Source of the DNA: Candidatus Sumerlaeota bacterium
GTDB lineage: Bacteria > Sumerlaeota > Sumerlaeia > Sumerlaeales > Sumerlaeaceae
DNA: 64,000 nucleotides
NCBI GenBank assembly: GCA_026398535.1
Contig: JAPLSQ010000073.1
Location: 1 to 64,000 of the forward strand
Direction of reading: 5' to 3'
Shown here: positions 1 through 64,000 of the stretch, piece by piece
Layout of the letters: each line of letters opens with the position of its first letter
How positions within the stretch are numbered: position 1 is the stretch's first letter
The notes under the pieces: model-generated
What the model saw: the letters and a program-made list of their open reading frames with translations, nothing else
What the model was told of the DNA's origin: nothing
Databases searched by the model: none
Position numbers and translations under genes: made by a program

Positions 1-1841
1 TCATCGCCGGAGGGCGCGGACGTCAGCAACGATGCCAGAAGACCGCGCTTCGCATCGATTGCCGAACGCTTCCATTCGGCTATATGTTCGCGCGCCGACT
101 TTGTGGAGGGTTCCCTGGGGCCGGTCTTCTCCATCCGCGCCAGCAATGCCTCGGCGGACGTGATGTCCCCCGCGTCGAGCTTGAGCGTCACTTCCGTCTT
201 GAGCTGTTCGCACACGGCCGCGCGGTTCAGCGCCTCCCAGCGCCCGGCGTCCTGGCGCACGCCCGCGTCATCAGGCTCCAGCACCTTCAAGCGCTCGAGG
301 AGCTGCCCGGCGTGTTCGAGCTGCTCCCGCGCCGCCCCGTCAACGAGCAGCGCCGCCAGCTCGGCGCGCAGGCGCTTCACCTCCGCCTCGCGCCGGTGAC
401 CCTCCAGGATGCCCGCGAACCGGTCCAGCCGCGAGTCCTTCACGCCCAGCGAGCGCATCTCGTCAAGCGCCGCGGCCGCCTGATCAAGGCCGCCGCCCGA
501 AACGGCCGCCGAGAAGACCGCCGACAACCGATCCAGTTTCCCCCGAACGCGGTCATCCATATCAGAACGCAGCTTCGCCAGCTCCGGGTGATCGCGCGGA
601 ATGAACCGGATGATCCGACCGGCTTTTTCCCATCCCGCGTCCAGGGCATGGCGCGAAAGACCCTCGTTCACGATCTCGCGCACCACGTCAAACAGCCCCG
701 CCGGCTCCAGTTCCAGCGCCGTCTCAACGGCAAGCCGCAACCCGCGATCGTCATTCGACGCCATGCGCTCGAGCAGTGACGACCGCAGACGCAGCGAGGA
801 CTCATGGCGAATCTTGAGCGTTTCGGCGCGCTCCTGGGCTTCGCGAAGACGCCCCGCGCCCGAAGCCGGCGCGACGTTTGAAACCGCGCCGCCCGCGCCG
901 TGCATGCCCGCCAGAACATGGAGTTCCTCCAGCAGTTCGCCCGCGCTGGCCTGGCGGTCTTCCATGCGGGCCGACAGCGCGCGCACGACCACCTCGTCCC
1001 ACGCGGCCGCCAGACCATCCACCGTCTCCGCGGGCGTGCGCCAGCGGCCCATCGGCAGTGTTCCCGTCAGCAGGACATAGGCCAGAACCCCGATCGAGTA
1101 GATGTCGCCGCGCTCGCTCCAGCCGCCGCCCTGCTGAACCTCCGGAGGCATGTACTGAAACGTGCCCACGATGGACGCCGCGGCCGACGACGAGCCCCGG
1201 GACGCATCATCCGACCCCAGCGTGGCGTCGGAACCGATCGAGTCCGCCGCCGCGGGGCCGGGCGCCGACGGGGACGACCCCGGCACAAACGTCGCCCCCA
1301 AGCCGATGCTGCGGCCGTCCATGCTCGCCGCGATGCTTTCGCGGAGAAACTCGTCGCCCACAATGGCCGCAAGGCCAAAGTCTGAAACTTTCACTCCGCC
1401 GTCCGCGCCGACCAGCGCGTTGCCGGCCTTGATGTCGCGGTGGATCACGCCACAGCCGTGCGCGTATGCGATCGCCGAGCAAACCTGGACGAGGATGCGC
1501 GCCGTCTCCGGCGCCGGAAGATGTCCGCCGCGGTCCCTGCGCAAATCCTCCAGCGACTGTGAATGCCGGCCGTCGGGTGACACGAAATCCATCGCGATCG
1601 CGTGAACCGATTCCTCCACGACCATGTCGTGCACCGCGACGATGTGCGGATGCTGCAGCCGCGCCAGCACCTGCGCCTCGCTTAGAAAGCGCGACTGGAA
1701 ACCGGCCGACCCTGCCAGCTTCTCCGGCAAAACCTTCAGCGCCCGGTGAACGCGCAGCAGCTCATGATCGGCAAGGTAGACATCGCCCATCGCCCCACGG
1801 CCCAAGAGGCGGATTATGCGATAATTCCCGAGGCGATCCAT
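1..1841 (-). CDS. Serine/threonine protein kinase (Pkn type), 3' end outside window
   Basis: Predicted cytosolic Hanks-type Ser/Thr kinase. Translating the minus strand from the ATG at 1841 gives an open frame of 613 codons that runs off the left edge, so the C-terminus is missing. Seen directly: glycine-rich loop GRGAMGDVY (residues 14-22), a candidate ATP-binding Lys36 in ALKVL, catalytic loop HRDIKAGN with Asp136, DFG with Asp154, and GTFQYMPPE from residue 226. About 70 residues separate DFG from the PPE motif, far more than usual, and this stretch is rich in Ser, Gly and Ala. After roughly residue 300 the protein is charged and helical, perhaps coiled coil or degenerate TPR. No transmembrane segment is visible in the part present. 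No Shine-Dalgarno site is obvious. Substrates are unknown. Confidence 0.9.
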   Translation of the reverse strand, partial: MDRLGNYRIIRLLGRGAMGDVYLADHELLRVHRALKVLPEKLAGSAGFQSRFLSEAQVLARLQHPHIVAVHDMVVEESVHAIAMDFVSPDGRHSQSLEDLRRDRGGHLPAPETARILVQVCSAIAYAHGCGVIHRDIKAGNALVGADGGVKVSDFGLAAIVGDEFLRESIAASMDGRSIGLGATFVPGSSPSAPGPAAADSIGSDATLGSDDASRGSSSAAASIVGTFQYMPPEVQQGGGWSERGDIYSIGVLAYVLLTGTLPMGRWRTPAETVDGLAAAWDEVVVRALSARMEDRQASAGELLEELHVLAGMHGAGGAVSNVAPASGAGRLREAQERAETLKIRHESSLRLRSSLLERMASNDDRGLRLAVETALELEPAGLFDVVREIVNEGLSRHALDAGWEKAGRIIRFIPRDHPELAKLRSDMDDRVRGKLDRLSAVFSAAVSGGGLDQAAAALDEMRSLGVKDSRLDRFAGILEGHRREAEVKRLRAELAALLVDGAAREQLEHAGQLLERLKVLEPDDAGVRQDAGRWEALNRAAVCEQLKTEVTLKLDAGDITSAEALLARMEKTGPREPSTKSAREHIAEWKRSAIDAKRGLLASLLTSAPSGD

Positions 1842-2171
1842 TGAAAAAACAGACTCGGGGTGAACCGAAACAAAACGCAAGAATAGTTTGTTTTATGTTT
1901 TGGTGCGGGCCAGGGGATCCTCACACCACATGCCTTCAATCTTGTTTTCCTTGGCGTTCTTGGCAGCTTTGCGTGAGAAAGAAAAAAACCATAAAAGATT
2001 ATCTCGCGCAAAGACCGCGATGCCTAAAGAATAGCGCGCGGGATAATACCGGTCCTTCGAAGTTCAACAACACACAACCGTAAAAATCCGAAATGTTTTG
2101 TTGCAATAGCATACGCAAACTTTAGGAAATCGACAATTGAAAGTTTTGAATATCATTCGTGAGGTGAATTC
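1842..2171. other. Intergenic region with an imperfect inverted repeat
   Basis: This gap between the kinase start and the next plus-strand reading frames is AT-richer than its surroundings. I see no convincing gene in it. It holds the inverted repeat annotated at 1967-2013. The stretch 2100-2160 is AT-rich and could hold a promoter for the genes to the right, but no clear -35/-10 pair can be assigned. Confidence 0.5.
1967..2013. repeat. Imperfect inverted repeat, CTTTGCGTGAGA family
   Basis: The left arm CTTTGCGTGAGA (1967-1978) and right arm TCTCGCGCAAAG (2002-2013) are complementary at 11 of 12 positions and flank a 23-base A-rich loop. A nearly identical arm pair occurs at 50031-50082, also between genes. 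There is no T tract on either side, so it does not look like a terminator. It may be a degenerate dispersed intergenic repeat. Confidence 0.55.
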
Positions 2172-2279
2172 ATGAAGTCATCACACCGCGAATCGTCCGG
2201 TTCCGGCAGCAAGCGCGGCGGTGAAAACGGACACAGCGAAGGCGGAGGCAGACACAGCGGCGGCGGGCAAGTTGGGTAG
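2172..2279 (+). CDS. Possible small Gly/Ser/His-rich protein (35 aa)
   Basis: A short reading frame of 35 codons starts at ATG 2172, preceded by a good GAGGTGA-type ribosome binding site at 2161-2167. The peptide begins MKSSHRESSGSGSKRGG and is almost entirely Gly, Ser, His, Arg and Lys, with no hydrophobic segment. Translation is supported only by the ribosome binding site. It lies 88 bases upstream of the GroES-like gene on the same strand, so it could be a leader peptide or a small basic protein. No family is recognised, and it may be chance. Confidence 0.3.
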   Translation: MKSSHRESSGSGSKRGGENGHSEGGGRHSGGGQVG

Positions 2280-2367
2280 TGAATCCTTGCGCATTGCCCC
2301 CAACGCAACCCGCGACGCCGCAAATGGGAATCGACAAAGTAATATCATCGCGGGTAATTAGTTTGAT

Positions 2368-2757
2368 ATGAGAATCGGAGAAAAAGAAATCCTTGTTGTT
2401 GGCGACAGGGTGCTCGTCAAACCTGACAATGCCGAGGAGCGCACCAAGGTGGGGCTGGTGCTTCCCCAAAGCGTGGTGGAAAAGGATCCGGTCCAGTCGG
2501 GGCGGATTATTATCACGGGACCCGGCACGCCCATGCCAAGTTTCACGAGCGATGAAAGCGAACCGTGGCAGGAATCAAGCGACAAACACACGCGCTACAT
2601 TCCTGTGCAGGCGCAGGCGGGTGATTATGCGCTATTTCTTCGCAAGGAAGCCGTTGAAATCCGCTACCGAAGCGAGACCTATCTTGTCGTGCCCCAATCG
2701 GCCATCCTGCTGCTCATCCGCGGAGATGACATCAATAAGAACGCGTTTGAGCAGTGA
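2368..2757 (+). CDS. GroES-like co-chaperonin (Cpn10 family), orphan
   Basis: A 129-residue protein with the Cpn10 signature near its N-terminus (VVGDRVLVKPDNAEERTKVG, residues 10-29), followed by VLPQ and the family's closing strand region (GDYALFLRKEAVEI, then LVVPQSAILLLI). Cpn10 proteins cap GroEL rings in the cytosol. Standard GroES is about 95-100 residues. The extra length lies in a polar insertion around residues 55-80 (SDESEPWQESSDKHTRY), a form known from divergent GroES-like proteins in several phyla. No groEL lies in the window, so this is probably a second, stand-alone copy. The ATG is preceded by only a weak ribosome binding site. Confidence 0.82.
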   Translation: MRIGEKEILVVGDRVLVKPDNAEERTKVGLVLPQSVVEKDPVQSGRIIITGPGTPMPSFTSDESEPWQESSDKHTRYIPVQAQAGDYALFLRKEAVEIRYRSETYLVVPQSAILLLIRGDDINKNAFEQ

Positions 2758-2822
2758 TTCCCGGCGAACAACCATTTATGCAAATGTGAGCGGCGCGTCC
2801 GCGCCGCAATCCCCCGCGCTGC

Positions 2823-3140
2823 TCAAAGCGCAACGCCTTTCTGTCGGATGCTTTGGAGAAGCTTGCTCAACGAGGAGGGGCCGCGTTCAAAATCGTTGCT
2901 TGTGAGTTTCATGGTGTTGATCAACTCGCCGTATTCAAAACCTGTCTCCAGCGCGATCGTGCTGATGGTCTTTCGGTGCGGCCAGTCCATGGGATCGTGA
3001 ACGATACAGATCTCGTATGGGCAATCCTTCCGCGCTTTACCCGTCGCGCGCGCGCCGTAAATCCATATCCGCGCGGCGGGAAAATGCGCGCGCACCCGCG
3101 CCGCGAACGATTTAAGCATCTCTTTGTCCCTGTCAGTCAC
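2823..3140 (-). CDS. Nucleotidyltransferase-fold protein with altered active site
   Basis: A 105-residue protein with the layout of small MNT/Pol-beta-type nucleotidyltransferases: a helix, then IWIYGARATGKARKDCPYEICIV (residues 26-48), then a C-terminal region ending in a typical LSKLLQSIRQKGVAL helix. In active members the corresponding motif reads GSRA...SDxD, where two Asp bind metal. Here Ser is replaced by Ala and the acidic pair reads P-Y-E, so the first Asp is lost and the second is Glu. This suggests weak or absent catalysis, perhaps a binding or antitoxin-like role. It is divergent from glnD, which carries a complete nucleotidyltransferase domain. No HEPN partner gene is visible. 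Confidence 0.65.
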   Translation of the reverse strand: MTDRDKEMLKSFAARVRAHFPAARIWIYGARATGKARKDCPYEICIVHDPMDWPHRKTISTIALETGFEYGELINTMKLTSNDFERGPSSLSKLLQSIRQKGVAL

Positions 3141-3236
3141 AAGGTGTTGCCTGATTTGAAGTTAAACAATTGTGCGTTTATCATTCAGCATCATAAATGA
3201 TGAATGTCAGTCACGATTTTATCCGTGCTGGTGTAG

Positions 3237-5972
3237 TTGCCCGATATGGCGCCACACGGCAAGGATTCACTCACCCAATACCAGCTTGACCTGAATGCCG
3301 CGCGGCGGCGGGATTTCCTGTCCCATGCTAACAACGTTCTCAAGGAATCGCGCGCGCGCCTCGTGCGCGCCTGCCACAAGTACGGCGGATTTCAGAGTTG
3401 CCGGCGCTACACCGGCGACATGGACGCTCTTCTGCTGGAAGCCCACGACTGGCTGGCAACGATGGCGCGGCTGGCCGAAGCAGATTATTCGCGCATCGCG
3501 CTGATCGCGCAGGGCGGATTCGGGCGAAGCCAGCTCAGCCTTTATTCCGATCTTGACCTGCTGTTTCTCATGCCTGACGCCCCGACACCCGTTGAACACG
3601 CGTTCATCAAAAGTTTCCTGTATCTCTTATGGGATCTGAACAAGCTCGATATCGGTTATGCCACAAAGCGTCCCGGCGACATACTGGGCGCCGTGGGCAC
3701 TGATTTTGATTCCACGACTTCGCTTGCCGAAACAAGGCTGATCTTCGGCAACGCGCGGGCGCATTCCGAGCTTGTCCGGCGTCTCGAAAAGCTCATCCGC
3801 GGTTCCGCCCGCAAATGGTTCATCGAATCCGTGCTTAAAGAAATTGAAAACCGCCACGCCAAGCATGACAGCTCGGTATATCTTCTCGAACCCAACATCA
3901 AAGACGATGAAGGCGGCCTGCGCGACGCGCATTCGCTGGGCTGGCTCGTTTATGCGATGCATGGCTCGGCTGATCTCAACATCCTCGTGGAGAAGGAAGT
4001 TCTGAGCGCCGGCGAGCTGGATTCGATCACAAAGGCGATGGATTTCATGCTGGCGGCGCGCATACAACTTCACAGCCTTGAAGGCCGCAAAGTCGACACC
4101 ATGACCTTCGACAAACAGCCGAGGGTCGCCGCCGCGTTCGGATACAAACCTGATCCGCTGCTCCTGGCGGAGGAAAAGCTGATGCGCGACTACTACATGC
4201 GGGCGCGTGATATTGACCGTTTCACTCAGAAGGCCCGGCGCATCCTGACATATCGCGCGCGCTCAGTGGTTGGCGGCGTGATCGACGCGATTCGACGCCG
4301 CTCGCAAGGCAAACATTACTACACGAAGGACGGCGTGCAGTTTCACAAGAAAATCACCGCCGACTACTTCCGCCATGATCCGGCGCGCGTCATGGAGTGC
4401 TTCCACCTTGCATGCGATTCCGGCACGCTGCTGAGCGATGAGCTCAAGGACCTCCTGATCGCCTCGCGCGACGCCTTGGACGCCGAATCTTTCCGCGCGT
4501 CGCCGCAATGCCGCGACCTGTTCATGAGCATTCTCGGTCACAAGCACAACGCCGCGCGAACCATCCACGCCATGCATGAAACAGGCATACTCGCCGATTA
4601 TCTGCCGGAGTTTGTGAAGATATTCTGCATGGTGCGCATCGACCATTATCACCGCTACACGGTTGATGAGCACCTGATCAAGACCATCGAGGTGTCCGAG
4701 GCCCTGGCTGGCGGACAGGAAGGGCAGCCGCCCCGCCTGACCGAGGCCGCGCGCCAAATCCCGCGATGGGACCTGCTGAACCTGGCGCTGCTGCTGCATG
4801 ACATCGGCAAGGGCGAGGGGCACGGACATGTGTTGCGGGGCGCCAGCATTTCCGAGCGCATAACCCAGCGCATGAACCTGCCGCCCGATGACCGCGAAAT
4901 CGTGCGCCAGCTCATCCTGCTTCATCTCAAAATGACCCACATCTCCCAGCGGCGCGACCTCGACGATCCGATTGTCATCCGCGAAATGGCGGACACCGTG
5001 CAATTGCCCGACATGCTCAGGATGCTTTACGTGCTCACCTACTGCGACACACGGGCTGTAGGTCCCTCAGCATGGAACGACTGGAAGGACGCGCTGCTGC
5101 ACGATCTATATCGCAAAACCCTGCTGCAACTCGAGGACCAAAATCCGCTCAAGCCAATGGATGACACCGCGATGCGCAAGCTCGCGGCCCAAATCGTTGA
5201 GATAGCGGGCGGCGGCGCAACTGGGGCGGAAGTCGCCAGGTTTCTCAGCACCGTGCAGCCAAAGTATCTTAACTGCGTCTCGCCGTCGCGCATGGCCCGC
5301 CACATCCGCATGCTCCGGCTGCTGAACGATGACACCCACATCATTTGGGAAACCGAGGATCCGCCAGATCTTGATTATACAGAGATCACGACCGTCTCCC
5401 ATGACAAACCCGGATTCATGGCCCTGATGTGCGGGGCTCTCGCATCCAAAAACGTGAACATCCTCAGTGTGCAGGCGTTCTCAACAAGCGATGGCCGGAT
5501 CATCGACACTTTCCAGGTCACTGATCTTCGGGGGATGAAGCTGCCGCATGGATTCAGACTCGACCGGCTGCGCGCCGACCTGAACAAGGTGCTTCAGGGA
5601 AAGGCAAAGGCCGCGGACGTGTTTCCGATCAAGCGCAGATCGCTTACCGTGAAGGCAGATCTGGATATCGTGAAACCAGCCCGTGTCATTTTCAACAACG
5701 ATGAGTCGCCCAATTACACATTGCTCGAAGTCAAGGCGCATGACCGACCCGGATTGCTCTACGATCTGACCTCGACGTGCTCCGAGCATGGTTGCAATAT
5801 CCATCTCGCCATGATCACCACGGAAGCCTACCGCGTGGTCGACGTGTTTTACCTTACCGACCTTGACTACAACAAACTCGAACCCGCCCGGTTGAAAAAA
5901 CTTCAGTCGAGTCTCGAAGCGGTGATCACCCACCCGGCGGGACATCCCGCTCCCCTACCGCGCCCGGGATGA
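3237..5972 (+). CDS. glnD: PII uridylyltransferase/uridylyl-removing enzyme
   Basis: A bifunctional nitrogen sensor that uridylylates PII proteins when glutamine is low and deuridylylates them when it is high. The 911-residue length and domain order fit GlnD: nucleotidyltransferase domain (GGFGRSQLSLYSDLDLLFL, about residues 92-110), a GlnD-specific helical region, an HD hydrolase domain (LLLHDIGKGEGHGH, with His521) and two C-terminal ACT domains (around residues 720-800 and 830-900; the second contains HDRPGLLYDL). The frame can start at TTG 3237 or ATG 3246; the choice changes three residues. No glnB, glnK, amt or glnA gene is in the window. Transcription is away from the small nucleotidyltransferase-like gene, and the gene converges on the YfhO-type gene with a 14-base gap. 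Confidence 0.95.
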   Translation: MPDMAPHGKDSLTQYQLDLNAARRRDFLSHANNVLKESRARLVRACHKYGGFQSCRRYTGDMDALLLEAHDWLATMARLAEADYSRIALIAQGGFGRSQLSLYSDLDLLFLMPDAPTPVEHAFIKSFLYLLWDLNKLDIGYATKRPGDILGAVGTDFDSTTSLAETRLIFGNARAHSELVRRLEKLIRGSARKWFIESVLKEIENRHAKHDSSVYLLEPNIKDDEGGLRDAHSLGWLVYAMHGSADLNILVEKEVLSAGELDSITKAMDFMLAARIQLHSLEGRKVDTMTFDKQPRVAAAFGYKPDPLLLAEEKLMRDYYMRARDIDRFTQKARRILTYRARSVVGGVIDAIRRRSQGKHYYTKDGVQFHKKITADYFRHDPARVMECFHLACDSGTLLSDELKDLLIASRDALDAESFRASPQCRDLFMSILGHKHNAARTIHAMHETGILADYLPEFVKIFCMVRIDHYHRYTVDEHLIKTIEVSEALAGGQEGQPPRLTEAARQIPRWDLLNLALLLHDIGKGEGHGHVLRGASISERITQRMNLPPDDREIVRQLILLHLKMTHISQRRDLDDPIVIREMADTVQLPDMLRMLYVLTYCDTRAVGPSAWNDWKDALLHDLYRKTLLQLEDQNPLKPMDDTAMRKLAAQIVEIAGGGATGAEVARFLSTVQPKYLNCVSPSRMARHIRMLRLLNDDTHIIWETEDPPDLDYTEITTVSHDKPGFMALMCGALASKNVNILSVQAFSTSDGRIIDTFQVTDLRGMKLPHGFRLDRLRADLNKVLQGKAKAADVFPIKRRSLTVKADLDIVKPARVIFNNDESPNYTLLEVKAHDRPGLLYDLTSTCSEHGCNIHLAMITTEAYRVVDVFYLTDLDYNKLEPARLKKLQSSLEAVITHPAGHPAPLPRPG

Positions 5973-5986
5973 CCATTACGCGTTTA

Positions 5987-8305
5987 TCAATCATGAACAG
6001 GCAGCCCGGTTTTGCGGCGGGCGGAGATGACGATCACGCCCGCCAGCGAAGCAAGCGACACAAACATTCCCAGCCGGAAGGAGGCTGGCTCATAGGCAAT
6101 GACAGATTCGGCGCCGGGCGCGCCGCTTTCGATTGCGGGGATTGTGAATGCCGAATAGATCGGCGCGGCTGGACGAAGCGCGGAGACACACGCAACGTCT
6201 TCAGACCCGGCAGTGATGGCGTACTCGCTGACCGGTTTAATTCTCCATCCCGGATAATAATTTTGCAGCATCAGGATTTCGCGCGCCGGCCCGGCAGGGT
6301 AAGAAAGGCGGATTGAGTTGGCGGCTCGTTTTTGGATGCTGATATTTGCGGCGGACCGGGCGGCCTCAAACGCGGCGCTTGTGAGCGAGTCATAACGATG
6401 GGGCGCAAAGGCGCGTCCTGGCGGCTCAAACCATGGTTCGGCAGTGCGAGCGCCTTTGCTGTTTTCCTGTGATGGCCCGCTCCACAATCCGGGTTTATCA
6501 TGATCGGCGATTGCCTGATCAAGCGCGCGCGCATCGAGAAACCATCCGGCGGAATAATCGCTCTGCCACAACTGGCAGTTCATGCCGGGCGCGCCGTAAG
6601 GCTGGCCAACTTTCCGCCAGTTCGGCCCCATGTCGTTGATCGGATATTCCGTGAGAACAAAGTTGACGCCCATCAGCGCAAGCAGGGGGGCGTTCAGTTT
6701 GTCGTTGCGCAAGTTGCGATTGAATTTGCGCATGAAGTTGGCGCAGGCGCGCGTGGGCAGCAGGCCCTCCTCGTAGCCGTCCGTGAGGGCGATGCCCATC
6801 GTCATGTTGAGATCAGGTTGAAGGCGGACAAGACGCCCGGCCACGGCGCTCAAGCGGTGATCCAGATAATAATTGCTGTCGTCGGCCATGAAACGGTGAA
6901 GGCGGGGGGCGCGGCCGGATGATTGATTATCCGCCATGACGCGCATCGGGGGCGGCGTGATATCCAGGACACGCGTCTCAACAAAGAGCGAATTGAGTTC
7001 CGCATTGTGCGTGAGACTGAGGTCGGCGCCCAGAACCAAGACCAGAAGCACGGCGATTGCGGTTACATGCCGCGCCGCCGATCTGTCAGACGCCGGGATA
7101 CCGCCAAGCCATTTCCTGCCGTGCGCCATTAACTGGCTCATTCCCTGTGCAGCAATGACAGCATAAAGCAGCGTTTCAATATTCAATGCGCGGGCGGCGC
7201 CGCGCGAACGATAAAGAAACGGCACAAAAAGATGGATGAGCGGCGTCAGGCCGCCCTGTTTGCCGAGAGCATACAACAGCGCCGCCAGCCATGCGGCAAC
7301 CAGGGCGATGTGGCGCGGCGAGCGCCGCTGAAACATCCGGTGAAGTCCCAACAGAAAGAGCGGAAATGTGAGAATGCCGGCATACAATCCCATCTCGGAG
7401 TATGCCAGCGGCTGGCCCGCGTCTCCTGTCAGGCGGTTATAGAAACGCGGCATGAAAAGCGCCGGCAACAGTTGCCATTCAAGCGCGGGCGCATTCGGAT
7501 CAGGATAAGGCCTGACGCGCTCGGACAACCCCGAGAGTTCAAGCGACGGCATCAGTTGGGCGGCTGTCATGACGCCCGCAAACACGAGTCCCGCCTGGAT
7601 GAACACGATACGACCCGTGAGAAATCTCGCGCGGACCGGCGATTGCCAGCAGACTGCCAGAAAATACGCGATAAGATAAATTTCAAGAAACAGGATGGCG
7701 AGCACGGTGTGCTGGGGGTGTCCCGCGAGCAGTGACAACGCCGCGAAGATGGCAACCGTCAGCCATGCATTTGGCTGCCGCAGACAGCGCAAGCCGGCGC
7801 AGAAAATCCACGGCGCCCAAACAAGGGCGGCAATGGAATTGACCTGTTCGGCATGGCCAAGGAAAAAACCGCCGCAGGCATACGCCACTCCGGCATAAGC
7901 CGAAGCCATGCGTTGCGCGCCGAACCCTTGGCGCGCCAGCCGCGCGGCGCCAAGGCCGCCAAATGCCAGATGGGCGAAAATGTAAAGATGGAGGGCGAAA
8001 GGCAGGGGCAGCGTGAGCGCGGCCCACATGGGCGGATAGAGCGGCGCCGACTGCATCGCCGCCAGCAACGGACACCCGCCCCAGATTTGCCAGTTCCACA
8101 AAGGCATCGCCCCCGAGCAATAGGCCTGTTTCACCATGGCGGCCTGCGGGTAAAGAAGGTTCAAAAAATCCATGCCGGAAAACACCATGCCCGGCCTGAG
8201 CATGACGCCCCACACGGCGCAGCATCCCGCCGCAACAAGCAACGACGCAAGAAATCTCCGCGCCGGCCCGCGGCAAAAACCCAAGGTGTGTTTTGTGAAT
8301 CCCAT
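5987..8305 (-). CDS. YfhO-type polytopic membrane protein
   Basis: A 772-residue inner-membrane protein with about a dozen hydrophobic segments in its first two thirds and a soluble C-terminal domain before a last hydrophobic stretch. The first loop has the YfhO/GT-C pattern: GMDFLNLLYPQ (about residues 44-54), then PLWNWQIWGGCPLLA. Members of this family are thought to move sugars from lipid carriers onto envelope polymers or teichoic-type chains; the exact reaction here is unknown. The first acidic residue of the usual GxD loop is present. It is divergent from the TolB-like gene, with about 90 bases between the starts. Other polytopic proteins of the same broad type occur at 39.5, 50.1 and 54.8 kb. 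Confidence 0.75.
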   Translation of the reverse strand: MGFTKHTLGFCRGPARRFLASLLVAAGCCAVWGVMLRPGMVFSGMDFLNLLYPQAAMVKQAYCSGAMPLWNWQIWGGCPLLAAMQSAPLYPPMWAALTLPLPFALHLYIFAHLAFGGLGAARLARQGFGAQRMASAYAGVAYACGGFFLGHAEQVNSIAALVWAPWIFCAGLRCLRQPNAWLTVAIFAALSLLAGHPQHTVLAILFLEIYLIAYFLAVCWQSPVRARFLTGRIVFIQAGLVFAGVMTAAQLMPSLELSGLSERVRPYPDPNAPALEWQLLPALFMPRFYNRLTGDAGQPLAYSEMGLYAGILTFPLFLLGLHRMFQRRSPRHIALVAAWLAALLYALGKQGGLTPLIHLFVPFLYRSRGAARALNIETLLYAVIAAQGMSQLMAHGRKWLGGIPASDRSAARHVTAIAVLLVLVLGADLSLTHNAELNSLFVETRVLDITPPPMRVMADNQSSGRAPRLHRFMADDSNYYLDHRLSAVAGRLVRLQPDLNMTMGIALTDGYEEGLLPTRACANFMRKFNRNLRNDKLNAPLLALMGVNFVLTEYPINDMGPNWRKVGQPYGAPGMNCQLWQSDYSAGWFLDARALDQAIADHDKPGLWSGPSQENSKGARTAEPWFEPPGRAFAPHRYDSLTSAAFEAARSAANISIQKRAANSIRLSYPAGPAREILMLQNYYPGWRIKPVSEYAITAGSEDVACVSALRPAAPIYSAFTIPAIESGAPGAESVIAYEPASFRLGMFVSLASLAGVIVISARRKTGLPVHD
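6214..6235. repeat. 22-bp exact direct repeat, copy 1
   Basis: The 22 bases starting TGATGGCGTACTCG and ending CTGACCGG are identical to 28165-28186. Here they lie inside the YfhO-type gene and encode PVSEYAI on the minus strand. The identity stops at both ends. Confidence 0.6.
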
Positions 8306-8396
8306 TATATGATTGAATAGCCTGCCTGCATCATAGTTTGCGTTAAGTGAAGCTGATTATGTTGTCCAGTTCCTGTTGATGCGGAGTTCTGCTGAT

Positions 8397-9809
8397 ATGC
8401 GCGCTATTTGCACCGTTCTTGCCGTCTGTTTTGCCGTCCTTGCGGCCATCGCGGCGGCGGCTGAGGATGCCGGGGGGAAAATTGAACTGGCCAAGGCGGC
8501 CGATTCTCGCGCCTCGCATCCGGCGCCCAGCGGCTCTCCTGTCAAGCAGGATGCCTCACGCGGCGGCGCCCCGTCAGCAGAGCCGACAGCGCAGTCGCAA
8601 AACATCGGCGCGGTCCGGCCAAGCAACCTCGTGCTGCCGCAGATGGGCGTGAGCGCCTTTGATGGCGGCGCGGAGAGTGCAACGATTGCGGAGATCGTGC
8701 AAAATGACCTTGAATTGGCGGATGCCGCCATCAGGCCGCGCAACCAGCAGGCGGCAGCAGCCGCGGCGGCACAGGACAAGCAGTCCGGAGGCGTCAGCTA
8801 TGACGGCTGGGCGGCGGCGGGCGTCATGTATGTTCTGCGGGGCGTATTGAATGGCAGCGAGGCGCAGGCCGAGCTTTATGACATCGCGTCGAAACAGCGC
8901 GTGCTTGGCAACAACTACACAGGTTTCGCGCAGAAGGGCGCCCGCAAACTCGCCCATAAAATCGCCGATGACATCATGACAGCGCTCAGCAATCCGCCAG
9001 GCATCTTTTCCTCACAGATATGCTGCCTTATGGAACGGGGCGGCGGACGGCGCGAGGTCATGGTCATGGATGCCGATGGAGCGGGCGCGCGCCAGCTCAC
9101 AAATGAAGGCGCGATTGTCACATCCCCCGCATGGGGACGAAACGGAACGGAGATTTACTACACGTCCTATCGCGACAACAATCCGGATCTCTACGGTGTC
9201 ACCCTGGCGGGACAACGCTTCGAAATCAGCCGCAGACCGGGCCTCAACACCTCGCCCTCGTGGAGCGAGTCGCTGCAGAGAATCGCCGTCACGCTGTCAA
9301 AGGACGGCAACTCGGAGATCTACACCATGACACGCGACGGGCGCGACCTCGCCCGCCTGACAAACAGTCCCGACACCGACACAGCAACCGACTGGAGCCC
9401 CGACGGATCGCGCATCGCGTTCACATCCGATCGCGACGGCAAACCACAGATTTATGTCATGAGCGCAGGCGGCGGCGATGCCCAGCGCATCTCGGCCGGC
9501 GGCTACTGCGATTCACCTTCATGGAGTCCCGACAACCGCAAACTGGCCTATGTGGTCCGCGAGGGCGGCGAATTCAACATCTATGTGGCCGATCTCACCA
9601 GCGGCGGCCCCGCTGTCCAGCTCATGCGCGGACAGCGCGACAACAAGGACCCGGGCTGGGCGCCCGATTCAAAACACATCGTCTTCACATCCAATCGCGG
9701 CGGAGCCATGCAAATTTACATGATGAACACCGATGTGAAAACGGCGCACCAGCTCACGCGCAACGCCGCGGGATGCAGTTCGCCGGCATGGGGACCACTG
9801 ACCAGGTAA
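8397..9809 (+). CDS. TolB-like periplasmic beta-propeller protein
   Basis: A predicted exported protein of 470 residues. The chosen ATG at 8397 follows GGAG with a 10-base gap and begins a standard signal peptide (MRAICTVLAVCFAVLAAIAAAA). An upstream TTG at 8376 in the same frame is less likely. After an Ala-rich linker comes a TolB N-terminal-like domain (about residues 70-190), then a run of PD40/WD40-like blades, for example TDWSPDGSRIAFTSDRDG, SWSPDNRKLAYV and GWAPDSKHIVFTSNRGG. TolB works with Pal at the outer membrane during division. No tolA, tolQ, tolR or pal gene is near, so this may be a TolB paralogue. It converges with the DUF512 gene. Confidence 0.85.
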   Translation: MRAICTVLAVCFAVLAAIAAAAEDAGGKIELAKAADSRASHPAPSGSPVKQDASRGGAPSAEPTAQSQNIGAVRPSNLVLPQMGVSAFDGGAESATIAEIVQNDLELADAAIRPRNQQAAAAAAAQDKQSGGVSYDGWAAAGVMYVLRGVLNGSEAQAELYDIASKQRVLGNNYTGFAQKGARKLAHKIADDIMTALSNPPGIFSSQICCLMERGGGRREVMVMDADGAGARQLTNEGAIVTSPAWGRNGTEIYYTSYRDNNPDLYGVTLAGQRFEISRRPGLNTSPSWSESLQRIAVTLSKDGNSEIYTMTRDGRDLARLTNSPDTDTATDWSPDGSRIAFTSDRDGKPQIYVMSAGGGDAQRISAGGYCDSPSWSPDNRKLAYVVREGGEFNIYVADLTSGGPAVQLMRGQRDNKDPGWAPDSKHIVFTSNRGGAMQIYMMNTDVKTAHQLTRNAAGCSSPAWGPLTR

Positions 9810-9842
9810 AGCACGACATCCGAAACGGGCACGGGCATGCCG

Positions 9843-11195
9843 TCATCGCCCGAGCGCCGCGGCGATGAAACTCCCCGCGCTGACACCGCCTGATGCGACG
9901 TCCGCGCCTGCCGCCGCCTTGAGCTCATCGAAGAGCATGTCATCGAGGAACCGCGTATCCCACGGGCGCATGGCGTTTTCGGGAACAAGATACCTGTCGA
10001 ACCCCGGATTGGCGTGGATGGCACGCTCGAAATCGCGCCCGGGCAGAAGCCCGCTCACAGTCACATCGGCGCCAAACAGCGAATTGGCAACAGGCAACAG
10101 GGCCACGCTAAGATTGGCCGTCCTCTCGCGCATTTCATCCGCGAGCCGCTGGAGCGTCTTCACATTCATAGCGGTCGTGATGGCCGCCACGCGCAACAGC
10201 GAGGGAAGGCGCAGCGGCATCTCCGCGATGGCGCGGCGCATGTCCTGATAGAAAAGACTCACCATCCCGACACCGTTTGCAAGCTGGGGGAGTTCGTCAT
10301 GGCGCGCGTAAGATGGGGGGGTGCGGCCGGCGATGAGATAAAACTCGTCGCTGGCGAACACGAAAGGATTGCCAACGCTTTGGCGCAAATTCCGCTGGAG
10401 TCGGGCGCACTGCGCCAGAAACGCGCGCGCAAAATCAGGTTTCACCGGCTCAAGGCGCGGCAGACCGCGGCGGTGCGCCGTAAGACCAACCGGAACCACC
10501 GCGGCCGTGCTGATTCCCGGATAAAGAGCGGCCAGTTCCGCCACGGTGCGCTCAAGAACGGCGCCATCGTTGATGCCCGGGCACAGGACGATCTGGGTGT
10601 GGATCACAATGCCGGCGCGCGTGAGACGCCGCAACAGCGGCATGATGGGGGCGATGCCCTTCCTTCCCAGAAGCGTTTCGCGCACGGAAGGCTCCGTGGC
10701 GTGGATGCTGAAATAGAGGGGCGACAGCTTCATGCGCATGATGCGCCGCAGGTCTTCCGGCGCCAGGTTGCCGCCCGTAATGTAGTTGCCGTGCAGAAAC
10801 GAAAGCCGGTAGTCCTCGTCCCTGACGTAAAGCTCACGGCGCAATCCGCGCGGTAACTGGCGCACAAAACAGAAGACGCACTTGTTCTGGCAGGTTTTGA
10901 CGGGAAACGGCTCGAGTTCCAGACCGACAGGCTCATCAAAAGACTTCAGGATGACGGCTGCGCGCACGCGATTGTCGTGAACGCATCTCCAATGAACACG
11001 CGCGCGCAGGACGGTTTCATGGAATCGGATGTCGATGGCGTCGCGGATCGGGTGGCTATTGATGGAGATTATATGATCGCCCGCATGAATGCCCGCGCGC
11101 GCCGCGTGCGAATCGGGATCAACATGCACTATTCTCACACCCGCGCGCGCGCCATCCTGAAGATCGCATGACTTTTGCGCCGCCTTGTTGGGCAT
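9843..11195 (-). CDS. PDZ / radical SAM / DUF512 protein
   Basis: A cytosolic protein of about 450 residues with three parts: an N-terminal PDZ-like domain (HAARAGIHAGDHIISINSHP, about residues 30-50), a radical-SAM-like cluster motif C102-x3-C106-x2-C109 (CQNKCVFC) followed by QLPRGLRRELYVRDEDYRLS, and a C-terminal DUF512 region with a conserved DEFYLIAG-type segment. The family is widespread but its reaction is not established. The ATG at 11195 is preferred over an in-frame TTG at 11237, because the TTG would overlap the start of the divergent gene. The motif order and length match the family well. No partner genes suggest a substrate. Confidence 0.88.
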   Translation of the reverse strand: MPNKAAQKSCDLQDGARAGVRIVHVDPDSHAARAGIHAGDHIISINSHPIRDAIDIRFHETVLRARVHWRCVHDNRVRAAVILKSFDEPVGLELEPFPVKTCQNKCVFCFVRQLPRGLRRELYVRDEDYRLSFLHGNYITGGNLAPEDLRRIMRMKLSPLYFSIHATEPSVRETLLGRKGIAPIMPLLRRLTRAGIVIHTQIVLCPGINDGAVLERTVAELAALYPGISTAAVVPVGLTAHRRGLPRLEPVKPDFARAFLAQCARLQRNLRQSVGNPFVFASDEFYLIAGRTPPSYARHDELPQLANGVGMVSLFYQDMRRAIAEMPLRLPSLLRVAAITTAMNVKTLQRLADEMRERTANLSVALLPVANSLFGADVTVSGLLPGRDFERAIHANPGFDRYLVPENAMRPWDTRFLDDMLFDELKAAAGADVASGGVSAGSFIAAALGR

Positions 11196-11236
11196 GAAAT
11201 GGAGTAAAAGCGGGCGCGACAAGTATTTTGAAAGCA

Positions 11237-13000
11237 ATGATCATAAACCGCCGCCTGTTATTGCTTTCATTGCTTGTGGCAATGTTTGCCGCGTGTTGCC
11301 ATGCGGATGAAGTTGTGCTCAACAACGGCAGCGTGATCCGCGGAACCATCGAATCACAAACCGCTGAGCGCCTGCGGATCAAAACACAGGAAGGTCTGCT
11401 GGCGCTTCCCTCAGCGTCGGTCCGGAAAATCACGCGAAGCGCGCCTGAGGAAAACATTTTCAACTCGTTTCAGCAGGCTCTCGCGCGGGGCGACATCAAA
11501 AGCGCATTCGAAGAGATCGACCGCTATGGATCAGCCGCGTTCCCGCGCGCGGATCTCGACAAGGCGATTCTGCAATGTGAGGGGCCGGTTCTCGGCAAGG
11601 CGTCCGCGGCCCGCGCCGAGGAGGCAATGCGTTTTGCGCGGCATGTGCGCGAACGACCAACCTCGGCGCCCGAGGAGCTGGGACTCTTGCTGGCGCAATA
11701 TTTCGCGGCGCAGAGCAATACCGCTGAAGCCCTGGCACAATACCGCTCCCTGTCACCGCGGTTTCTTGCCCGGAATCCGGCCGCGCGCGATGCAGCGGCC
11801 GTGCTCGCGGCGGCGGAGGTGAGGGAGGCGCTTGACGCGGGCGACGCCGATCGCGGCTTGGACGCCCTGCGCGCACAGGCCCAGTTCGCGCCCGACGGCG
11901 TGAGCACACAATCTGTTTCCGCCGCGCTCTTCCTGAACGAGGCGTCGGCGCTGGAGCGACGGGGCGATTATGCTGCCGCATGCGGCGTTTTGTGTGAAAA
12001 ACTGCGGCCCCTGGCGCTGGTCATGGCGCGGGAGCAGGCGATGAAAATCCTCAAGCGCGCCGAAATTGACACGACCGGTTCTGAGCTGTCGCAGACTTTT
12101 GACAAGGTATTGCTTTGCTTTGATGATTCGCCGCCCGCGGCGGAACTGGCGCCTGTGCTTGAGCGCCAGTCGGCGGCGCTGGCGCGCATGGGACGCCTTG
12201 ATGATGCCATGGCCGCGGCGGAGCGCCTGTCGGCGCTGAATGCCGATGCGGGCGCAGCGGCGCAGCACCGCGTCGAGTATGCGCGCCGCGCGGAAAAGCT
12301 GGCGTCGGACGATTATCTCGGCCATTACGAGCTTGGCATCTGGGCATGGAAAGTCATGAGCCTCCGGCCGGAAGCGCGCCAGCAATTCCTTATCACGCGC
12401 AACAGCCGCGATCTGAGGGAAAATGCCGGCCTGCAAATTCAGCTCATGAGCGTCGTCGAGGAGAAGGAGTGCTTCGAAAAATTGTCCAAACTGTTGGTGG
12501 ACAAGCAATACGCGCAGGTCATGAAGATGGCGAAGGAGTTCAGCGAACGCTACCCCCGAAGCGAGCTCACAACCGATGTCAAAACGCTTGGAGAACTGGC
12601 GCGTTTTCAGTCCCAGCACGCATCCAGCTTCAGGCCCGCCCAGGCCGACGCATTGTATCAAAACGCCGAGCGCATGTATCTGCAGGAACGGTATTCCGAC
12701 GCGCTCGACTGTTTAAATCGTCTCGAAACGGATTATCCCGACACAGAATCCGGCAGACGGGCATCCGCCATACGGGAGAAAATTGTTGTGCGCATGCAAC
12801 GGCGCGGCAACATTGCGGGCGCCAGCGCCTTCTCTCCCTCTCTCGTCCCTCACAATCGCGAAACGACAACCGTCCGGACAACACAATACGCCCCGGACGC
12901 GCGCACTCAGGGATTGGTTGAAATCCGGCGTCTTTCCGACGGCTTGAGCATAGGAATTGTTGCGCCGGATAAATCAACGCCGTCATCTCAGCGCCGGTAA
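11237..13000 (+). CDS. Exported protein with Sm-like N-terminal module and TPR-like repeats
   Basis: A 587-residue protein with a signal peptide (MIINRRLLLLSLLVAMFAACCHA). Mature residues 24-67 (DEVVLNNGSVIRGTIESQ... LPSASVRKI) resemble small Sm-like beta-barrels often found at the start of exported proteins in PVC-type bacteria. The rest is Ala/Glu/Arg-rich helix with several TPR-like pairs, the clearest near the end (ADALYQNAERMYLQERYSDA). ATG 11237 was chosen; a TTG at 11228 in frame is possible. The gene is divergent from the DUF512 gene by about 40 bases. A cysteine pair sits at the signal peptide cleavage region, so processing as a lipoprotein is conceivable but lacks a good lipobox. 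Function unknown; a scaffold role is inference. Confidence 0.7.
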   Translation: MIINRRLLLLSLLVAMFAACCHADEVVLNNGSVIRGTIESQTAERLRIKTQEGLLALPSASVRKITRSAPEENIFNSFQQALARGDIKSAFEEIDRYGSAAFPRADLDKAILQCEGPVLGKASAARAEEAMRFARHVRERPTSAPEELGLLLAQYFAAQSNTAEALAQYRSLSPRFLARNPAARDAAAVLAAAEVREALDAGDADRGLDALRAQAQFAPDGVSTQSVSAALFLNEASALERRGDYAAACGVLCEKLRPLALVMAREQAMKILKRAEIDTTGSELSQTFDKVLLCFDDSPPAAELAPVLERQSAALARMGRLDDAMAAAERLSALNADAGAAAQHRVEYARRAEKLASDDYLGHYELGIWAWKVMSLRPEARQQFLITRNSRDLRENAGLQIQLMSVVEEKECFEKLSKLLVDKQYAQVMKMAKEFSERYPRSELTTDVKTLGELARFQSQHASSFRPAQADALYQNAERMYLQERYSDALDCLNRLETDYPDTESGRRASAIREKIVVRMQRRGNIAGASAFSPSLVPHNRETTTVRTTQYAPDARTQGLVEIRRLSDGLSIGIVAPDKSTPSSQRR

Positions 13001-13151
13001 TCGAAGTGCTGATCATGTTTCGTGGTTTCATACGGCGGACTTCCTTGCCCCAGCCAGGACAATTGCCGTCCCGCCTCGCGTTCCGTGGTTGTACGTGTTC
13101 TCCTGCATGTCATCAATAGAAAGTGCGGCATTCCTGAGAGGTTTTGTAATG

Positions 13152-13188
13152 AAAAAAAGGGGCGTGGCCTTGTTGGCGGTCCGCCCCT
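13152..13188 (-). terminator. Rho-independent terminator of ppdK
   Basis: Read on the minus strand, the 7-bp stem AGGGGCG/CGCCCCT (13182-13188 with 13158-13164) is followed directly by a run of seven T. It lies about 30 bases past the ppdK stop codon, in the right orientation. Confidence 0.85.
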
Positions 13189-13216
13189 CACTATTTTGGT
13201 TGTGTGAAAACTGGCG

Positions 13217-16039
<2,823 letters not shown>

Positions 16040-16202
16040 TAAAAGGCTCCTCCTGTTTGTTTACGCGAATTCGTTTTTTGTGTTCCGAGTCGGAAGCGTC
16101 GGCAGGCGGTCGGGGGTTGTCAAAAACTATTTGCGCCCCGCAACCGGTTCAACAGACCAATGCTTGACTTCGCATATCTGTTGTTGGATGCGTCCAATTA
16201 TC

Positions 16203-16847
16203 ATGACACGAAAACTGATTCAGACGGTACGGACCGCCCTCGCGGGCGTCCTGATTGCTATACTCCTCCAAGGGTGCGGGAATTCGCCGGAACAACGATT
16301 AGTCGAGCAAAACCGCGGCCGCTCGGCGCGCGCCACAGCCGCAAGGATGCACCTGCGCCAGCTCGAAGAGAAACTGCGGCACATCGAAATCGAGCAGGAA
16401 CTGCTGAAAAAACAGGTCGAAGCCGCCAAAGCCGACCTTACGGCCGCAAGGGACATACTGGCCTCAATCGCCGACAAATATCCCGTTCTGCGCGAAACCA
16501 CTGGCGTCCTCACAATGACCCAGGCCGAAACCGATGCCGAAACCGGCCAGACGCAAAAGCAAACCGCTGAGCGAAACGTCATCAGCACGATCCTTATCAT
16601 ACTCTTCATCGTGTTTGTCATCGTGTGGCTGCTGAAAATCTGGCGCGACAAGACAAGGCACGAAACAGAAGGCGAGGCGCCCGACGGATTCAACACCGCG
16701 ACCGCCAGCGCTCCCGCCGCTGAGCAAGCCGCACAGACGTTCACATATCCCCGCGATTATAAGGCGCCCATCGATGCAGGCGGACAATCCGCCGCGGCAG
16801 GTGAATCCGTGGAACAACCGCCAGACAAACCGCCACCGGCGGATTAA
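16203..16847 (+). CDS. Coiled-coil lipoprotein with one transmembrane segment
   Basis: A 214-residue protein of no recognised family. From ATG 16203 it has a basic start, a hydrophobic segment and a lipobox ending ILLQGC (Cys near residue 24), so it is probably a lipoprotein. It continues with a charged helix of coiled-coil type (MHLRQLEEKLRHIEIEQELL, about residues 50-70), a second hydrophobic segment (ISTILIILFIVFVIVWLLKI, about residues 130-149) and a Pro/Ala-rich polar tail. The frame is open further upstream, but that extension is not membrane-like and lacks a better start. A combined lipid anchor and transmembrane helix is unusual. It lies 79 bases upstream of pyrD on the same strand. 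Confidence 0.6.
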   Translation: MTRKLIQTVRTALAGVLIAILLQGCGNSPEQRLVEQNRGRSARATAARMHLRQLEEKLRHIEIEQELLKKQVEAAKADLTAARDILASIADKYPVLRETTGVLTMTQAETDAETGQTQKQTAERNVISTILIILFIVFVIVWLLKIWRDKTRHETEGEAPDGFNTATASAPAAEQAAQTFTYPRDYKAPIDAGGQSAAAGESVEQPPDKPPPAD

Positions 16848-16926
16848 TCGGGCGTGTCACTCCATGCGACGCCACAACGCGCGGATGAAAGACGGAAAAT
16901 GATGTTAACAGCAGCGCATTGTTCAC

Positions 16927-17844
16927 ATGGCTGACCTCTCTGCCCGCATAGGCTCTCTCTGCTTGAAGAATCCCGTCACCGTGGCGTCTGGAACATTCGG
17001 TTATGGGCTCGAATTCGCGGAGTTTTATGATCCCTCGATCCTTGGCGCAATCTTTCTTAAAGGGCTGACCCTTCTGCCGCGCGCCGGCAATGAAATCCCT
17101 CGGCTCGTCGAAACGCCCAGCGGACTCATCAACTCGATCGGCCTTCAGAACATCGGTATCGATGAATTCGCGGCAAGGAAATGGCGCGAGCTGGAAGACA
17201 TTGATTCCGCCATCTGCGTCAACATCAGCGGCACAACTGTCGGGGAATATGAGGAGCTCGCGGACAGGGCTTCGCGTGTGCCCATCGTGCGCGCCATCGA
17301 GGTCAACGTCTCATGCCCTAACATCAGCCACGGCGGCGTCGAATTCGGCCGTACCCCGGCCATGGTGCGCGAGATTACGGCAAAGTGCGCAGCCGCCAGC
17401 CGAGTGCCCGTGCTTGTGAAACTGACGCCCAACATAAGCGACATCGTCGAAATCGCCGCGGCGGCGATGGAAGCAGGCGCGGCGGGCGTGACGCTTGTCA
17501 ACACATTCCTGGCGATGGCCATCGATGCCGAAAAACGCAGGCCCGTGTTGAGCAATGTGATGGGAGGATTGAGCGGTCCGGCGATCAAGCCGATCGCGTT
17601 GCGCATGGTCTGGCAGGTCTGGCGCGCGCTGCGATGCCCCATCATCGGAATGGGCGGCATCATGACGGGGACTGACGCCATCGAGTTCATGCTGGCGGGC
17701 GCAAGCGCCATCAGCGTTGGAACAGCGAACTTTGTCAATCCCGCCGCCGGACGCGATATTCTGAGTGAAATCGGCGGCTACTGCGAACGCCATGGCATCA
17801 ACCGCGTCAGCGAACTCATCGGCGCAGCGCATCATGACAAGTAA
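16927..17844 (+). CDS. pyrD: Dihydroorotate dehydrogenase, class 1B type catalytic subunit
   Basis: Oxidises dihydroorotate to orotate in pyrimidine synthesis. The 305-residue cytosolic protein has the FMN barrel of class 1 enzymes: ASGTFGYG near the N-terminus, NSIGLQN, the catalytic loop NVSCPN with Cys130, and the phosphate-binding GMGGIMTG. Cys rather than Ser as the catalytic base marks class 1. The GGIMTGTDAIEFMLAGA segment and length fit the 1B form, which normally pairs with an iron-sulfur/FAD subunit (PyrK) and uses NAD. No pyrK is adjacent, so the electron acceptor partner must be elsewhere. No other pyr gene is near. The start ATG lies close behind the lipoprotein gene. Confidence 0.93.
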   Translation: MADLSARIGSLCLKNPVTVASGTFGYGLEFAEFYDPSILGAIFLKGLTLLPRAGNEIPRLVETPSGLINSIGLQNIGIDEFAARKWRELEDIDSAICVNISGTTVGEYEELADRASRVPIVRAIEVNVSCPNISHGGVEFGRTPAMVREITAKCAAASRVPVLVKLTPNISDIVEIAAAAMEAGAAGVTLVNTFLAMAIDAEKRRPVLSNVMGGLSGPAIKPIALRMVWQVWRALRCPIIGMGGIMTGTDAIEFMLAGASAISVGTANFVNPAAGRDILSEIGGYCERHGINRVSELIGAAHHDK

Positions 17845-17912
17845 GAAATAAGAGCGGCCAGCACATTCAATCCTTGTCAGTATGCATTGGTTATGCGAAG
17901 CATGAATACGAA

Positions 17913-18899
17913 TCAGACGCTTTTCTTGTTCCGGATCATTCCCATGATGCTTGCCGTGTCGAGAGTTCGCGATTTAGCCTCCACTTCGCCGGCATGCTTC
18001 GCGTACACGTCCTTTGCGCCAATGACTTCCTTCTGAAACAGTTCCTTAAGGGCAGCCATTTTTAGTTGCCGTCCAGAGGAGTAGTATGATTTTGCCACTT
18101 TGCCCAAGGCGTATGTGGACGCAAACGAGACGGCTGCGCCTGTTGCGCCGTCGGCCACGCCGCCGGCCAGGCTTCCGCCAACTCCCTTGAAAAGATTGCC
18201 CAGGAATTTGCGTGCGACGCCTTCGAAAACCTGTGAGGTCATGCCAACGCCAACCGTGGCCAGCAGTTCCTTGATGTGACCACGGTCGAGCTGGTAGCCG
18301 TAGGACTTTCCGATGTTGAAGACCATCCTCATCTGGAGCGGGATGATGGCGACGGTGGACAGTGATTGCGGCAACAGTTCGAGTCCCCCGCAGATGATGG
18401 CATTCCTGAGGATTGATGAATCAACCTCTGCGCTAATCGCTTCAGTGGCAAGGGGCGCTTCGTTCGATGCGGCAGGCGCAGGTTGCGGTTGAGCGTCCGT
18501 TTTCACGGGATCCACAGCATAAGGCGTCTCCATGCCGCCGGTGATTGACTCCGCCTCTTCCTGTACTTTCCTCGCTTCAGGGACGGAGAGTTGCAGGGCT
18601 CCGCGCAGTTTCTCGAGGAATTCGCGTTCTTCAGATGTTGTCACGTCATCGGCGTCGCAAATGGACACGGCCATTTCGAATGCCAGTTGGCGAAGTTCAG
18701 GTTGTTGCAGCGCGGCAGCTTCTTTTTCCAGTGTGGTCTGATGAAGCAGAACCCGCTGAAAAATGGCTGCCTGACCGGGAATCTCCAGGCTCTCGAACAC
18801 TTCCTTCAACTTCTCTTGCTCTTCTTCGCCTTTGGCGCCGTCAGCGAATGCGGCCATCAGGCAGATGGCGCCGATTGCGGCTTTCTCGTGGTTTTCCAT
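17913..18899 (-). CDS. TerB-like / DUF697-like protein
   Basis: A 328-residue protein in two parts. Residues 1-110 are helical and resemble the TerB/DUF533 type (IGAICLMAAFADG ... SICDADDVTTSEEREFLEKL). After a Pro/Ala/Glu linker, residues 170-300 resemble DUF697 (YcjF C-terminal type): a hydrophobic Ala/Gly-rich region with LPQSLSTVAIIPLQMRMVFNIGKSYGY and KELLATVGVGM. Proteins of this sort are membrane-associated and poorly understood. The ATG is preceded by GGAG nine bases upstream. The gene follows the YugP-type protease on the same strand, 82 bases downstream, so the two may be cotranscribed. Tellurite resistance should not be assumed from the TerB resemblance. Confidence 0.6.
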   Translation of the reverse strand: MENHEKAAIGAICLMAAFADGAKGEEEQEKLKEVFESLEIPGQAAIFQRVLLHQTTLEKEAAALQQPELRQLAFEMAVSICDADDVTTSEEREFLEKLRGALQLSVPEARKVQEEAESITGGMETPYAVDPVKTDAQPQPAPAASNEAPLATEAISAEVDSSILRNAIICGGLELLPQSLSTVAIIPLQMRMVFNIGKSYGYQLDRGHIKELLATVGVGMTSQVFEGVARKFLGNLFKGVGGSLAGGVADGATGAAVSFASTYALGKVAKSYYSSGRQLKMAALKELFQKEVIGAKDVYAKHAGEVEAKSRTLDTASIMGMIRNKKSV

Positions 18900-18981
18900 G
18901 TGTTTCTTCTCCGTAAATTGTGTGAACGATGTTTGTTTGCAGACGGGATCGCCGATCCCATCCGTGTCAGCAACGGCGCGT

Positions 18982-19662
18982 TTACTCCCTGCGCCCGAAG
19001 ATCATCATCGCATAATAGAGCAGGTTGACCAGCGCCGCGACGGCGGCCGCGACGTAGGTCATGGCGGCGGCGCTCAGCACGGAACGCACCGCCGATGCCT
19101 CCGCCGCGCCGTTGACGATGCCGAGGTTTGACACCATTTCCCGGGCGCGCGCCGAGGCGTTGAACTCAACGGGCAGGTTGATGATCTGAAAAACAACAAC
19201 GGCGGCAAAAAGAATCAAGCCCACCAGCGACAGACCCGTCATGTGCAGGAACAATCCGGCGATGATCAGGATGTAGCCAAGACTTGAGCCGATGGTGGCC
19301 GTGGGCACCACGGCGTTGCGCAGCACCAAGGGGGCGTAACTCTTCGCATCCTGTATGGCATGGCCCACCTCGTGGCATGCCACGCCGACGGCCGCAAGCG
19401 AGCTGTTGTCGTAAACCTCGGAACTCAGGCGCAGCACCTTCTTGCGGGGATCATAGTGGTCGGTGAGGAATCCATCGACTCTCTCTATGGCGACCTTGCG
19501 GTCCAGCCCGTTTGCCCTGAGCATGGTCATTGCGGCCTGCGCGCCGGTCATGCCTGAGCTGGCGGGCTCTTTGCTGTATTTGCCATAGACGCTCTTCACC
19601 TTGAATTGAGCGTACAGGCTGAACAGCAGCGTCGGCAGGAAGACAAGTATGAGATACATCAT
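18982..19662 (-). CDS. Membrane zinc metallopeptidase, YugP family
   Basis: A 226-residue membrane protein with an N-terminal transmembrane helix, the zinc-binding HExxH motif as HEVGH (His97-Glu98...His101) in a YDNSSLAAVGVACHEVGHAI context, two central membrane helices, the family segment NLPVEFNASARA and a C-terminal membrane helix. This matches the YugP type (peptidase M50-like fold, substrates not known). ATG 19662 was chosen because AGGAG precedes it by ten bases; a GTG eight codons upstream is less likely. Transcribed towards the TerB/DUF697-like gene. Confidence 0.88.
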   Translation of the reverse strand: MMYLILVFLPTLLFSLYAQFKVKSVYGKYSKEPASSGMTGAQAAMTMLRANGLDRKVAIERVDGFLTDHYDPRKKVLRLSSEVYDNSSLAAVGVACHEVGHAIQDAKSYAPLVLRNAVVPTATIGSSLGYILIIAGLFLHMTGLSLVGLILFAAVVVFQIINLPVEFNASARAREMVSNLGIVNGAAEASAVRSVLSAAAMTYVAAAVAALVNLLYYAMMIFGRRE

Positions 19663-20276
19663 TTGTTCGTTGCTCCTTTGTGGCACATTGTGGATGGGAT
19701 TGTCGGTCCCCAGCCTGTAAGGTTATTCAACCGGCATGTTGTAGACGGAATTGCCGATGCCATCCCCAGCCGATCCCGTCCATCGTGAGGGGCCTGTCAG
19801 GCATGGGTTGGAGGGCGGAAAACGCCAGCGGTGAAATCGTCGGCGGGAATCGGAATGTCCGCGGCAAGTATAGCCTGTGTGAAACACCTCGCGCTGTCGC
19901 CAGCGGACTTGGCGTCACCATGCGGAAACAGTTGATCGTGAAAAAGTTGTTCAACGCGCGCGGAGTCTGACATGTCATGCGCAAGGTTGCATTCTGCGGC
20001 ATGGCATGCGTATACGATGCTGGCGGCAACAACCACCTGCAACACCCAGAAAGTGGCCGCAACGAAAAAGCGGCGGTATGAGGCTGCGCGAAACATGGTC
20101 ATTTCAGGCAGTCATACACTGCACAGCGACAGATGTTCGAAGAGCATATGAGCGCATGAAGGCTTGTCCAACAGCATGTGAGCGCTTTCATTCATCTCCA
20201 TGCGCTGATAGTGGTTGCGAATCAAATCGGCAGGCGGTGTTACCCTTATGACAACATTTTTTCATGGAGCGGCAGA
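19663..20276. other. Intergenic region upstream of aspS
   Basis: About 610 bases without a secure gene. It includes the weak small reading frame at 19797-20102 on the minus strand. It also holds two near-identical 13-base direct repeats, AGCATATGAGCGC (20143-20155) and AGCATGTGAGCGC (20173-20185), whose starts are exactly 30 bases apart. I see no T-box or other tRNA-like leader. Confidence 0.45.
19797..20102 (-). CDS. Possible small exported protein
   Basis: A 101-residue reading frame on the minus strand with a signal-peptide-like start: basic residues (SYRRFF), a hydrophobic core (VAATFWVLQVVVAASIVYA) and a possible cleavage site before AECN. The rest is polar with no recognised motif. There is no ribosome binding site before the ATG. 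It lies upstream of the YugP gene on the same strand with a 134-base gap. It could be real, but evidence beyond the signal peptide pattern is lacking. Confidence 0.35.
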   Translation of the reverse strand: MTMFRAASYRRFFVAATFWVLQVVVAASIVYACHAAECNLAHDMSDSARVEQLFHDQLFPHGDAKSAGDSARCFTQAILAADIPIPADDFTAGVFRPPTHA

Positions 20277-22112
20277 ATGACAATTGGCGGCGAGCGGCGC
20301 ACATGTTATTGCGGCGAGGTGCGGCCGGCTCACATCGGACAGCAGATCGTTCTCAAGGGCTGGGTTCACCGTCGGCGCGACCACGGCGGCGTGATTTTCG
20401 TTGACCTGCGCGACCGGACAGGCTTGTGCCAGGTTGTGTTCAATCCCGAGAATCTTTCCGCCGATGTGTTCGAGCAGGCGTCGCGACTCAAGGATGAATT
20501 CGTGCTGGCTGTGCGCGGAACCGTGCGGGAACGGCCCGAAGGCACGCTCAATCCGAACCTGCCAACGGGCGCCATCGAGGCGCTTGTCAGCGAGTTTGAC
20601 ATCCTGAACTTCTGCCAGCCCATGCCGTTCAAGCTTGATGAATACACGACGGTCAACGAGGAGCAGCGGCTCATCTACCGCTTTCTTGACCTGCGCCGGC
20701 CCGAGATGCAGCGCAACTTTTTCATGCGCCACAAGTTCTACCAGGTGGTGCGCGCGTATCTGAGCGGGCAGGGCTTTCTGGAGTTCACGACGCCCGTGTT
20801 GTCGAATTCCACGCCCGAGGGCGCGCGGGACTTTCTGGTGCCGTCACGGCTCAATCCGGGCACGTTCTTTGCCCTGCCGCAGTCGCCCCAGCTTTTCAAA
20901 CAGTTGCTGATGGTGGCCGGCTACGACAAATATTATCAGATCGCCACCTGCTTCCGCGACGAGGATCTGCGCGCCAACCGCCAGCCCGAGTTCGCGCAGA
21001 TTGACATCGAGGCGAGTTTCGTCACACCTGAGGACATCTTCGCGGCGATGGAGGGCCTGATCGTGCGGATATGGAAGGAGTGCCTTGGCATGGATGTGCC
21101 AACGACCTTCCAGCGCATCCCCTACCCCGAGGCCATGCTCAAATACGGCAGCGACAAACCCGATCTGCGCTTCGATCTGCCCATCACGGAGATGACGGAC
21201 TTCTTCGCGGACACGCAGATCAAAGTGTTCGCGCAGATATCGGCCAATCGCGGGCGCATCCGCGCGCTGCGCGTGCCCGGCGGCGCTGTGTTTTCGCGCA
21301 AACAGCTCGATGATTACACCTCTTTCGCGGGCATTTATGGCGCCAAGGGGCTGGCTTGGTTCAAGGTGCTCGAGACCGAGCTGCAGTCGCCGCTGGCAAA
21401 GTTCCTCAGCCCCGAACAGATTGGTGAACTAAAGCAGCGCACGGGGGCGCAAGCCGGCGACATCATTTTTGTCGTCGCCGACCGCGAGAAAATTGTCTGC
21501 GATTCTCTCGGCCAGCTTCGCCTGAAAATCGCTGCGGACATGAACCTCATCCCCGAGGGATCGTTCAGCTTCGCATGGATTGTGGACTTTCCGATGTTTG
21601 AATATGCCGAGCGCGACAAGGTCTATACGCCGTCGCACCATCCGTTCACGTCGCCCATGGCGGAGGACGTCCACCTGCTCGATGAGTACGCTGCCGATCC
21701 GTCTAAATGGAACACCGGCCACCCCGACGACAACCCCTTGAGGCGCGTGCACGCGCTGGCCTACGATCTGGCCGTCAACGGCGAGGAGCTGGGCGGCGGT
21801 TCGATCCGTATCCACCGGCGCGACATCCAGAACAAGGTCTTCCGCGCCATCGGCATAGACGAGGAGGCCGCGCGTACGAAGTTCGGCTTCCTGCTCGACG
21901 CGCTCAGCTATGGCGCTCCGCCTCACGGAGGCATCGCTTTTGGCGTTGACCGCATGCTCATGTTGCTGCTCGGCGGGAAATCCATCCGCGAGGTCATCGC
22001 CTTCCCCAAGACCCAGAGCGGCAGCGACCTGATGCTCGACGCGCCCAGCGCCGTCGACGACGCGCAACTCAAGGAATTGTTTATCCGAGTTGACCTGCCG
22101 TCAGAGCGCTGA
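20277..22112 (+). CDS. aspS: Aspartyl-tRNA synthetase
   Basis: Attaches aspartate to tRNA(Asp) (and possibly tRNA(Asn)) in the cytosol. The 611-residue protein has the OB-fold anticodon domain (LKGWVHRRRDHGGVIFVDLRD, about residues 24-44), class II motif 2 (FRDEDLRANRQPEFAQID, about residues 225-242), a bacterial GAD-type insertion in the middle and motif 3 (GIAFGVDRMLMLLLG, near residue 555). The chosen ATG has GGAG seven bases upstream; the frame is open 33 codons further but without a better start. Whether it is discriminating or non-discriminating cannot be told here; no gatCAB genes are in the window. Confidence 0.97.
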   Translation: MTIGGERRTCYCGEVRPAHIGQQIVLKGWVHRRRDHGGVIFVDLRDRTGLCQVVFNPENLSADVFEQASRLKDEFVLAVRGTVRERPEGTLNPNLPTGAIEALVSEFDILNFCQPMPFKLDEYTTVNEEQRLIYRFLDLRRPEMQRNFFMRHKFYQVVRAYLSGQGFLEFTTPVLSNSTPEGARDFLVPSRLNPGTFFALPQSPQLFKQLLMVAGYDKYYQIATCFRDEDLRANRQPEFAQIDIEASFVTPEDIFAAMEGLIVRIWKECLGMDVPTTFQRIPYPEAMLKYGSDKPDLRFDLPITEMTDFFADTQIKVFAQISANRGRIRALRVPGGAVFSRKQLDDYTSFAGIYGAKGLAWFKVLETELQSPLAKFLSPEQIGELKQRTGAQAGDIIFVVADREKIVCDSLGQLRLKIAADMNLIPEGSFSFAWIVDFPMFEYAERDKVYTPSHHPFTSPMAEDVHLLDEYAADPSKWNTGHPDDNPLRRVHALAYDLAVNGEELGGGSIRIHRRDIQNKVFRAIGIDEEAARTKFGFLLDALSYGAPPHGGIAFGVDRMLMLLLGGKSIREVIAFPKTQSGSDLMLDAPSAVDDAQLKELFIRVDLPSER

Positions 22113-22175
22113 TTTCAGCAAACGGCTTCATCCCCGGCAATGGCCGAGGTGATCGCGCATGCGCCAATGCCAGGT

Positions 22176-23144
22176 TTATCGATGTAAAAGCTCATGCACG
22201 CTTCGCGTGAAAGCGGCGATACGCGGGGCGGCCTGTTCGTGGGGCATCGCTGTCAAAATGCACAGGATGTAGCGCGTTGCGCCGTCCTCCACGATGCCGG
22301 CTTCGGAGGTGAATGTGTCCCACTCGCCGGTCTTGCTGTAAATGGTGGCTGATGGCGGCAGACCGGCGCGCATGCGGTCGGCATTGGTGATGTTTGTGGC
22401 AAGCAATCCTTTGATCAGGCCGCGGCCGCGGCCGCCGCCCACGGCGCCGGTTTCCACGGCCCACAGGAAGGCGGCAAAATGGCGCGCCGATGACGTGGTT
22501 CCGGGAATGGTTGTGTATCCGGCGTCCTCGCGAGAGCGCGGCAGGAATTTGCGCGTCACATCCGAGCCGATGCATCCCATGGCGCGCAGCAAAGCGCTGG
22601 CGCGCTGGCGGTCAACGATGTCGATGGCCACGTTGGCGGCCGTGTTGTCCGAGTACATGCAAACAAGGCGCAGCACCTCGGCGAGAGTGACGGCCTGGCC
22701 TGTCGTCAGGCGTGTGTCGGGGCGCATATTGTTCGCCGAGACTGTGGTGATGTCGTCAAGCCCGCGTTCGCCCGCGCACACCTGCCGCACGGCCTCGCCC
22801 ACAACATACATCTTATAGGCACTTGCGGGGTAGACGAAGTTGTCGGCCTCCCAGCCGCCCGCGCACGGGCGCGACGGATCGGAAAGATCCACGACGCAGA
22901 TGGACGACCATTCCTCCTCGTTGTCGGGATTTTGGCTGGCCGAGGTGTGCTCATCGAGCTTAGCCTGCCTGACGAGACCGGCAATTTGCTCGCTGAATTG
23001 CGGATCGGGCGCGGGCAACGGGCGGAAGCAGGGAAGCTCGGGCGGTCTCACGCCCGGCTGCAACTCAAGCTGGGCGAATGCGCATGAGGCCGATGCGGAC
23101 AGCGCCAGCGCCAGCGCGACGCAAAGTTTGAGGGTGTGTGTCAT
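22176..23144 (-). CDS. Class A beta-lactamase-like serine hydrolase (exported)
   Basis: A predicted periplasmic serine hydrolase of 322 residues. The ATG at 23144 follows AGGAG and begins a signal peptide (MTHTLKLCVALALALSASASCAFA). The three class A motifs are present and well spaced: SxxK as SAYK with Ser108, SDN at 165-167, and KTG at 271-273. The omega-loop region reads PRSREDAGYTTIPGTT, so the usual ExxLN deacylation motif is not clearly kept. It may therefore be a penicillin-binding-type hydrolase rather than an efficient beta-lactamase. It is alone and convergent with aspS. No ampR-type regulator is near, and resistance should not be inferred. Confidence 0.85.
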   Translation of the reverse strand: MTHTLKLCVALALALSASASCAFAQLELQPGVRPPELPCFRPLPAPDPQFSEQIAGLVRQAKLDEHTSASQNPDNEEEWSSICVVDLSDPSRPCAGGWEADNFVYPASAYKMYVVGEAVRQVCAGERGLDDITTVSANNMRPDTRLTTGQAVTLAEVLRLVCMYSDNTAANVAIDIVDRQRASALLRAMGCIGSDVTRKFLPRSREDAGYTTIPGTTSSARHFAAFLWAVETGAVGGGRGRGLIKGLLATNITNADRMRAGLPPSATIYSKTGEWDTFTSEAGIVEDGATRYILCILTAMPHEQAAPRIAAFTRSVHELLHR

Positions 23145-23380
23145 TGCCGGCTCCTTGTCTTCCGTGGCAAAACGTCTTTGCGGTTTGGAAACCAACTTTT
23201 GGACTTTACCGGATTCACTAAACATAATGGACATAGTGGACGCAAAGGATTGTTTTTCCGCGGCATATCTTCTCCGGTGACTCGCTGCATCCATAGACGC
23301 CGCACGTGAAAAGCTGCTTGCGATTGGGATGTTTTATATCATATGATTGTGGGTGAAAAGAAGATGAGCGTCCGACAATC
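23145..23380. other. Divergent intergenic region, hydrolase / arcC
   Basis: A 236-base gap between divergent starts. It contains the partly repetitive stretch CATAATGGACATAGTGGACG (23223-23242), in which TGGACATA-like units repeat at short range. No gene is visible. Confidence 0.4.
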
Positions 23381-24334
23381 ATGCGCGACACAGCGGTTCT
23401 GATAGCGCTGGGCGGCAATGCGATCTCGCCGCAGGGCGAGGAAGGCAACATCACCCAGCAGTTCGATCATACGCGCGAAACGATGCGCGGCCTGACGCGC
23501 GCTCTTCGCGGGCGGTTCGCGCGCGTCGTGCTGACACACGGCAACGGTCCCCAGATCGGCAACATCATGCTGCGCAGCGAGCTTGCCGCGCCGCAGGTTT
23601 ACCCGTTGCCGCTCGACACCTGCGTGTCGGACTCGGAGGGCGGGATGGGCTACATGATCCAGCAGGTGCTCTACAATGTCCTGCGCGAGGAGGAACCCGC
23701 CGCGCCGCCGCGCGTGGCTTGTGTCCTTACGCAGATTGTCGTGCGCCCGGACGATCCGATGTGGCGCAATCCCACGAAGTTCATCGGCAGGTTTTACGGT
23801 GAGGAGGAAGCGCGGCAACTTGCGGCGGCGCGCGGCTGGACGATGCGCGAGGATGCAGGGCGCGGCTGGCGGCGCGTCGTGCCATCGCCCGCACCAGTTG
23901 AAATTATCGAAACGGCGGCGGTGCGCGCGCTCCTCGAGCGCAACTTTTATGTCATTGCCGCGGGGGGCGGCGGCATCCCCGTCATGTGCGATGAGGCCGG
24001 GCGTCTTCGGGGCGTCGAGGCAGTGATTGACAAGGACCTTGCCTCGGCGCTTCTCGCGTCGAATCTTGGCATCGGCCTGCTTGTCATCCTTACGGGCGTT
24101 GACGCCGTCGCGCTCGATTATGGCAAACCCGCGCAGCGTTTCATCAGCCGCATGACGTCAGCGCAAACGCGACGCCATCTTGACAAAGGCCAGTTTCCCG
24201 CAGGGAGCATGGGACCCAAAATCCAGGCGGCGTTGAACTTCCTTGCCGCGGGAGGTCAGCGCGTCATCATCACATCGCCTGCGTCGCTTGCGCTTGCGCT
24301 GGAAGGGCAAGCCGGCACGCGCATTGAAGCCTGA
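23381..24334 (+). CDS. arcC: Carbamate kinase
   Basis: Transfers phosphate between carbamoyl phosphate and ADP, normally making ATP at the end of arginine deiminase or related catabolism. The 317-residue protein has the family motifs: ALGGNAISPQG at the N-terminus, LTHGNGPQIGN (about residues 50-60), VVRPDDPMWRNPTKFIG in the middle, AAGGGGIPV for nucleotide binding, VIDKDLASALLA, and GSMGPKIQAALNF near the end. No arcA, arcB or carbamoyltransferase gene is beside it, so the carbamoyl phosphate source is unclear. It stands alone with 110 bases to the next gene. Confidence 0.95.
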   Translation: MRDTAVLIALGGNAISPQGEEGNITQQFDHTRETMRGLTRALRGRFARVVLTHGNGPQIGNIMLRSELAAPQVYPLPLDTCVSDSEGGMGYMIQQVLYNVLREEEPAAPPRVACVLTQIVVRPDDPMWRNPTKFIGRFYGEEEARQLAAARGWTMREDAGRGWRRVVPSPAPVEIIETAAVRALLERNFYVIAAGGGGIPVMCDEAGRLRGVEAVIDKDLASALLASNLGIGLLVILTGVDAVALDYGKPAQRFISRMTSAQTRRHLDKGQFPAGSMGPKIQAALNFLAAGGQRVIITSPASLALALEGQAGTRIEA

Positions 24335-24443
24335 ATCTATAAACCGGTGCGATGGGTGTGAACGGCATTCAGTATCAGTTGTAAATTGTCATGTCATGTG
24401 ATGAATGGGATTAAAACATCTCGTCAGGATGAAAGGAAACACG

Positions 24444-24881
24444 ATGGAAAATAACCGGCCGACGGAAAACAAGGGCGCTGAAAAACGCGTTGACCGGCAC
24501 ACATTGTTTTGGGCTGTCATATCCATGATTGTCATACTTGTCGCCGGATTTACCGCGGGCGTCATCGACAGCGCCTTCACGAAACACCCCAACGCGTTCA
24601 TGACCAATCTGCGCGACATGCTCCTTGTCATTGCCAGCACCGCGCCGTGGATCGTGCTGTTCTTCTGTCTGTGCTGTGTGTGGATCTGGGCGGCGGACCG
24701 CCTGTTTGTCCGGTGGAACAAATCGATGAACAAACCCGGCGATGAGGCTTACGGCAAAGGCATCATTTATGAGATTGTCTGCGACAACAATGCGGCGGCG
24801 GCGCTCGTGCTCATCATGCCCACGCTCACAATCGCGCTCGCGCTCATTTACATCGCGATTCTGAACAAGGTGGCGGAGTGA
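24444..24881 (+). CDS. Small polytopic membrane protein, DUF350-like
   Basis: A 145-residue protein with three hydrophobic segments: about residues 22-42 (LFWAVISMIVILVAGFTAGV), 60-85 (LVIASTAPWIVLFFCLCCVW) and 118-142 (AAAALVLIMPTLTIALALIYI). The last, preceded by DNN, resembles the NpAaAi pattern of DUF350 proteins. The ATG follows AAAGGA. Immediately downstream is a lipoprotein with an RGGFG tail. In E. coli a DUF350 protein (YjfL) likewise sits beside a DUF1190 protein (YjfM), which supports the assignment. Function unknown. Confidence 0.5.
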   Translation: MENNRPTENKGAEKRVDRHTLFWAVISMIVILVAGFTAGVIDSAFTKHPNAFMTNLRDMLLVIASTAPWIVLFFCLCCVWIWAADRLFVRWNKSMNKPGDEAYGKGIIYEIVCDNNAAAALVLIMPTLTIALALIYIAILNKVAE

Positions 24882-24947
24882 GACGGGATGATTCATGATC
24901 AGCCCGCGCCACGAAAAGACGGTTGTGTGTCCCCCCATCCAGCCCGG

Positions 24948-25346
24948 ATGAGAAAACGCAGCAAATCCGTCACACTTGCGCTCATCAGCACGGCGCTGTT
25001 CATTTCAAGCTGTCAGCGCGATGACAGGGGCGCCGCGTCGGGCGCAATGTATGCTGAAAAACCTCCCGGCGCGAATGCGGGAACCTCGGGCACGACCACA
25101 TCGGCGCACTCCCAGCAGACGTACCGGCGGGGGGTGAGTCTTTGGCCGCTGATGTTCTGGGGCAGGGGCGGCGGAGATTCTGTTCCATCCGCAACCGGCG
25201 CGACCGCCGGGGCAGCCGCCGTGGCAAGCCGCGGCGCATGGGGCGGAGGCTCGTCGTCATCGTCCTCTGGCGCCAGGGCTTCTTCGTCGGTCAGTCGCGG
25301 AGGGTTTGGCTCGACAGGACACTCACTCGGCAGCTCCTCCACCTGA
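24948..25346 (+). CDS. Ser/Gly-rich lipoprotein with RGGFG tail motif (YgiB/DUF1190-like)
   Basis: A 132-residue predicted lipoprotein: signal MRKRSKSVTLALISTALFIS followed by Cys in an ISSC lipobox. The body is low complexity (Ala, Gly, Ser), with WPLMFWGRGG in the middle. The end reads SRGGFGSTGHS, like the TRGGFGES tail of YgiB/DUF1190 proteins. An ATG at 24888 in the same frame would give an overlong signal region but has a better ribosome binding site (GGAG), so the start is uncertain. The pairing with the DUF350-like gene supports a shared envelope role. It converges on the apgM-like gene. Confidence 0.5.
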   Translation: MRKRSKSVTLALISTALFISSCQRDDRGAASGAMYAEKPPGANAGTSGTTTSAHSQQTYRRGVSLWPLMFWGRGGGDSVPSATGATAGAAAVASRGAWGGGSSSSSSGARASSSVSRGGFGSTGHSLGSSST

Positions 25347-25369
25347 AAATCCGGCGCCAGCCCGCCATA

Positions 25370-26566
25370 TCAACCGATGAGTTTTCGCATGAACTCGTCG
25401 CCATGAAGCTCGCCAAGACTGCCGCGCGCGCAGGCGGATTCGCAGAACCGGGTGACAGCGTCCGCGCTGAATCCCGGCCCCATGATGGCGACGGGCACGG
25501 GGTGTTTGACATGGGTGCGGATGGCGACGGGTGTGGGGTGATCGGGCAGAACAGCGAACCGAACCGGTCCCGCGATGCCCGCCATGACACGGCCGATCAG
25601 GCGGCGGTCAAGATGCTCGATGGCGCGCATCTTGATATCGAGATTTCCCTCGTGCCCCGCTTCGTCGGGGGCTTCCACATGGATGTAGACAAGATCGTGC
25701 GATTTCAGCGCCCCGATGGCGGCATCGGCCTTGCCCTCAAAGTTCGTATCCCACAGGCCGGTTGCGCCTTCGACTTGCGGACAGTCCATGCCTGCCGCGG
25801 CGCCGATGCCCCGGATCAGGTCGACGGCGCCCACCACCGCGCCGCTCACACCAAACTTCCCGCGAAAGTTCTCCATCCGCGGGCGGCGTCCTATCGACCA
25901 CGGCCAGCAATAATTGGCCTTTTGAAGGCCGCGGCGCGCGCGGTCAAGGTTGACGGGGTGATTCTCCAGTATTCTGTTTGATTCGAGAATTATCCCGCGC
26001 AACAGCGCGGCGGTCGCCTCGCCTTCGGGCGCCGTGGCGCGCGGCAGCCAGGCGATTAGGGGTTGATCAACATGATCATGGGGCGGCGCGAACTCAACGG
26101 CTTTGGAGGCCGGACACGTCAGGCGCAGGACATGGCGGTAGGACACGCCAGGGTAAAAAATGATGCCTCCGCAGCCAATCTCGCTGCCCAGCGCCGCGAT
26201 GAGTTCCGCGGCTTCTGGACTGGAGATGTTGCCGGCGCTGTGGCTGACGATCAACCCGTCGCACGCGCATATAAGATTGAGGCGCATGGCATGGTCGTCG
26301 GGACCAAGCTCAACACCCATGGCCGCCGCTTCGAGCACGCCGCGCCCTTCATGGCAGGTGTGCGGATCGTAACCCATCACCGACAGATTGGCCACTGTCG
26401 AATCGGGCGGAAGATCATCCGGCACGGTGTGGAGCAACCCGCATGAGCCTTCGCGCGCGATGCGGTTCATGTTGGGAATATGCGCCGCCTCGAGCGGTGT
26501 TTTTCCACCGAGCCGTTCCTGCGGCTCGTCCGCCATTCCATCACCGAGAAATATCACATATTTCAT
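25370..26566 (-). CDS. apgM-family enzyme, probable homoserine kinase
   Basis: A 398-residue member of the alkaline-phosphatase fold, archaeal-type cofactor-independent phosphoglycerate mutase family. Seen: FLGDGMADEP at the N-terminus (metal-binding Asp), DSTVANLSVMGYDP with the likely nucleophile Ser near residue 56, VEAPDEAGHEGN and VLPDHPTP (metal ligands). A clade of this family next to threonine synthase has been proposed to replace ThrB as homoserine kinase. The gene overlaps thrC by four bases (thrC is upstream), which strongly suggests a joint role in threonine synthesis. The alternative is a true phosphoglycerate mutase. No thrB of the GHMP type is in the window. Confidence 0.82.
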   Translation of the reverse strand: MKYVIFLGDGMADEPQERLGGKTPLEAAHIPNMNRIAREGSCGLLHTVPDDLPPDSTVANLSVMGYDPHTCHEGRGVLEAAAMGVELGPDDHAMRLNLICACDGLIVSHSAGNISSPEAAELIAALGSEIGCGGIIFYPGVSYRHVLRLTCPASKAVEFAPPHDHVDQPLIAWLPRATAPEGEATAALLRGIILESNRILENHPVNLDRARRGLQKANYCWPWSIGRRPRMENFRGKFGVSGAVVGAVDLIRGIGAAAGMDCPQVEGATGLWDTNFEGKADAAIGALKSHDLVYIHVEAPDEAGHEGNLDIKMRAIEHLDRRLIGRVMAGIAGPVRFAVLPDHPTPVAIRTHVKHPVPVAIMGPGFSADAVTRFCESACARGSLGELHGDEFMRKLIG

Positions 26567-27948
26567 GATCGAGTCAGGCTCTTCAATAGCGGCTTGAACG
26601 ACGCGTAATCATTCGGACACTCATGTTGCTCCTCGGCGGCGGTCTCCTGGCATGCCATGGAGGGGGGAGGTTCAGGATCGATGCCGATTGTCTCCCTGAT
26701 GACGTCGGGGAATTTAGCCGGATGAGCAGTTTCGAGCAGAATGGCGGCGCAATCATCGCCCACGCCCAATTTATCCAGAGCCTTGTAGCCGACGGCGCCG
26801 TGTGGTTCAATGATGATGTGGTGGTCCCGCCACGCGCCGGCGATGGCCTCGCGCGTCTCGGTGTCGGTCACATCCGCTGAGACGATATCGCGGCGGATCG
26901 CCTCCAAATCCGGCGTCTTCAGGATTTTTCCCTCCTCATTCATCGCACCGCCGTAAAGCGCGATCAAACGCGCCAGATTGCTGGGATGTCCCACGTTCAT
27001 CGCGTTGGAAAGACAATTGCGTGACGGCACGACGGGCTGGTAGCGTGTTGTGCGCAGATAGACGGGGAATTCGTCGTTCTCGTTGACAGCCGCGATGAAG
27101 CGCGCCACGCGCAACCCCATATGTTTGGCCAGCAAACCGCCCATAAGATTGCCAAAGTTGCCGCTCGGTACGCACATCCACAGCGGGCTGCCCGCCGGAA
27201 CGCGGCTTGCAGCGTAAAAATAATAGACGGACTGCGGCAGGAGACGCCCGACATTGATCGAGTTGGCGCTGGAGAGATCCAGGGATGCAAGATCGGGATC
27301 CACGAAGGCATGCTTGACGAGCGCCTGGCAGTCGTCGAATTTGGCGTCCACATTGATGGCGCGCACGTTGCCGCCGAGCGTGGTCATCTGCCGGCGCTGG
27401 CGGTCGCTGACCTCGGAACCGGGAAACAGCACCACGACAATGACATTGTCGAGACTGTGAAACGCCGAGGCCACGGCGCCGCCCGTGTCGCCGGACGTGG
27501 CTGTAAGAATGGTGACGCGGCGGCCCTGCTCCCTTAGAAAGTGGCGCATGAGCCGTGCCATCATGCGCGCGGCGAAATCCTTGAACGAGGCCGTCGGGCC
27601 GCGGTCGAGTCGTAACAGGTGGCGCCCCGGCGCGTAGTTTTCGACGGGGATTTCGTAGTCATAGGCATCCTCACAGATGCCGCGAAAAATGTCCGCCGGC
27701 ACGCGCCCTTCCACGAAGGGCATCAGCACACGATGCGCAATCTTGCTGTAGCTCATTGAGCGGAAAGCCTCGATATCGCCGGGCGTAAGGCGCGGCAGCG
27801 CGTCCCGGTCCGCCATGTACAAACCTTTGTCGGGCGCGAGACCTTTCATAAGGGCGTCGGCGAAATCCAGCGGCGGCTGTTTGCGCCCGGGATCGTTCGT
27901 GCTGTAAAACTCGATGCGTCGGGTCATCATGCTTTTCTTGTCATTCAA
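26563..27948 (-). CDS. thrC: Threonine synthase
   Basis: PLP enzyme that converts phosphohomoserine to threonine, the last step of the pathway. The 461-residue protein has the N-terminal YSTND segment, PLP lysine Lys123 in GPTASFKDFAAR, TATSGDTGGAVA and the phosphate-binding FGNLMGGLLAK region. This is the longer form, around 430-500 residues. The start codon could also be the ATG pair at 27930/27927; no choice has a strong ribosome binding site. Its stop overlaps the start of the apgM-like gene (ATGA), so the two are translationally coupled. The last 20 residues beyond the fold are polar and Cys-containing. No metL/hom gene is near. Confidence 0.95.
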   Translation of the reverse strand: MNDKKSMMTRRIEFYSTNDPGRKQPPLDFADALMKGLAPDKGLYMADRDALPRLTPGDIEAFRSMSYSKIAHRVLMPFVEGRVPADIFRGICEDAYDYEIPVENYAPGRHLLRLDRGPTASFKDFAARMMARLMRHFLREQGRRVTILTATSGDTGGAVASAFHSLDNVIVVVLFPGSEVSDRQRRQMTTLGGNVRAINVDAKFDDCQALVKHAFVDPDLASLDLSSANSINVGRLLPQSVYYFYAASRVPAGSPLWMCVPSGNFGNLMGGLLAKHMGLRVARFIAAVNENDEFPVYLRTTRYQPVVPSRNCLSNAMNVGHPSNLARLIALYGGAMNEEGKILKTPDLEAIRRDIVSADVTDTETREAIAGAWRDHHIIIEPHGAVGYKALDKLGVGDDCAAILLETAHPAKFPDVIRETIGIDPEPPPSMACQETAAEEQHECPNDYASFKPLLKSLTRS

Positions 27949-28164
27949 AACCTGTCATTCAGAATTCACCGTTCTCCAGTCAAAATTCAGAAATCGGAAT
28001 TCTTCCCCGCCCGTTTTACCTTCCTGTCCTGTCATGGGATCAACGCATCATACCGGCAAGGAAGTTCTGCTATTGTTTCAGAGAAGGAAGGCTCAGTGTA
28101 AGGAATTCAGAGTTGGTCGGGTCGGGTTTGCGCCGTGTTAGGGCCGGCCGGCCGGGGCGGGCCT

Positions 28165-28186
28165 GATGGCGTACTCGCTGACCGGA
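28165..28186. repeat. 22-bp exact direct repeat, copy 2
   Basis: Identical to 6214-6235. Here it overlaps the decayed 3' end of the marR remnant and follows the GC palindrome GGCCGGCCGGCC (28143-28154). Confidence 0.6.
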
Positions 28187-28189
28187 TTT

Positions 28190-28423
28190 TCAGTTTTGCG
28201 CGCACACGCGCGAGCAATTCGTTGATCTGCTGGCGCGAGGATTCATCAATGCCTTGACTTCCTCGGCGCGCTGGATCAAGCGCCGGCCGTCAGCGGTCAG
28301 TCGCAGGCGCTTCACCCTGCGGTCGGCTGTGTCGGCGGCGCGCTCAACCCAGCCGGCTTTCTCCATGCGGTCGATCAGCCCGGTCACATTCGAGCAAGTG
28401 TTGACAAATGATATATCCGGCAT
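28190..28423 (-). pseudogene. Remnant of a MarR-family regulator
   Basis: Only the second half of a MarR winged-helix repressor remains: SNVTGLIDRMEKAGWVERAADTADRRVKRLRLTADGRRLIQRAEEVKA, which holds the recognition helix and wing. The N-terminal dimer helices are absent, and an in-frame stop lies just upstream of the ATG. After KALM the annotated frame becomes atypical; the neighbouring frame instead reads DESSRQQINELLARVRAKL, a normal MarR C-terminal helix, so a frameshift has occurred. The remnant is divergent from an ABC exporter, the usual partner of such regulators. The palindrome at 28431-28444 may be its old operator. Confidence 0.75.
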
Positions 28424-28430
28424 GACTCGA

Positions 28431-28444
28431 CGCCATTAATGGCG
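28431..28444. promoter_or_regulatory. Perfect 14-bp palindrome between marR remnant and ABC gene
   Basis: CGCCATTAATGGCG is a perfect palindrome covering the ATG of the ABC exporter (28439) and abutting the marR remnant start. MarR proteins bind palindromes of this size in exactly this position, so it may be a relic or still-used operator. Confidence 0.4.
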
Positions 28445-30256
28445 CGAATTCCGGGGCGGCTCACGCATATAAACAAGATATCACCCGCAGGACGAACGAC
28501 GATTATTCGGATTCTGAAAAGCCTTGCCCCTTATCTGCTCCGCCACAAGTGGCCGCTCGCGGGCGGTTTTCTCGCGCTTGTGGCAACCAACTATCTGCAG
28601 GTCAAGACCGCGCGTATTGTGGGATGGGCCACGGACGACATGAAAAGCGGCGGCGCAGTCGCGCGCAATTTTGCGCTGTATGCGTGCCTTATCGTCGGTC
28701 TCACGCTTGTTCTTGGCATTTTCCGCTACCTGATGCGCATGTGGATTGTCGGCGCATCCCGCAATATGGAATTTGAGTTGCGAAACGATTTCTTCACCAA
28801 GCTCCAGTTGCTCACACCCGCATTCTACGACAAGCAGCGCACGGGCGACCTCATGAGCAAGGCCACGAACGACGTCGACGCGGTGCGCGATTTTCTCGGC
28901 CCCGGCATTCTTCAGTTCTTCAACTCGGTGATTCTTCTTCCCCTGGCATTGTGGCGCATGATCATGATTGATCCCCTGCTGACAGCCGCGTGCATGTCGC
29001 CCATGATCCTCCTGCCCCTGATAGTCTATTTTTTCGGCATCCGCATTCATGAGCGCTTCCGCAAGGTGCAGGACCACTTTTCGGTGATGAGCGCCATGGT
29101 GCAGGAGAATCTGACTGGCATTCGCATCGTGAAATCCTTTGTTCAGGAAACGCCGCAGAAGGAGCTGTTCGCCGGGCAGAACCGCGAGTTCATCCGCCTG
29201 AATCTCGGTCTTGCGCGGCTGTATTCGGCGTTTTTCCCGCTGCTCAAGGTGCTGGCGGGATTATCGGTGGCGCTTCTGCTTTGGGTGGGCGGATTGATGG
29301 TGGTGCGCCAGCGAATCACCATCGGCCTGCTCGTCGAGTTCTCGCTGATTCAAGTCATCCTGTTCTGGCCCATGATCGCTCTCGGATGGGCGGTCAACCT
29401 GCTTCAGCGCGGTTCCGCATCCATGGACCGCATTACAGAAGTGCTCAGGCTCGAACCGGACATTCTTGAGGCCCCGCCCGAAGGCGCCGGCGATGTCATG
29501 CGCGACACCAGCATCGAAATGCGCAACCTTGATTTCCGCTACACGACGGACGGCCCGCTCGTGTTGCGCGGCATCAGCATGCGCGTGCCGCCTGGCGGCA
29601 GACTCGGGATTGTTGGCCCCACCGGTTGCGGCAAGAGCACATTCGCGTCGCTGCTGGCGCACCTCTACGAGGTTCCGCGCGGAACGCTGTTCATCGGCGG
29701 CGCCGACATCAACGACATTACCCTGACTGTGTTGCGCGCGCGGGTGAGCATCGTTTTCCAGGAAACCTTCCTGTTCAGTGACACGATTGCCAGCAACATC
29801 GCCTTTGGCGTTGATGATGCCGATCCCGAAGCCATGCGACGCGCGGCCAGCCAGGCGCACATTGCCGCGGAGATCGAATCATTCCCCCACGGTTACGAAA
29901 CAATGCTGGGCGAGAGAGGCATCAACCTTTCCGGCGGCCAGAAACAACGCACCGCCATCGCACGCGCCCTTCTGCGCGATCCGGGCATTCTTGTGCTCGA
30001 CGACGCGCTGTCAGCCGTTGACACCGAAACCGAAACGCGCATCATCGAGTCGCTGGATGCCGCCCTTCGCGGACGCACCGCCATCATCATCTCGCACCGC
30101 ATCTCGGCCGTCATGCGCTGCGACGAAATCATCGTTATCGAGAACGGAAGCATCATTGAGCGCGGAACGCATGGCCATCTCGCCGGAATAGGCGGACTTT
30201 ACGCCTCGCTCTACGAAAAACAGCTCCTCACCGAGGCGGTGGAGATGGAAACATAA
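28439..30256 (+). CDS. ABC exporter, fused permease and ATPase
   Basis: A 605-residue inner-membrane ABC exporter of the MsbA/multidrug type. Residues 35-320 form the six-helix membrane domain (with YDKQRTGDLMSKATNDVDAV between helices), and residues 360-600 the ATPase: Walker A GPTGCGKST with Lys399, signature LSGGQKQRTAIARAL, Walker B ILVLDD and H-loop His553. The residue after the Walker B Asp521 is Asp522 instead of the catalytic Glu, as in the degenerate half of heterodimeric exporters. No partner half-transporter is adjacent. A marR remnant is divergent from it. Substrate unknown; lipid or drug export are both possible. The true start may lie downstream of 28439, because the first 20 residues are not typical. 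Confidence 0.92.
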   Translation: MARIPGRLTHINKISPAGRTTIIRILKSLAPYLLRHKWPLAGGFLALVATNYLQVKTARIVGWATDDMKSGGAVARNFALYACLIVGLTLVLGIFRYLMRMWIVGASRNMEFELRNDFFTKLQLLTPAFYDKQRTGDLMSKATNDVDAVRDFLGPGILQFFNSVILLPLALWRMIMIDPLLTAACMSPMILLPLIVYFFGIRIHERFRKVQDHFSVMSAMVQENLTGIRIVKSFVQETPQKELFAGQNREFIRLNLGLARLYSAFFPLLKVLAGLSVALLLWVGGLMVVRQRITIGLLVEFSLIQVILFWPMIALGWAVNLLQRGSASMDRITEVLRLEPDILEAPPEGAGDVMRDTSIEMRNLDFRYTTDGPLVLRGISMRVPPGGRLGIVGPTGCGKSTFASLLAHLYEVPRGTLFIGGADINDITLTVLRARVSIVFQETFLFSDTIASNIAFGVDDADPEAMRRAASQAHIAAEIESFPHGYETMLGERGINLSGGQKQRTAIARALLRDPGILVLDDALSAVDTETETRIIESLDAALRGRTAIIISHRISAVMRCDEIIVIENGSIIERGTHGHLAGIGGLYASLYEKQLLTEAVEMET

Positions 30257-30383
30257 AAAACACTGAGTCCGCCACGGGGGGATGACGCAGTCCAGGAAAT
30301 CGTTGTGTTTTGATGAATCACACTTTTCTGTCGGAAGTCCGCCGCTTGACTTCACATAAGATAAGCGGGAAGTTTCGAGCGTC

Positions 30384-31406
30384 ATGCAGAAACAAGAACC
30401 TGACGACACAGACGGTAGAGCACACCGCGCCGATGGCAGGGGAAGGCGTTTGCGGCTGCTCATCTTCCTGCTTATCCTTGCGGGCGCTTACACGGTCACG
30501 GCGTATCTTTTCATGCCCCTCGACTGGCTCCGCTACGATAAGCGGCACCCGTCCATCGAGGGGCTTTCCCGGATCACATACGCCCCGGCGGGAATACCTG
30601 GCGATCCGATCAACATCGGTTTTGTGGGCGCCGGGGACCAATTGTTGAGCATCACGCTTGCGGCCAAGTGGTATCCCGCTGATCCGCTGACGCTCAGGAG
30701 CAGTCTGCGGATTGCCTTGGACACAGTGTTCGAATGCCCTTATGACGACGCGCCTGTCAGCAATCTTTTTCTGTATGGCAGGCGCGAGGATCTGGCCTTT
30801 GAGTTTCCGGTTGGCAATGATCCGAAGGAACGTCACCATGTCCGCTTCTGGAAATCCGACCAGGTGTATGATGACGGGCGCCCGATCTGGGTGGGTTCGG
30901 CCACTTTTGACAGACGGGTCGGTTTAAGCCGCACCACAGGACAAATCACGCACCACATCGCGCGCGACATCGACGCCGAGCGCGACAAACTGATCCGGGA
31001 CTGGCAGGCGACAGGCATGCTGGAGCAGGTCGTCTGGGTGGCGGATTTTCACAAGGAGCGCGAGGGCCGCAACGGCGGCGGCGACCCGTGGCGCACGGAC
31101 GGACGGGCTGTGATCGGCGTGTCCAAAGTTGAGGCTCCCGTCCGCGCGACGGCGATTCATAACATCACTCAGGGCGCGGATATTGTGTCGTTGCGTGAAC
31201 ACAAAGCTTTGTCATGCGCTATTATATGCATCGATTTTGTGGAAGCGCGGCGGTTATTGCGCATTTTGAAATGTCCATACTCCGGCCCGTGGATTTCACC
31301 CCCGACTCGTTATGTGGAGCGACAGCGATCCGCCTTTTATGGTCCAATGTGTGTTGTGTTTGGCGCCGCGGGCGTTATGTTGCCCGGCATGACGGGGTGC
31401 GGATGA
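30384..31406 (+). CDS. Membrane-anchored LssY C-terminal-like protein
   Basis: A 340-residue protein with one N-terminal membrane helix (LRLLIFLLILAGAYTVTAYLF, about residues 24-44) and a soluble domain resembling LssY_C: DPINIGFVGAGDQLLSITLAA, FLYGRREDLAFE, HHVRFWKSD and the later THHIARDIDAERD. LssY-type proteins are linked to membrane phospholipid phosphatase or secretion genes but have no proven activity. The typical domain seems to end at about residue 260 (GGDPWRTDGRAVIGV). The last 75 or so residues, partly Cys-rich and hydrophobic, do not fit the family and may reflect a lost stop codon. The next gene begins 13 bases after the stop, so the group 30.4-34.4 kb is probably one operon. 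Confidence 0.6.
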   Translation: MQKQEPDDTDGRAHRADGRGRRLRLLIFLLILAGAYTVTAYLFMPLDWLRYDKRHPSIEGLSRITYAPAGIPGDPINIGFVGAGDQLLSITLAAKWYPADPLTLRSSLRIALDTVFECPYDDAPVSNLFLYGRREDLAFEFPVGNDPKERHHVRFWKSDQVYDDGRPIWVGSATFDRRVGLSRTTGQITHHIARDIDAERDKLIRDWQATGMLEQVVWVADFHKEREGRNGGGDPWRTDGRAVIGVSKVEAPVRATAIHNITQGADIVSLREHKALSCAIICIDFVEARRLLRILKCPYSGPWISPPTRYVERQRSAFYGPMCVVFGAAGVMLPGMTGCG

Positions 31407-31419
31407 ACGGCGCGGCGTC

Positions 31420-31737
31420 ATGAACCGATGGGACAACCATGCGCCGTCCGGGGGGCTGTGTTGCCGGGCCAGGCTCGAGCCGCGCAACATACAATATCTT
31501 TGCAGTATCATCGAAGGCCATGAAGGCATGGGCATCATTCGGACGATTGACCGCCGCGATGGAATCGTTGAAATATGGTTTTCTCCCTTGATGCAGGGGG
31601 AAATTGATGATTTTCTGCGCGCGTTGATGTGCGAAATGGAGATTCGCATCGGCCCGCCGCGCCTGCTTGACGCGGAGGGCAATTCGAAGGAAACAGACTC
31701 AAACGAGAGACGCCGAGCCGGCAATGGCCGCGTCTAA
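31420..31737 (+). CDS. DUF4911-like small protein
   Basis: A 105-residue cytosolic protein. The core (residues 20-78) reads LEPRNIQYLCSIIEGHEGMG then IIRTIDRRDGIVEIWFSP and EIDDFLRALMCEMEIRI, the pattern of DUF4911, a small alpha/beta family with no known function. The tail is polar (NSKETDSNERRRAGNGRV). The gene lies between the LssY-like gene and the O-antigen ligase, with gaps of 13 and 10 bases, pointing to cotranscription. The family often sits beside unrelated genes, so the context says little about its role. Confidence 0.55.
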   Translation: MNRWDNHAPSGGLCCRARLEPRNIQYLCSIIEGHEGMGIIRTIDRRDGIVEIWFSPLMQGEIDDFLRALMCEMEIRIGPPRLLDAEGNSKETDSNERRRAGNGRV

Positions 31738-31747
31738 AGGATCGTTA

Positions 31748-34402
31748 ATGCCAGCGCCAACATTTCATAATCAGCCGCGGCGCGCCGCGGCGGGAGCCGC
31801 CGCCCGGCGCATCTTGACCGAACAAGAGAATTTTTACTCGTTCGAGTGGCTTCTGCTGTTCGCCACATTTGCCGTCATCGTCCTGATCTACTATTTGTTC
31901 ACGCCTTACACACACCAGCTTGACGAGATCAAAAATGTCCTGCTGATGTCGTTGCCGCCGTTCCTGTTGGCCTTCGTTGTATGGAAAGCCGACCTCCTGC
32001 GGATGAGCTGGCGCACCCACGCATCGACCTTCCTGGTCGGCCTGTTCGTCCTGTCCATGATTATCTCCTATCTTCTTAATCCCTACAAAATGATCGCGGA
32101 GCGCGTGGTGTGGTTCCAGGTTGGCTGCGCCACGTTCACGGTCATATTCGCATGGTTCATGGACACCGAGAGCAAGATGCGCAAGGTCATGATGTTTTTT
32201 GTCCTGCTGTCATTTGGCTCCGTGGCCATCGGACTCTTCATGTTCGCGGGACGCGGATTCACCGATGCCATCTACCAGGCCATGCTAAGCAGTCCCGGTT
32301 GGCGCCGGAATCCCGAATGGATCACGCTCTTCTACACCCTCAAGTCGTCCAACGAAATGTATTCGACGATCCTCAACCCCGACTTCTATGCGGCCTATCT
32401 GCTCATGATGCTTCCCCTGCCGTTGTCGATGTTTTTCGTTGAGGAACACATCGCCTTCAAAATTCTCGCCGTCATCACGTTCCTGCTCATGAATGTCTGC
32501 CTGTTTTTCACCAACTCCAACGACTCATTCATGGCGATCACCTTTCTGACCTACCCCCTCTACTTCTTTCTCGGCTTTCGTTATGTGAAAACATGGAACC
32601 TCACGTGGAAGTTCCTCGCCACTTTTTTCATTTGCTCGGCGGTTCTGGCTTTGACGTTGTTTCTGTTGATGCTGCCCAAGCTGTCGATGACATGGGATTT
32701 CAAGGCGGCGGCGCTGGAGGGGCGCAAGGTGTTGTGGCTGGGCGGATTCTGGCCCTGGCTGTACCGCAACGATTTCACGATGAATCACCTCGACTGGATC
32801 GCCATCATTTTCGGCACGGGACCGGGCGGTTACCGGTTTTATTTTCCCGTGTTCCGCAGGTGGGATTTCTTCGACAACCAGATCAACAACGTCACAACCT
32901 TCGGACACAACTGGTACTTGGATGTGTTGCTGGAGTATGGCGCCGTCGGCCTGCTCATCTTCCTGTGTTTTTACGCGCGGGTGCTTTACGACGGCATCCA
33001 ACAGATCCGTCACACGGCAAACCGGTCACACCAGTTTTACCAGATGGCGGCGGTGACGGGGCTGGTATCCATCGCGCTGCAGAATTTTTTCAGCCCGAAC
33101 AATCGGTGGGCCGTCTGCGGGATGATCTATTGGTCGCTTTTCGGGCTGAGCATGGGGCTTCATCACTTAGATACGCCGGGACTGGACAATGCCGCCGTCA
33201 GGGCCTCCTCGCCGCGCCGGCGCCAGTTCGCCAACTTCATTCGGTATGCGCTTTACGCCCTTACGGCGCTCTTCATCGTGCGCAGCGTGCCGCAGGGTAT
33301 TTATTACTGGCCCGCCGCCAGGGCCAACAGCGATGGTCTGCGCGCCATGGAGGCCGCCGAAAACTATAAGGAGAAGGAGAAGGAGATGCTGCTCGAGCGC
33401 GCCCGCGCATCCTTCGTGGAAGCCATTCGCCTCAACCCCACATTTGTCACATCCTACTACAAGCTCGCTCACGTTTACAATACGCTGCGCGACACAAACA
33501 AGGCCATCGCCCACTACAGGGTGTTGGACGCCATCAACCCCCACTATTCCGAAATCCATCTCAACCTCGGCATCATGTCATGGGCGCGCTCTGCGGACAT
33601 GACAGGAACCGAGCGCCAGAAGGAGCTGGAGACCTCTTTCAATGAAATCCGCGAGGCGGCGCGACAGTCAGTGAAACCCAATGTTCAGTGGACGGCGGGG
33701 GCCATCGGTCAAGAACTGGCCTCGCTGTATGCCACCGAAGGGAAAAAGGATGAGTCGCTCAAGGTCTACGAAAAGGTGAAACCGTTCTACACGGCGCTTA
33801 TTGAATACCAGCCGCTGCTCGATGAACAAAAGAACGACAAGAAACATTACTACCAGCGCGCCGAAAAGGAACTTGTCAGGCTGGCCTCACTGACCAATGA
33901 TAACCCGCTTGCGGAAAAGATGCTCAAGCAGATGTACTTTGAAAATCCCGACCAGTCCGAGTATCTCGACGTCCTGCTCAACTTTTATGACAGGCAAGGC
34001 AAGACAAAGGAAAAGGTCGAATTCTTGAAAACAGTCAGCGAGAATGCCCCGTTGGAAGTGCGTCTGCGCAACATGCTCGCCGCAGCCTACCTGGAGCAGG
34101 GCGGCATGGAAAAACACATTGCTGAATTGCGGCGGGCCGAGATTCTGGAACCAAAGAACATGACGACACTTTCGGGGCTTTATCTTGCCTATCAATCGGC
34201 CAGCGACGCGAACAAAACGCGCGAGTACAAGGACAAGCTTGCGGCTGTCGGCGTGAATGCGGACTCGCTGACATCGGCTTCCGTGAATTCAAAAGCGACC
34301 TCAATGCCCGCGGAGATGCTCAAGTCCATCGGCGTGGAAGATCCAATCATCGAAACGTCTCCAACGCCCGCGCCCGCCGAAACTTCATCGACAACACAAT
34401 GA
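31748..34402 (+). CDS. O-antigen ligase/polymerase-type protein with TPR tail
   Basis: An 884-residue inner-membrane protein. Residues 25-500 hold about a dozen transmembrane helices with the periplasmic loop typical of the Wzy_C/WaaL family (GFWPWLYRNDF ... GTGPGGYRFYFPVFRRWDFFDN and NNVTTFGHNWYLDVLLEYGAVG, about residues 330-400). Such proteins join glycan chains to lipid A-core or polymerise them. Residues 530-840 are TPR repeats (SFVEAIRLNPTFVTSYYKLA, AIAHYRVLDAINPHYSEIH), and the end is a Ser/Thr/Pro-rich tail. ATG 31748 follows AAAGGA with good spacing. The ligase-plus-TPR layout is common in PVC and related phyla. The acceptor is unknown. Confidence 0.85.
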   Translation: MPAPTFHNQPRRAAAGAAARRILTEQENFYSFEWLLLFATFAVIVLIYYLFTPYTHQLDEIKNVLLMSLPPFLLAFVVWKADLLRMSWRTHASTFLVGLFVLSMIISYLLNPYKMIAERVVWFQVGCATFTVIFAWFMDTESKMRKVMMFFVLLSFGSVAIGLFMFAGRGFTDAIYQAMLSSPGWRRNPEWITLFYTLKSSNEMYSTILNPDFYAAYLLMMLPLPLSMFFVEEHIAFKILAVITFLLMNVCLFFTNSNDSFMAITFLTYPLYFFLGFRYVKTWNLTWKFLATFFICSAVLALTLFLLMLPKLSMTWDFKAAALEGRKVLWLGGFWPWLYRNDFTMNHLDWIAIIFGTGPGGYRFYFPVFRRWDFFDNQINNVTTFGHNWYLDVLLEYGAVGLLIFLCFYARVLYDGIQQIRHTANRSHQFYQMAAVTGLVSIALQNFFSPNNRWAVCGMIYWSLFGLSMGLHHLDTPGLDNAAVRASSPRRRQFANFIRYALYALTALFIVRSVPQGIYYWPAARANSDGLRAMEAAENYKEKEKEMLLERARASFVEAIRLNPTFVTSYYKLAHVYNTLRDTNKAIAHYRVLDAINPHYSEIHLNLGIMSWARSADMTGTERQKELETSFNEIREAARQSVKPNVQWTAGAIGQELASLYATEGKKDESLKVYEKVKPFYTALIEYQPLLDEQKNDKKHYYQRAEKELVRLASLTNDNPLAEKMLKQMYFENPDQSEYLDVLLNFYDRQGKTKEKVEFLKTVSENAPLEVRLRNMLAAAYLEQGGMEKHIAELRRAEILEPKNMTTLSGLYLAYQSASDANKTREYKDKLAAVGVNADSLTSASVNSKATSMPAEMLKSIGVEDPIIETSPTPAPAETSSTTQ

Positions 34403-34444
34403 ATCCGGCTTGAAGACACCGCGGGATTGTGCCAGTGAGGCGCG

Positions 34445-35770
34445 TCAGCCGGAAACGATGACAATCCGCGCGGCGCCGGCTGGTTGGACGCCTTCGCGGA
34501 CAAACGCGATGCTGGCAAAACTGACAAGGCAGTTTTTGTCTTCTGAATTGCTTTGCTGATAGGTGAGCACGGTTGGCCTGGCGCGGCCGCGCAGAGCCTC
34601 CATAGCGCAATAAATTGTGCCGATGCTGCAGACATTGCGGGCGTTGCCGTCGGCGCGGAACGATTCGAAGAAGCGGTCGGGATCGCCCGATTCGATGGCT
34701 TTGAGCGTCTGGCGGTCGCCCGATTCGATCTCTTCTTCGCGTTGAGTGCCGTTCTTGCTCTCGTCGCCGAATTGCGGCCCGCAATGCGACAAATCCACGC
34801 CGCCGATGATGCCGACCGTGCCGTCGCGCTCGCCGATAACCTTGTGCAACGCCGCGCAAAATGCGCCCGCCTCCTCGTCATCGCGCGGGGAACACTCGCC
34901 GCCAAGCAGGTCATCGAAACTTCCGACGAGGATGGGCACGATTTTAGGCTGGGGGCCGTCTCTGAAAACATGACGCAGGTACGCGGCCTGGAGCTCGATG
35001 GAGTGTTCGGAGGCGTGCGCATACTCGTCGCTGAAAAGCTCTCCGCTGTAATTTCTGGCGATATCGTCCAGCACATCCGCGTCTGTCTCAACCTGCCCGA
35101 AAGGTGTCTCGAAGCTTTTTCGGGTGGCTGCGAAGCGTTGGGAAATGGGGTTGTGGCATGTGCCGAGCACGATCCATGTGCGCGCGGCGATGCCATGCTC
35201 GTGCAGCGCCTGGTAGGCCCACGCATAGGCGTGGCCGCCGCGCTGGTAGTCGATGTGCGGCGAGAGAATGCCGGACACGGAGGCGGGGGGCAGATCGAGG
35301 CGCTCGGGCGGGGCCATCGAGCCGGCGCGGTGGCGGCGCATTTCACTGGCAAGCTCTTTGATCATCGCCAGCCGGTCGACGCCTTCCATGCGCAAGGCGC
35401 TGGCCTGGCGCGCGGGCGCCCGCAGAAAGTCGTCACGTTTTCTGCGAAAGGCGTCGAGGAACCGTTCGGATTGTAGCAGGAGCGCCTCGTCGAACTGACG
35501 CGCGACCGCCTCGAACATGCTGGCGGAGACGAGTTGCCCGGTAAGCAACGTGACGCGTTCGGCCATTTTTGCGAAGGTCGTTTTTCCGTCGGCCAACTCG
35601 ATGAAAATGAGCACAAGCGGATTGGGGACGATGACGGCCGGCCCCGGAAGCACACCGACGGGATCGCGCACCAGGAGGAGATCTCGCTCCTCAAGGCGCG
35701 CAGGAATCAATTCAACCGGGCGCACCATTGGGGTTTCGACCGGGTAAACGGGCAATTCGTCATAAATCAT
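34445..35770 (-). CDS. AmmeMemoRadiSam system protein B (Memo family) with PqqD-like N-terminus
   Basis: A 441-residue cytosolic protein. The C-terminal 270 residues are Memo-like: ILSPHIDYQRGG (about residue 169), HSIELQAAYLRH and GVDLSHCGPQFG give the conserved His ligands of the dioxygenase-like fold. The first 140 residues look like a PqqD-type winged-helix domain (LVLIFIELADGKTTFAKMAE ... FDEALLLQSERFLDAF), the peptide-binding fold used in radical-SAM peptide maturation. Usually Memo proteins of this type sit beside an AMMECR1 protein and a radical-SAM protein; neither is adjacent here. The reaction is not known. It converges on the O-antigen ligase gene with a 42-base gap. Confidence 0.88.
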   Translation of the reverse strand: MIYDELPVYPVETPMVRPVELIPARLEERDLLLVRDPVGVLPGPAVIVPNPLVLIFIELADGKTTFAKMAERVTLLTGQLVSASMFEAVARQFDEALLLQSERFLDAFRRKRDDFLRAPARQASALRMEGVDRLAMIKELASEMRRHRAGSMAPPERLDLPPASVSGILSPHIDYQRGGHAYAWAYQALHEHGIAARTWIVLGTCHNPISQRFAATRKSFETPFGQVETDADVLDDIARNYSGELFSDEYAHASEHSIELQAAYLRHVFRDGPQPKIVPILVGSFDDLLGGECSPRDDEEAGAFCAALHKVIGERDGTVGIIGGVDLSHCGPQFGDESKNGTQREEEIESGDRQTLKAIESGDPDRFFESFRADGNARNVCSIGTIYCAMEALRGRARPTVLTYQQSNSEDKNCLVSFASIAFVREGVQPAGAARIVIVSG

Positions 35771-35940
35771 TTCATCCTGCTTTCGTGTATCATCCCAGTA
35801 TGTTTATCCGAATACGAAGCCGCCATGGGTGAATTCAAACCATGATGATAATGGGCCGGCCAGACTTGGGCCATTAATAAGCAAACCCGCGACGGCGGAC
35901 TGTTGAATTGTTATATGATATCGTCTCTGTTGCGCATATA

Positions 35941-35956
35941 CTTGCATTGTTGCAAG
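35941..35956. promoter_or_regulatory. 16-bp inverted repeat upstream of GH43 gene
   Basis: CTTGCATTGTTGCAAG is a perfect 6-4-6 palindrome 35 bases before the chosen ATG of the glycosidase gene. Its TTGCA/TGCAA half-sites and position suit an operator for a sugar-responsive repressor. No regulator gene is adjacent, so this is inference. Confidence 0.35.
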
Positions 35957-35991
35957 GTTCATGGCCTATTCTTGTGCTGGGAATGATAAAT

Positions 35992-37728
35992 ATGTCACGA
36001 GGACTGTGTTCGGCAATCATAACAATGCTCAAGCGGTTTGCGCTGGGCGGTTTGTTGCCATTGGCTGCGCACATGGGCGCCAGCCCAAAAGGCTATGCCG
36101 CGGGAGTGACGACTTATGTCAATCCGCTGGATGTTCTTATTGCCGACCCATACGCCTTATATCATGATGAAGTTTATTACCTTTACGGCACATCCTCCCC
36201 ATGGGGGTTCAAGGTCTGGTCGTCGCCGGATCTTGTCAACTGGCGTTACCGTGGAATGGCGTTTAACGCGACGCCGAGTTCGTGGGGGAAAAACCGTTTC
36301 TGGTCGCCCGAAGTGATCGCGAAGAACGGAGTTTTCTACATGTTCTACAGCGCGGGCGGGAGTCCCAATGACCTTATGCGCATCTGCGCGGCCTCGGCAA
36401 CTTCGCCGCTTGGCCCGTTCAAGGACATCGCGACGCCACTGTTCGATGACGGCAAAGCGTGGATTGACGCCCATGTCTTCACCGACACCGACGGGGTGTC
36501 CTATCTTTACTGTGCGCAGGATATATCATATCCGCCTGACACCAAGAGCGAAATATATGTGGCGCGCTTGAGAAGCGACATGAAGGCGCTGGACACCACA
36601 CCGACGCTGTGCATCACGCCAAGCGCTCCGTGGGAATTTCCCGGCGGCGGTGTTAATGGCTGGAACGAAGGCCCGTTTGTGTTCAAGCACAACGGCGTCT
36701 ATTACATGACGTACTCGGGCGACGTCTATTCGAATCCGGGCTATTCCGTGGGTTATGCCACCGCAACGAGTCCGTTTGGACCATGGAAAAAGTACAGCGG
36801 AAATCCCATCCTGAAGAAGAATGCGTTTGTATCGGGTCCCGGCCACATCAGTATTGTCCGTTCTCCCGATGGCTCGGAATTGTTCATCGTCTATCATACC
36901 CACCAGCAGGCGTCGGGCGGGGACGACCGCCAACTTGCCATCGACAGGCTTGCGTTTACTGCCGACGGCGCCGGCGGGCCCGATATGCTGTCCGTTCCCG
37001 GCGGACCAAGCTATGGACTGATGAATTATCCGTCCGGCGACTCCCCGTTTCCCTTTGGCACAAGCGACAATTTCAACAGTACCACGCTCGACCGCACCCG
37101 CTGGATCATTTTCAATGAGGAATCCGGCTATTGGCGTCTTGCCAATGGCCAGCTTTCCATCACCACCCAGGAGGGCGACATCTATTCCAGCCGTGCTGAC
37201 GCGAGCAATATTTTTCTTCAGTACGCGCCCCCGGGCGGCTTCAGCGCAACGGTTAAAGTGTCCTTTGTGCCACAAGCCAACTATGAGCAGGCGTTCCTCA
37301 TTCTGTGGCAAGACCATAAAAATTATGCGCGTTTTTCGACTCTGTGCGCAGACGGATTGAAATTTGAGATCATCCGGGAAACCAACGCGACACCCGTAAC
37401 ATTTCAGACGCCCAACTCAATTGGCTCGCCAGTTTATCTGCGCATCGACTGCGGCGGATCGGTGATGCGTTTCCATGCAAGCCCCGACGGCTCCCGCTGG
37501 ACACAGATCGGTCCGGATTACCCGCTGACCTTGTTGGAGGTCAAAATCGGCCTTGGAGCCATTGCCCCGGACAGCGGCGCGGCAAGGGAGGCGCTTTTTG
37601 ACGACTTCCGCATCACACCGTCGGCGCCCAGCAGAGTCGACGAGTGGATTCACTCCGGACGTGACAATATAAGATTGGGTGTAAATATTTCCGGCGAACC
37701 GATGAAACTGGTAAAGCAGGATGGTTGA
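35992..37728 (+). CDS. Glycoside hydrolase family 43 protein (exported)
   Basis: A predicted secreted glycosidase of about 578 residues, probably acting on arabinose- or xylose-containing polysaccharide. The N-terminus is signal-like (MLKRFALGGLLPLAAHM). The five-bladed propeller carries the GH43 acids: base Asp52 in LIADPYAL, Asp159 in WIDAHVF and acid Glu226 in GWNEGPFVF. Residues 360-560 form a concanavalin-like C-terminal domain (DNFNSTTLDRTRWIIFNEES ... FHASPDGSRWTQIG), as in beta-xylosidases. Several in-frame ATGs exist (35983, 35992, 36025); 35992 has GGGA at a usable distance. The end overlaps the start of the next gene by eight bases. A palindrome lies upstream. Confidence 0.85.
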   Translation: MSRGLCSAIITMLKRFALGGLLPLAAHMGASPKGYAAGVTTYVNPLDVLIADPYALYHDEVYYLYGTSSPWGFKVWSSPDLVNWRYRGMAFNATPSSWGKNRFWSPEVIAKNGVFYMFYSAGGSPNDLMRICAASATSPLGPFKDIATPLFDDGKAWIDAHVFTDTDGVSYLYCAQDISYPPDTKSEIYVARLRSDMKALDTTPTLCITPSAPWEFPGGGVNGWNEGPFVFKHNGVYYMTYSGDVYSNPGYSVGYATATSPFGPWKKYSGNPILKKNAFVSGPGHISIVRSPDGSELFIVYHTHQQASGGDDRQLAIDRLAFTADGAGGPDMLSVPGGPSYGLMNYPSGDSPFPFGTSDNFNSTTLDRTRWIIFNEESGYWRLANGQLSITTQEGDIYSSRADASNIFLQYAPPGGFSATVKVSFVPQANYEQAFLILWQDHKNYARFSTLCADGLKFEIIRETNATPVTFQTPNSIGSPVYLRIDCGGSVMRFHASPDGSRWTQIGPDYPLTLLEVKIGLGAIAPDSGAAREALFDDFRITPSAPSRVDEWIHSGRDNIRLGVNISGEPMKLVKQDG

Positions 37729-38608
37729 AACCGCAGATGCAGGAGATTCGACGTTGATCAGCGCCCCCCGCTTGAGCATCATCATTCCTGTTCGCAATGA
37801 ACAGCACACAATCACCAGCCTGTTGCGCTCGCTGGCGCGGCAGGACATGCTGTCGGAGACCCAGGTCGTCGTTGTTGACGGGCGCAGCGAGGACGCCACG
37901 CGCGACGTCATCAGCGGCTTCCCCTTTGTGCGCCTTGTCAGCAGCGAACCGGGACGCGCGCGCCAGATGAACGCCGGGGCGGGGCACGCCCTGGCTCCCG
38001 TGCTGTGGTTCCTGCATTCGGATTCGACGCTGTCCGAGCGCAATTGCATCAACGCTATTCTTGGCGCGCTCGCGGATCCCGCGGTTGCGGGCGGCGCGTT
38101 TCGTTTCCGCCTGCGCGGCGACGATGCTTACTATCGTTTCGTCACCGCGCTCGTAAATCTGCGCTCGCGGCTGTTCCATCGTCACTATGGCGACCAGGGG
38201 ATTTTTACGAAGGCTGATGTGTTCAGGGAAATCGGCGGTTTCCTCGAGGATGAGCCGTGCGAAGATCTTGATTTTGTGCTGCGTTTGCGCCAGCGCGGAC
38301 GGTTTGTATTGCTCGACCAGGCGGTCGAAACAAGCGCGCGCACATGGCAGAAATATGGCAAGTGGCGCACCACGATGTGGCACATCGGCGAGTGGTTGCG
38401 TTTTGAGTGGCGCCGTCTGACATCTCCGCGAAGCGCCGAACCCAGCCAGCTTCCCGAGCCGGAAATGCCATCTGAAACCGCTAGGGGGGGGGCGGCGCCC
38501 GAACCGGTCGAATTGCGCGAAACCGGCGCCGGTATTGCCGCCCCTACGCTCCCTTCGGCCTCGAGCGCTCCGCCGCCACCGCCAGCTGCTCCCGCCCCCA
38601 TGCCATAA
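37721..38608 (+). CDS. Family 2 glycosyltransferase, rSAM/selenodomain-associated type
   Basis: A 295-residue GT-A enzyme: RLSIIIPVRNEQ at the start, VVVDGRSEDATRD (nucleotide site), GRARQMNAGAGHA (about residues 78-90), LHSDSTL as the DxD-like metal motif, GGAFRFRL, YGDQGIFTK and GGFLEDEPCEDLDFVLRL. This set fits the TIGR04283 group (rSAM/selenodomain-associated transferase 2), whose donor and acceptor are unproven. The last 50 residues are a Pro/Ala-rich tail that begins at a run of nine G (38484-38492), so the tail may depend on reading frame at that tract. Translation is coupled to the GH43 gene by an eight-base overlap. Confidence 0.82.
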   Translation: MVETADAGDSTLISAPRLSIIIPVRNEQHTITSLLRSLARQDMLSETQVVVVDGRSEDATRDVISGFPFVRLVSSEPGRARQMNAGAGHALAPVLWFLHSDSTLSERNCINAILGALADPAVAGGAFRFRLRGDDAYYRFVTALVNLRSRLFHRHYGDQGIFTKADVFREIGGFLEDEPCEDLDFVLRLRQRGRFVLLDQAVETSARTWQKYGKWRTTMWHIGEWLRFEWRRLTSPRSAEPSQLPEPEMPSETARGGAAPEPVELRETGAGIAAPTLPSASSAPPPPPAAPAPMP

Positions 38609-38635
38609 ACATCCTGCCGATTCAGCTCGATCTGT

Positions 38636-39400
38636 TCAGCGCCCGTGCGCCAGACGATCAGCAAGCTCCGGTGGCAGACCCTGCAGTCTGATTTCCTTCT
38701 GCGCCCCGTCCAGGTCATACTTCACGCGGTGAAACTGCAGCGATCCGGCGTCGAGATCTAAGATGGTAAAGCAGGAATCGGGATTCCTGTCGCGCGGCTG
38801 CCCGACACTGCCCACATTGACAATGTAGCGGCAACTCTTCTTGATTTGAATCACTGGGGTGCATGGGCCGTTGAGGCGTCCGTTCTCGTTTTCCACGACG
38901 AAAGGCATGTGCGAGTGGCCGATGAAACAGAATCGGTGGGTGAAATGGCGGAAACTTTCACGGGCGTCGCCCATGGTGATGATGTAGGACCACTCGTGGG
39001 GATTGAGCGGCGAGGCGTGAACGAAGAGCATGCCGAAAGCCTCGATGTCCAGCGGCCGCTCGCGCAGCCAGCGCGCGTTTTCGGGCGTGAGAGCCTCCTG
39101 CGTCCATATGATGGCGCGCAGCGCGGCGGGATTGAATGTCCCTGAGTCGGTCAAGTCGAGCGCCGCGAAATCATGGTTGCCGGCGATTGTGGATATCTGG
39201 CGTTCGCGCAAAATATTGACGCATTCGTTCGGATTGCCGCCATAGCCGACGACATCACCGCAACAAATCATCACGTCCGCGCCAAGGGAGGTCATCTGTT
39301 CCAGAACGCTTTCCAGCGCGTGCAGATTGCCGTGGATGTCGGAGAACACACCGATCCGCCGCGGCGTTCCCTCAATAATGTGCATTGTTTTGTCTATCAT
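38636..39400 (-). CDS. Metallophosphoesterase, YfcE-like
   Basis: A 254-residue cytosolic phosphoesterase of the calcineurin superfamily, with the metal ligands in order: FSDIHGNLHALE, CGDVVGYGGNPNE, AGNHDFAALD, LFVHASPLNPHEWSY and FIGHSHMP. Next comes NVGSVGQPRDRNPDSC, typical of the YfcE-like group that binds two metals. Members cleave phosphodiesters of unknown natural substrate. The gene converges on the glycosyltransferase gene and lies downstream of the membrane transferase on the same strand, with a 125-base gap. Confidence 0.9.
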   Translation of the reverse strand: MIDKTMHIIEGTPRRIGVFSDIHGNLHALESVLEQMTSLGADVMICCGDVVGYGGNPNECVNILRERQISTIAGNHDFAALDLTDSGTFNPAALRAIIWTQEALTPENARWLRERPLDIEAFGMLFVHASPLNPHEWSYIITMGDARESFRHFTHRFCFIGHSHMPFVVENENGRLNGPCTPVIQIKKSCRYIVNVGSVGQPRDRNPDSCFTILDLDAGSLQFHRVKYDLDGAQKEIRLQGLPPELADRLAHGR

Positions 39401-39525
39401 GCGGAGTTGGCAGGAAAAACCTTTTCTAAATGGGTTTAATCCGTAACGCCTGTTTATTCACTTGTGTTGTGGCGCGGGCTTCCAGCATGCACGAGAGTCC
39501 ATCCGCTGCCGAGGATGTGGGTGAG

Positions 39526-41004
39526 TCAGCGAAACTGTCTGTGACGCGACAGGCTTATGATACAGTTGACGGCAAGCGCCAACGGATACGCGATGAGCGC
39601 CGCAAAAAGCGGTTCCATGTTCAGCCTGTAGCGGTCATAGCCGACGACCATGGAAATGATGCCGCAGAAATAGAGGATGTTCAGTCCGAGAAATATGCCG
39701 AGGAATCTTGTGGGGCGTCTTGCGAGCATGAGCATGAGGCCAAGCGGCGCCAGCGCGCCATACGACCAGCGCATGGCGCGTGTCACCTCGCATGTCAGAT
39801 GAAACAGTTTCCTGTCCCAGACATCGGGCGGAAACAATCCGATCTGACGCATATGCCGGTAGAGCGGACGGCACAAAAAGGCTTGGTAGAGTTCATCGTG
39901 ATGTGTGTGGCTTATGACGAGCTGGCGGAAGTTGGCCGCCCAGCGGCGGGCAAGTTCGCCCGGATGGGAGCAAAACGTTTCGGCGGCAACCGCCTGAAGC
40001 TCGCGCGAGACCTCAAGGTCGTGCGTTTTCCAGTAGTCTTCGCCATGTTGCATCACCATGGCCATGGGGCTTCCGGCGCGCCCCTGCCGGATGATCCACT
40101 GCTTGAGCGCCGCGGTCTGTGATGAATCGCCGTCGCGCGCTTCCACCATATCCCAATTGCTCCACAACAGGCAGATCCCTTGAAATGTATCAAAGACCGG
40201 TTCCCGGTAATGGATGAAATTGCGCGCGAGCCAGGGGACGGCGAAAAGCGCGAGCCCGGCTGAGAATGCCGCCAACAGCTGGGCCGTGCGTCTCCACGGG
40301 CGGATGCGCAAAACCGTCAGCGCAGCCGCCACAAACCAGTAATACTTCATGATGGGGCGCGTCATGAGCGCCGCGCCGCAGGCCAACCCCGCGATCAAGC
40401 CCTTGCCCGCGCCAGGCCGCTCAAGCGCGCGCCACGTGGTGATGAACATCACAGCGCACGACACCGCGAACAAAACATCTGTCAGAACGAGCTGCGCGGC
40501 AAAAATGATGTTGGCGTGAAGAACGAGAAACGCATATGCCAGCCAGCCGCATGCGCGCCCCGCCTTGGAGCCGAAGTAGAAAGCCACGCACGGCAGCAGC
40601 GGCGCCAGCATCACCTGCAACAGCGAAAACCAGAAATATCCGATCTGCTCGTCCCCGCTCAGCCGGTCGAGGGCGCCGAGTATGAATGGCACGAGCGGCA
40701 CCCGGCACGCGTTGGGTTGCCAGACACCGTCGGACAGGCGATAACCAAATGTGAATTCGCGGAAGATGCCCCGTCCCATCTCGAGATATCCGGCTGTGTC
40801 AGGTTGAATGGTGTAATTGAAAATGGCCCATAACATCCAGTACCAGGCCAGCGCGCACACATAAAGCCACAACCAGAGCCGCCATGGATGCGCGCGGTTG
40901 AGCTGTTCAGCGCCGCAACCGTCAGCTTGCCCGGGGTCAACAACATGGCTCATGTGTTTCAACTTCATTGGCGTTGTTATCCTTTCTGTCTCCGGGGCGC
41001 TCAT
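39526..41004 (-). CDS. Polytopic membrane protein, GT-C/PMT-like
   Basis: A 492-residue inner-membrane protein with about ten helices. The first periplasmic loop carries TIQPDTAGYLEMGRGIF (about residues 66-82), a D-x-x-x-Y pattern like the DxD/E-type loop of GT-C enzymes that use polyprenyl-linked sugars. Later loops hold TRPIMKYYW and VPWLARNFIHYREPVF, common in this superfamily. It could transfer a sugar to a lipid or protein in the periplasm; the substrate is unknown. Its ATG overlaps the rsmA stop codon (ATGA), so translation is coupled to rsmA, an odd pairing. Internal ATGs near residues 13 and 18 are possible starts. Confidence 0.6.
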   Translation of the reverse strand: MSAPETERITTPMKLKHMSHVVDPGQADGCGAEQLNRAHPWRLWLWLYVCALAWYWMLWAIFNYTIQPDTAGYLEMGRGIFREFTFGYRLSDGVWQPNACRVPLVPFILGALDRLSGDEQIGYFWFSLLQVMLAPLLPCVAFYFGSKAGRACGWLAYAFLVLHANIIFAAQLVLTDVLFAVSCAVMFITTWRALERPGAGKGLIAGLACGAALMTRPIMKYYWFVAAALTVLRIRPWRRTAQLLAAFSAGLALFAVPWLARNFIHYREPVFDTFQGICLLWSNWDMVEARDGDSSQTAALKQWIIRQGRAGSPMAMVMQHGEDYWKTHDLEVSRELQAVAAETFCSHPGELARRWAANFRQLVISHTHHDELYQAFLCRPLYRHMRQIGLFPPDVWDRKLFHLTCEVTRAMRWSYGALAPLGLMLMLARRPTRFLGIFLGLNILYFCGIISMVVGYDRYRLNMEPLFAALIAYPLALAVNCIISLSRHRQFR

Positions 41005-41861
41005 GGCAGCGCGCCAAGCAGTTTCAGAAATTCGGAAAGTCCAAGCTCCTCGGCGCGTGTGGCGGGGCGATGGTCAATGGCGCGCAACGCCTGCCCGACG
41101 GCGTCTTTTGTCCAGCCCGCGATGCTGGCGGCGGCCACGGCGTTTGGCATCGTTTTTCGCCTTTGCGAGAACGCCGCGTCCACGAGGCGGAAGAGCAGCG
41201 CCCGCAATGCCGGATCGATCATGGCGTCCTTCAGCCTGAACCTGAGAAGGTTTGATTCCACTTCGGGGGGGGGCAGAAACGCCGTGCGCGGAACCGCAAA
41301 AAGTGATTCGATCTCGCACCAGGATTGAACCTTGATTGATATGGCCCCGTTGCGCTTCGAGCCGGGCGCGGCGGCCAGTCGCTCAGCGACTTCGCGTTGC
41401 ATCATGAGCGCCATCGCCTCGAACGCCGCGCCACTTTCGAGGATGCGCATGATCAGCGGCGACGTGATCTGGTAGGGGATGTTCCCCGCGATCAGGAAGC
41501 GCCGTCCGTCCTGTTGCGCGCGTCTTGCCGCCTCCGCGTAATCAAAATCCAGCGCGTCGCAATACACGAATTCGATGCGCCCCGCGGTTTCACGCCGGTT
41601 CAGAATTTCGCCCTCATGGAGCGGCCTGAATCGCTCGTCGATTTCGATGGCCGTGACATGCGCGCCCGACAGCGCCAGCATTGTCGTGAGGTTTCCCACA
41701 CCCGCGCCGATCTCAACGACAGCCGAGTCAGGGCCGGGACATAGCGTTCCGGCGGTTTCCGAGAGCAGATCGAGATCAACCAGGATGTGCTGGCCAAATC
41801 GCTTGTTCAGCGGCAACCGGTGCCGTTTCAACAGCCGTTTTATATGTTCGCGCTCGCTCAT
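41001..41861 (-). CDS. rsmA: 16S rRNA dimethyladenosine transferase
   Basis: Dimethylates two adjacent adenines near the 3' end of 16S rRNA during small-subunit assembly. The 286-residue protein has KRFGQHILVDLDLL, the SAM-binding VVEIGAGVGNLTTMLA, catalytic NIPYQITSPLI and the C-terminal FLPPPEVESNLLRFR. The ATG at 41861 gives the usual length; the frame is open about 43 codons further upstream without homology. The frame contains a run of nine C (nine G on the plus strand, 41265-41273) encoding the conserved Pro-Pro-Pro. Its stop overlaps the start of the membrane transferase. No pdxA or apaH partners are adjacent. Confidence 0.95.
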   Translation of the reverse strand: MSEREHIKRLLKRHRLPLNKRFGQHILVDLDLLSETAGTLCPGPDSAVVEIGAGVGNLTTMLALSGAHVTAIEIDERFRPLHEGEILNRRETAGRIEFVYCDALDFDYAEAARRAQQDGRRFLIAGNIPYQITSPLIMRILESGAAFEAMALMMQREVAERLAAAPGSKRNGAISIKVQSWCEIESLFAVPRTAFLPPPEVESNLLRFRLKDAMIDPALRALLFRLVDAAFSQRRKTMPNAVAAASIAGWTKDAVGQALRAIDHRPATRAEELGLSEFLKLLGALP

Positions 41862-41872
41862 ATAATCACCAG

Positions 41873-41890
41873 GGGCAGGCAAGGATGCCC
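41873..41890. repeat. Short hairpin, GGGCA...TGCCC type
   Basis: GGGCA (41873-41877) and TGCCC (41886-41890) pair around GGCAAGGA. The sequence GGCAAGGATGCCCGC resembles GGCAGGATGCCCGC at 58380-58393, so both may be copies of one dispersed element. It sits just upstream of the rsmA start. Confidence 0.4.
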
Positions 41891-42141
41891 GCATCACAAT
41901 ATACACACGGTCTTGCGAAACGCCACCTGAATGACGAACGTGAGCATGGGGCAATATCATGCACTCTGTGCGCGGAGATGATGCTGACATCCATAGAATC
42001 CGTGGAACGCATCATTAGCCGCTGCCGGTTTCTGTTGTTGTTATTGCGTTGTGAAATCAAAATCTGTTTCGCTTTTGCTCATACACACATTCAAGCGCCT
42101 TCGTGCAAGGCGCGAATAATTATGAAGGCGATGCCAACTCC

Positions 42142-43200
42142 ATGGCGCATTTGACAGGACATTTCCCGGACGAGATCACAACCGAGGCGGAGCTTGAGGA
42201 TCTGCTGTCGGCGCCTGAGTCGGCGACGGTTGATCTTTTCCGCCGCATCGAGGGCGATGTCATGATCCTTGGCGCAGGGGGCAAAATGGGCCCGACGCTT
42301 GCGCGAATGGCGCGCCGCGCCGCATTGCAGGCGGGCAAGGGACAGGACGTCATCGCCGTGTCGCGGTTCAGCGAATCGTCGGGCGCGAGAGAGACGCTTG
42401 AACAGGCTGGCGTGCGCACCATCGCCTGCGACCTCGGCGACATCGACGCCGTGCGCCCGCTTCCCGCCGCGCGCAACATCATTTACATGGCGGGGCGCAA
42501 GTTCGGCGAACGCGGCTCCGAGCCGCTCACATGGCTCATGAATGCGGTCGTTCCGGCGAATGTGGCGCAGACATTCCGCGATTCGCGCATTGTCGTTTAC
42601 TCGACGGGTTGTGTGTATCCGCTCGTGGCGCCCCAGAGCGGCGGGTGCAGTGAGAGCGTGCCGCCCGCTCCCGCCGGCGAATACGCCGCCTCGTGTCTCG
42701 GGCGCGAACGTATTTTTCAGTATTATTCATCCCTGCACGGCGCGCCCGCGCTCATCCTGCGGCTAAACTACGCGGTCGAGTTGCGTTATGGGGTGCTGGC
42801 CGACATCGCCCGGACTGTGGCCGCTGGCGCACCCATCGATCTCACCGTGAGCTCCGTCAATGTCATCTGGCAGGGTGACGCGAACAACCGCGCCCTGCGC
42901 TGTCTGGAACTTGCATCGTCCCCGCCAGCCGCGCTCAACATCACGGGGTTGGAAACGCTCAGTATCTATGATCTGGCTGTTGGATTCGGACGTCTGATGG
43001 GCAAAGTCGTCACCTTCCGCGGCCAGCCCGGCGCGGCATGCTACTTGAGCGACTCCCGCCGCTCAATGGAGCTTTTTGGCGCTCCCCGTGTGTCCGTGAC
43101 GCAGATCATGCCTTGGATTGCCAAATGGATTGCCAGCGGCGGACGCAATCTTGACAAACCGACGCATTTCAGCGTCACAGACGGGCAGTTTCTGGATTGA
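42142..43200 (+). CDS. NAD-dependent epimerase/dehydratase family protein
   Basis: A 352-residue SDR-type protein. The nucleotide-binding motif is MILGAGGKMGPTLARMA (about residues 38-54), a GxGxxG variant. Asp occurs in ACDLGDIDAV, and NIIYMAGRKFG follows. The catalytic region reads VVYSTGCVYPLV, with Ser/Thr but no clear YxxxK; the nearest candidate is EYAASCLGRERIF, where the Lys is missing. So the active site is altered or unusual. It precedes a DapA-like aldolase by 45 bases and is probably cotranscribed. A combination of this sort suggests catabolism of a sugar acid or amino sugar, but the substrate is not known. Confidence 0.8.
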   Translation: MAHLTGHFPDEITTEAELEDLLSAPESATVDLFRRIEGDVMILGAGGKMGPTLARMARRAALQAGKGQDVIAVSRFSESSGARETLEQAGVRTIACDLGDIDAVRPLPAARNIIYMAGRKFGERGSEPLTWLMNAVVPANVAQTFRDSRIVVYSTGCVYPLVAPQSGGCSESVPPAPAGEYAASCLGRERIFQYYSSLHGAPALILRLNYAVELRYGVLADIARTVAAGAPIDLTVSSVNVIWQGDANNRALRCLELASSPPAALNITGLETLSIYDLAVGFGRLMGKVVTFRGQPGAACYLSDSRRSMELFGAPRVSVTQIMPWIAKWIASGGRNLDKPTHFSVTDGQFLD

Positions 43201-43245
43201 TCGCGGCGCATGGGCGCTTTTTTTAAGGAAAAGGATCGCGTTGAC

Positions 43246-44298
43246 ATGAACCAGGACAAGGGAGCGTTGCTTTCGCGCGGCGCGGCGATTCCAGCTTCGC
43301 CGCTGGCGCTGGATAAGAACCGGCGGTTTGACGAGCGACGGCAGGCAGGTTTGTACGAATATTATGCGGCAGCAGGGGCCGGCGGAGTGGCCGTTGCCGT
43401 GCACACGACGCAGTTCGAGATTCGCGAGCCGCGCCACGGGCTGTTGCGTCCCGTGCTGGAGCTGGCGGCGCGCACGCTGGCCGGGCTCGAAGAGCGCCAC
43501 GGCCGCCCGATCATCAGGGTGGCGGGCGTGTGCGGCGCAACGGCGCAGGCCGCCGCCGAGGCGGAACTTGCCGCGTCGCTCGATTATGACGTCGCGCTGC
43601 TCAGCCTCGCGGCCATGCGTACCGCCACGGACGACGAGTTAATCGCCCACTGCGAAACCATCGCGCGCATCATCCCGCTCATTGGTTTCTACCTGCAACC
43701 CGCCGTGGGCGGGCGCCCCCTGAGCTACAATTTCTGGCGGCGATTCGCCGAGATTACCAATGTTCTGGCAATCAAGATCGCTCCCTTCGACCGTTACAAA
43801 ACGCTCGACGTTGTGCGCGCGGTGGCCGACGCCGGCGCCGAAGACCGCATCACGCTCTACACGGGCAATGATGACAATATCATCAGTGATCTTGTGACGC
43901 CGTTTGTCTTCGGACCACCCGGAAAAACCAAAACCCTGCGCATCCGCGGCGGTCTGCTTGGCCAGTGGAGCGTCTGGACGAAAACCTTCGCCACTCTCCT
44001 CGACGACATTCACGGCATCGCCGACTCCGGCGCGCCCATTCCCAGTGAACTCATCACGAAAAATGCCCAACTGACGGACGCAAACGCGGCAATTTTCGAT
44101 GCGTCGCACAACTATGCGGGTTGCATTCCAGGCATCCATGAAATCCTGCGCCGGCAAGGATTACTCGACAATATTTACTGCCTTAATTCGGACAAAGCCC
44201 TTTCGCCAGGGCAGTCGGACGAAATCGACCGCGTGATCCGCGATTATCCATGGCTGCCCGATGATGATTTCGTTCGCGGGCTGCAATTATCCGCATGA
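43246..44298 (+). CDS. Dihydrodipicolinate synthase (DapA)-family protein
   Basis: A 350-residue TIM-barrel protein of the class I aldolase/DapA type, longer than DapA (about 290). It begins AIPASPLALDKNRRFD, which matches the DapA start (a-x-xTPf), and continues EYYAAAGAGGVAVAVHTTQ, GVCGAT and FYLQPAVGGRPLS. The Schiff-base lysine is Lys177 in LAIKIAPFDRYKTL. The usual Tyr triad cannot be placed with confidence. A true dapA role is unlikely; this looks like a catabolic lyase, paired with the epimerase-like gene upstream. ATG 43246 is preferred over 43210 because AAGGA precedes it. A strong terminator follows directly. Confidence 0.8.
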   Translation: MNQDKGALLSRGAAIPASPLALDKNRRFDERRQAGLYEYYAAAGAGGVAVAVHTTQFEIREPRHGLLRPVLELAARTLAGLEERHGRPIIRVAGVCGATAQAAAEAELAASLDYDVALLSLAAMRTATDDELIAHCETIARIIPLIGFYLQPAVGGRPLSYNFWRRFAEITNVLAIKIAPFDRYKTLDVVRAVADAGAEDRITLYTGNDDNIISDLVTPFVFGPPGKTKTLRIRGGLLGQWSVWTKTFATLLDDIHGIADSGAPIPSELITKNAQLTDANAAIFDASHNYAGCIPGIHEILRRQGLLDNIYCLNSDKALSPGQSDEIDRVIRDYPWLPDDDFVRGLQLSA

Positions 44299-44300
44299 CC

Positions 44301-44324
44301 GCGCCGCTGACGGCGCTTTTTTTT
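44301..44324 (+). terminator. Rho-independent terminator after DapA-like gene
   Basis: A perfect 6-bp stem, GCGCCG/CGGCGC, with a CTGA loop is followed by eight T. It starts two bases after the stop codon and separates the epimerase/DapA-like pair from tsf. Confidence 0.9.
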
Positions 44325-44388
44325 GTTTTGCGCATATTGTTTCCCGCACCCATAGGTTGTTGAAAACAGCAGAACGGAAATAATGCGG

Positions 44389-45291
44389 ATGTCTGAAATT
44401 ACAACACAAATGGTGAAGGAACTGCGCGAGAAAAGCGGCGCGGGGATGATGGATTGCAAGAAGGCTCTGACCGAAACGGGCGGGAACATGCAGAAGGCCA
44501 TGAACCTGTTGCGCGAGAAAGGCGCCGCCATCGCCAGCAAGCGCTCGTCGCGCGTGGCAAAAGAAGGCGTTATCAGCTCGCACATCACGCCCGACCACAA
44601 GACGGGCACGCTCATCGAGCTCAACAGCGAGAGCGATTTCGTGGCCCGAAATGATGAGTTCCGCGAGCTGGCCGGCGCCCTTGCGCGCCATGCGGCGGGA
44701 GCCGTGGAAATCGCGGCGTTCAATGAAACCCGCATCGAAACCGGCGAGACGGTGGCCGACCTCGTCCAGGCGATCATGGGCAAGATCGGCGAGAAAATCG
44801 TGCTGACGCGCACGGCCCAGCTCAAGGCAATGTCGCCCAACGGATTCATTTTCAATTATGTCCATCCCCCCGGAAAGATCGGTGTGCTGGTGGAAGTGAC
44901 CGGCGGACGCGCCGATCTGGCCGGTGATCCGGCTTTTGTCGAGGTGGCGCGCGACATCGCCATGCACATTGCGGCCTCCGCGCCATTGTGCATCCACCGC
45001 TCCGAGGTGACTGCGGATCTGCTCCAGCAGGAGCGGGAAATCTGCCGCAACCAGGCGCTCAATGAAGGCAAGGGAAAGCCCGAAAAGATCATCGACAAAA
45101 TCGTCGAGGGGCGGCTGAACAAATTCTATGCTGAGTCATGCCTGCTCGAGCAGCCATTTGCCAAGAATCCCGACATTAAGGTTGAAGAATATCTGAAGCA
45201 AAACAGCGCCAAATTCGGCGGCGCCGCCGGCGTGGCCGCATTCATCCGCTACAAACTCGGCGAGATGGCCGAAGCCGCGGTGGCGGAATAA
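44389..45291 (+). CDS. tsf: Elongation factor Ts
   Basis: Nucleotide exchange factor for EF-Tu. The 300-residue protein has the N-terminal UBA-like domain (VKELREKSGAGMMDCKKAL, about residues 9-27), the hinge motif ELNSESDFVARND (about residues 74-86), IGEKIVLTR and the two core subdomains, and ends near KLGEMAEAAVAE. ATG 44389 has GGAA nine bases upstream; ATG 44383 in the same frame is the alternative. tsf normally follows rpsB; here rpsB is absent and a terminator precedes tsf, so it must have its own promoter. No pyrH or frr follows. Confidence 0.96.
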   Translation: MSEITTQMVKELREKSGAGMMDCKKALTETGGNMQKAMNLLREKGAAIASKRSSRVAKEGVISSHITPDHKTGTLIELNSESDFVARNDEFRELAGALARHAAGAVEIAAFNETRIETGETVADLVQAIMGKIGEKIVLTRTAQLKAMSPNGFIFNYVHPPGKIGVLVEVTGGRADLAGDPAFVEVARDIAMHIAASAPLCIHRSEVTADLLQQEREICRNQALNEGKGKPEKIIDKIVEGRLNKFYAESCLLEQPFAKNPDIKVEEYLKQNSAKFGGAAGVAAFIRYKLGEMAEAAVAE

Positions 45292-45468
45292 GGGAATAGC
45301 AGGTTTGGCATAACCGTTAATCGGAAATTCTCTCTGTAGCGGCTCATTATGGACTGCCTTTTATGCCTGCGGCAACACGATGCGAAGAAAGTGGAAGTAC
45401 GCTGTGACGGATTCCACACGACGCATTTTGAGTCGTTCCCTGGTCAATACACCGTGTTGTGAAGATAT

Positions 45469-46944
45469 ATGACAGTACGACATTCCATGCCGATGCGCCG
45501 CTGGCGGGCGTTTGTGCTTGCCGCCGTAGTGGCGGTTGTTTTCGCCATGCTGGGGCTGGCCGCTCCGCCGGATACGGGAACAGCACCCGCGACCACGGCC
45601 GTGGCGCCAGCCGCCGAATCATCATCCCGCGCGGTCGCGGCGGTTCCGGCTGAAGACCACTCGGGCACGGTAGCCAAGGTGCTGCTGGTGCTGATGATCA
45701 TTCTCGCCATCGCGAAACTGGGTGGCGACATCTTCGAGCGTATCGGCCAGCCAGCCGTGCTGGGCGAACTGATCTTCGGCATACTCGTGGGCAACATGTC
45801 CCTGTTGCACATCGGGTTGCTTGACCGTTTCTCTGTGGCGTTTATCCACAATCCCGAGACGGACATGATCATCACGATACTCTCGGAGATCGGCGTCGTG
45901 CTGTTGCTCTTCGAAGTGGGGCTTGAAGCCACGCTGGGCGAAATGATGTCGGTGGGGCTGTCGTCTTTTGTGGTGGCTATTGTGGGCGTGATCGCGCCAA
46001 TGGCGCTTGGATTTGCCGTGGGACGCGCGTTTATGCCGGGCGAGCCATGGACGGTGTACCTGTTTCTTGGCGCGGTGCTGGCCGCGACGAGCGTTGGCAT
46101 CACGGCGCGGGTGCTGCGCGATCTGGGCAAAATGCATCTGCGTGAATCAAAGATTATTCTGGGCGCCGCTGTCATTGACGACATCCTCGGTCTGATCGTC
46201 CTTGCGGTGGCGCAGGGTGCGGTGGCCGCGGTCAACACGGGCAAAGCCCTCGATGCGTCGCAGATTCTTCTGATCATTGTCAAAGCCGCCGTGTTTTTTA
46301 TCGCTGCCGTGGCGCTGGGGCGGCTGATGTCGAAGCGCCTGTATCGGTTCGCCTCCTTTTTGCAGGTGCAGGGAGTGCTGCTTTCGGTGACGTTGGCGTG
46401 GTGCTTTGTGGTCGCCTACATCGGCACGCTCGTCGGTTTGGCGCCCATCGTGGGGGCTTTTGCGGCCGGCCTGGTGCTGGAGGACGCAACCTTTGAGGAC
46501 TGGAAGCATTCCGTGCACCATATTGAGGATCTTCTGCGCCCCGTTACCACCTTCCTTGTGCCGATCTTTTTTGTTCACATGGGGATGATGGTCAGGCTGG
46601 AAACATTCGGGCAGGTGCAGATCATGGGTTTTGCGGCCTGCCTGACACTTGCCGCGATCGTCGGCAAGCAGGTGTGCGGCTTGGGCGTGATGGAGCGCGG
46701 GATAAACCGCCTGGCGGTGGGGCTGGGCATGATACCGCGCGGGGAGGTGGGCCTGATCGTGGCGAATATCGGCGCCACAATGCGCACGGCGGAGGGCCAC
46801 CCGGTCATTTCGCCCGACACGTTCTCGGCATCTGTGATCATGGTCGTTGTAACCACGATGATCACGCCGCCCCTGCTGAAATGGTCGCTGGAGCGGAGGG
46901 ACAAAACGCGGCGCGGGGGCGGGATGAGCGCGGCGTCTCCATAG
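45469..46944 (+). CDS. CPA2-type cation:proton antiporter
   Basis: A 491-residue inner-membrane antiporter with about 12 helices. It has an N-terminal hydrophobic segment followed by an Ala/Thr-rich linker, then ILAIAKLGGDIFERIGQPAVLGELIFGILVGN and the transport-site motif AAVIDDILGLIVLA with the Asp pair typical of electrogenic Na+/H+ exchangers. GLAPIVGAFAAGLVLED and MIPRGEVGLIVANIG, a region of CPA2 proteins, follow. No RCK domain is present, so it is the short Na+/H+ type rather than KefB. The stop codon sits in the loop of an 8-bp hairpin. It may serve pH or salt homeostasis. The start follows GAAG; 45469 is the best guess. Confidence 0.9.
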   Translation: MTVRHSMPMRRWRAFVLAAVVAVVFAMLGLAAPPDTGTAPATTAVAPAAESSSRAVAAVPAEDHSGTVAKVLLVLMIILAIAKLGGDIFERIGQPAVLGELIFGILVGNMSLLHIGLLDRFSVAFIHNPETDMIITILSEIGVVLLLFEVGLEATLGEMMSVGLSSFVVAIVGVIAPMALGFAVGRAFMPGEPWTVYLFLGAVLAATSVGITARVLRDLGKMHLRESKIILGAAVIDDILGLIVLAVAQGAVAAVNTGKALDASQILLIIVKAAVFFIAAVALGRLMSKRLYRFASFLQVQGVLLSVTLAWCFVVAYIGTLVGLAPIVGAFAAGLVLEDATFEDWKHSVHHIEDLLRPVTTFLVPIFFVHMGMMVRLETFGQVQIMGFAACLTLAAIVGKQVCGLGVMERGINRLAVGLGMIPRGEVGLIVANIGATMRTAEGHPVISPDTFSASVIMVVVTTMITPPLLKWSLERRDKTRRGGGMSAASP

Positions 46945-46953
46945 CGGAGACGC
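46933..46953 (+). other. Hairpin over the antiporter stop codon
   Basis: GCGTCTCC (46933-46940) and GGAGACGC (46946-46953) form a perfect 8-bp stem with a 5-base loop, ATAGC, that contains the TAG stop codon. There is no T run after it, so it may protect the mRNA end or be part of a factor-dependent terminator. Confidence 0.5.
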
Positions 46954-47052
46954 GCGTTCCCAAGCCGCATGTGCGTGTAAATTTTATTCGCGGGGGCGGT
47001 GTGTATGATGTAACAACAAATCAGTTTATCAATATAGACCAAGAGGGATATC

Positions 47053-47544
47053 ATGAAGCTTAGTAAAACGCTGACCGAAGCGATCAACAATCAGATCGCC
47101 ATGGAGTTGCACTCGTCGTACCTGTATCTTGGCATGTCTGCCTACTGCGAATCGCAGAATTTCCCGGGCGCGGCCAAGTGGCTGCGCGCGCAGAGTCACG
47201 AGGAGACAGGCCACGCGATGAAGCTCTTCGATTACCTTTACACGCGCGACGCGAAAGCCGAATTGATGACGCTGGCGGCGCCACCGGCCGCATGGAAGTC
47301 GCTCAGAGCCGTGTTCGATGCGACGCTCAAGCACGAACAGACCGTCACCGCCAGCATCCAGAAACTCCATGATCTGGCCGTCAAGGAGAAGGACACCGCG
47401 GCGCAGATTCTCCTGCAGTGGTACATCACCGAGCAGGTTGAAGAAGAAAAGAACGTGACCGACATCCTGGCGAAATTCGACATGATCGGCGACAGCCCGA
47501 TGGGGCTGATGTTTCTGGACAAGCAACTCGGCGAGCGCGGTTGA
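47053..47544 (+). CDS. Ferritin (FtnA type)
   Basis: Iron-storage protein that forms 24-mer shells. The 163-residue four-helix bundle has the ferroxidase residues: Glu in AMELHSSYLYLGM (about residue 17), SHEETGHAMKLFDYL (Glu and His about residues 50-53), Glu in HEQTVTASIQ and Gln/Glu in QWYITEQVEEEKN. No heme-binding Met of the bacterioferritin type is evident. The ATG follows GAGGGATATC. It stands between the antiporter and a small membrane protein with no fur-type gene near. The helix pattern and length match bacterial ferritins closely. Confidence 0.95.
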   Translation: MKLSKTLTEAINNQIAMELHSSYLYLGMSAYCESQNFPGAAKWLRAQSHEETGHAMKLFDYLYTRDAKAELMTLAAPPAAWKSLRAVFDATLKHEQTVTASIQKLHDLAVKEKDTAAQILLQWYITEQVEEEKNVTDILAKFDMIGDSPMGLMFLDKQLGERG

Positions 47545-47698
47545 GCCCCGGTCGTGCTGACTGGCGCGGCGGTCTCATGCATCCTGCATAAACGGCGCGA
47601 TTCATCGCTTCCCGGCATGCAGGAAAATCCTCCGCGCAGGCAGGATGCAGTTACAAACGGAATCGCCGCATAATTTTTCTGGACTCCGGGAAAATGTC

Positions 47699-47714
47699 TG
47701 GCATAGTTCTTGCC
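47699..47714 (+). promoter_or_regulatory. Candidate sigma-54 promoter
   Basis: TGGCATAGTTCTTGCC matches the sigma-54 -24/-12 consensus (TGGCAyr-N4-TTGCw) at the invariant GG and GC, with the required spacing. It lies about 45 bases before the ATG of the small membrane protein at 47760. An upstream activator site cannot be named. Confidence 0.5.
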
Positions 47715-47759
47715 AAATACCAGTAGTCCAATATCAACGCTGACGGGAGTATCATCACG

Positions 47760-47957
47760 ATGAAGAACCCAGTACTGGGAATTGTGCTGATCGTTGTGGC
47801 TATTGCGCTGATTTATTTCTACGCATGGCCCAAGCTTAAACCATACATCTCACCAGATATGCCATCACCGCCTGGAGCGGGTGGCCCTGGCATGATGATG
47901 CCGGGCATGCCTCTGGGGCCCGGCGGCACAACGGCAACTCAGCCGATGCGGTTCTGA
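47760..47957 (+). CDS. Small membrane protein with Gly/Pro/Met-rich tail
   Basis: A 65-residue protein with one N-terminal transmembrane helix (VLGIVLIVVAIALIYFYAWP, residues 5-24), followed by a polar and Pro/Gly/Met-rich tail (GAGGPGMMMPGMPLGPGG). GGGAG lies ten bases before the ATG, a sigma-54-like promoter is further upstream and a clear terminator follows, so it is probably a real one-gene unit. The Met-rich tail might bind metal such as copper, but that is a guess. No family is recognised. Confidence 0.7.
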   Translation: MKNPVLGIVLIVVAIALIYFYAWPKLKPYISPDMPSPPGAGGPGMMMPGMPLGPGGTTATQPMRF

Positions 47958-47967
47958 GAAACAAGAG

Positions 47968-48017
47968 CCACGAATCACACGCGATTCTGCGCCGTGGTGT
48001 GATTCGTGGTGTTTTTT
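47968..48017 (+). terminator. Rho-independent terminator after small membrane protein
   Basis: A perfect 13-bp inverted repeat, CCACGAATCACAC/GTGTGATTCGTGG, with a 16-base loop is followed by TGTTTTTT. It ends about 40 bases before the ribBA stop on the other strand. The arms also resemble a short dispersed intergenic repeat. Confidence 0.85.
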
Positions 48018-48057
48018 GTGCCTGTGAAAATACGGACGCGGTGTCGGCCTCTGAGTT

Positions 48058-49260
48058 TCAGATGCTTTTCAGCATGTGCCCAAGTTTGGCTTTCTTGGTC
48101 TGAAGGTATCGTTTGTTGAATTTCTGGTGCCCCACTTCGATAGGCACGCGCTCGACGACTACGAGACCGAAACCCGTGATGCCGATGATTTTTTTTGGGT
48201 TATTGGTCATCAGGCGGATGCGACGCAGGCCGATGTCGCGCAGAATCTGCGCGCCGATGCCATACTCGCGCAGGTCGGGCTTGAAACCCAGCGCGGTGTT
48301 AGCCTCGACCGTGTCCAGCCCCTCCTCCTGTTTCTGGTACGCGAGCAGTTTGTTTTTCAGCCCGATGCCGCGGCCTTCCTGGTGGAGGTAGAGCAGGACA
48401 CCCGCGCCTTCCTCGCTGATGTGTTTCATGGCGGCATGAAGCTGGGGGCGGCAATCGCAACGCAGCGAGCCAAGCGTATCGCCCGTGAAGCACTGTGAAT
48501 GGACGCGCACGAGCGCTCCCCGCGCGTTCTCGGCGGCAGGGTCGCCCATGATCATGGCCACATGCCCCTCACAATCCCACGCCTCGTAGTACGTCAGATT
48601 CCATTCGCCGAAATCGTTGACGAAAGGGACGGTGACAACGGGTTTGACGAGTGTTTCGCGTTTCATCCGCCAGCCGATGATATCCCGGATGGTTATAATC
48701 TTAAGGTTGTGGCGCTGGGCGAAAATTTCGAGCTGTGGCATGCGCGCCATGGTTCCGTCGTCGTTCATGATTTCGCAGAGCGCTCCGGCGGGCGGCAGAC
48801 CGGCCATGCGCGCGAGATCAACGACGCCTTCGGTCTGGCCGGCGCGTTCGAGCACGCCGCCCTCGCGCGCGCCAAGCGTCTGCATGTGGCCGGGGCGGGC
48901 AAGATCGTTCGGGCGGGTTGCCGGATCAACGAGAGCGCGCATGGTGGCCGCGCGGTCGTGCGCCGAGATGCCCGTGGTCGTTCCGAGGATCACGTCGACC
49001 GGCTCATAAAAATTCGTGCCGAAACGGGTGTTGCTCGGTCCAAGCGGTTTCAGCCCCAGTTCGCGCAGCCTGTGTTCCGTGGTGGCCGCACAGATAAGCC
49101 CCCTTCCGTGCTTGGCCATGAAATTGATCTTCTCCGGCGTCACATAAGACGCCGCGAAACACAAGTCGCCCTCGTTCTCGCGGTCCTCATCGTCCGTGAG
49201 AATGATCATCTTGCCCGTGCGAAAATCCGCCAAGCCCTCTTCAATTGTCGTTATCATCAT
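48058..49260 (-). CDS. ribBA: Bifunctional DHBP synthase / GTP cyclohydrolase II
   Basis: Makes both precursors of riboflavin. Residues 1-200 are 3,4-dihydroxy-2-butanone 4-phosphate synthase (ILTDDEDRENEGDLCFAA, GISAHDRAATMRAL, RPGHMQTLGAREGGVLERAG). Residues 205-400 are GTP cyclohydrolase II, with zinc ligands in CFTGDTLGSLRCDC, the catalytic LYLHQEGRGIGL and TNNPKKIIG. The usual cyclohydrolase EYxxxxD-type segment is present. It follows ribE with a 15-base gap and forms a two-gene operon. ribD and ribH are not in the window. No FMN riboswitch is visible before ribE. Confidence 0.97.
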   Translation of the reverse strand: MMITTIEEGLADFRTGKMIILTDDEDRENEGDLCFAASYVTPEKINFMAKHGRGLICAATTEHRLRELGLKPLGPSNTRFGTNFYEPVDVILGTTTGISAHDRAATMRALVDPATRPNDLARPGHMQTLGAREGGVLERAGQTEGVVDLARMAGLPPAGALCEIMNDDGTMARMPQLEIFAQRHNLKIITIRDIIGWRMKRETLVKPVVTVPFVNDFGEWNLTYYEAWDCEGHVAMIMGDPAAENARGALVRVHSQCFTGDTLGSLRCDCRPQLHAAMKHISEEGAGVLLYLHQEGRGIGLKNKLLAYQKQEEGLDTVEANTALGFKPDLREYGIGAQILRDIGLRRIRLMTNNPKKIIGITGFGLVVVERVPIEVGHQKFNKRYLQTKKAKLGHMLKSI

Positions 49261-49275
49261 ATCCTGCTACAGTGA

Positions 49276-49929
49276 TTATCCCTTCATTGGTTGGGAATTC
49301 AGGCTTCCCAGCGGTGTGGCGCTGGGATCCAGCGCGCTCTCATCGGGATGCAGATAACGGTAGACATACTTGCCGATGATGTCCGTCTCGATGTTCACGA
49401 GGTTGCCGGGCTTGCGAAACTGGAAGGTAGTGACCTCGAGTGTCTTGGGGATGATCGCCGCGCTGAATATGTCGTTCACGACATCAACCACGGTCAGGCT
49501 GATGCCGTCGACGGCCACGGATCCCTTGGGGACAAGGTAATTCGCGTAACCGGCAGGCAGACGGAAGCGCCACATCTGGCTGTCGCCTTCGGGTGTGATG
49601 GACTCTACGCGCGCCGTGCAATCGACGTGCCCCTGCACAAGGTGTCCTCCAAGCTTTTTGTCCAGCGTCAGCGAGCGCTCGAGATTCACCTTGTCGCCCG
49701 CTGATTTGCTGCCAAGGCTTGTGCGCCGGAGGGTTTCGGCCGAGGCCAGCGTCGTGTAAGTTGTGTCATCAAATGCCGTGACGGTCAGACAGATGCCGTC
49801 GACGGCGATGCTGTCGCCCAGCGCGATGCCCTTGAGCGCCTCGCGGCAATCCACCACAAGTTCGATGGATTCGCGGCCCGGCCGCAGGGCGGCGATCGTG
49901 CCGAATTCCTCCACGATTCCAGTAAACAT
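49276..49929 (-). CDS. ribE: Riboflavin synthase, alpha chain
   Basis: Dismutates two 6,7-dimethyl-8-ribityllumazine molecules into riboflavin. The 217-residue protein starts MFTGIVEEFGTI, with GGAG nine bases upstream, and shows two lumazine-binding repeats: repeat 1 with GDSIAVDGICLTVT and repeat 2 with KGSVAVDGISLTVVDV. GGHLVQGHVDCTA lies between them. The length matches the family. It is the first gene of the ribE-ribBA unit. The gap upstream (49930-50100) holds an inverted repeat but no riboswitch-like fold that I can recognise. Confidence 0.96.
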   Translation of the reverse strand: MFTGIVEEFGTIAALRPGRESIELVVDCREALKGIALGDSIAVDGICLTVTAFDDTTYTTLASAETLRRTSLGSKSAGDKVNLERSLTLDKKLGGHLVQGHVDCTARVESITPEGDSQMWRFRLPAGYANYLVPKGSVAVDGISLTVVDVVNDIFSAAIIPKTLEVTTFQFRKPGNLVNIETDIIGKYVYRYLHPDESALDPSATPLGSLNSQPMKG

Positions 49930-50030
49930 CCGTATCTGCTCCAAATCTTATGGGATTGATGCGATTTTGTGACGCTGCTTATTCTTTACCTCGCAAGCGT
50001 GAAGAGCATCGGAATATTTCCATCCTATTT

Positions 50031-50082
50031 CTTTGCGTGAGCAAGATGATTGAAAATCAATTAAAGCAAATCTCACGCGAAG
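50031..50082. repeat. Imperfect inverted repeat, CTTTGCGTGAGA family
   Basis: CTTTGCGTGAG (50031-50041) and CTCACGCGAAG (50072-50082) pair at 10 of 11 positions around a 30-base AT-rich loop. The arms match those at 1967-2013. It lies between ribE and the next minus-strand gene. Confidence 0.55.
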
Positions 50083-50100
50083 CCGTGAGGAAAACCGGCA

Positions 50101-51279
50101 TTATCCAGCAATGGCCAGCGCAGCGAAATAATGGTGTCCCCACCATGCCGCGAGCGCCAACGACGCGGACACAGCCGCGGCGACGACACCCGGACGCAAC
50201 AGCAGGCGCCGCCATCCGTAAATCACGAATGGCAGAACGCCGATCATGTAGCGATCCATGTAGCTGAAGGGGTATTGAACGGCTTCCATATTCCGGAAGC
50301 TCCTGATACAGAAATGAAGGAGCAGATACAGAAGGCAATAAAACGTGCCGGTGTTGAGAAACGGGTCCGACCATCGCGCCCTGCTCGCTTCCAATGCCAG
50401 CAGCGCCACTCCCGCCACGCTGAAAATCACACACAAAAACACGTAAATTGTGCGAAAAAGCCCGGTTTCAGCGAATCCGCGGAATCCGCTGAACGGCCAC
50501 CCCATGCGCAATTCGAGTGTTGCCGCGGCCGTGGCGTTCCAGCAGCGATGGGAGATGAGCATCCATGCGAGCGGGGGAATGAGAGCCAGCGGCGCCGAAA
50601 GACATTTGCGCCAGCCGCCGCGTCCGTAAACGACAAGATCATTCAGGCAGAATGCCGCGGCGAGAAAGATGCCCGGTGAACGTATCGCCGCGCACAGGCC
50701 CGCAAGCGCATAAGCCAGCGCACGCAGTCCGCCGAGATATGCCGCAAGGGCAAGCAGCAACAGCGCGACGAATGCCGTTTCTCCAAGCGCAAAGCAGGCG
50801 AAATAGACATAGGATGGATAACCCGCGAGCAGGATAAGCGCCGCCAGCCAGCACCGACGGGGTTTGATTGTCGCATGCCGCTCCAGAATCCGCATGAAAG
50901 CGGCCGCCATGACCGCGAATCCGCCCGTGATCAGTCCCATGGCCGCCGCCCACAAAGGCGCCGCCCATGAAAACAACGCGATCAGCGCCGGCCATCCGGC
51001 GTCATGGCGGCGCGCGTCCGCGGGAATCGCGGCGGGATCGAAATTCGCCAGCGCTTGCGCGAAACGCAAATATTCGCCGCCGTCATGACCCGCGAAAACA
51101 CTGGCAAGGGAAAGTTTTGCGTCCGCGCAAAACCATGCCAGCAATGCCGCGCGCAGGCACGCAGCAATGAGGGCGACAAGAATTGCCGCGCGCCACAAAC
51201 GCAAACGGCTGAAACGGCGCGCAGCACAGCTTATGCCGTCGGCATTCACCGGGACGCCGTGTTCCATTGTGTCTATCAT
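50101..51279 (-). CDS. Polytopic membrane protein, probable GT-C glycosyltransferase
   Basis: A protein of about 392 residues with some ten transmembrane segments. An early loop reads VFAGHDGGEYLRFAQAL (about residues 63-79), with an Asp-containing GHDGGEY pattern like the acidic first loop of GT-C enzymes that use polyprenyl phosphate sugars. GYPSYVYFACFALGETAF, a common central segment of the group, follows. It is divergent from a DPM1-like transferase fused to a methyltransferase; the two starts are about 150 bases apart, and they may act in one pathway (inference). The start is uncertain (51279 or 51267) and has no ribosome binding site. Confidence 0.6.
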   Translation of the reverse strand: MIDTMEHGVPVNADGISCAARRFSRLRLWRAAILVALIAACLRAALLAWFCADAKLSLASVFAGHDGGEYLRFAQALANFDPAAIPADARRHDAGWPALIALFSWAAPLWAAAMGLITGGFAVMAAAFMRILERHATIKPRRCWLAALILLAGYPSYVYFACFALGETAFVALLLLALAAYLGGLRALAYALAGLCAAIRSPGIFLAAAFCLNDLVVYGRGGWRKCLSAPLALIPPLAWMLISHRCWNATAAATLELRMGWPFSGFRGFAETGLFRTIYVFLCVIFSVAGVALLALEASRARWSDPFLNTGTFYCLLYLLLHFCIRSFRNMEAVQYPFSYMDRYMIGVLPFVIYGWRRLLLRPGVVAAAVSASLALAAWWGHHYFAALAIAG

Positions 51280-51433
51280 GATGATTATGAACAAAGCGGA
51301 AGCGGGCTTCCGCACTCACATTGCTGATTGTGGTCATTCGCGGCAGCCGATTCCAAGCTTCAAATTGTATGAGCGATCGTATCTGCCAACATACGCCGCA
51401 CATTCTTCTGGCTTGTGATGCGCGGGACAAGGC

Positions 51434-53434
51434 ATGATAAATTCCATGCAGAACAACGACTTGCTCGATATCAGCGTTGTGATCCCATGCCTTAATGAGG
51501 CGCGCACAGTCGGGCGGTGTGTTGAAGCCGCGATTGAAGGAATCGGCGCCGCGGGACTTTCGGGGGAGGTCATTGTCGCCGACAATGGTTCCTCCGATCG
51601 CTCCCGCGAGCGGGCGGTCGCAGCGGGCGCGCGCATCGTGTCGGCCGAGCACCGCGGCTACGGCGCAGCAGTGCAGGCGGGTTTTCTCGCCGCCCGCGGC
51701 AAGCTTCTGGTCATGGGCGATGCCGACCTCAGTTATGATTTCCGCGAAATCCAGGCGCTGACCGCCGAGCAAAGCCGCACGGGCGCCGGCCTTGTCATCG
51801 GCGACCGGCTCAACGGGCGCATCGAGCGCGGCGCGATGCCATGGGCGCACCGCGTCATCGGCAATCCCGCCATCTCCCGAACCATCAGGCTGATCTTCGG
51901 CACGCCGGTAAACGACTGTTATTGCGGACTGCGGCTCATCACCCGCGACGCTCACCGCCGCCTGCGATTGACATCAACCGGCATGGAATATGCCCTTGAA
52001 ATGATCGTGCTGGCGAAACTTGCGGGAATAACATTCGCCAATGTGCCGGTCACGCTGCGCATGGACGACCGCGACCGCCCGCCCCATTTGCGCACGATCC
52101 GCGACGGCTATCGCTCCTTCCGGTTCCTGTTCCAACACGCGCCCATCACTGTGTACCTTGCCCCCGGACTGTGCCTGATCGCGGGCGCGCTCGTTCAACT
52201 TGCTTCGACGGCATGGCGCGAAATTGCCGCGGGCGCCCCGGCGCCGCTTAACGCGTTGACGCTGGCTGCCGGGGGCGTGCTCCTGCTTGGATGGGTCATG
52301 ATTCTGCTTGGTGTCATTGCCCGCATGTTCGCGGCGGGTTTTCTTCACGGCAGTGTTGACCCGCTCCTGCCGCGCTTCTTTCAGCTTGTGCAACTCGAGC
52401 ACGGGGTTTCCATCTGCCTGGTGGCGGTTGCGGCGGGGTTTGGACTATTGGCCTGCGACAGCTGGTCGCATGCGCTGTTTTATCTTGGTGTTCTCGGACT
52501 TGTCATGGGCGCGGGAACGCTCTTTGGCGCTTTTGTGGTGAGCCTGATCGGGCGCGCGGTGCCGGACAACCGTTTCTATCCGTCCGAAGAGCGGGGGGAG
52601 CGTGCCGGATCATCGCGGAGGAATGCGCTGGGCGCTGATGAACAGAACGTGCCGCACAGCCTGGCCACCCAGGCGGTGCTTGCCCGCGCGCCGCGCTACA
52701 ACGAGTGGCTGTTCGACTCGGTTGCGGAGGCCTTGCATGACGCGCGGCGCATACTTGACGCAGGCTGTTCGATCGGCAACATGACAAACATCGCGGCGTT
52801 CCGCGCAACTTGCAAGGCGGGCGCAGGTTCCGGTATAATGGTTGTCGGACTGGAGGTCATTCCGGCTGCGGTTGCTGAGTTCCGCCGTCGTTATGCCGGC
52901 CGGGCGGACATGATGGTGGTCGAGGGTGATATCATGCGTCCGCCTGATGACATCAAGCGCCGGGCTCCTTTCGACTGCGCGCTGTGTTTCAACGTGCTCG
53001 AACATCTTGAGGACGACACCGGAGCATTGCGGATCATCGGGTCATTGCTGAAACCGGGCGGAATGCTGGGACTGGTGATTCCAGGTGGCGGCAACGCGCT
53101 CTACGGAACGCTGGACGCGCTCGACCTCCACTGCCGCAGATACACGAAAGCCCGCCTGCGCGCCCGGCTCGAAGCGTCTGGTTACAAGATTGTGTCGATC
53201 CGGCATGTCAATGCCGCGGGATATTTTCTGTGGTTCCTGAAAGGGCGCATCCTGCACTCAAAAAAATTCCGCGATGGCGAAACGGCCGCATTCGACAAAC
53301 TCGTCCCGTTTCTGCGCAAATTAGACTCGCTTGTCGGCCCCCCGTTCGGCCAGTCGATTGCTGTTGTTGCCCGCCGCGGCGAACAGCCTCAGAACAGCTC
53401 CCAGCCTCCCACCACGGCGCCGCCATCGGGATAG
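51434..53434 (+). CDS. GT2 glycosyltransferase fused to SAM-dependent methyltransferase
   Basis: A 666-residue protein with two enzyme parts. Residues 1-230 are a DPM1-like GT-A domain: SVVIPCLNEARTVGRCVEAA, VIVADNGSSDRS, GYGAAVQAGF, MGDADLSYDF (DxD) and VNDCYCGLRLITRDA. Residues 240-380 hold about four membrane helices. Residues 420-650 are a class I methyltransferase: ILDAGCSIGNMTN (SAM motif I), VVGLEVIPAAVAEFRRRY, CALCFNVLEHLEDD and LLKPGGMLGLVIPG. GT2 polyprenol-phosphate transferases with two to four helices are known; the fused methyltransferase is less usual. The product could be a methylated lipid-linked sugar. The 3' end overlaps the convergent DUF1343 gene by 46 bases. Confidence 0.85.
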   Translation: MINSMQNNDLLDISVVIPCLNEARTVGRCVEAAIEGIGAAGLSGEVIVADNGSSDRSRERAVAAGARIVSAEHRGYGAAVQAGFLAARGKLLVMGDADLSYDFREIQALTAEQSRTGAGLVIGDRLNGRIERGAMPWAHRVIGNPAISRTIRLIFGTPVNDCYCGLRLITRDAHRRLRLTSTGMEYALEMIVLAKLAGITFANVPVTLRMDDRDRPPHLRTIRDGYRSFRFLFQHAPITVYLAPGLCLIAGALVQLASTAWREIAAGAPAPLNALTLAAGGVLLLGWVMILLGVIARMFAAGFLHGSVDPLLPRFFQLVQLEHGVSICLVAVAAGFGLLACDSWSHALFYLGVLGLVMGAGTLFGAFVVSLIGRAVPDNRFYPSEERGERAGSSRRNALGADEQNVPHSLATQAVLARAPRYNEWLFDSVAEALHDARRILDAGCSIGNMTNIAAFRATCKAGAGSGIMVVGLEVIPAAVAEFRRRYAGRADMMVVEGDIMRPPDDIKRRAPFDCALCFNVLEHLEDDTGALRIIGSLLKPGGMLGLVIPGGGNALYGTLDALDLHCRRYTKARLRARLEASGYKIVSIRHVNAAGYFLWFLKGRILHSKKFRDGETAAFDKLVPFLRKLDSLVGPPFGQSIAVVARRGEQPQNSSQPPTTAPPSG

Positions 53435-54633
53435 AGCAGGCAGCGCGAACGGAAAGCCTTGAAATCCACGAGCAACTGCTGCCACTCGGCAACGATCGAA
53501 TCAACTGGCTCCGTCTTGATCCGGTTATGAAGGTTGGGCACGCCCATAAGATCGGACGCGTAGGTGGTGATGGTCACCTGCGAGGGATACATCTGGTATG
53601 CTGTTTGAAGCATGATCATGCCCGCGCGGACAGGTTCGAAGACGTCGCGGTTCGTGACGGTAACGCGCGCACCGCCGCACGTTTTCCCGCTCCATTTTGA
53701 TGATGCAGGTGTGAACGTTGCGGGATCGAACCTGACACCCGGCAAGGCCAGCGATGTCAGGCGATCGGCATAGGCTTGGGTGTTGATGAACGGGGCTCCG
53801 ATGAGCTCAAAGGGATTGGTCGTGCCGCGCCCCTCGCTGATGTTGCTGCCCTCGAAGATGCATGTGCCCGGATAAACGGAGGCTGTGTCGGGCGTGCGCA
53901 TGTTGGGCGATGGCGGGACAAACCTTCGCCCGGTTTCGGTCCACCATTGGCCGCGCCGCCAGCCCGGCGCCTTGATGACATGAAGGTTTGCCTGGGGAAT
54001 CATCCACTCAGTATTCCACATTGTGGCGATTTCGCCCGCGGTCATCCCATGGCGCGTGGCCACGCAAAAGGCCGCGCCGGGGCCAAGACGCCCGATCAGG
54101 CCGTAATTGAGCGTATTGGGTCTTCCCTCGACAAGAATGCCGCCGATGGGATTCGGGCGGTCGATGATGAAGAAGGATTTGCCGTTGGCCGCCGCAGCCT
54201 CCATGCAATAAGTCATGGTCCACATGAACGTGTAGAATCGCACGCCGACATCCTGCAGGTCGCAGACGAGCGCGTCAACCATCGCCAGTTGCTCGCTGGT
54301 GGGGGCATTGCGCGTGCCATAGACGGCGTAAACGGGTATGCTTGTTTCGGGATCGATGTAGTCGCCGCCGCCGACTCCGGGTGGCAGAGCGCCGCGCAGG
54401 CCATGTTCGGGCGCGAAAAACGCCGTGATCGACGTGCCATGCTCGAGCATGAGCGCGTCTGCGTCGAGACGGCCCGTCTCGTCGCACCCCGACGGGTTCG
54501 TAATCATGCCGATGCGCTGTCCCCTTGTGGCAGCAGCCACTTCCGCAAGCTGATCAGCCACCCCGCCGCTCCATGCCTGATTCAGGCACAGAATCACAAA
54601 AACCGCAATCACCGCGTATTTTGACTTGGTCAT
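53389..54633 (-). CDS. Exported DUF1343 protein (NamZ-like exo-muramidase)
   Basis: A 414-residue exported protein. The signal peptide is MTKSKYAVIAVFVILCLNQAWS, and CAGGAG lies before the ATG. The DUF1343 core has GQRIGMITNPSGCDETGR, FFAPEHGLRG, VYAVYGTRNAPT, VCDLQDVGVRFYTFMWTM, IIDRPNPIGG and EGSNISEGRGTTNPFELIGAPF. Characterised members (GH171, NamZ) remove N-acetylmuramic acid from the non-reducing ends of peptidoglycan fragments. This suggests a role in wall recycling or in eating other bacteria's walls. No ampG, murQ or nagZ is adjacent. Its 3' end overlaps the GT2 fusion gene. Confidence 0.92.
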   Translation of the reverse strand: MTKSKYAVIAVFVILCLNQAWSGGVADQLAEVAAATRGQRIGMITNPSGCDETGRLDADALMLEHGTSITAFFAPEHGLRGALPPGVGGGDYIDPETSIPVYAVYGTRNAPTSEQLAMVDALVCDLQDVGVRFYTFMWTMTYCMEAAAANGKSFFIIDRPNPIGGILVEGRPNTLNYGLIGRLGPGAAFCVATRHGMTAGEIATMWNTEWMIPQANLHVIKAPGWRRGQWWTETGRRFVPPSPNMRTPDTASVYPGTCIFEGSNISEGRGTTNPFELIGAPFINTQAYADRLTSLALPGVRFDPATFTPASSKWSGKTCGGARVTVTNRDVFEPVRAGMIMLQTAYQMYPSQVTITTYASDLMGVPNLHNRIKTEPVDSIVAEWQQLLVDFKAFRSRCLLYPDGGAVVGGWELF

Positions 54634-54761
54634 CGCTCAACTCCTGGAAGATGGATTATTGAAATCAGCGGCGCAATATCAAGGAACAAAAGATTCGCGG
54701 CAATTTCTGAACATGGCGCATGGCACAGATTACAAAGGCGCCCGCCTTAAATCACTTGGCG

Positions 54762-56513
54762 TCATCTGCCGGCGGGGCGTATGATGATCTTATCGACCAT
54801 TGCCCCCACCGGCGATATGCCCGCATCCTTGTAATAAACGCGGTTGACGCGCAATTCTATGGTGTTCAAACCCGCGCGCACGCATTCGACGGGAACCCTG
54901 AAAATCGGCATGTGTTTGAATTCCGGATCGAGCCGGAAGACCGAGATGTCACCCAGCTTCGTGCCGTTCCAGTAAACGTTTATAATCGTGGGATCGAGCG
55001 GGTAAGGTTGTGTGATGACATCAACGCGCAATTGCACGGCCACCTGCGCTGGCAGGTTGACCACGATGCCCGACCGGGGCGGCATGGCGCAGACCTGCCC
55101 TTTGCCGATTGCGGAGAATCCGTAACGGATGAAAGGATTGTTTTCGCGTCCCTGCATCTGGATGACGCCATCTGGGGGCACTTGGTAGGTGGCTGGTTCG
55201 AGCAATGGCCCGCGCGTCCACTCGCCGTTTGTCATGCAGTGAAGAATCTGGGGCTTTTGCCAGTTCCATGCGTTTTCGGGCATGCTCATCGTCATGGCGA
55301 CGTTCCAAGACTCATAATCGCGCGCGACGCCAAGGACCTGAATGCCCGCCGACAGGGCGAACAACCCGGTGGGCAGCCATGAAATCGCGCGCCAGGGCGA
55401 AAGCATCCGTCCGGCCACGGGCGCCATCAGTAAAAGCAGGAATGGCGAGGAGTCGAGCATCGTTCGCGCTCCGTAGCAATGGCCGCCATGCCAGCCGATC
55501 AGCAGGCCGCGCATAAGGATCATCACCAGCGCCGCCAGCGCATACATGGTTTCGCGCGGACGCCGCCTCCAGCCGCGCAGACTGAAGGGTATGCACGCCG
55601 CGGCCATGAGCATCAAGGGCGAGAATATAAACATGCCGCGATTGGGCGAAACAAGACTTCCCACCAGACGCTCCCAATACTCAACGCCGCGGTTCATGCG
55701 GAATACCGACAATGACACATAGGTTCCCAGCAATGTGCCTGTAAAAATCAGATTGTAAACAATCCACAACAGCGCCGCGCCGAGGCATGCCGCGCCGCCG
55801 CCGATCATGACCTTTGGGCTGCGCCTGAATTCAAACGCGAGGACAATCGCGCACGCGGGCGCCATGTAAGGGCGGCACCATGCGGTCATGCCCAGCATCA
55901 GCGCCCCGCAAATCACGCGCCACAGGCGTTTTTGCCCCCCGTCAAACAGGCACAATGCCGCAAGCAGCGAAAATTGGGCGCCCGTGTGCTGCCACATGCA
56001 TCGGCTGGCCGTCGACCATGACGCGGTGGCCAAACCGCAGGCAAGGCCGATGAACAAAGACGTTGCCCTGCCCTCGCGCCGCGTCAGCCATGCTGCCATT
56101 GCCGCTGACAATGCCGTCAGAACCGACGCCGTCAGTCCATCGATGAAAAGGACATTATCCTCCACGAGCGGCACGCCGAAAACGCGAGCGATCAGAAAAA
56201 ACAGCGCGCCATAGATCGCCGTGCCGATTGGCGTGTGCGAGCTGATGCGCCCGTCGGGATGCTTGCGGAAACTGTAGTAGTTCGACAGATTGAGATGCGT
56301 GACGGAGAAATCGAGCGTGGCATGCCGCGCAAGCAACAACGCGCCAAGCCGCAACGGCTGGTTGTCGATACAGCTTTGGATGAAGGGCTTGTAGCTGTAG
56401 ACGCACAAACAGGTCACAAGCACGATCACCCATGCCGGCACATTCCTCAGCATGTCCCGCAAGGCAAACGCCTTGGTTCTTAAGATTTCGATTGTTGCGT
56501 TGGGCGCACTCAT
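54762..56513 (-). CDS. Large polytopic membrane protein with C-terminal soluble domain
   Basis: A 583-residue protein with about ten membrane helices in residues 25-400 and a beta-rich soluble domain at the end (VINLPAQVAVQLRVDV-like strands, then PTIINVYWNGTKLGDISVF and GLNTIELRVNRVYY). An early loop holds HLNLSNYYSFRKHPDGRISSHTP. This layout resembles uncharacterised GT-C-like envelope proteins, but no catalytic motif can be pointed to with confidence. It lies downstream of ffh on the same strand, separated by a 295-base gap. It is one of four such proteins in the window. Confidence 0.55.
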   Translation of the reverse strand: MSAPNATIEILRTKAFALRDMLRNVPAWVIVLVTCLCVYSYKPFIQSCIDNQPLRLGALLLARHATLDFSVTHLNLSNYYSFRKHPDGRISSHTPIGTAIYGALFFLIARVFGVPLVEDNVLFIDGLTASVLTALSAAMAAWLTRREGRATSLFIGLACGLATASWSTASRCMWQHTGAQFSLLAALCLFDGGQKRLWRVICGALMLGMTAWCRPYMAPACAIVLAFEFRRSPKVMIGGGAACLGAALLWIVYNLIFTGTLLGTYVSLSVFRMNRGVEYWERLVGSLVSPNRGMFIFSPLMLMAAACIPFSLRGWRRRPRETMYALAALVMILMRGLLIGWHGGHCYGARTMLDSSPFLLLLMAPVAGRMLSPWRAISWLPTGLFALSAGIQVLGVARDYESWNVAMTMSMPENAWNWQKPQILHCMTNGEWTRGPLLEPATYQVPPDGVIQMQGRENNPFIRYGFSAIGKGQVCAMPPRSGIVVNLPAQVAVQLRVDVITQPYPLDPTIINVYWNGTKLGDISVFRLDPEFKHMPIFRVPVECVRAGLNTIELRVNRVYYKDAGISPVGAMVDKIIIRPAGR

Positions 56514-56808
56514 AACCTACATAACGCGACAAACCACCGTTTTTCTTTCAGGCGGGTGGATGCTTGTCCTGTCCTGTGAGATCAAGTATTCAATTTCGTT
56601 CATCTCTTATAATCGCAGACACGGCATTGCAACCCGCATGAAATTGCAATCATGAAATACAAGCTTTTCATAAATTGGACTCGTGTCCTTCGGGGGGGGC
56701 TTGGACGGGGAGGAAGGAAGTACGAAGCGCGACACTCCAGCCAAAAGTATCGTGTTACGACCTGAAACACATAACGCAATGCCGGTTATGGTGTCCGTTG
56801 CGCGCCGC
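56514..56808. other. Intergenic region downstream of ffh
   Basis: A gap of 295 bases with no gene found. It contains a run of eight G (about 56691-56698) and GGAGGAAGGAAG (about 56718-56729). The latter recalls the GGAAGGAAGCA of SRP RNA, but the flanking bases do not fit. Confidence 0.4.
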
Positions 56809-58272
56809 CTACTTCTTTTTCCGCCGCTGTTTTTTGAGCAGTTTCTGTTTCATTTTGCGCTCGTAGATTTTGCGCTGGAGCCGTCGGGCGCGCTGGCTGG
56901 CCGACAGATTTGAGCCGGTGATGCTGGCACGCGGCGCCTCGCCGGCGCCATCGCCGCCTGCTCCGGCCGCCTGCATGCGGTCCTGCATCTTCATCACGCC
57001 CTTCATCATTTTGCGCATCTGTTCGAATTGGCCGATGAGCGCGTTGACATGCTGGGGTGTTGTGCCGCTTCCGCGGGCGATGCGCGCCCGGCGCGAGCCG
57101 GTGAGTATGTCGGGATTGTCGCGCTCCCCGGGCGTCATCGATTGGATGATGGCCTCGGTGCGCTTCATCTCGCCCTCGGGCAGCTCCACATCCTTGAGCG
57201 CCGTGCCCATTCCTGGCAGAAGCCCGAGCAGGTTCTTGAGCGGCCCCATTTTTTTCACGCGCTGCATCTGGTCGAGGAAATCCTGCAGTGTGAAGCTGGC
57301 CGAGCGCATCTTCTTCTGGAGGTCCATGGCCTCCTTCTCGTCGAAGTGCTCCTGCGCCTGTTCGACGAGCGAGACAATGTCGCCCATGCCGAGGATGCGG
57401 CTGGCCATGCGGTCTGGGAAAAACTCCTGCAGGTCTTCCAGCTTCTCGCCGGTGCCGACGAACTTGACGGGTTTTCCCGTGATGGATTTGATCGACAGCG
57501 CCGCGCCGCCGCGCGCGTCGCCGTCCATCTTGGTCAGGCACACGCCGTCGATGCCCACCTTCGTGTTGAACATCGAGGCGCTCACGACGGCATCCTGGCC
57601 GGTCATGGCGTCGGCCACGAGGAATGTGAATGTGGGATTGGCGCGCTGTTTGATCGCCGCCAGCTCGTCCATGCGCACTTCGTCAATGTGCAGGCGGCCC
57701 GCCGTGTCGATGATGACGAGGTTGCATCCCTGTTCGCGCGCCCGCGTCATGCCATGGAGGGCGATTTCGTCGGCGGGGATGGCGGAGCCTTCACTGAACA
57801 CGGGCGCGCCGGCGTGTTCCCCGACGACATGAAGCTGCTTGATGGCCGCCGGTCTGTGGATGTCGCACGCCACGAGCAGAGGTTTCCAGCCTTCCTTTGA
57901 AAAACGGCGCGCCAGCTTGCCGCAGAAAGTCGTTTTGCCGCTGCCCTGCAGCCCGAGCATGAGGATGACATTGACGCTGCCAGGATGCAGCGCAAACGGC
58001 GGATTGTTGCCGCCGAGGATTTCGACAAGTTCATCATAGACGATCTTGACCATCTGCTGGCCGGGCGTGACCGATGTCAGAATCTCCTCACCCGCCGTCT
58101 TCTGCAGGATATGCGAGGTGAACTCTTTGACAACCTTGAGATTGACGTCCGCCTCAAGCAGCGCGATGCGGACATCGCGCATCGCGTCCTTGACGTTGGA
58201 CTCGGTGATTTTGCCCTGTCCAGTCAGGTTCTTAAACACGCCCTCGAGGCGTTCGGTCAGGCTCTCAAACAT
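56809..58272 (-). CDS. ffh: Signal recognition particle protein Ffh
   Basis: GTPase that binds SRP RNA and signal sequences and delivers ribosomes to FtsY at the membrane. The 487-residue protein has the N domain, then the G domain with G1 GLQGSGKTTFCGKLA (about residues 109-123), VACDIHRPAAIKQL, DTAGRLHIDEV, LTKMDGDARGG and a GTGEKLEDL segment. A methionine-rich M domain follows (MRKMMKGVMKMQDRMQ), and the basic end reads KMKQKLLKKQRRKKK. The last 40 residues are more basic and Ala/Gly-rich than in many Ffh proteins. rpsP, which often follows ffh, is absent. Confidence 0.97.
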   Translation of the reverse strand: MFESLTERLEGVFKNLTGQGKITESNVKDAMRDVRIALLEADVNLKVVKEFTSHILQKTAGEEILTSVTPGQQMVKIVYDELVEILGGNNPPFALHPGSVNVILMLGLQGSGKTTFCGKLARRFSKEGWKPLLVACDIHRPAAIKQLHVVGEHAGAPVFSEGSAIPADEIALHGMTRAREQGCNLVIIDTAGRLHIDEVRMDELAAIKQRANPTFTFLVADAMTGQDAVVSASMFNTKVGIDGVCLTKMDGDARGGAALSIKSITGKPVKFVGTGEKLEDLQEFFPDRMASRILGMGDIVSLVEQAQEHFDEKEAMDLQKKMRSASFTLQDFLDQMQRVKKMGPLKNLLGLLPGMGTALKDVELPEGEMKRTEAIIQSMTPGERDNPDILTGSRRARIARGSGTTPQHVNALIGQFEQMRKMMKGVMKMQDRMQAAGAGGDGAGEAPRASITGSNLSASQRARRLQRKIYERKMKQKLLKKQRRKKK

Positions 58273-58743
58273 GCGCGAATTTCCGGGAAACAGTTTTCAA
58301 CAACACGAATTTGGGCGGTTTTAGCGAACAATAAGCTCTGCACTGTTGCGCTCATTCTTTGCGTCATCATGATAATGCGGGCAGGATGCCCGCGGTTCCG
58401 GCCCGCGTTTTCACGGGAAAATGCTTTTGTATTTGAAAAAAGCCTTTTACATCGAAGGATGCGAAGGAACATAAGTGATTGTATTCATCATTACCCAAAG
58501 CCATTATTCGCAAAATACGCAATATGCAGAAAATCCGCAGAGGAATCATATATTCTGCACAAAATGCTTGCTTGCGCCTGCGATTTTCCTGAAGAAATTT
58601 TTATGTTGGGCAGGTTGACAGCCAAGGAAACCCGTCATATACGACTGACCGGACGATGATATGAAGCACTTTAGGCAACATTATCGCAATCGCCGTGTGG
58701 CGCAGAAAGCGTTCTTGCCGAGTGCCGCCAGATTTCAACCGCC
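58273..58743. other. Intergenic region ffh / pseudopilin row
   Basis: A 470-base AT-richer gap between the divergent ffh and pseudopilin genes. It holds the hairpin at 58377-58393 and, from about 58640, remains of the N-terminus of the first pseudopilin. Any promoter for the row should lie here, but no clear -35/-10 pair is visible. Confidence 0.45.
58377..58393. repeat. Hairpin GCGGGC-AGGAT-GCCCGC
   Basis: A perfect 6-bp stem with a five-base loop. The core GGCAGGATGCCCGC resembles the element at 41873-41892, and GGCAGGATGC occurs near 47639. There is no T run, so it is not a standard terminator. Confidence 0.5.
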
Positions 58744-59391
58744 ATGTCGTTTGTGTACCAGGATCTTGGCATCTTCCCCAAACTGTGCTGGCTGAGGTTC
58801 AACCTGCCGTCGCTGATCGCAGAGATGAACGGCTTGGGTCTGGCGCCTGACACAGCCGTATTCAACACCGCCTTCGAATACCATAGCAATAATGTGCCCA
58901 ATCTTTACTCAAAACTGCAGGCCAAATGGCGCGGAAGCTATATCGCGCTCAATCCCGAACGTTCCGTGAAGATACAGTTCCCCGGCTACGGCGGGACGGG
59001 CATGGCGGACTGGCAGGCCGATGCGTGGGGCAATCCTTATATGGCCTACTTCATTCACACCGTGCCTTCGGCCACCGTGGGAGCGCAGCCAACACTGCGG
59101 TTTCTGGCCAGCGCCCAGGAAAAGGCTGATTATTTCGCGGGTATCGTCAGTTACGGGCGCAACCATGTTCCCGGCTTGGGCGACTTTCCCGCTCAAAGTT
59201 TGATTGACGACCGCCGCAACAACCGCTCGCTTTACAAGGGAACGGGGCCCAACATTTACCAGTCGCTGGTGCCCTCGGAATACAACCAGGCGCGCCTTGA
59301 GATGATCCTGCTCGTCACGCCAAGCCCATTCCCCGCCACCGAACCTCGCATACGCGATGTCGGCAGCGATGACAGGGTCGTGGAATTCTGA
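58744..59391 (+). pseudogene. GspG-like pseudopilin lacking its N-terminal helix
   Basis: The 215-residue frame has the C-terminal fold of GspG-like pseudopilins: DAWGNPYMAYF (about residue 94) and an end, DVGSDDRVVEF, like the Ca2+-loop ends of the next genes. It lacks the GFTxxE prepilin start. The same frame continues upstream without an ATG (LAECRQISTAM, typical of the pilin helix) to a stop at 58662-58664. Another frame just before it reads IIAIAV, like the end of a pilin membrane helix. So a once-normal prepilin seems to have been broken by deletion and frameshift. It is the first of five in the row; the second starts two bases after it. Confidence 0.65.
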
Positions 59392-59393
59392 TC

Positions 59394-60236
59394 ATGATGA
59401 GAAAAAGCCGGACAAAAATGACTCTACGCCGAACACACCCGGGTCTGTGCCCCCCGGCATTTGACCTGTCCCATGCCCAGCGCGGCTTCACGGCGATTGA
59501 AATCGCCATGGTCGCCACGGTCATCGCCATCTTCGCGCTGATTGTTCTTCCGCTCTTTCGCAACCGCGTCGAGGAGGCGAAAATCGCGCGCACCAAGGCT
59601 GATCTGATCAGCCTGCAAAAAGCAGAAACACTCGCTCAAGCCGACACCGGCTTTTATCTGAGGCTCGAAGACCTCGACAACGTGATGAACAACATCAACT
59701 ACACGCCCCCCAATCCCCCCATACCCCCGGCGGGCGGCATCACGATCCAAATCCCGCCTTTTGTCTTCCCCATTGCGAATCCGACCGCGCTACCCATCAC
59801 GCGCCGCGCCCTCACGCTCAGCGAGTGGGCCAACCTCGCCGGACTGCCCGCCAACCCCAAATTCAAGGGGCCCTATATTTCGTCCATGGATTATATCATT
59901 TATGGCAAGCTGAAAACCGACACCACGTACCGCAACCTCTTGCGCAGTGTCAGCGGCAATCCCGCAAGCCCCATCTATGATCTCAACACGGGTCAGTTGT
60001 ACGACTCCGACGACAACCACATCCCCGTGGATCCGTGGGGAAATCCCTATCTGTACTTCCCGCCGACCGGCGAGACATCCACCAATCAGAACAACAACCT
60101 GACTTATTCAAATGTCATATACTCTCTTGGGCCGGACGGTCTGCCGGGCAATCTGCCTGGAACGACGGCCAATGATTTTCTGCGAGGAACAACCAACGGC
60201 CTCGGCAACGGGGATGACCTGATGGTGCAATTCTAA
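59394..60236 (+). CDS. GspG-like pseudopilin, paralogue 2
   Basis: A 280-residue type II secretion/type IV pilin-like protein. The prepilin site is QRG-FTAIEIAMVATVIAIF, with Glu5 of the mature helix, after an unusually long leader of about 31 residues. The helix continues into RNRVEEAKIARTKADLISLQ. The C-terminal part has VDPWGNPYLYF and the loop SLGPDGLPGN ending GNGDDLMVQF, like the Ca2+-binding region of GspG. It also has a Pro-rich insertion (NYTPPNPPIPPAGG). The family forms the shaft of pseudopili. No prepilin peptidase, ATPase or secretin gene is nearby. Confidence 0.85.
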   Translation: MMRKSRTKMTLRRTHPGLCPPAFDLSHAQRGFTAIEIAMVATVIAIFALIVLPLFRNRVEEAKIARTKADLISLQKAETLAQADTGFYLRLEDLDNVMNNINYTPPNPPIPPAGGITIQIPPFVFPIANPTALPITRRALTLSEWANLAGLPANPKFKGPYISSMDYIIYGKLKTDTTYRNLLRSVSGNPASPIYDLNTGQLYDSDDNHIPVDPWGNPYLYFPPTGETSTNQNNNLTYSNVIYSLGPDGLPGNLPGTTANDFLRGTTNGLGNGDDLMVQF

Positions 60237-60239
60237 AAG

Positions 60240-60989
60240 ATGAGAGCCATGGAACATCATAACGACACACGAAACAAGTCTCTCGGCGGCAGGGGCTTCA
60301 CGCTCATCGAGCTATTGATCGCGGTGATCATCGTGGGGATTATTGTTGCCGCCATCGTGCCGGTCTATGTCTCCCGCGCCGCTGAAGCGCGCCAGACCTA
60401 TGTGCAGGCCGACCTCGACTCGCTCAAGAGCGCCGAGGAACATGCCGCCATCGACACTGGATACATCTATCGCCTTTATATCCTGCAAGACACCCAGGGC
60501 GGCGACAACATCGGCCCCAATTCCCCCAACGACCAGGTTATCGGCATCGTTGACGAGTCATTGCGCAGCGATGTTCCCAACCCTAAAATTATCTTCATCG
60601 ATACCAAATACGGAACCATACTCATCAATGGATCCTCCATATTTGACCGCATGGTCGACAACCAGAAGGGGTTCAATTGGAATGGCCCTTACGTGAACCT
60701 CAACCGCAAGGTCGGAACAAAGTTTCCGGTGGTCAACCAGCCTGTGGGACTGCCGCTTGATCCGTGGGGCAATCCCTACATGCTGTTTACCATAGAAGGG
60801 CTTGTGAAGGAGCCGGATGGCGTGATCGCCACATCATGGACGGCAGCCGACGGACAGAGCTACAACACCAAGGTCTTCGACAGACCAACTGTTTTAAGCC
60901 TCGGACCCAATGGCCTGCCCGGCGACGGCACAGGCGGAGGCGCCAGCGCCAGATTAGGTCTTGGCGACGACAGTTACAGGCAATTCTGA
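60240..60989 (+). CDS. GspG-like pseudopilin, paralogue 3
   Basis: A 249-residue prepilin: leader MRAMEHHNDTRNKSLGGRG, cleavage before FTLIELLIAVIIVGIIVAAI, then VPVYVSRAAEARQTYVQADL. The C-terminal part has LDPWGNPYMLF and SLGPNGLPGDG, ending LGLGDDSYRQF. This is the most regular member of the row. It starts three bases after paralogue 2 ends and is surely cotranscribed with it. Its head is globular and shows no cysteine pair. A role in a pseudopilus or fibre is inferred from the family. Confidence 0.88.
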   Translation: MRAMEHHNDTRNKSLGGRGFTLIELLIAVIIVGIIVAAIVPVYVSRAAEARQTYVQADLDSLKSAEEHAAIDTGYIYRLYILQDTQGGDNIGPNSPNDQVIGIVDESLRSDVPNPKIIFIDTKYGTILINGSSIFDRMVDNQKGFNWNGPYVNLNRKVGTKFPVVNQPVGLPLDPWGNPYMLFTIEGLVKEPDGVIATSWTAADGQSYNTKVFDRPTVLSLGPNGLPGDGTGGGASARLGLGDDSYRQF

Positions 60990-61006
60990 AAGGAGCGGCA
61001 TTAAAA

Positions 61007-61765
61007 ATGACATATCGTTATAGTCACACCCGCCACAGCGGTTTCACGCTCACCGAGATGCTCGTGGTCATGGTCATCGTCGGTCTGCTGGCCACGATCG
61101 CCATCCCCGTTTATATCAACCGCATGGAGGAATCGCGAGTCAAACTTGCCCAAGGCGAATGCAAGCAGATCGCGGATGCCGAAGACCAGTGCGCTCTCAT
61201 CCATGGTTTTTATGTGCCGTTCCAAATTCTCAACGCCCTTCCCCATCCCCAGAATCAGACGCGCAACGGCGACACCATCCGCAACCAGCCCAATCCAAGC
61301 TCCATTTATCTTATTAATCCGCTGATCCGGCCGAACTACCAGATCGGCTCCCAATGGACGCTTAACGACGGAATCAACGGGAACAACGCCAGGGTGACCT
61401 TGATGGTCAACTATTGGGAAGGGCCTTTCCTCAACCTTCACCGCGTTTACGTCCAGCAGGGTTTCAATCCCGTGAACAATTACAACTATTATGATTTCCC
61501 GCTCGATCCGTGGGGCAATCCTTACCTGTTCTATTCGGCGCTCGGAATCATCGGGCAGTATATCTCGTCGGGCAATTTCACCAACCTGACCATCAATTTC
61601 AGCAACGGGCAGTTGACCAACCTTGACCAGCGCAACTACATCGACCGTTATGCCGTGGTGAGCTATGGTCATGACGGCCTGCCAAACACAATCACACCGA
61701 ATTATTTTGATGATGTCATTTACCTGTTCGGCACGCCGGGCGTGGAATCCGGGTTTGGTTTATGA
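61007..61765 (+). CDS. GspG-like pseudopilin, paralogue 4
   Basis: A 252-residue prepilin. ATG 61007 follows AGGAG. The leader is short, MTYRYSHTRHSG, then FTLTEMLVVMVIVGLLATIA and IPVYINRMEESRVKLAQGE. The C-terminal part has LDPWGNPYLFY and SYGHDGLPNT, then DDVIYLFGTPGVESGFGL. The head is rich in Asn and Gln (NALPHPQNQTRNGDTIRNQP). The Ca2+-loop is partly changed compared with paralogues 2 and 3. It starts 17 bases after paralogue 3. Confidence 0.88.
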   Translation: MTYRYSHTRHSGFTLTEMLVVMVIVGLLATIAIPVYINRMEESRVKLAQGECKQIADAEDQCALIHGFYVPFQILNALPHPQNQTRNGDTIRNQPNPSSIYLINPLIRPNYQIGSQWTLNDGINGNNARVTLMVNYWEGPFLNLHRVYVQQGFNPVNNYNYYDFPLDPWGNPYLFYSALGIIGQYISSGNFTNLTINFSNGQLTNLDQRNYIDRYAVVSYGHDGLPNTITPNYFDDVIYLFGTPGVESGFGL

Positions 61766-61802
61766 TGATGACACCGCACACTCAACAACACAAGGTTTCA
61801 AT

Positions 61803-62456
61803 ATGACGCCAAAGCGAAAAGCCTTTACGCTGGTCGAGTTGCTGGCAGTATGCCTGATCCTTGGCTTGCTGGCTACGGTTGCCGTAGGAGTTTACACCAA
61901 CCAAGTTGAACGCGCCCGCATTGCCGCCGCGCGCCAGACAATCAGCGAACTCGAAATGGCCGCAAACCGCTATCAGGTCGACGTGGGAACATATCCGCCC
62001 AGCGGCTCGGGAACCCTGCCTTTCGCGTCCAACGCGCCCGCTGTTGGTTGCGGCTACCTTGAACTTGCGCTTATCCACAGCATGAGCGGGAACTCCCAAA
62101 GCCCGAACACTCCCTTGTGGAAAGGCCCCTACATCTCCATCCAGAATCAATACCTTGGCGACTCCAACGGCAATAATTTCGCCATGAATCCGTTACTGCC
62201 AGGCCTTACACCCGGCCAGGTGCAAATCCTTGATCCGTGGGGCAAACCCTACCGTTACGTCCGCTACGGGCCGTCACCCGACGATTACGCCACAATGGGC
62301 GGAACAAAACTGCCCACAGGCCATCCCTTCGCCGCGACCGAGGTTTATTACAATCCCAACACCTTCCAGATCGTGTCGGATGGGAATGACGGCGTGACAC
62401 CAGCTCCGCCCAACGTCGGCACCGACAGCGACGATGTGACCAACTTCGGGTTATAA
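61803..62456 (+). CDS. GspG-like pseudopilin, paralogue 5
   Basis: A 217-residue prepilin, the last and shortest of the row. The short leader is MTPKRKA, and the processing position is occupied by Ala, not Gly: FTLVELLAVCLILGLLATVA follows RKA. The helix continues as VGVYTNQVERARIAAARQT. The C-terminal part has LDPWGKPYRYV, and the end reads SDGNDGVTPAPP...DSDDVTNFGL, which keeps acidic residues of the GspG calcium loop. Ala at the -1 position is unusual for prepilin peptidase, though not excluded. Confidence 0.87.
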   Translation: MTPKRKAFTLVELLAVCLILGLLATVAVGVYTNQVERARIAAARQTISELEMAANRYQVDVGTYPPSGSGTLPFASNAPAVGCGYLELALIHSMSGNSQSPNTPLWKGPYISIQNQYLGDSNGNNFAMNPLLPGLTPGQVQILDPWGKPYRYVRYGPSPDDYATMGGTKLPTGHPFAATEVYYNPNTFQIVSDGNDGVTPAPPNVGTDSDDVTNFGL

Positions 62457-62630
62457 TCGCCGCTCTTCGAACCACCAAGACACGAAGACACAAAAGGGAA
62501 TCAGTTTGTCACACGCGGGGGCGTCTATGTGAAGATGGGAACGCCGCCTTCGCATTCTTTACACCTTCGTGCTTTATCTCCTTAATAAATGTGTCGCAGG
62601 CCTTCATTCTAAAATTTCGCCTCTGATCAG
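62457..62630. repeat. Intergenic region with CACGAAG inverted motif
   Basis: The gap holds CCACCAAGACACGAAGACAC (about 62472-62491) and, in opposite orientation, ACACCTTCGTGC (62561-62572), so a CACGAAG core faces itself. The type resembles the short degenerate repeats in other gaps of this window. No gene is present. Confidence 0.4.
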
Positions 62631-63968
62631 ATGACAATACCCCTTGTGAACAATCTTCGCCTGCCGTCGACATTGCGGGCGCTTCGCCACCGCAATTACC
62701 TGCTTTTCATCAGCGGGCAGGCCGTGTCGCTCACGGGCGGATGGATCCAAGGGACGGCGCAGGGCTGGCTTGTCTACCGGCTGACAAGCGATCCGAGCAT
62801 GCTCGGCTGGGTCAGTTTCGCCTCGCAGGCGCCTGTGCTGGCGCTGGGCCTGATCGCGGGGATTGTTTCGGATTCGGTGAACCGTCTTCGGCTCATCATC
62901 CTTATGCAACTGCTGGCGATGGGTCAGGCGCTCGTGCTCGCCCTGCTGACGTTGCTCTATGGCGCAAACGGCCAGCCCCTCATCCAGATCTGGCATATTC
63001 TTCTACTGGCAACATTTGCCGGCGTGCTCCAGGCGTTCGACCTGCCCGCGCGGCAGGCGTTTCTGATGCAATTGGTTCCGCGGGAGGATCTGGGCAACGC
63101 GGTCGCGCTCAATTCGCTCACCTTTAACGCCGCGCGCATCATCGGCCCCAGCATCGCCGGCGGGATGATCGCCATTCTTCAGCGGCTCAATCCCGGGCGG
63201 GAAGCCTTTGGCGAAGGGATGTGTTTCGCTGTCAACACGCTGAGTTTTTTCGGCGTGCTGATCCAGCTTCACCGCATGAGAATGCCGCCCGGCGCGTTGC
63301 GCCCATTCCGGGGCACGTCCAAGGGATTTCTCGTGGAAGGCCTGCGCTACATCGGCAAACACCGCCACATCCGCTACATCCTCGAGCACGCGGGATACAT
63401 GGCGCTGTTCGGACTGCCTTATCTTGTCATGATTCCGGTTTTTGCGAAGGACGTGCTTGCGGGCAACTCGACCACGTATGGGTGGCTCATGACGAGCATT
63501 GGCGCGGGCGCGCTGGCGGGGGGCGTGGGCATGGCCAAGCGTGAGCAGATACGGGGCATCGGGACGCTCATCGGCACGGCCACGGCGGGTTTTGCCGTGC
63601 TCGTCATCATATTTTCATGGCTCAAGATCATGGCTCTGGCGTGCGTCACGCTGGCTCTTGCGGGATTCTGCATGGTGAGCGTGATGATCGGCGTGCAGAC
63701 GGTTATCCAGACGCTCGTGTCGGAGGGATTTCGCGGCCGGGTTATGGCCTATTACAGCATGGTGGCGGTGGGGCTGATGCCGTTCGGCAGTCTGGCCATC
63801 GGCGCCTCCATCAAGGCGTTCGGCCCCGAGTGGGGCATGACGATCAACGGGGTCATCTGCCTTGGTGTTGCCGCGCTGTTTTTTTGGCGCCTGCCGGGCA
63901 TCCGCGCCGCCGCCCGCGCCACGCCCGAATATCACCGCGCGGTGCGGCGCGCCGACACAAACGCATGA
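62631..63968 (+). CDS. Major facilitator superfamily exporter (MFS_3/EntS-like)
   Basis: A 445-residue inner-membrane transporter with 12 predicted helices. The N-terminus reads LRALRHRNYLLFISGQAVSLTGGWIQGTAQGWLVYRLT, and the loop VSDSVNRLRLIILMQLLAMGQA carries the D-x-x-x-R pattern of the family. FDLPARQAFLMQLVPREDLGNAVALNSLTFNAARIIGPSIAG is the hallmark of the MFS_3 group that includes the enterobactin exporter EntS. The substrate is unknown; no siderophore genes are near. It follows the pseudopilin row by 174 bases and probably forms its own unit, perhaps with the gene at the right edge. Confidence 0.88.
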   Translation: MTIPLVNNLRLPSTLRALRHRNYLLFISGQAVSLTGGWIQGTAQGWLVYRLTSDPSMLGWVSFASQAPVLALGLIAGIVSDSVNRLRLIILMQLLAMGQALVLALLTLLYGANGQPLIQIWHILLLATFAGVLQAFDLPARQAFLMQLVPREDLGNAVALNSLTFNAARIIGPSIAGGMIAILQRLNPGREAFGEGMCFAVNTLSFFGVLIQLHRMRMPPGALRPFRGTSKGFLVEGLRYIGKHRHIRYILEHAGYMALFGLPYLVMIPVFAKDVLAGNSTTYGWLMTSIGAGALAGGVGMAKREQIRGIGTLIGTATAGFAVLVIIFSWLKIMALACVTLALAGFCMVSVMIGVQTVIQTLVSEGFRGRVMAYYSMVAVGLMPFGSLAIGASIKAFGPEWGMTINGVICLGVAALFFWRLPGIRAAARATPEYHRAVRRADTNA

Positions 63969-63978
63969 TACACTCGAT

Positions 63979-64000
63979 ATGGAAATTCGTCAAGCGTCCC
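63979..64000 (+). CDS. Start of a further gene, cut by the right edge
   Basis: An ATG eleven bases after the MFS stop begins MEIRQAS and runs off the window. Such a start is typical of GNAT acetyltransferases, but seven residues cannot establish a family. Confidence 0.25.

Follow-up and report, generated by a model that had tools for sequence, protein, structure and literature searches.

The window analysed here, a 64,000-nucleotide stretch of a Candidatus Sumerlaeota genome, encodes a 441-residue protein (P0001) in which a domain resembling PqqD and the RiPP recognition elements (RREs) precedes a Memo domain. Comparison of this RRE-Memo fusion with its relatives revealed the two predicted folds, conserved metal-ligand positions, an acidic residue (D174) particular to the fusions and a single branch in the Memo tree; no neighbouring gene common across lineages was found, nor any tendency to co-occur with either AMMECR1 or the radical-SAM protein of AmmeMemoRadiSam systems. 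As the best explanation, which we hold tentatively, we propose that RRE-Memo proteins are self-contained metal-dependent oxidases or hydroxylases, in which the N-terminal domain would dock a polypeptide encoded elsewhere and the two partner proteins would not be needed.

The architecture itself is already in print and is not new. RRE-Memo (PF01875) fusions are the subject of one sentence in Bregman et al. 2025, where they are described from high-confidence AlphaFold predictions in the updated RRE-Finder data set as “unprecedented in RiPPs” (PMC12710340); our protein has the same two domains, and is likened to theirs by architecture alone. The accessible portions of that article contain no family description, and no clade, active-site or co-occurrence analysis of RRE-Memo. 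It was the only source of a mention of RRE-Memo in the portions of the literature that were searched, and Burroughs 2019 (on Memo-AMMECR1, cited in PMC7159879) may hold an earlier one. Added here are the spread of the family, its single branch, the invariance of acidic D174 next to a metal ligand, a recurrent Cys to Asp swap at the third ligand position, and evidence for separateness from AmmeMemoRadiSam.

The fusion gene and its Memo domain

The fusion gene is an uninterrupted open reading frame from ATG to stop on the minus strand. It is not a chance frame, because near-full-length homologues (43-61% identical) are found in 17 genomes that share its family or class, and single matches covering both domains in 55 of 147 genomes (a count that leaves out G014 and G083, where a single match never covers both domains). 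The closest named relatives, among the best 80 of at least 552 related stretches, are Candidatus Sumerlaeota genomes; the figure of 552 is not a family size, as lone Memos are not separated out. Relatives from named strains include those of Aquisphaera insulae JC669 (L073) and Paludisphaera soli JC670 (L116). A search of the plasmid collection returned zero matches. The near neighbours within the window look unrelated to the fusion. The features are as follows (coordinates in the window, strand, description).

31667-34402, plus: TPR protein with an O-antigen-ligase-like part (ligase match below its cut-off)
34445-35770, minus: gene of the RRE-Memo fusion P0001 (441 aa); uninterrupted frame, homologues along its whole length
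34493-35419, minus: Memo domain, residues ~118-426 (PF01875, TIGR04336; MEMO1 7kq8 at Z 30.7)
34628-34630, minus: C381, equivalent of MEMO1 C244 (profile alignment; Cys in 75 of the 79 rows of A2, Asp in the other 4; codon confirmed)
35153-35155, minus: H206, equivalent of MEMO1 H81 (profile alignment; 79/79 in alignment A2; codon confirmed)
35249-35251, minus: D174, acidic, specific to the fusion clade (D in 79/79 in A2; codon confirmed)
35255-35257, minus: H172, equivalent of MEMO1 H49 (profile alignment; 79/79 in A2; codon confirmed)
35420-35467, minus: connecting helix, residues 102-117 (predicted in both models)
35468-35737, minus: PqqD/RRE-like domain, residues ~12-101, βββ-ααα (AlphaFold2 models, VIA-align, homologue profile matches, hhalign)
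35908-37728, plus: GH43 glycosidase, near neighbour of the fusion gene
37721-38608, plus: glycosyltransferase, near neighbour
38636-39400, minus: metallophosphoesterase, near neighbour

An earlier note, made from the DNA letters, had placed a Memo protein here, and the family models bear it out: PF01875 matches residues 161-421 (E 4.9e-36, 124.8 bits against a curated cut-off of 27) and TIGR04336 matches with E 2.2e-32 (112.4 bits against a cut-off of 26). The AlphaFold2 model of the whole protein, built with 79 sequences, has a mean pLDDT of 94.7 and a pTM of 0.92, and its residues 117-426 align with MEMO1 structure 7kq8 over 278 residues. LigB-type proteins, among them small-molecule dioxygenases, match the Memo part of the model at Z 14-19, and the LigB fold is recognisable in it (Z 16.2 to 1bou, 17.4 to 3vsh and 17.5 to 7txy).

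MEMO1 binds iron and copper (PMC11081632, PMC9477392), and the portion of the former that was available gives H49, H81 and C244 as the ligands. Profile alignment to 7kq8 puts these at H172, H206 and C381 of the fusion, so that all three predicted metal-ligand residues (two His, one Cys) appear to be present, and puts D189 and H192 of MEMO1 at D326 and H329, each of which is found in 79/79 rows of alignment A2. This alignment has 79 rows, L087 (frame broken) and L111 (incomplete) being left out. The ligand set differs from the two His plus Glu of the extradiol dioxygenases, as the third ligand in the fusions is Cys or, in a few, Asp; in LigB it is Glu according to the same source (PMC11081632). 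The 2024 eLife abstract of that study calls the primary molecular function of MEMO1 unknown, and dioxygenase activity was undetected with the standard substrates tried (PMC11081632).

Position 381 is Cys in all 22 lone or AMMECR1-fused Memos compared, and Asp in 7/87 fusions, for which the tree needs two changes or more. It is also Asp in 5/5 checked proteins of the family of genome G057, at least two pairs of which look near-identical. The swap was seen at L052, L070, L091, L114, L030, L031, L034 and L164-L168, the last five being the G057-family proteins. An Asp here would restore a two-His-one-carboxylate site, and such swaps are what continued metal binding at this position would predict.

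The N-terminal domain

The first 140 residues had been described in the earlier note as PqqD/RRE-like. The likeness stands, in predicted fold, structure comparison and profile; the length does not, as the domain covers only residues ~12-101 and the Memo domain begins at ~118. Modelled alone, residues 1-150 gave a mean pLDDT of 90.1, and in both this and the whole-protein model there are strands at 20-26, 29-35 and 45-47 followed by helices at 51-59, 66-77 and 83-95. The accessible part of PMC12710340 defines RREs by βββ-ααα order, and an intact domain of this order is predicted in both models of the fusion. The outcome that would have told against the earlier description, a fold unrelated to PqqD, is thus not what was predicted, and RREs and PqqD are among the structural matches.

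With the isolated domain as VIA-align query, lasso-peptide RREs with bound leaders are on top (6jx3 at Z 7.9 and 5v1u at Z 7.5), followed by the PbtF RRE (6.5), a Rickettsia methyltransferase domain (6.5), TigE (6.4) and PqqD (6.3), where rows differing by no more than 1 in Z count as tied. The alignment with 6jx3 takes in 82 residues of its 85-residue chain; its Z of 7.9 sits below the VIA-align caution limit of 8, and the whole model gives 8.2. Also among the nearest leader-bound RRE structures is 8t19. Foldseek with the N-terminal domain returned nothing at E≤0.001, its best match being PqqD 5sxy (E 0.035, probability 0.98); the VIA-align result is the clearer of the two.

In sequence, the relationship is detectable at the level of the family only. 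All PqqD models left the N-terminal part of the single fusion sequence unmatched, and a PDB sequence search with the single protein gave nothing useful. Among the 79 family members, at E≤10, PF05402 matches 15 (best 9.7e-5) and TIGR03859 matches 26 (best 3.6e-5), the window's protein not being among either set; ScmD-type matches occur in 20 and matches to the ApyI RiPP-binding model in 17. Comparison by hhalign of the N-terminal domain with an alignment of 30 PF05402 proteins, from loci of the search of 147 genomes, gave a probability of 92.9 and a score of 41.6 over 58 columns, against an average of 10.7 and a maximum of 17.9 for 100 column shuffles and 18.2 for a single reversed control. In the PDB, the full-length family profile recovers MEMO1, and the N-domain profile finds PaaA at E 0.06, in the company of troponin C and further matches at chance level. 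Homology of the domain to the PqqD/RRE families is therefore supported at family level, and on predicted fold, structure comparison and profile together the PqqD/RRE reading is right.

An N-domain profile (A3) run over 61 genomes found the fusions and two other proteins, both of a peptide-handling kind by their family matches. At L160 806-3166 (G048:C8; E 1.6e-12) there is a 787-aa frame whose start is not fixed; it opens with a PqqD-like part and also has one region of daptide-type intramembrane protease kind and one resembling HlyD adaptors. In the other, at L161 466-1029 (G021:C26; E 4.1e-5), a PqqD-like domain leads into what looks like the CxxxCxxC start of a radical-SAM protein, where the contig end cuts it off; genome G021 also carries an RRE-Memo fusion. 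The profile finds in the window's own genome the fusion alone, besides an E 0.63 match in a Memo-AMMECR1 protein, and PF05402 has zero matches there at E≤0.001.

Winged-helix DNA-binding domains have the same fold as PqqD and the RREs. A regulator that joins such a domain to a Memo domain sensing metal or redox state would agree with the weak HTH_47 matches in 12/79 members (best E 0.019) and with the Fur and PerR domains lower in the VIA-align list (Z 3.9-4.4), but by profile and by structure alike there are more matches to PqqD/RRE, and stronger ones, and we regard a regulatory role as highly improbable.

The pattern of conservation raises a different alternative. Before residue 90, the invariant or near-invariant residues of the domain are P14, R17, D36, P37 and G62, with D61 in 71/79; conserved positions fall in β1/β2 and the loops, and many positions of β3/α3 are variable. 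In known RREs the peptide cleft is formed by β3 and α3, and docking there by the fusion would follow that precedent. Variability of β3/α3 is contrary to a single conserved ligand, and the conserved face could instead pack against the Memo domain. The winged-helix domain may then be structural, dimerising, or position the active site, with Memo acting on a small molecule or handling metal. The better conserved β1/β2 and loops, the iron and copper binding of MEMO1 (PMC11081632, PMC9477392) and the small-molecule dioxygenases among the LigB-type relatives are consistent with this, while the profile of the domain is nearest to peptide-handling PqqD/RRE families and leader-bound RREs head its list of structural matches; on balance this alternative as a whole seems somewhat unlikely.

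Distribution, phylogeny and AmmeMemoRadiSam partners

RRE-Memo fusions are taxonomically widespread: among the best 80 of the related stretches, named loci come from 18 named phyla, with 5 loci lacking a phylum assignment. A tree was made of 87 fusion Memo domains (79 from A2 and 8 from alignment A1, which itself comprises 27 of 30 extracted sequences) and 22 lone or AMMECR1-fused Memos. The fusion Memo domains make up one side of one branch with support of 100/100 and in 100% of 200 bootstrap trees, in a tree that is unrooted, with bootstrapping not fully settled and three lone Memos on long branches. Residue 174, which stands two after the ligand H172, sets the fusions apart as well; it is Gly in 21 and Ala in 1 of the 22 lone or AMMECR1-fused Memos, and is Glu in 5/5 G057-family proteins (L164-L168, some of them near-identical). 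MEMO1 and AmmeMemoRadiSam protein B (TIGR04336) share the Memo fold and the metal-ligand positions with the fusion, which differs from them in its extra RRE domain, in D174, where the 22 sampled Memos have Gly or Ala, and in its own branch.

Retention of the fusion can be stable over a genus. Across 41 searched genomes of the family of G057, the gene is present in 18/18 of genus g52 and 1/1 of g143, and absent from 22 genomes in three other genera; in g52 it is stably retained.

That the fusion stands apart from AMMECR1 and the radical-SAM protein, as the earlier note had observed of the adjoining genes, holds for the whole contig (C92), on which neither gene occurs, and neither a neighbouring gene nor a short peptide common to different lineages was found by the fusion. 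Its stronger wording, a protein with no system partners, applies to adjacency only, as other contigs of the genome encode one protein that joins Memo to AMMECR1, together with two radical-SAM proteins of AmmeMemo type. There are two further Memo genes, one lone (C71) and one in the Memo-AMMECR1 protein (C73), inside which the only AMMECR1 of the genome is found. The two radical-SAM genes, on G000:C34 and G000:C119, are different from one another and both above the TIGR04337 cut-off, alongside the one AMMECR1. The Memo-AMMECR1 protein (G000:C73:5523-7190; L005 1381-3048) is 555 aa long, and its N-terminus resembles a signal peptide or membrane segment; it may therefore be exported.

Over the 147 genomes, the kind of search that the earlier note had suggested shows no association of the fusion with AMMECR1 or with the radical-SAM protein. 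AMMECR1 is present in 36/55 genomes with the fusion and 57/92 without it (Fisher p 0.73), and a radical-SAM match above cut-off in 39/55 and 61/92, respectively (p 0.59), p values that are rough because the genomes are non-independent samples. Fifteen of the 55 fusion genomes, 7 of them at least 90% complete, have neither AMMECR1 nor an above-cut-off radical-SAM protein; weaker radical-SAM matches occur in 8 of the 15 and none in 7. Genomes G057 and G123, both rated 100% complete, carry the fusion with neither partner above cut-off, their radical-SAM matches being sub-cut-off only. The fusion neither requires nor avoids AMMECR1 and the radical-SAM protein in this set, and in this lack of association it differs from the AmmeMemoRadiSam system.

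These counts bear on the possibility that the fusion is a diverged AmmeMemoRadiSam branch, served in trans even now by AMMECR1 and the radical-SAM protein. Both partners are indeed in its own genome and in 35/55 fusion genomes, and among 108 immediate neighbours there is one AMMECR1 and one AmmeMemo-radical-SAM-like protein (L076, 74.4 bits against a cut-off of 220). However, both partners are equally common without the fusion (56/92), the 15 genomes above do without an above-cut-off partner, 8 of them with weaker radical-SAM matches, the complete genomes G057 and G123 being of this kind, and for that system the window's genome already has a lone Memo besides the Memo-AMMECR1 protein. We consider work in trans with these partners very unlikely.

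Gene neighbourhoods and proposed function

Neighbour clustering, done for the 80 named loci and for 18 from the window's own class, found no partner common beyond related lineages. Picking the longest ORF was misled by antisense frames, recovering the family gene in 66/80 and 12/18 loci, respectively, and leaving roughly a fifth to a third of the neighbourhoods poorly read; other ORF-picking rules likewise gave nothing common across lineages. The second-largest cluster (20 ORFs from 17 loci) was considered as a conserved divergent neighbour and rejected, being mainly the antisense frame of the fusion gene itself: 15 of the ORFs overlap the family gene by more than 100 nt on the opposite strand and a sixteenth by 55 nt, which leaves 4 outside it. 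Most of the clusters that follow in size are general families at a distance from the gene (receiver/AAA in 10 loci, AAA+ in 8, others in 6 or fewer), with the receiver/AAA and AAA+ identities judged by eye from the first residues.

The commonest families of the 108 same-strand neighbours are hydantoinase B (5), then M19, ornithine cyclodeaminase/mu-crystallin, M20 and radical-SAM (4 each). We read these as repeats of a few related lineages, because the 520-aa and 319-aa clusters recur in the same five loci. In these related loci (L050, L051, L054, L056 and L067), conserved same-strand neighbours of ~520 aa upstream and ~319 aa downstream flank the fusion; for this pair the Pfam tally points to hydantoinase B/oxoprolinase and ornithine cyclodeaminase-like proteins. 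The four radical-SAM neighbours, which have the CxxxCxxC motif, comprise two HemW from one genus (L042, L043), a B12-type protein (L052) with weak, sub-cut-off matches to RiPP maturases, and the AmmeMemo-like protein of L076 (8729-9841), directly upstream of the fusion in a Deltaproteobacteria genome.

Short peptides accompanying the fusion, the other association that the earlier note had thought worth seeking, did not emerge beyond a few relatives: short ORFs within 3 kb are common to at most 4-5 of 79 loci, all related, in a search that fast-evolving or remote precursors escape and whose “inside larger ORF” flag also marks likely real ribosomal-protein genes. Near the fusion, no precursor or RiPP genes conserved across lineages were found, with part of the neighbourhoods misread by ORF picking. 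In this the fusion appears to differ from PqqD and the RiPP recognition elements, with which it otherwise shares fold, structural alignment and profile similarity. That no conserved peptide was found beside it speaks against a RiPP pathway of the usual clustered sort and in favour of a substrate from another part of the genome.

In a RiPP tailoring role, the RRE would hold the leader of a small precursor while Memo modifies the core, the precursor gene being remote, or nearby and unrecognised. The leader-bound RREs 6jx3, 5v1u and 8t19 as nearest solved structures, the inclusion of Memo-like fusions in the RRE data set in the available part of Bregman et al. (PMC12710340), and the single B12-type neighbour at L052 (1/108) speak for such a role. 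Against it are the restriction of shared short ORFs to a few related loci, in a search that remote or fast-evolving precursors would escape, the failure to find neighbours conserved across lineages and the want of a PF05402 match at E≤0.001 in the window's own genome, and we judge it quite improbable.

The self-contained oxidase or hydroxylase remains our tentative preference; metal loading, catalysis, polypeptide binding and the location of the substrate gene are the steps that we infer. The Memo/LigB-fold domain would bind one redox metal, iron or copper, through two His and one Cys. The built-in winged-helix domain of PqqD/RRE type, its docking role drawn from the precedent of RREs, would dock a polypeptide and carry it to the metal site, where it would be oxidised or hydroxylated. 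Its substrate would be a peptide or protein from elsewhere in the genome and not an adjoining precursor, and AMMECR1 and the AmmeMemo radical-SAM protein would be dispensable. To this extent the suggestion of the earlier note, that the fusion could be a peptide- or protein-modifying branch, may hold. Counted for the proposal are profile and fold homology, conserved ligands, partner independence, retention in g52 and the JmjC precedent discussed below. Counted against it are the variable β3/α3, the dioxygenase tests in which MEMO1 gave no detected activity, the Z of 7.9 (below 8), the empty Foldseek search at its threshold and the fold shared with other winged helices, along with the 35/55 fusion genomes that have both partners and the one AMMECR1 and one AmmeMemo-like protein among 108 neighbours.

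A bacterial Memo with its own domain of peptide-docking type suggests a polypeptide substrate, and RRE-Memo is testable as a single protein, free of AMMECR1 and radical-SAM partners. In a broader form, which we think unlikely, RRE-Memo proteins would be widespread single-gene metal-dependent oxidases, analogous to the ribosomal oxygenases, which across many phyla of bacteria act on some core polypeptide of the cell. If true, the docking domain would show that Memo proteins generally act on polypeptides, giving a first handle on the function of MEMO1.

The closest analogy outside RiPPs is with the JmjC ribosomal oxygenases (NO66, MINA53 and YcfD), in which an Fe(II) oxygenase and a winged-helix domain are likewise found in one protein. 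The resemblance is one of analogy only: their catalytic fold is of the JmjC/2-oxoglutarate type, which differs from Memo, and their winged helix is C-terminal. The role of the winged-helix domain in these oxygenases is called unclear in PMC6182338, and PMC12710340 reports fusions of JmjC with RRE-like domains. NO66 itself is found in the VIA-align list of the N-terminal domain, at Z 3.9.
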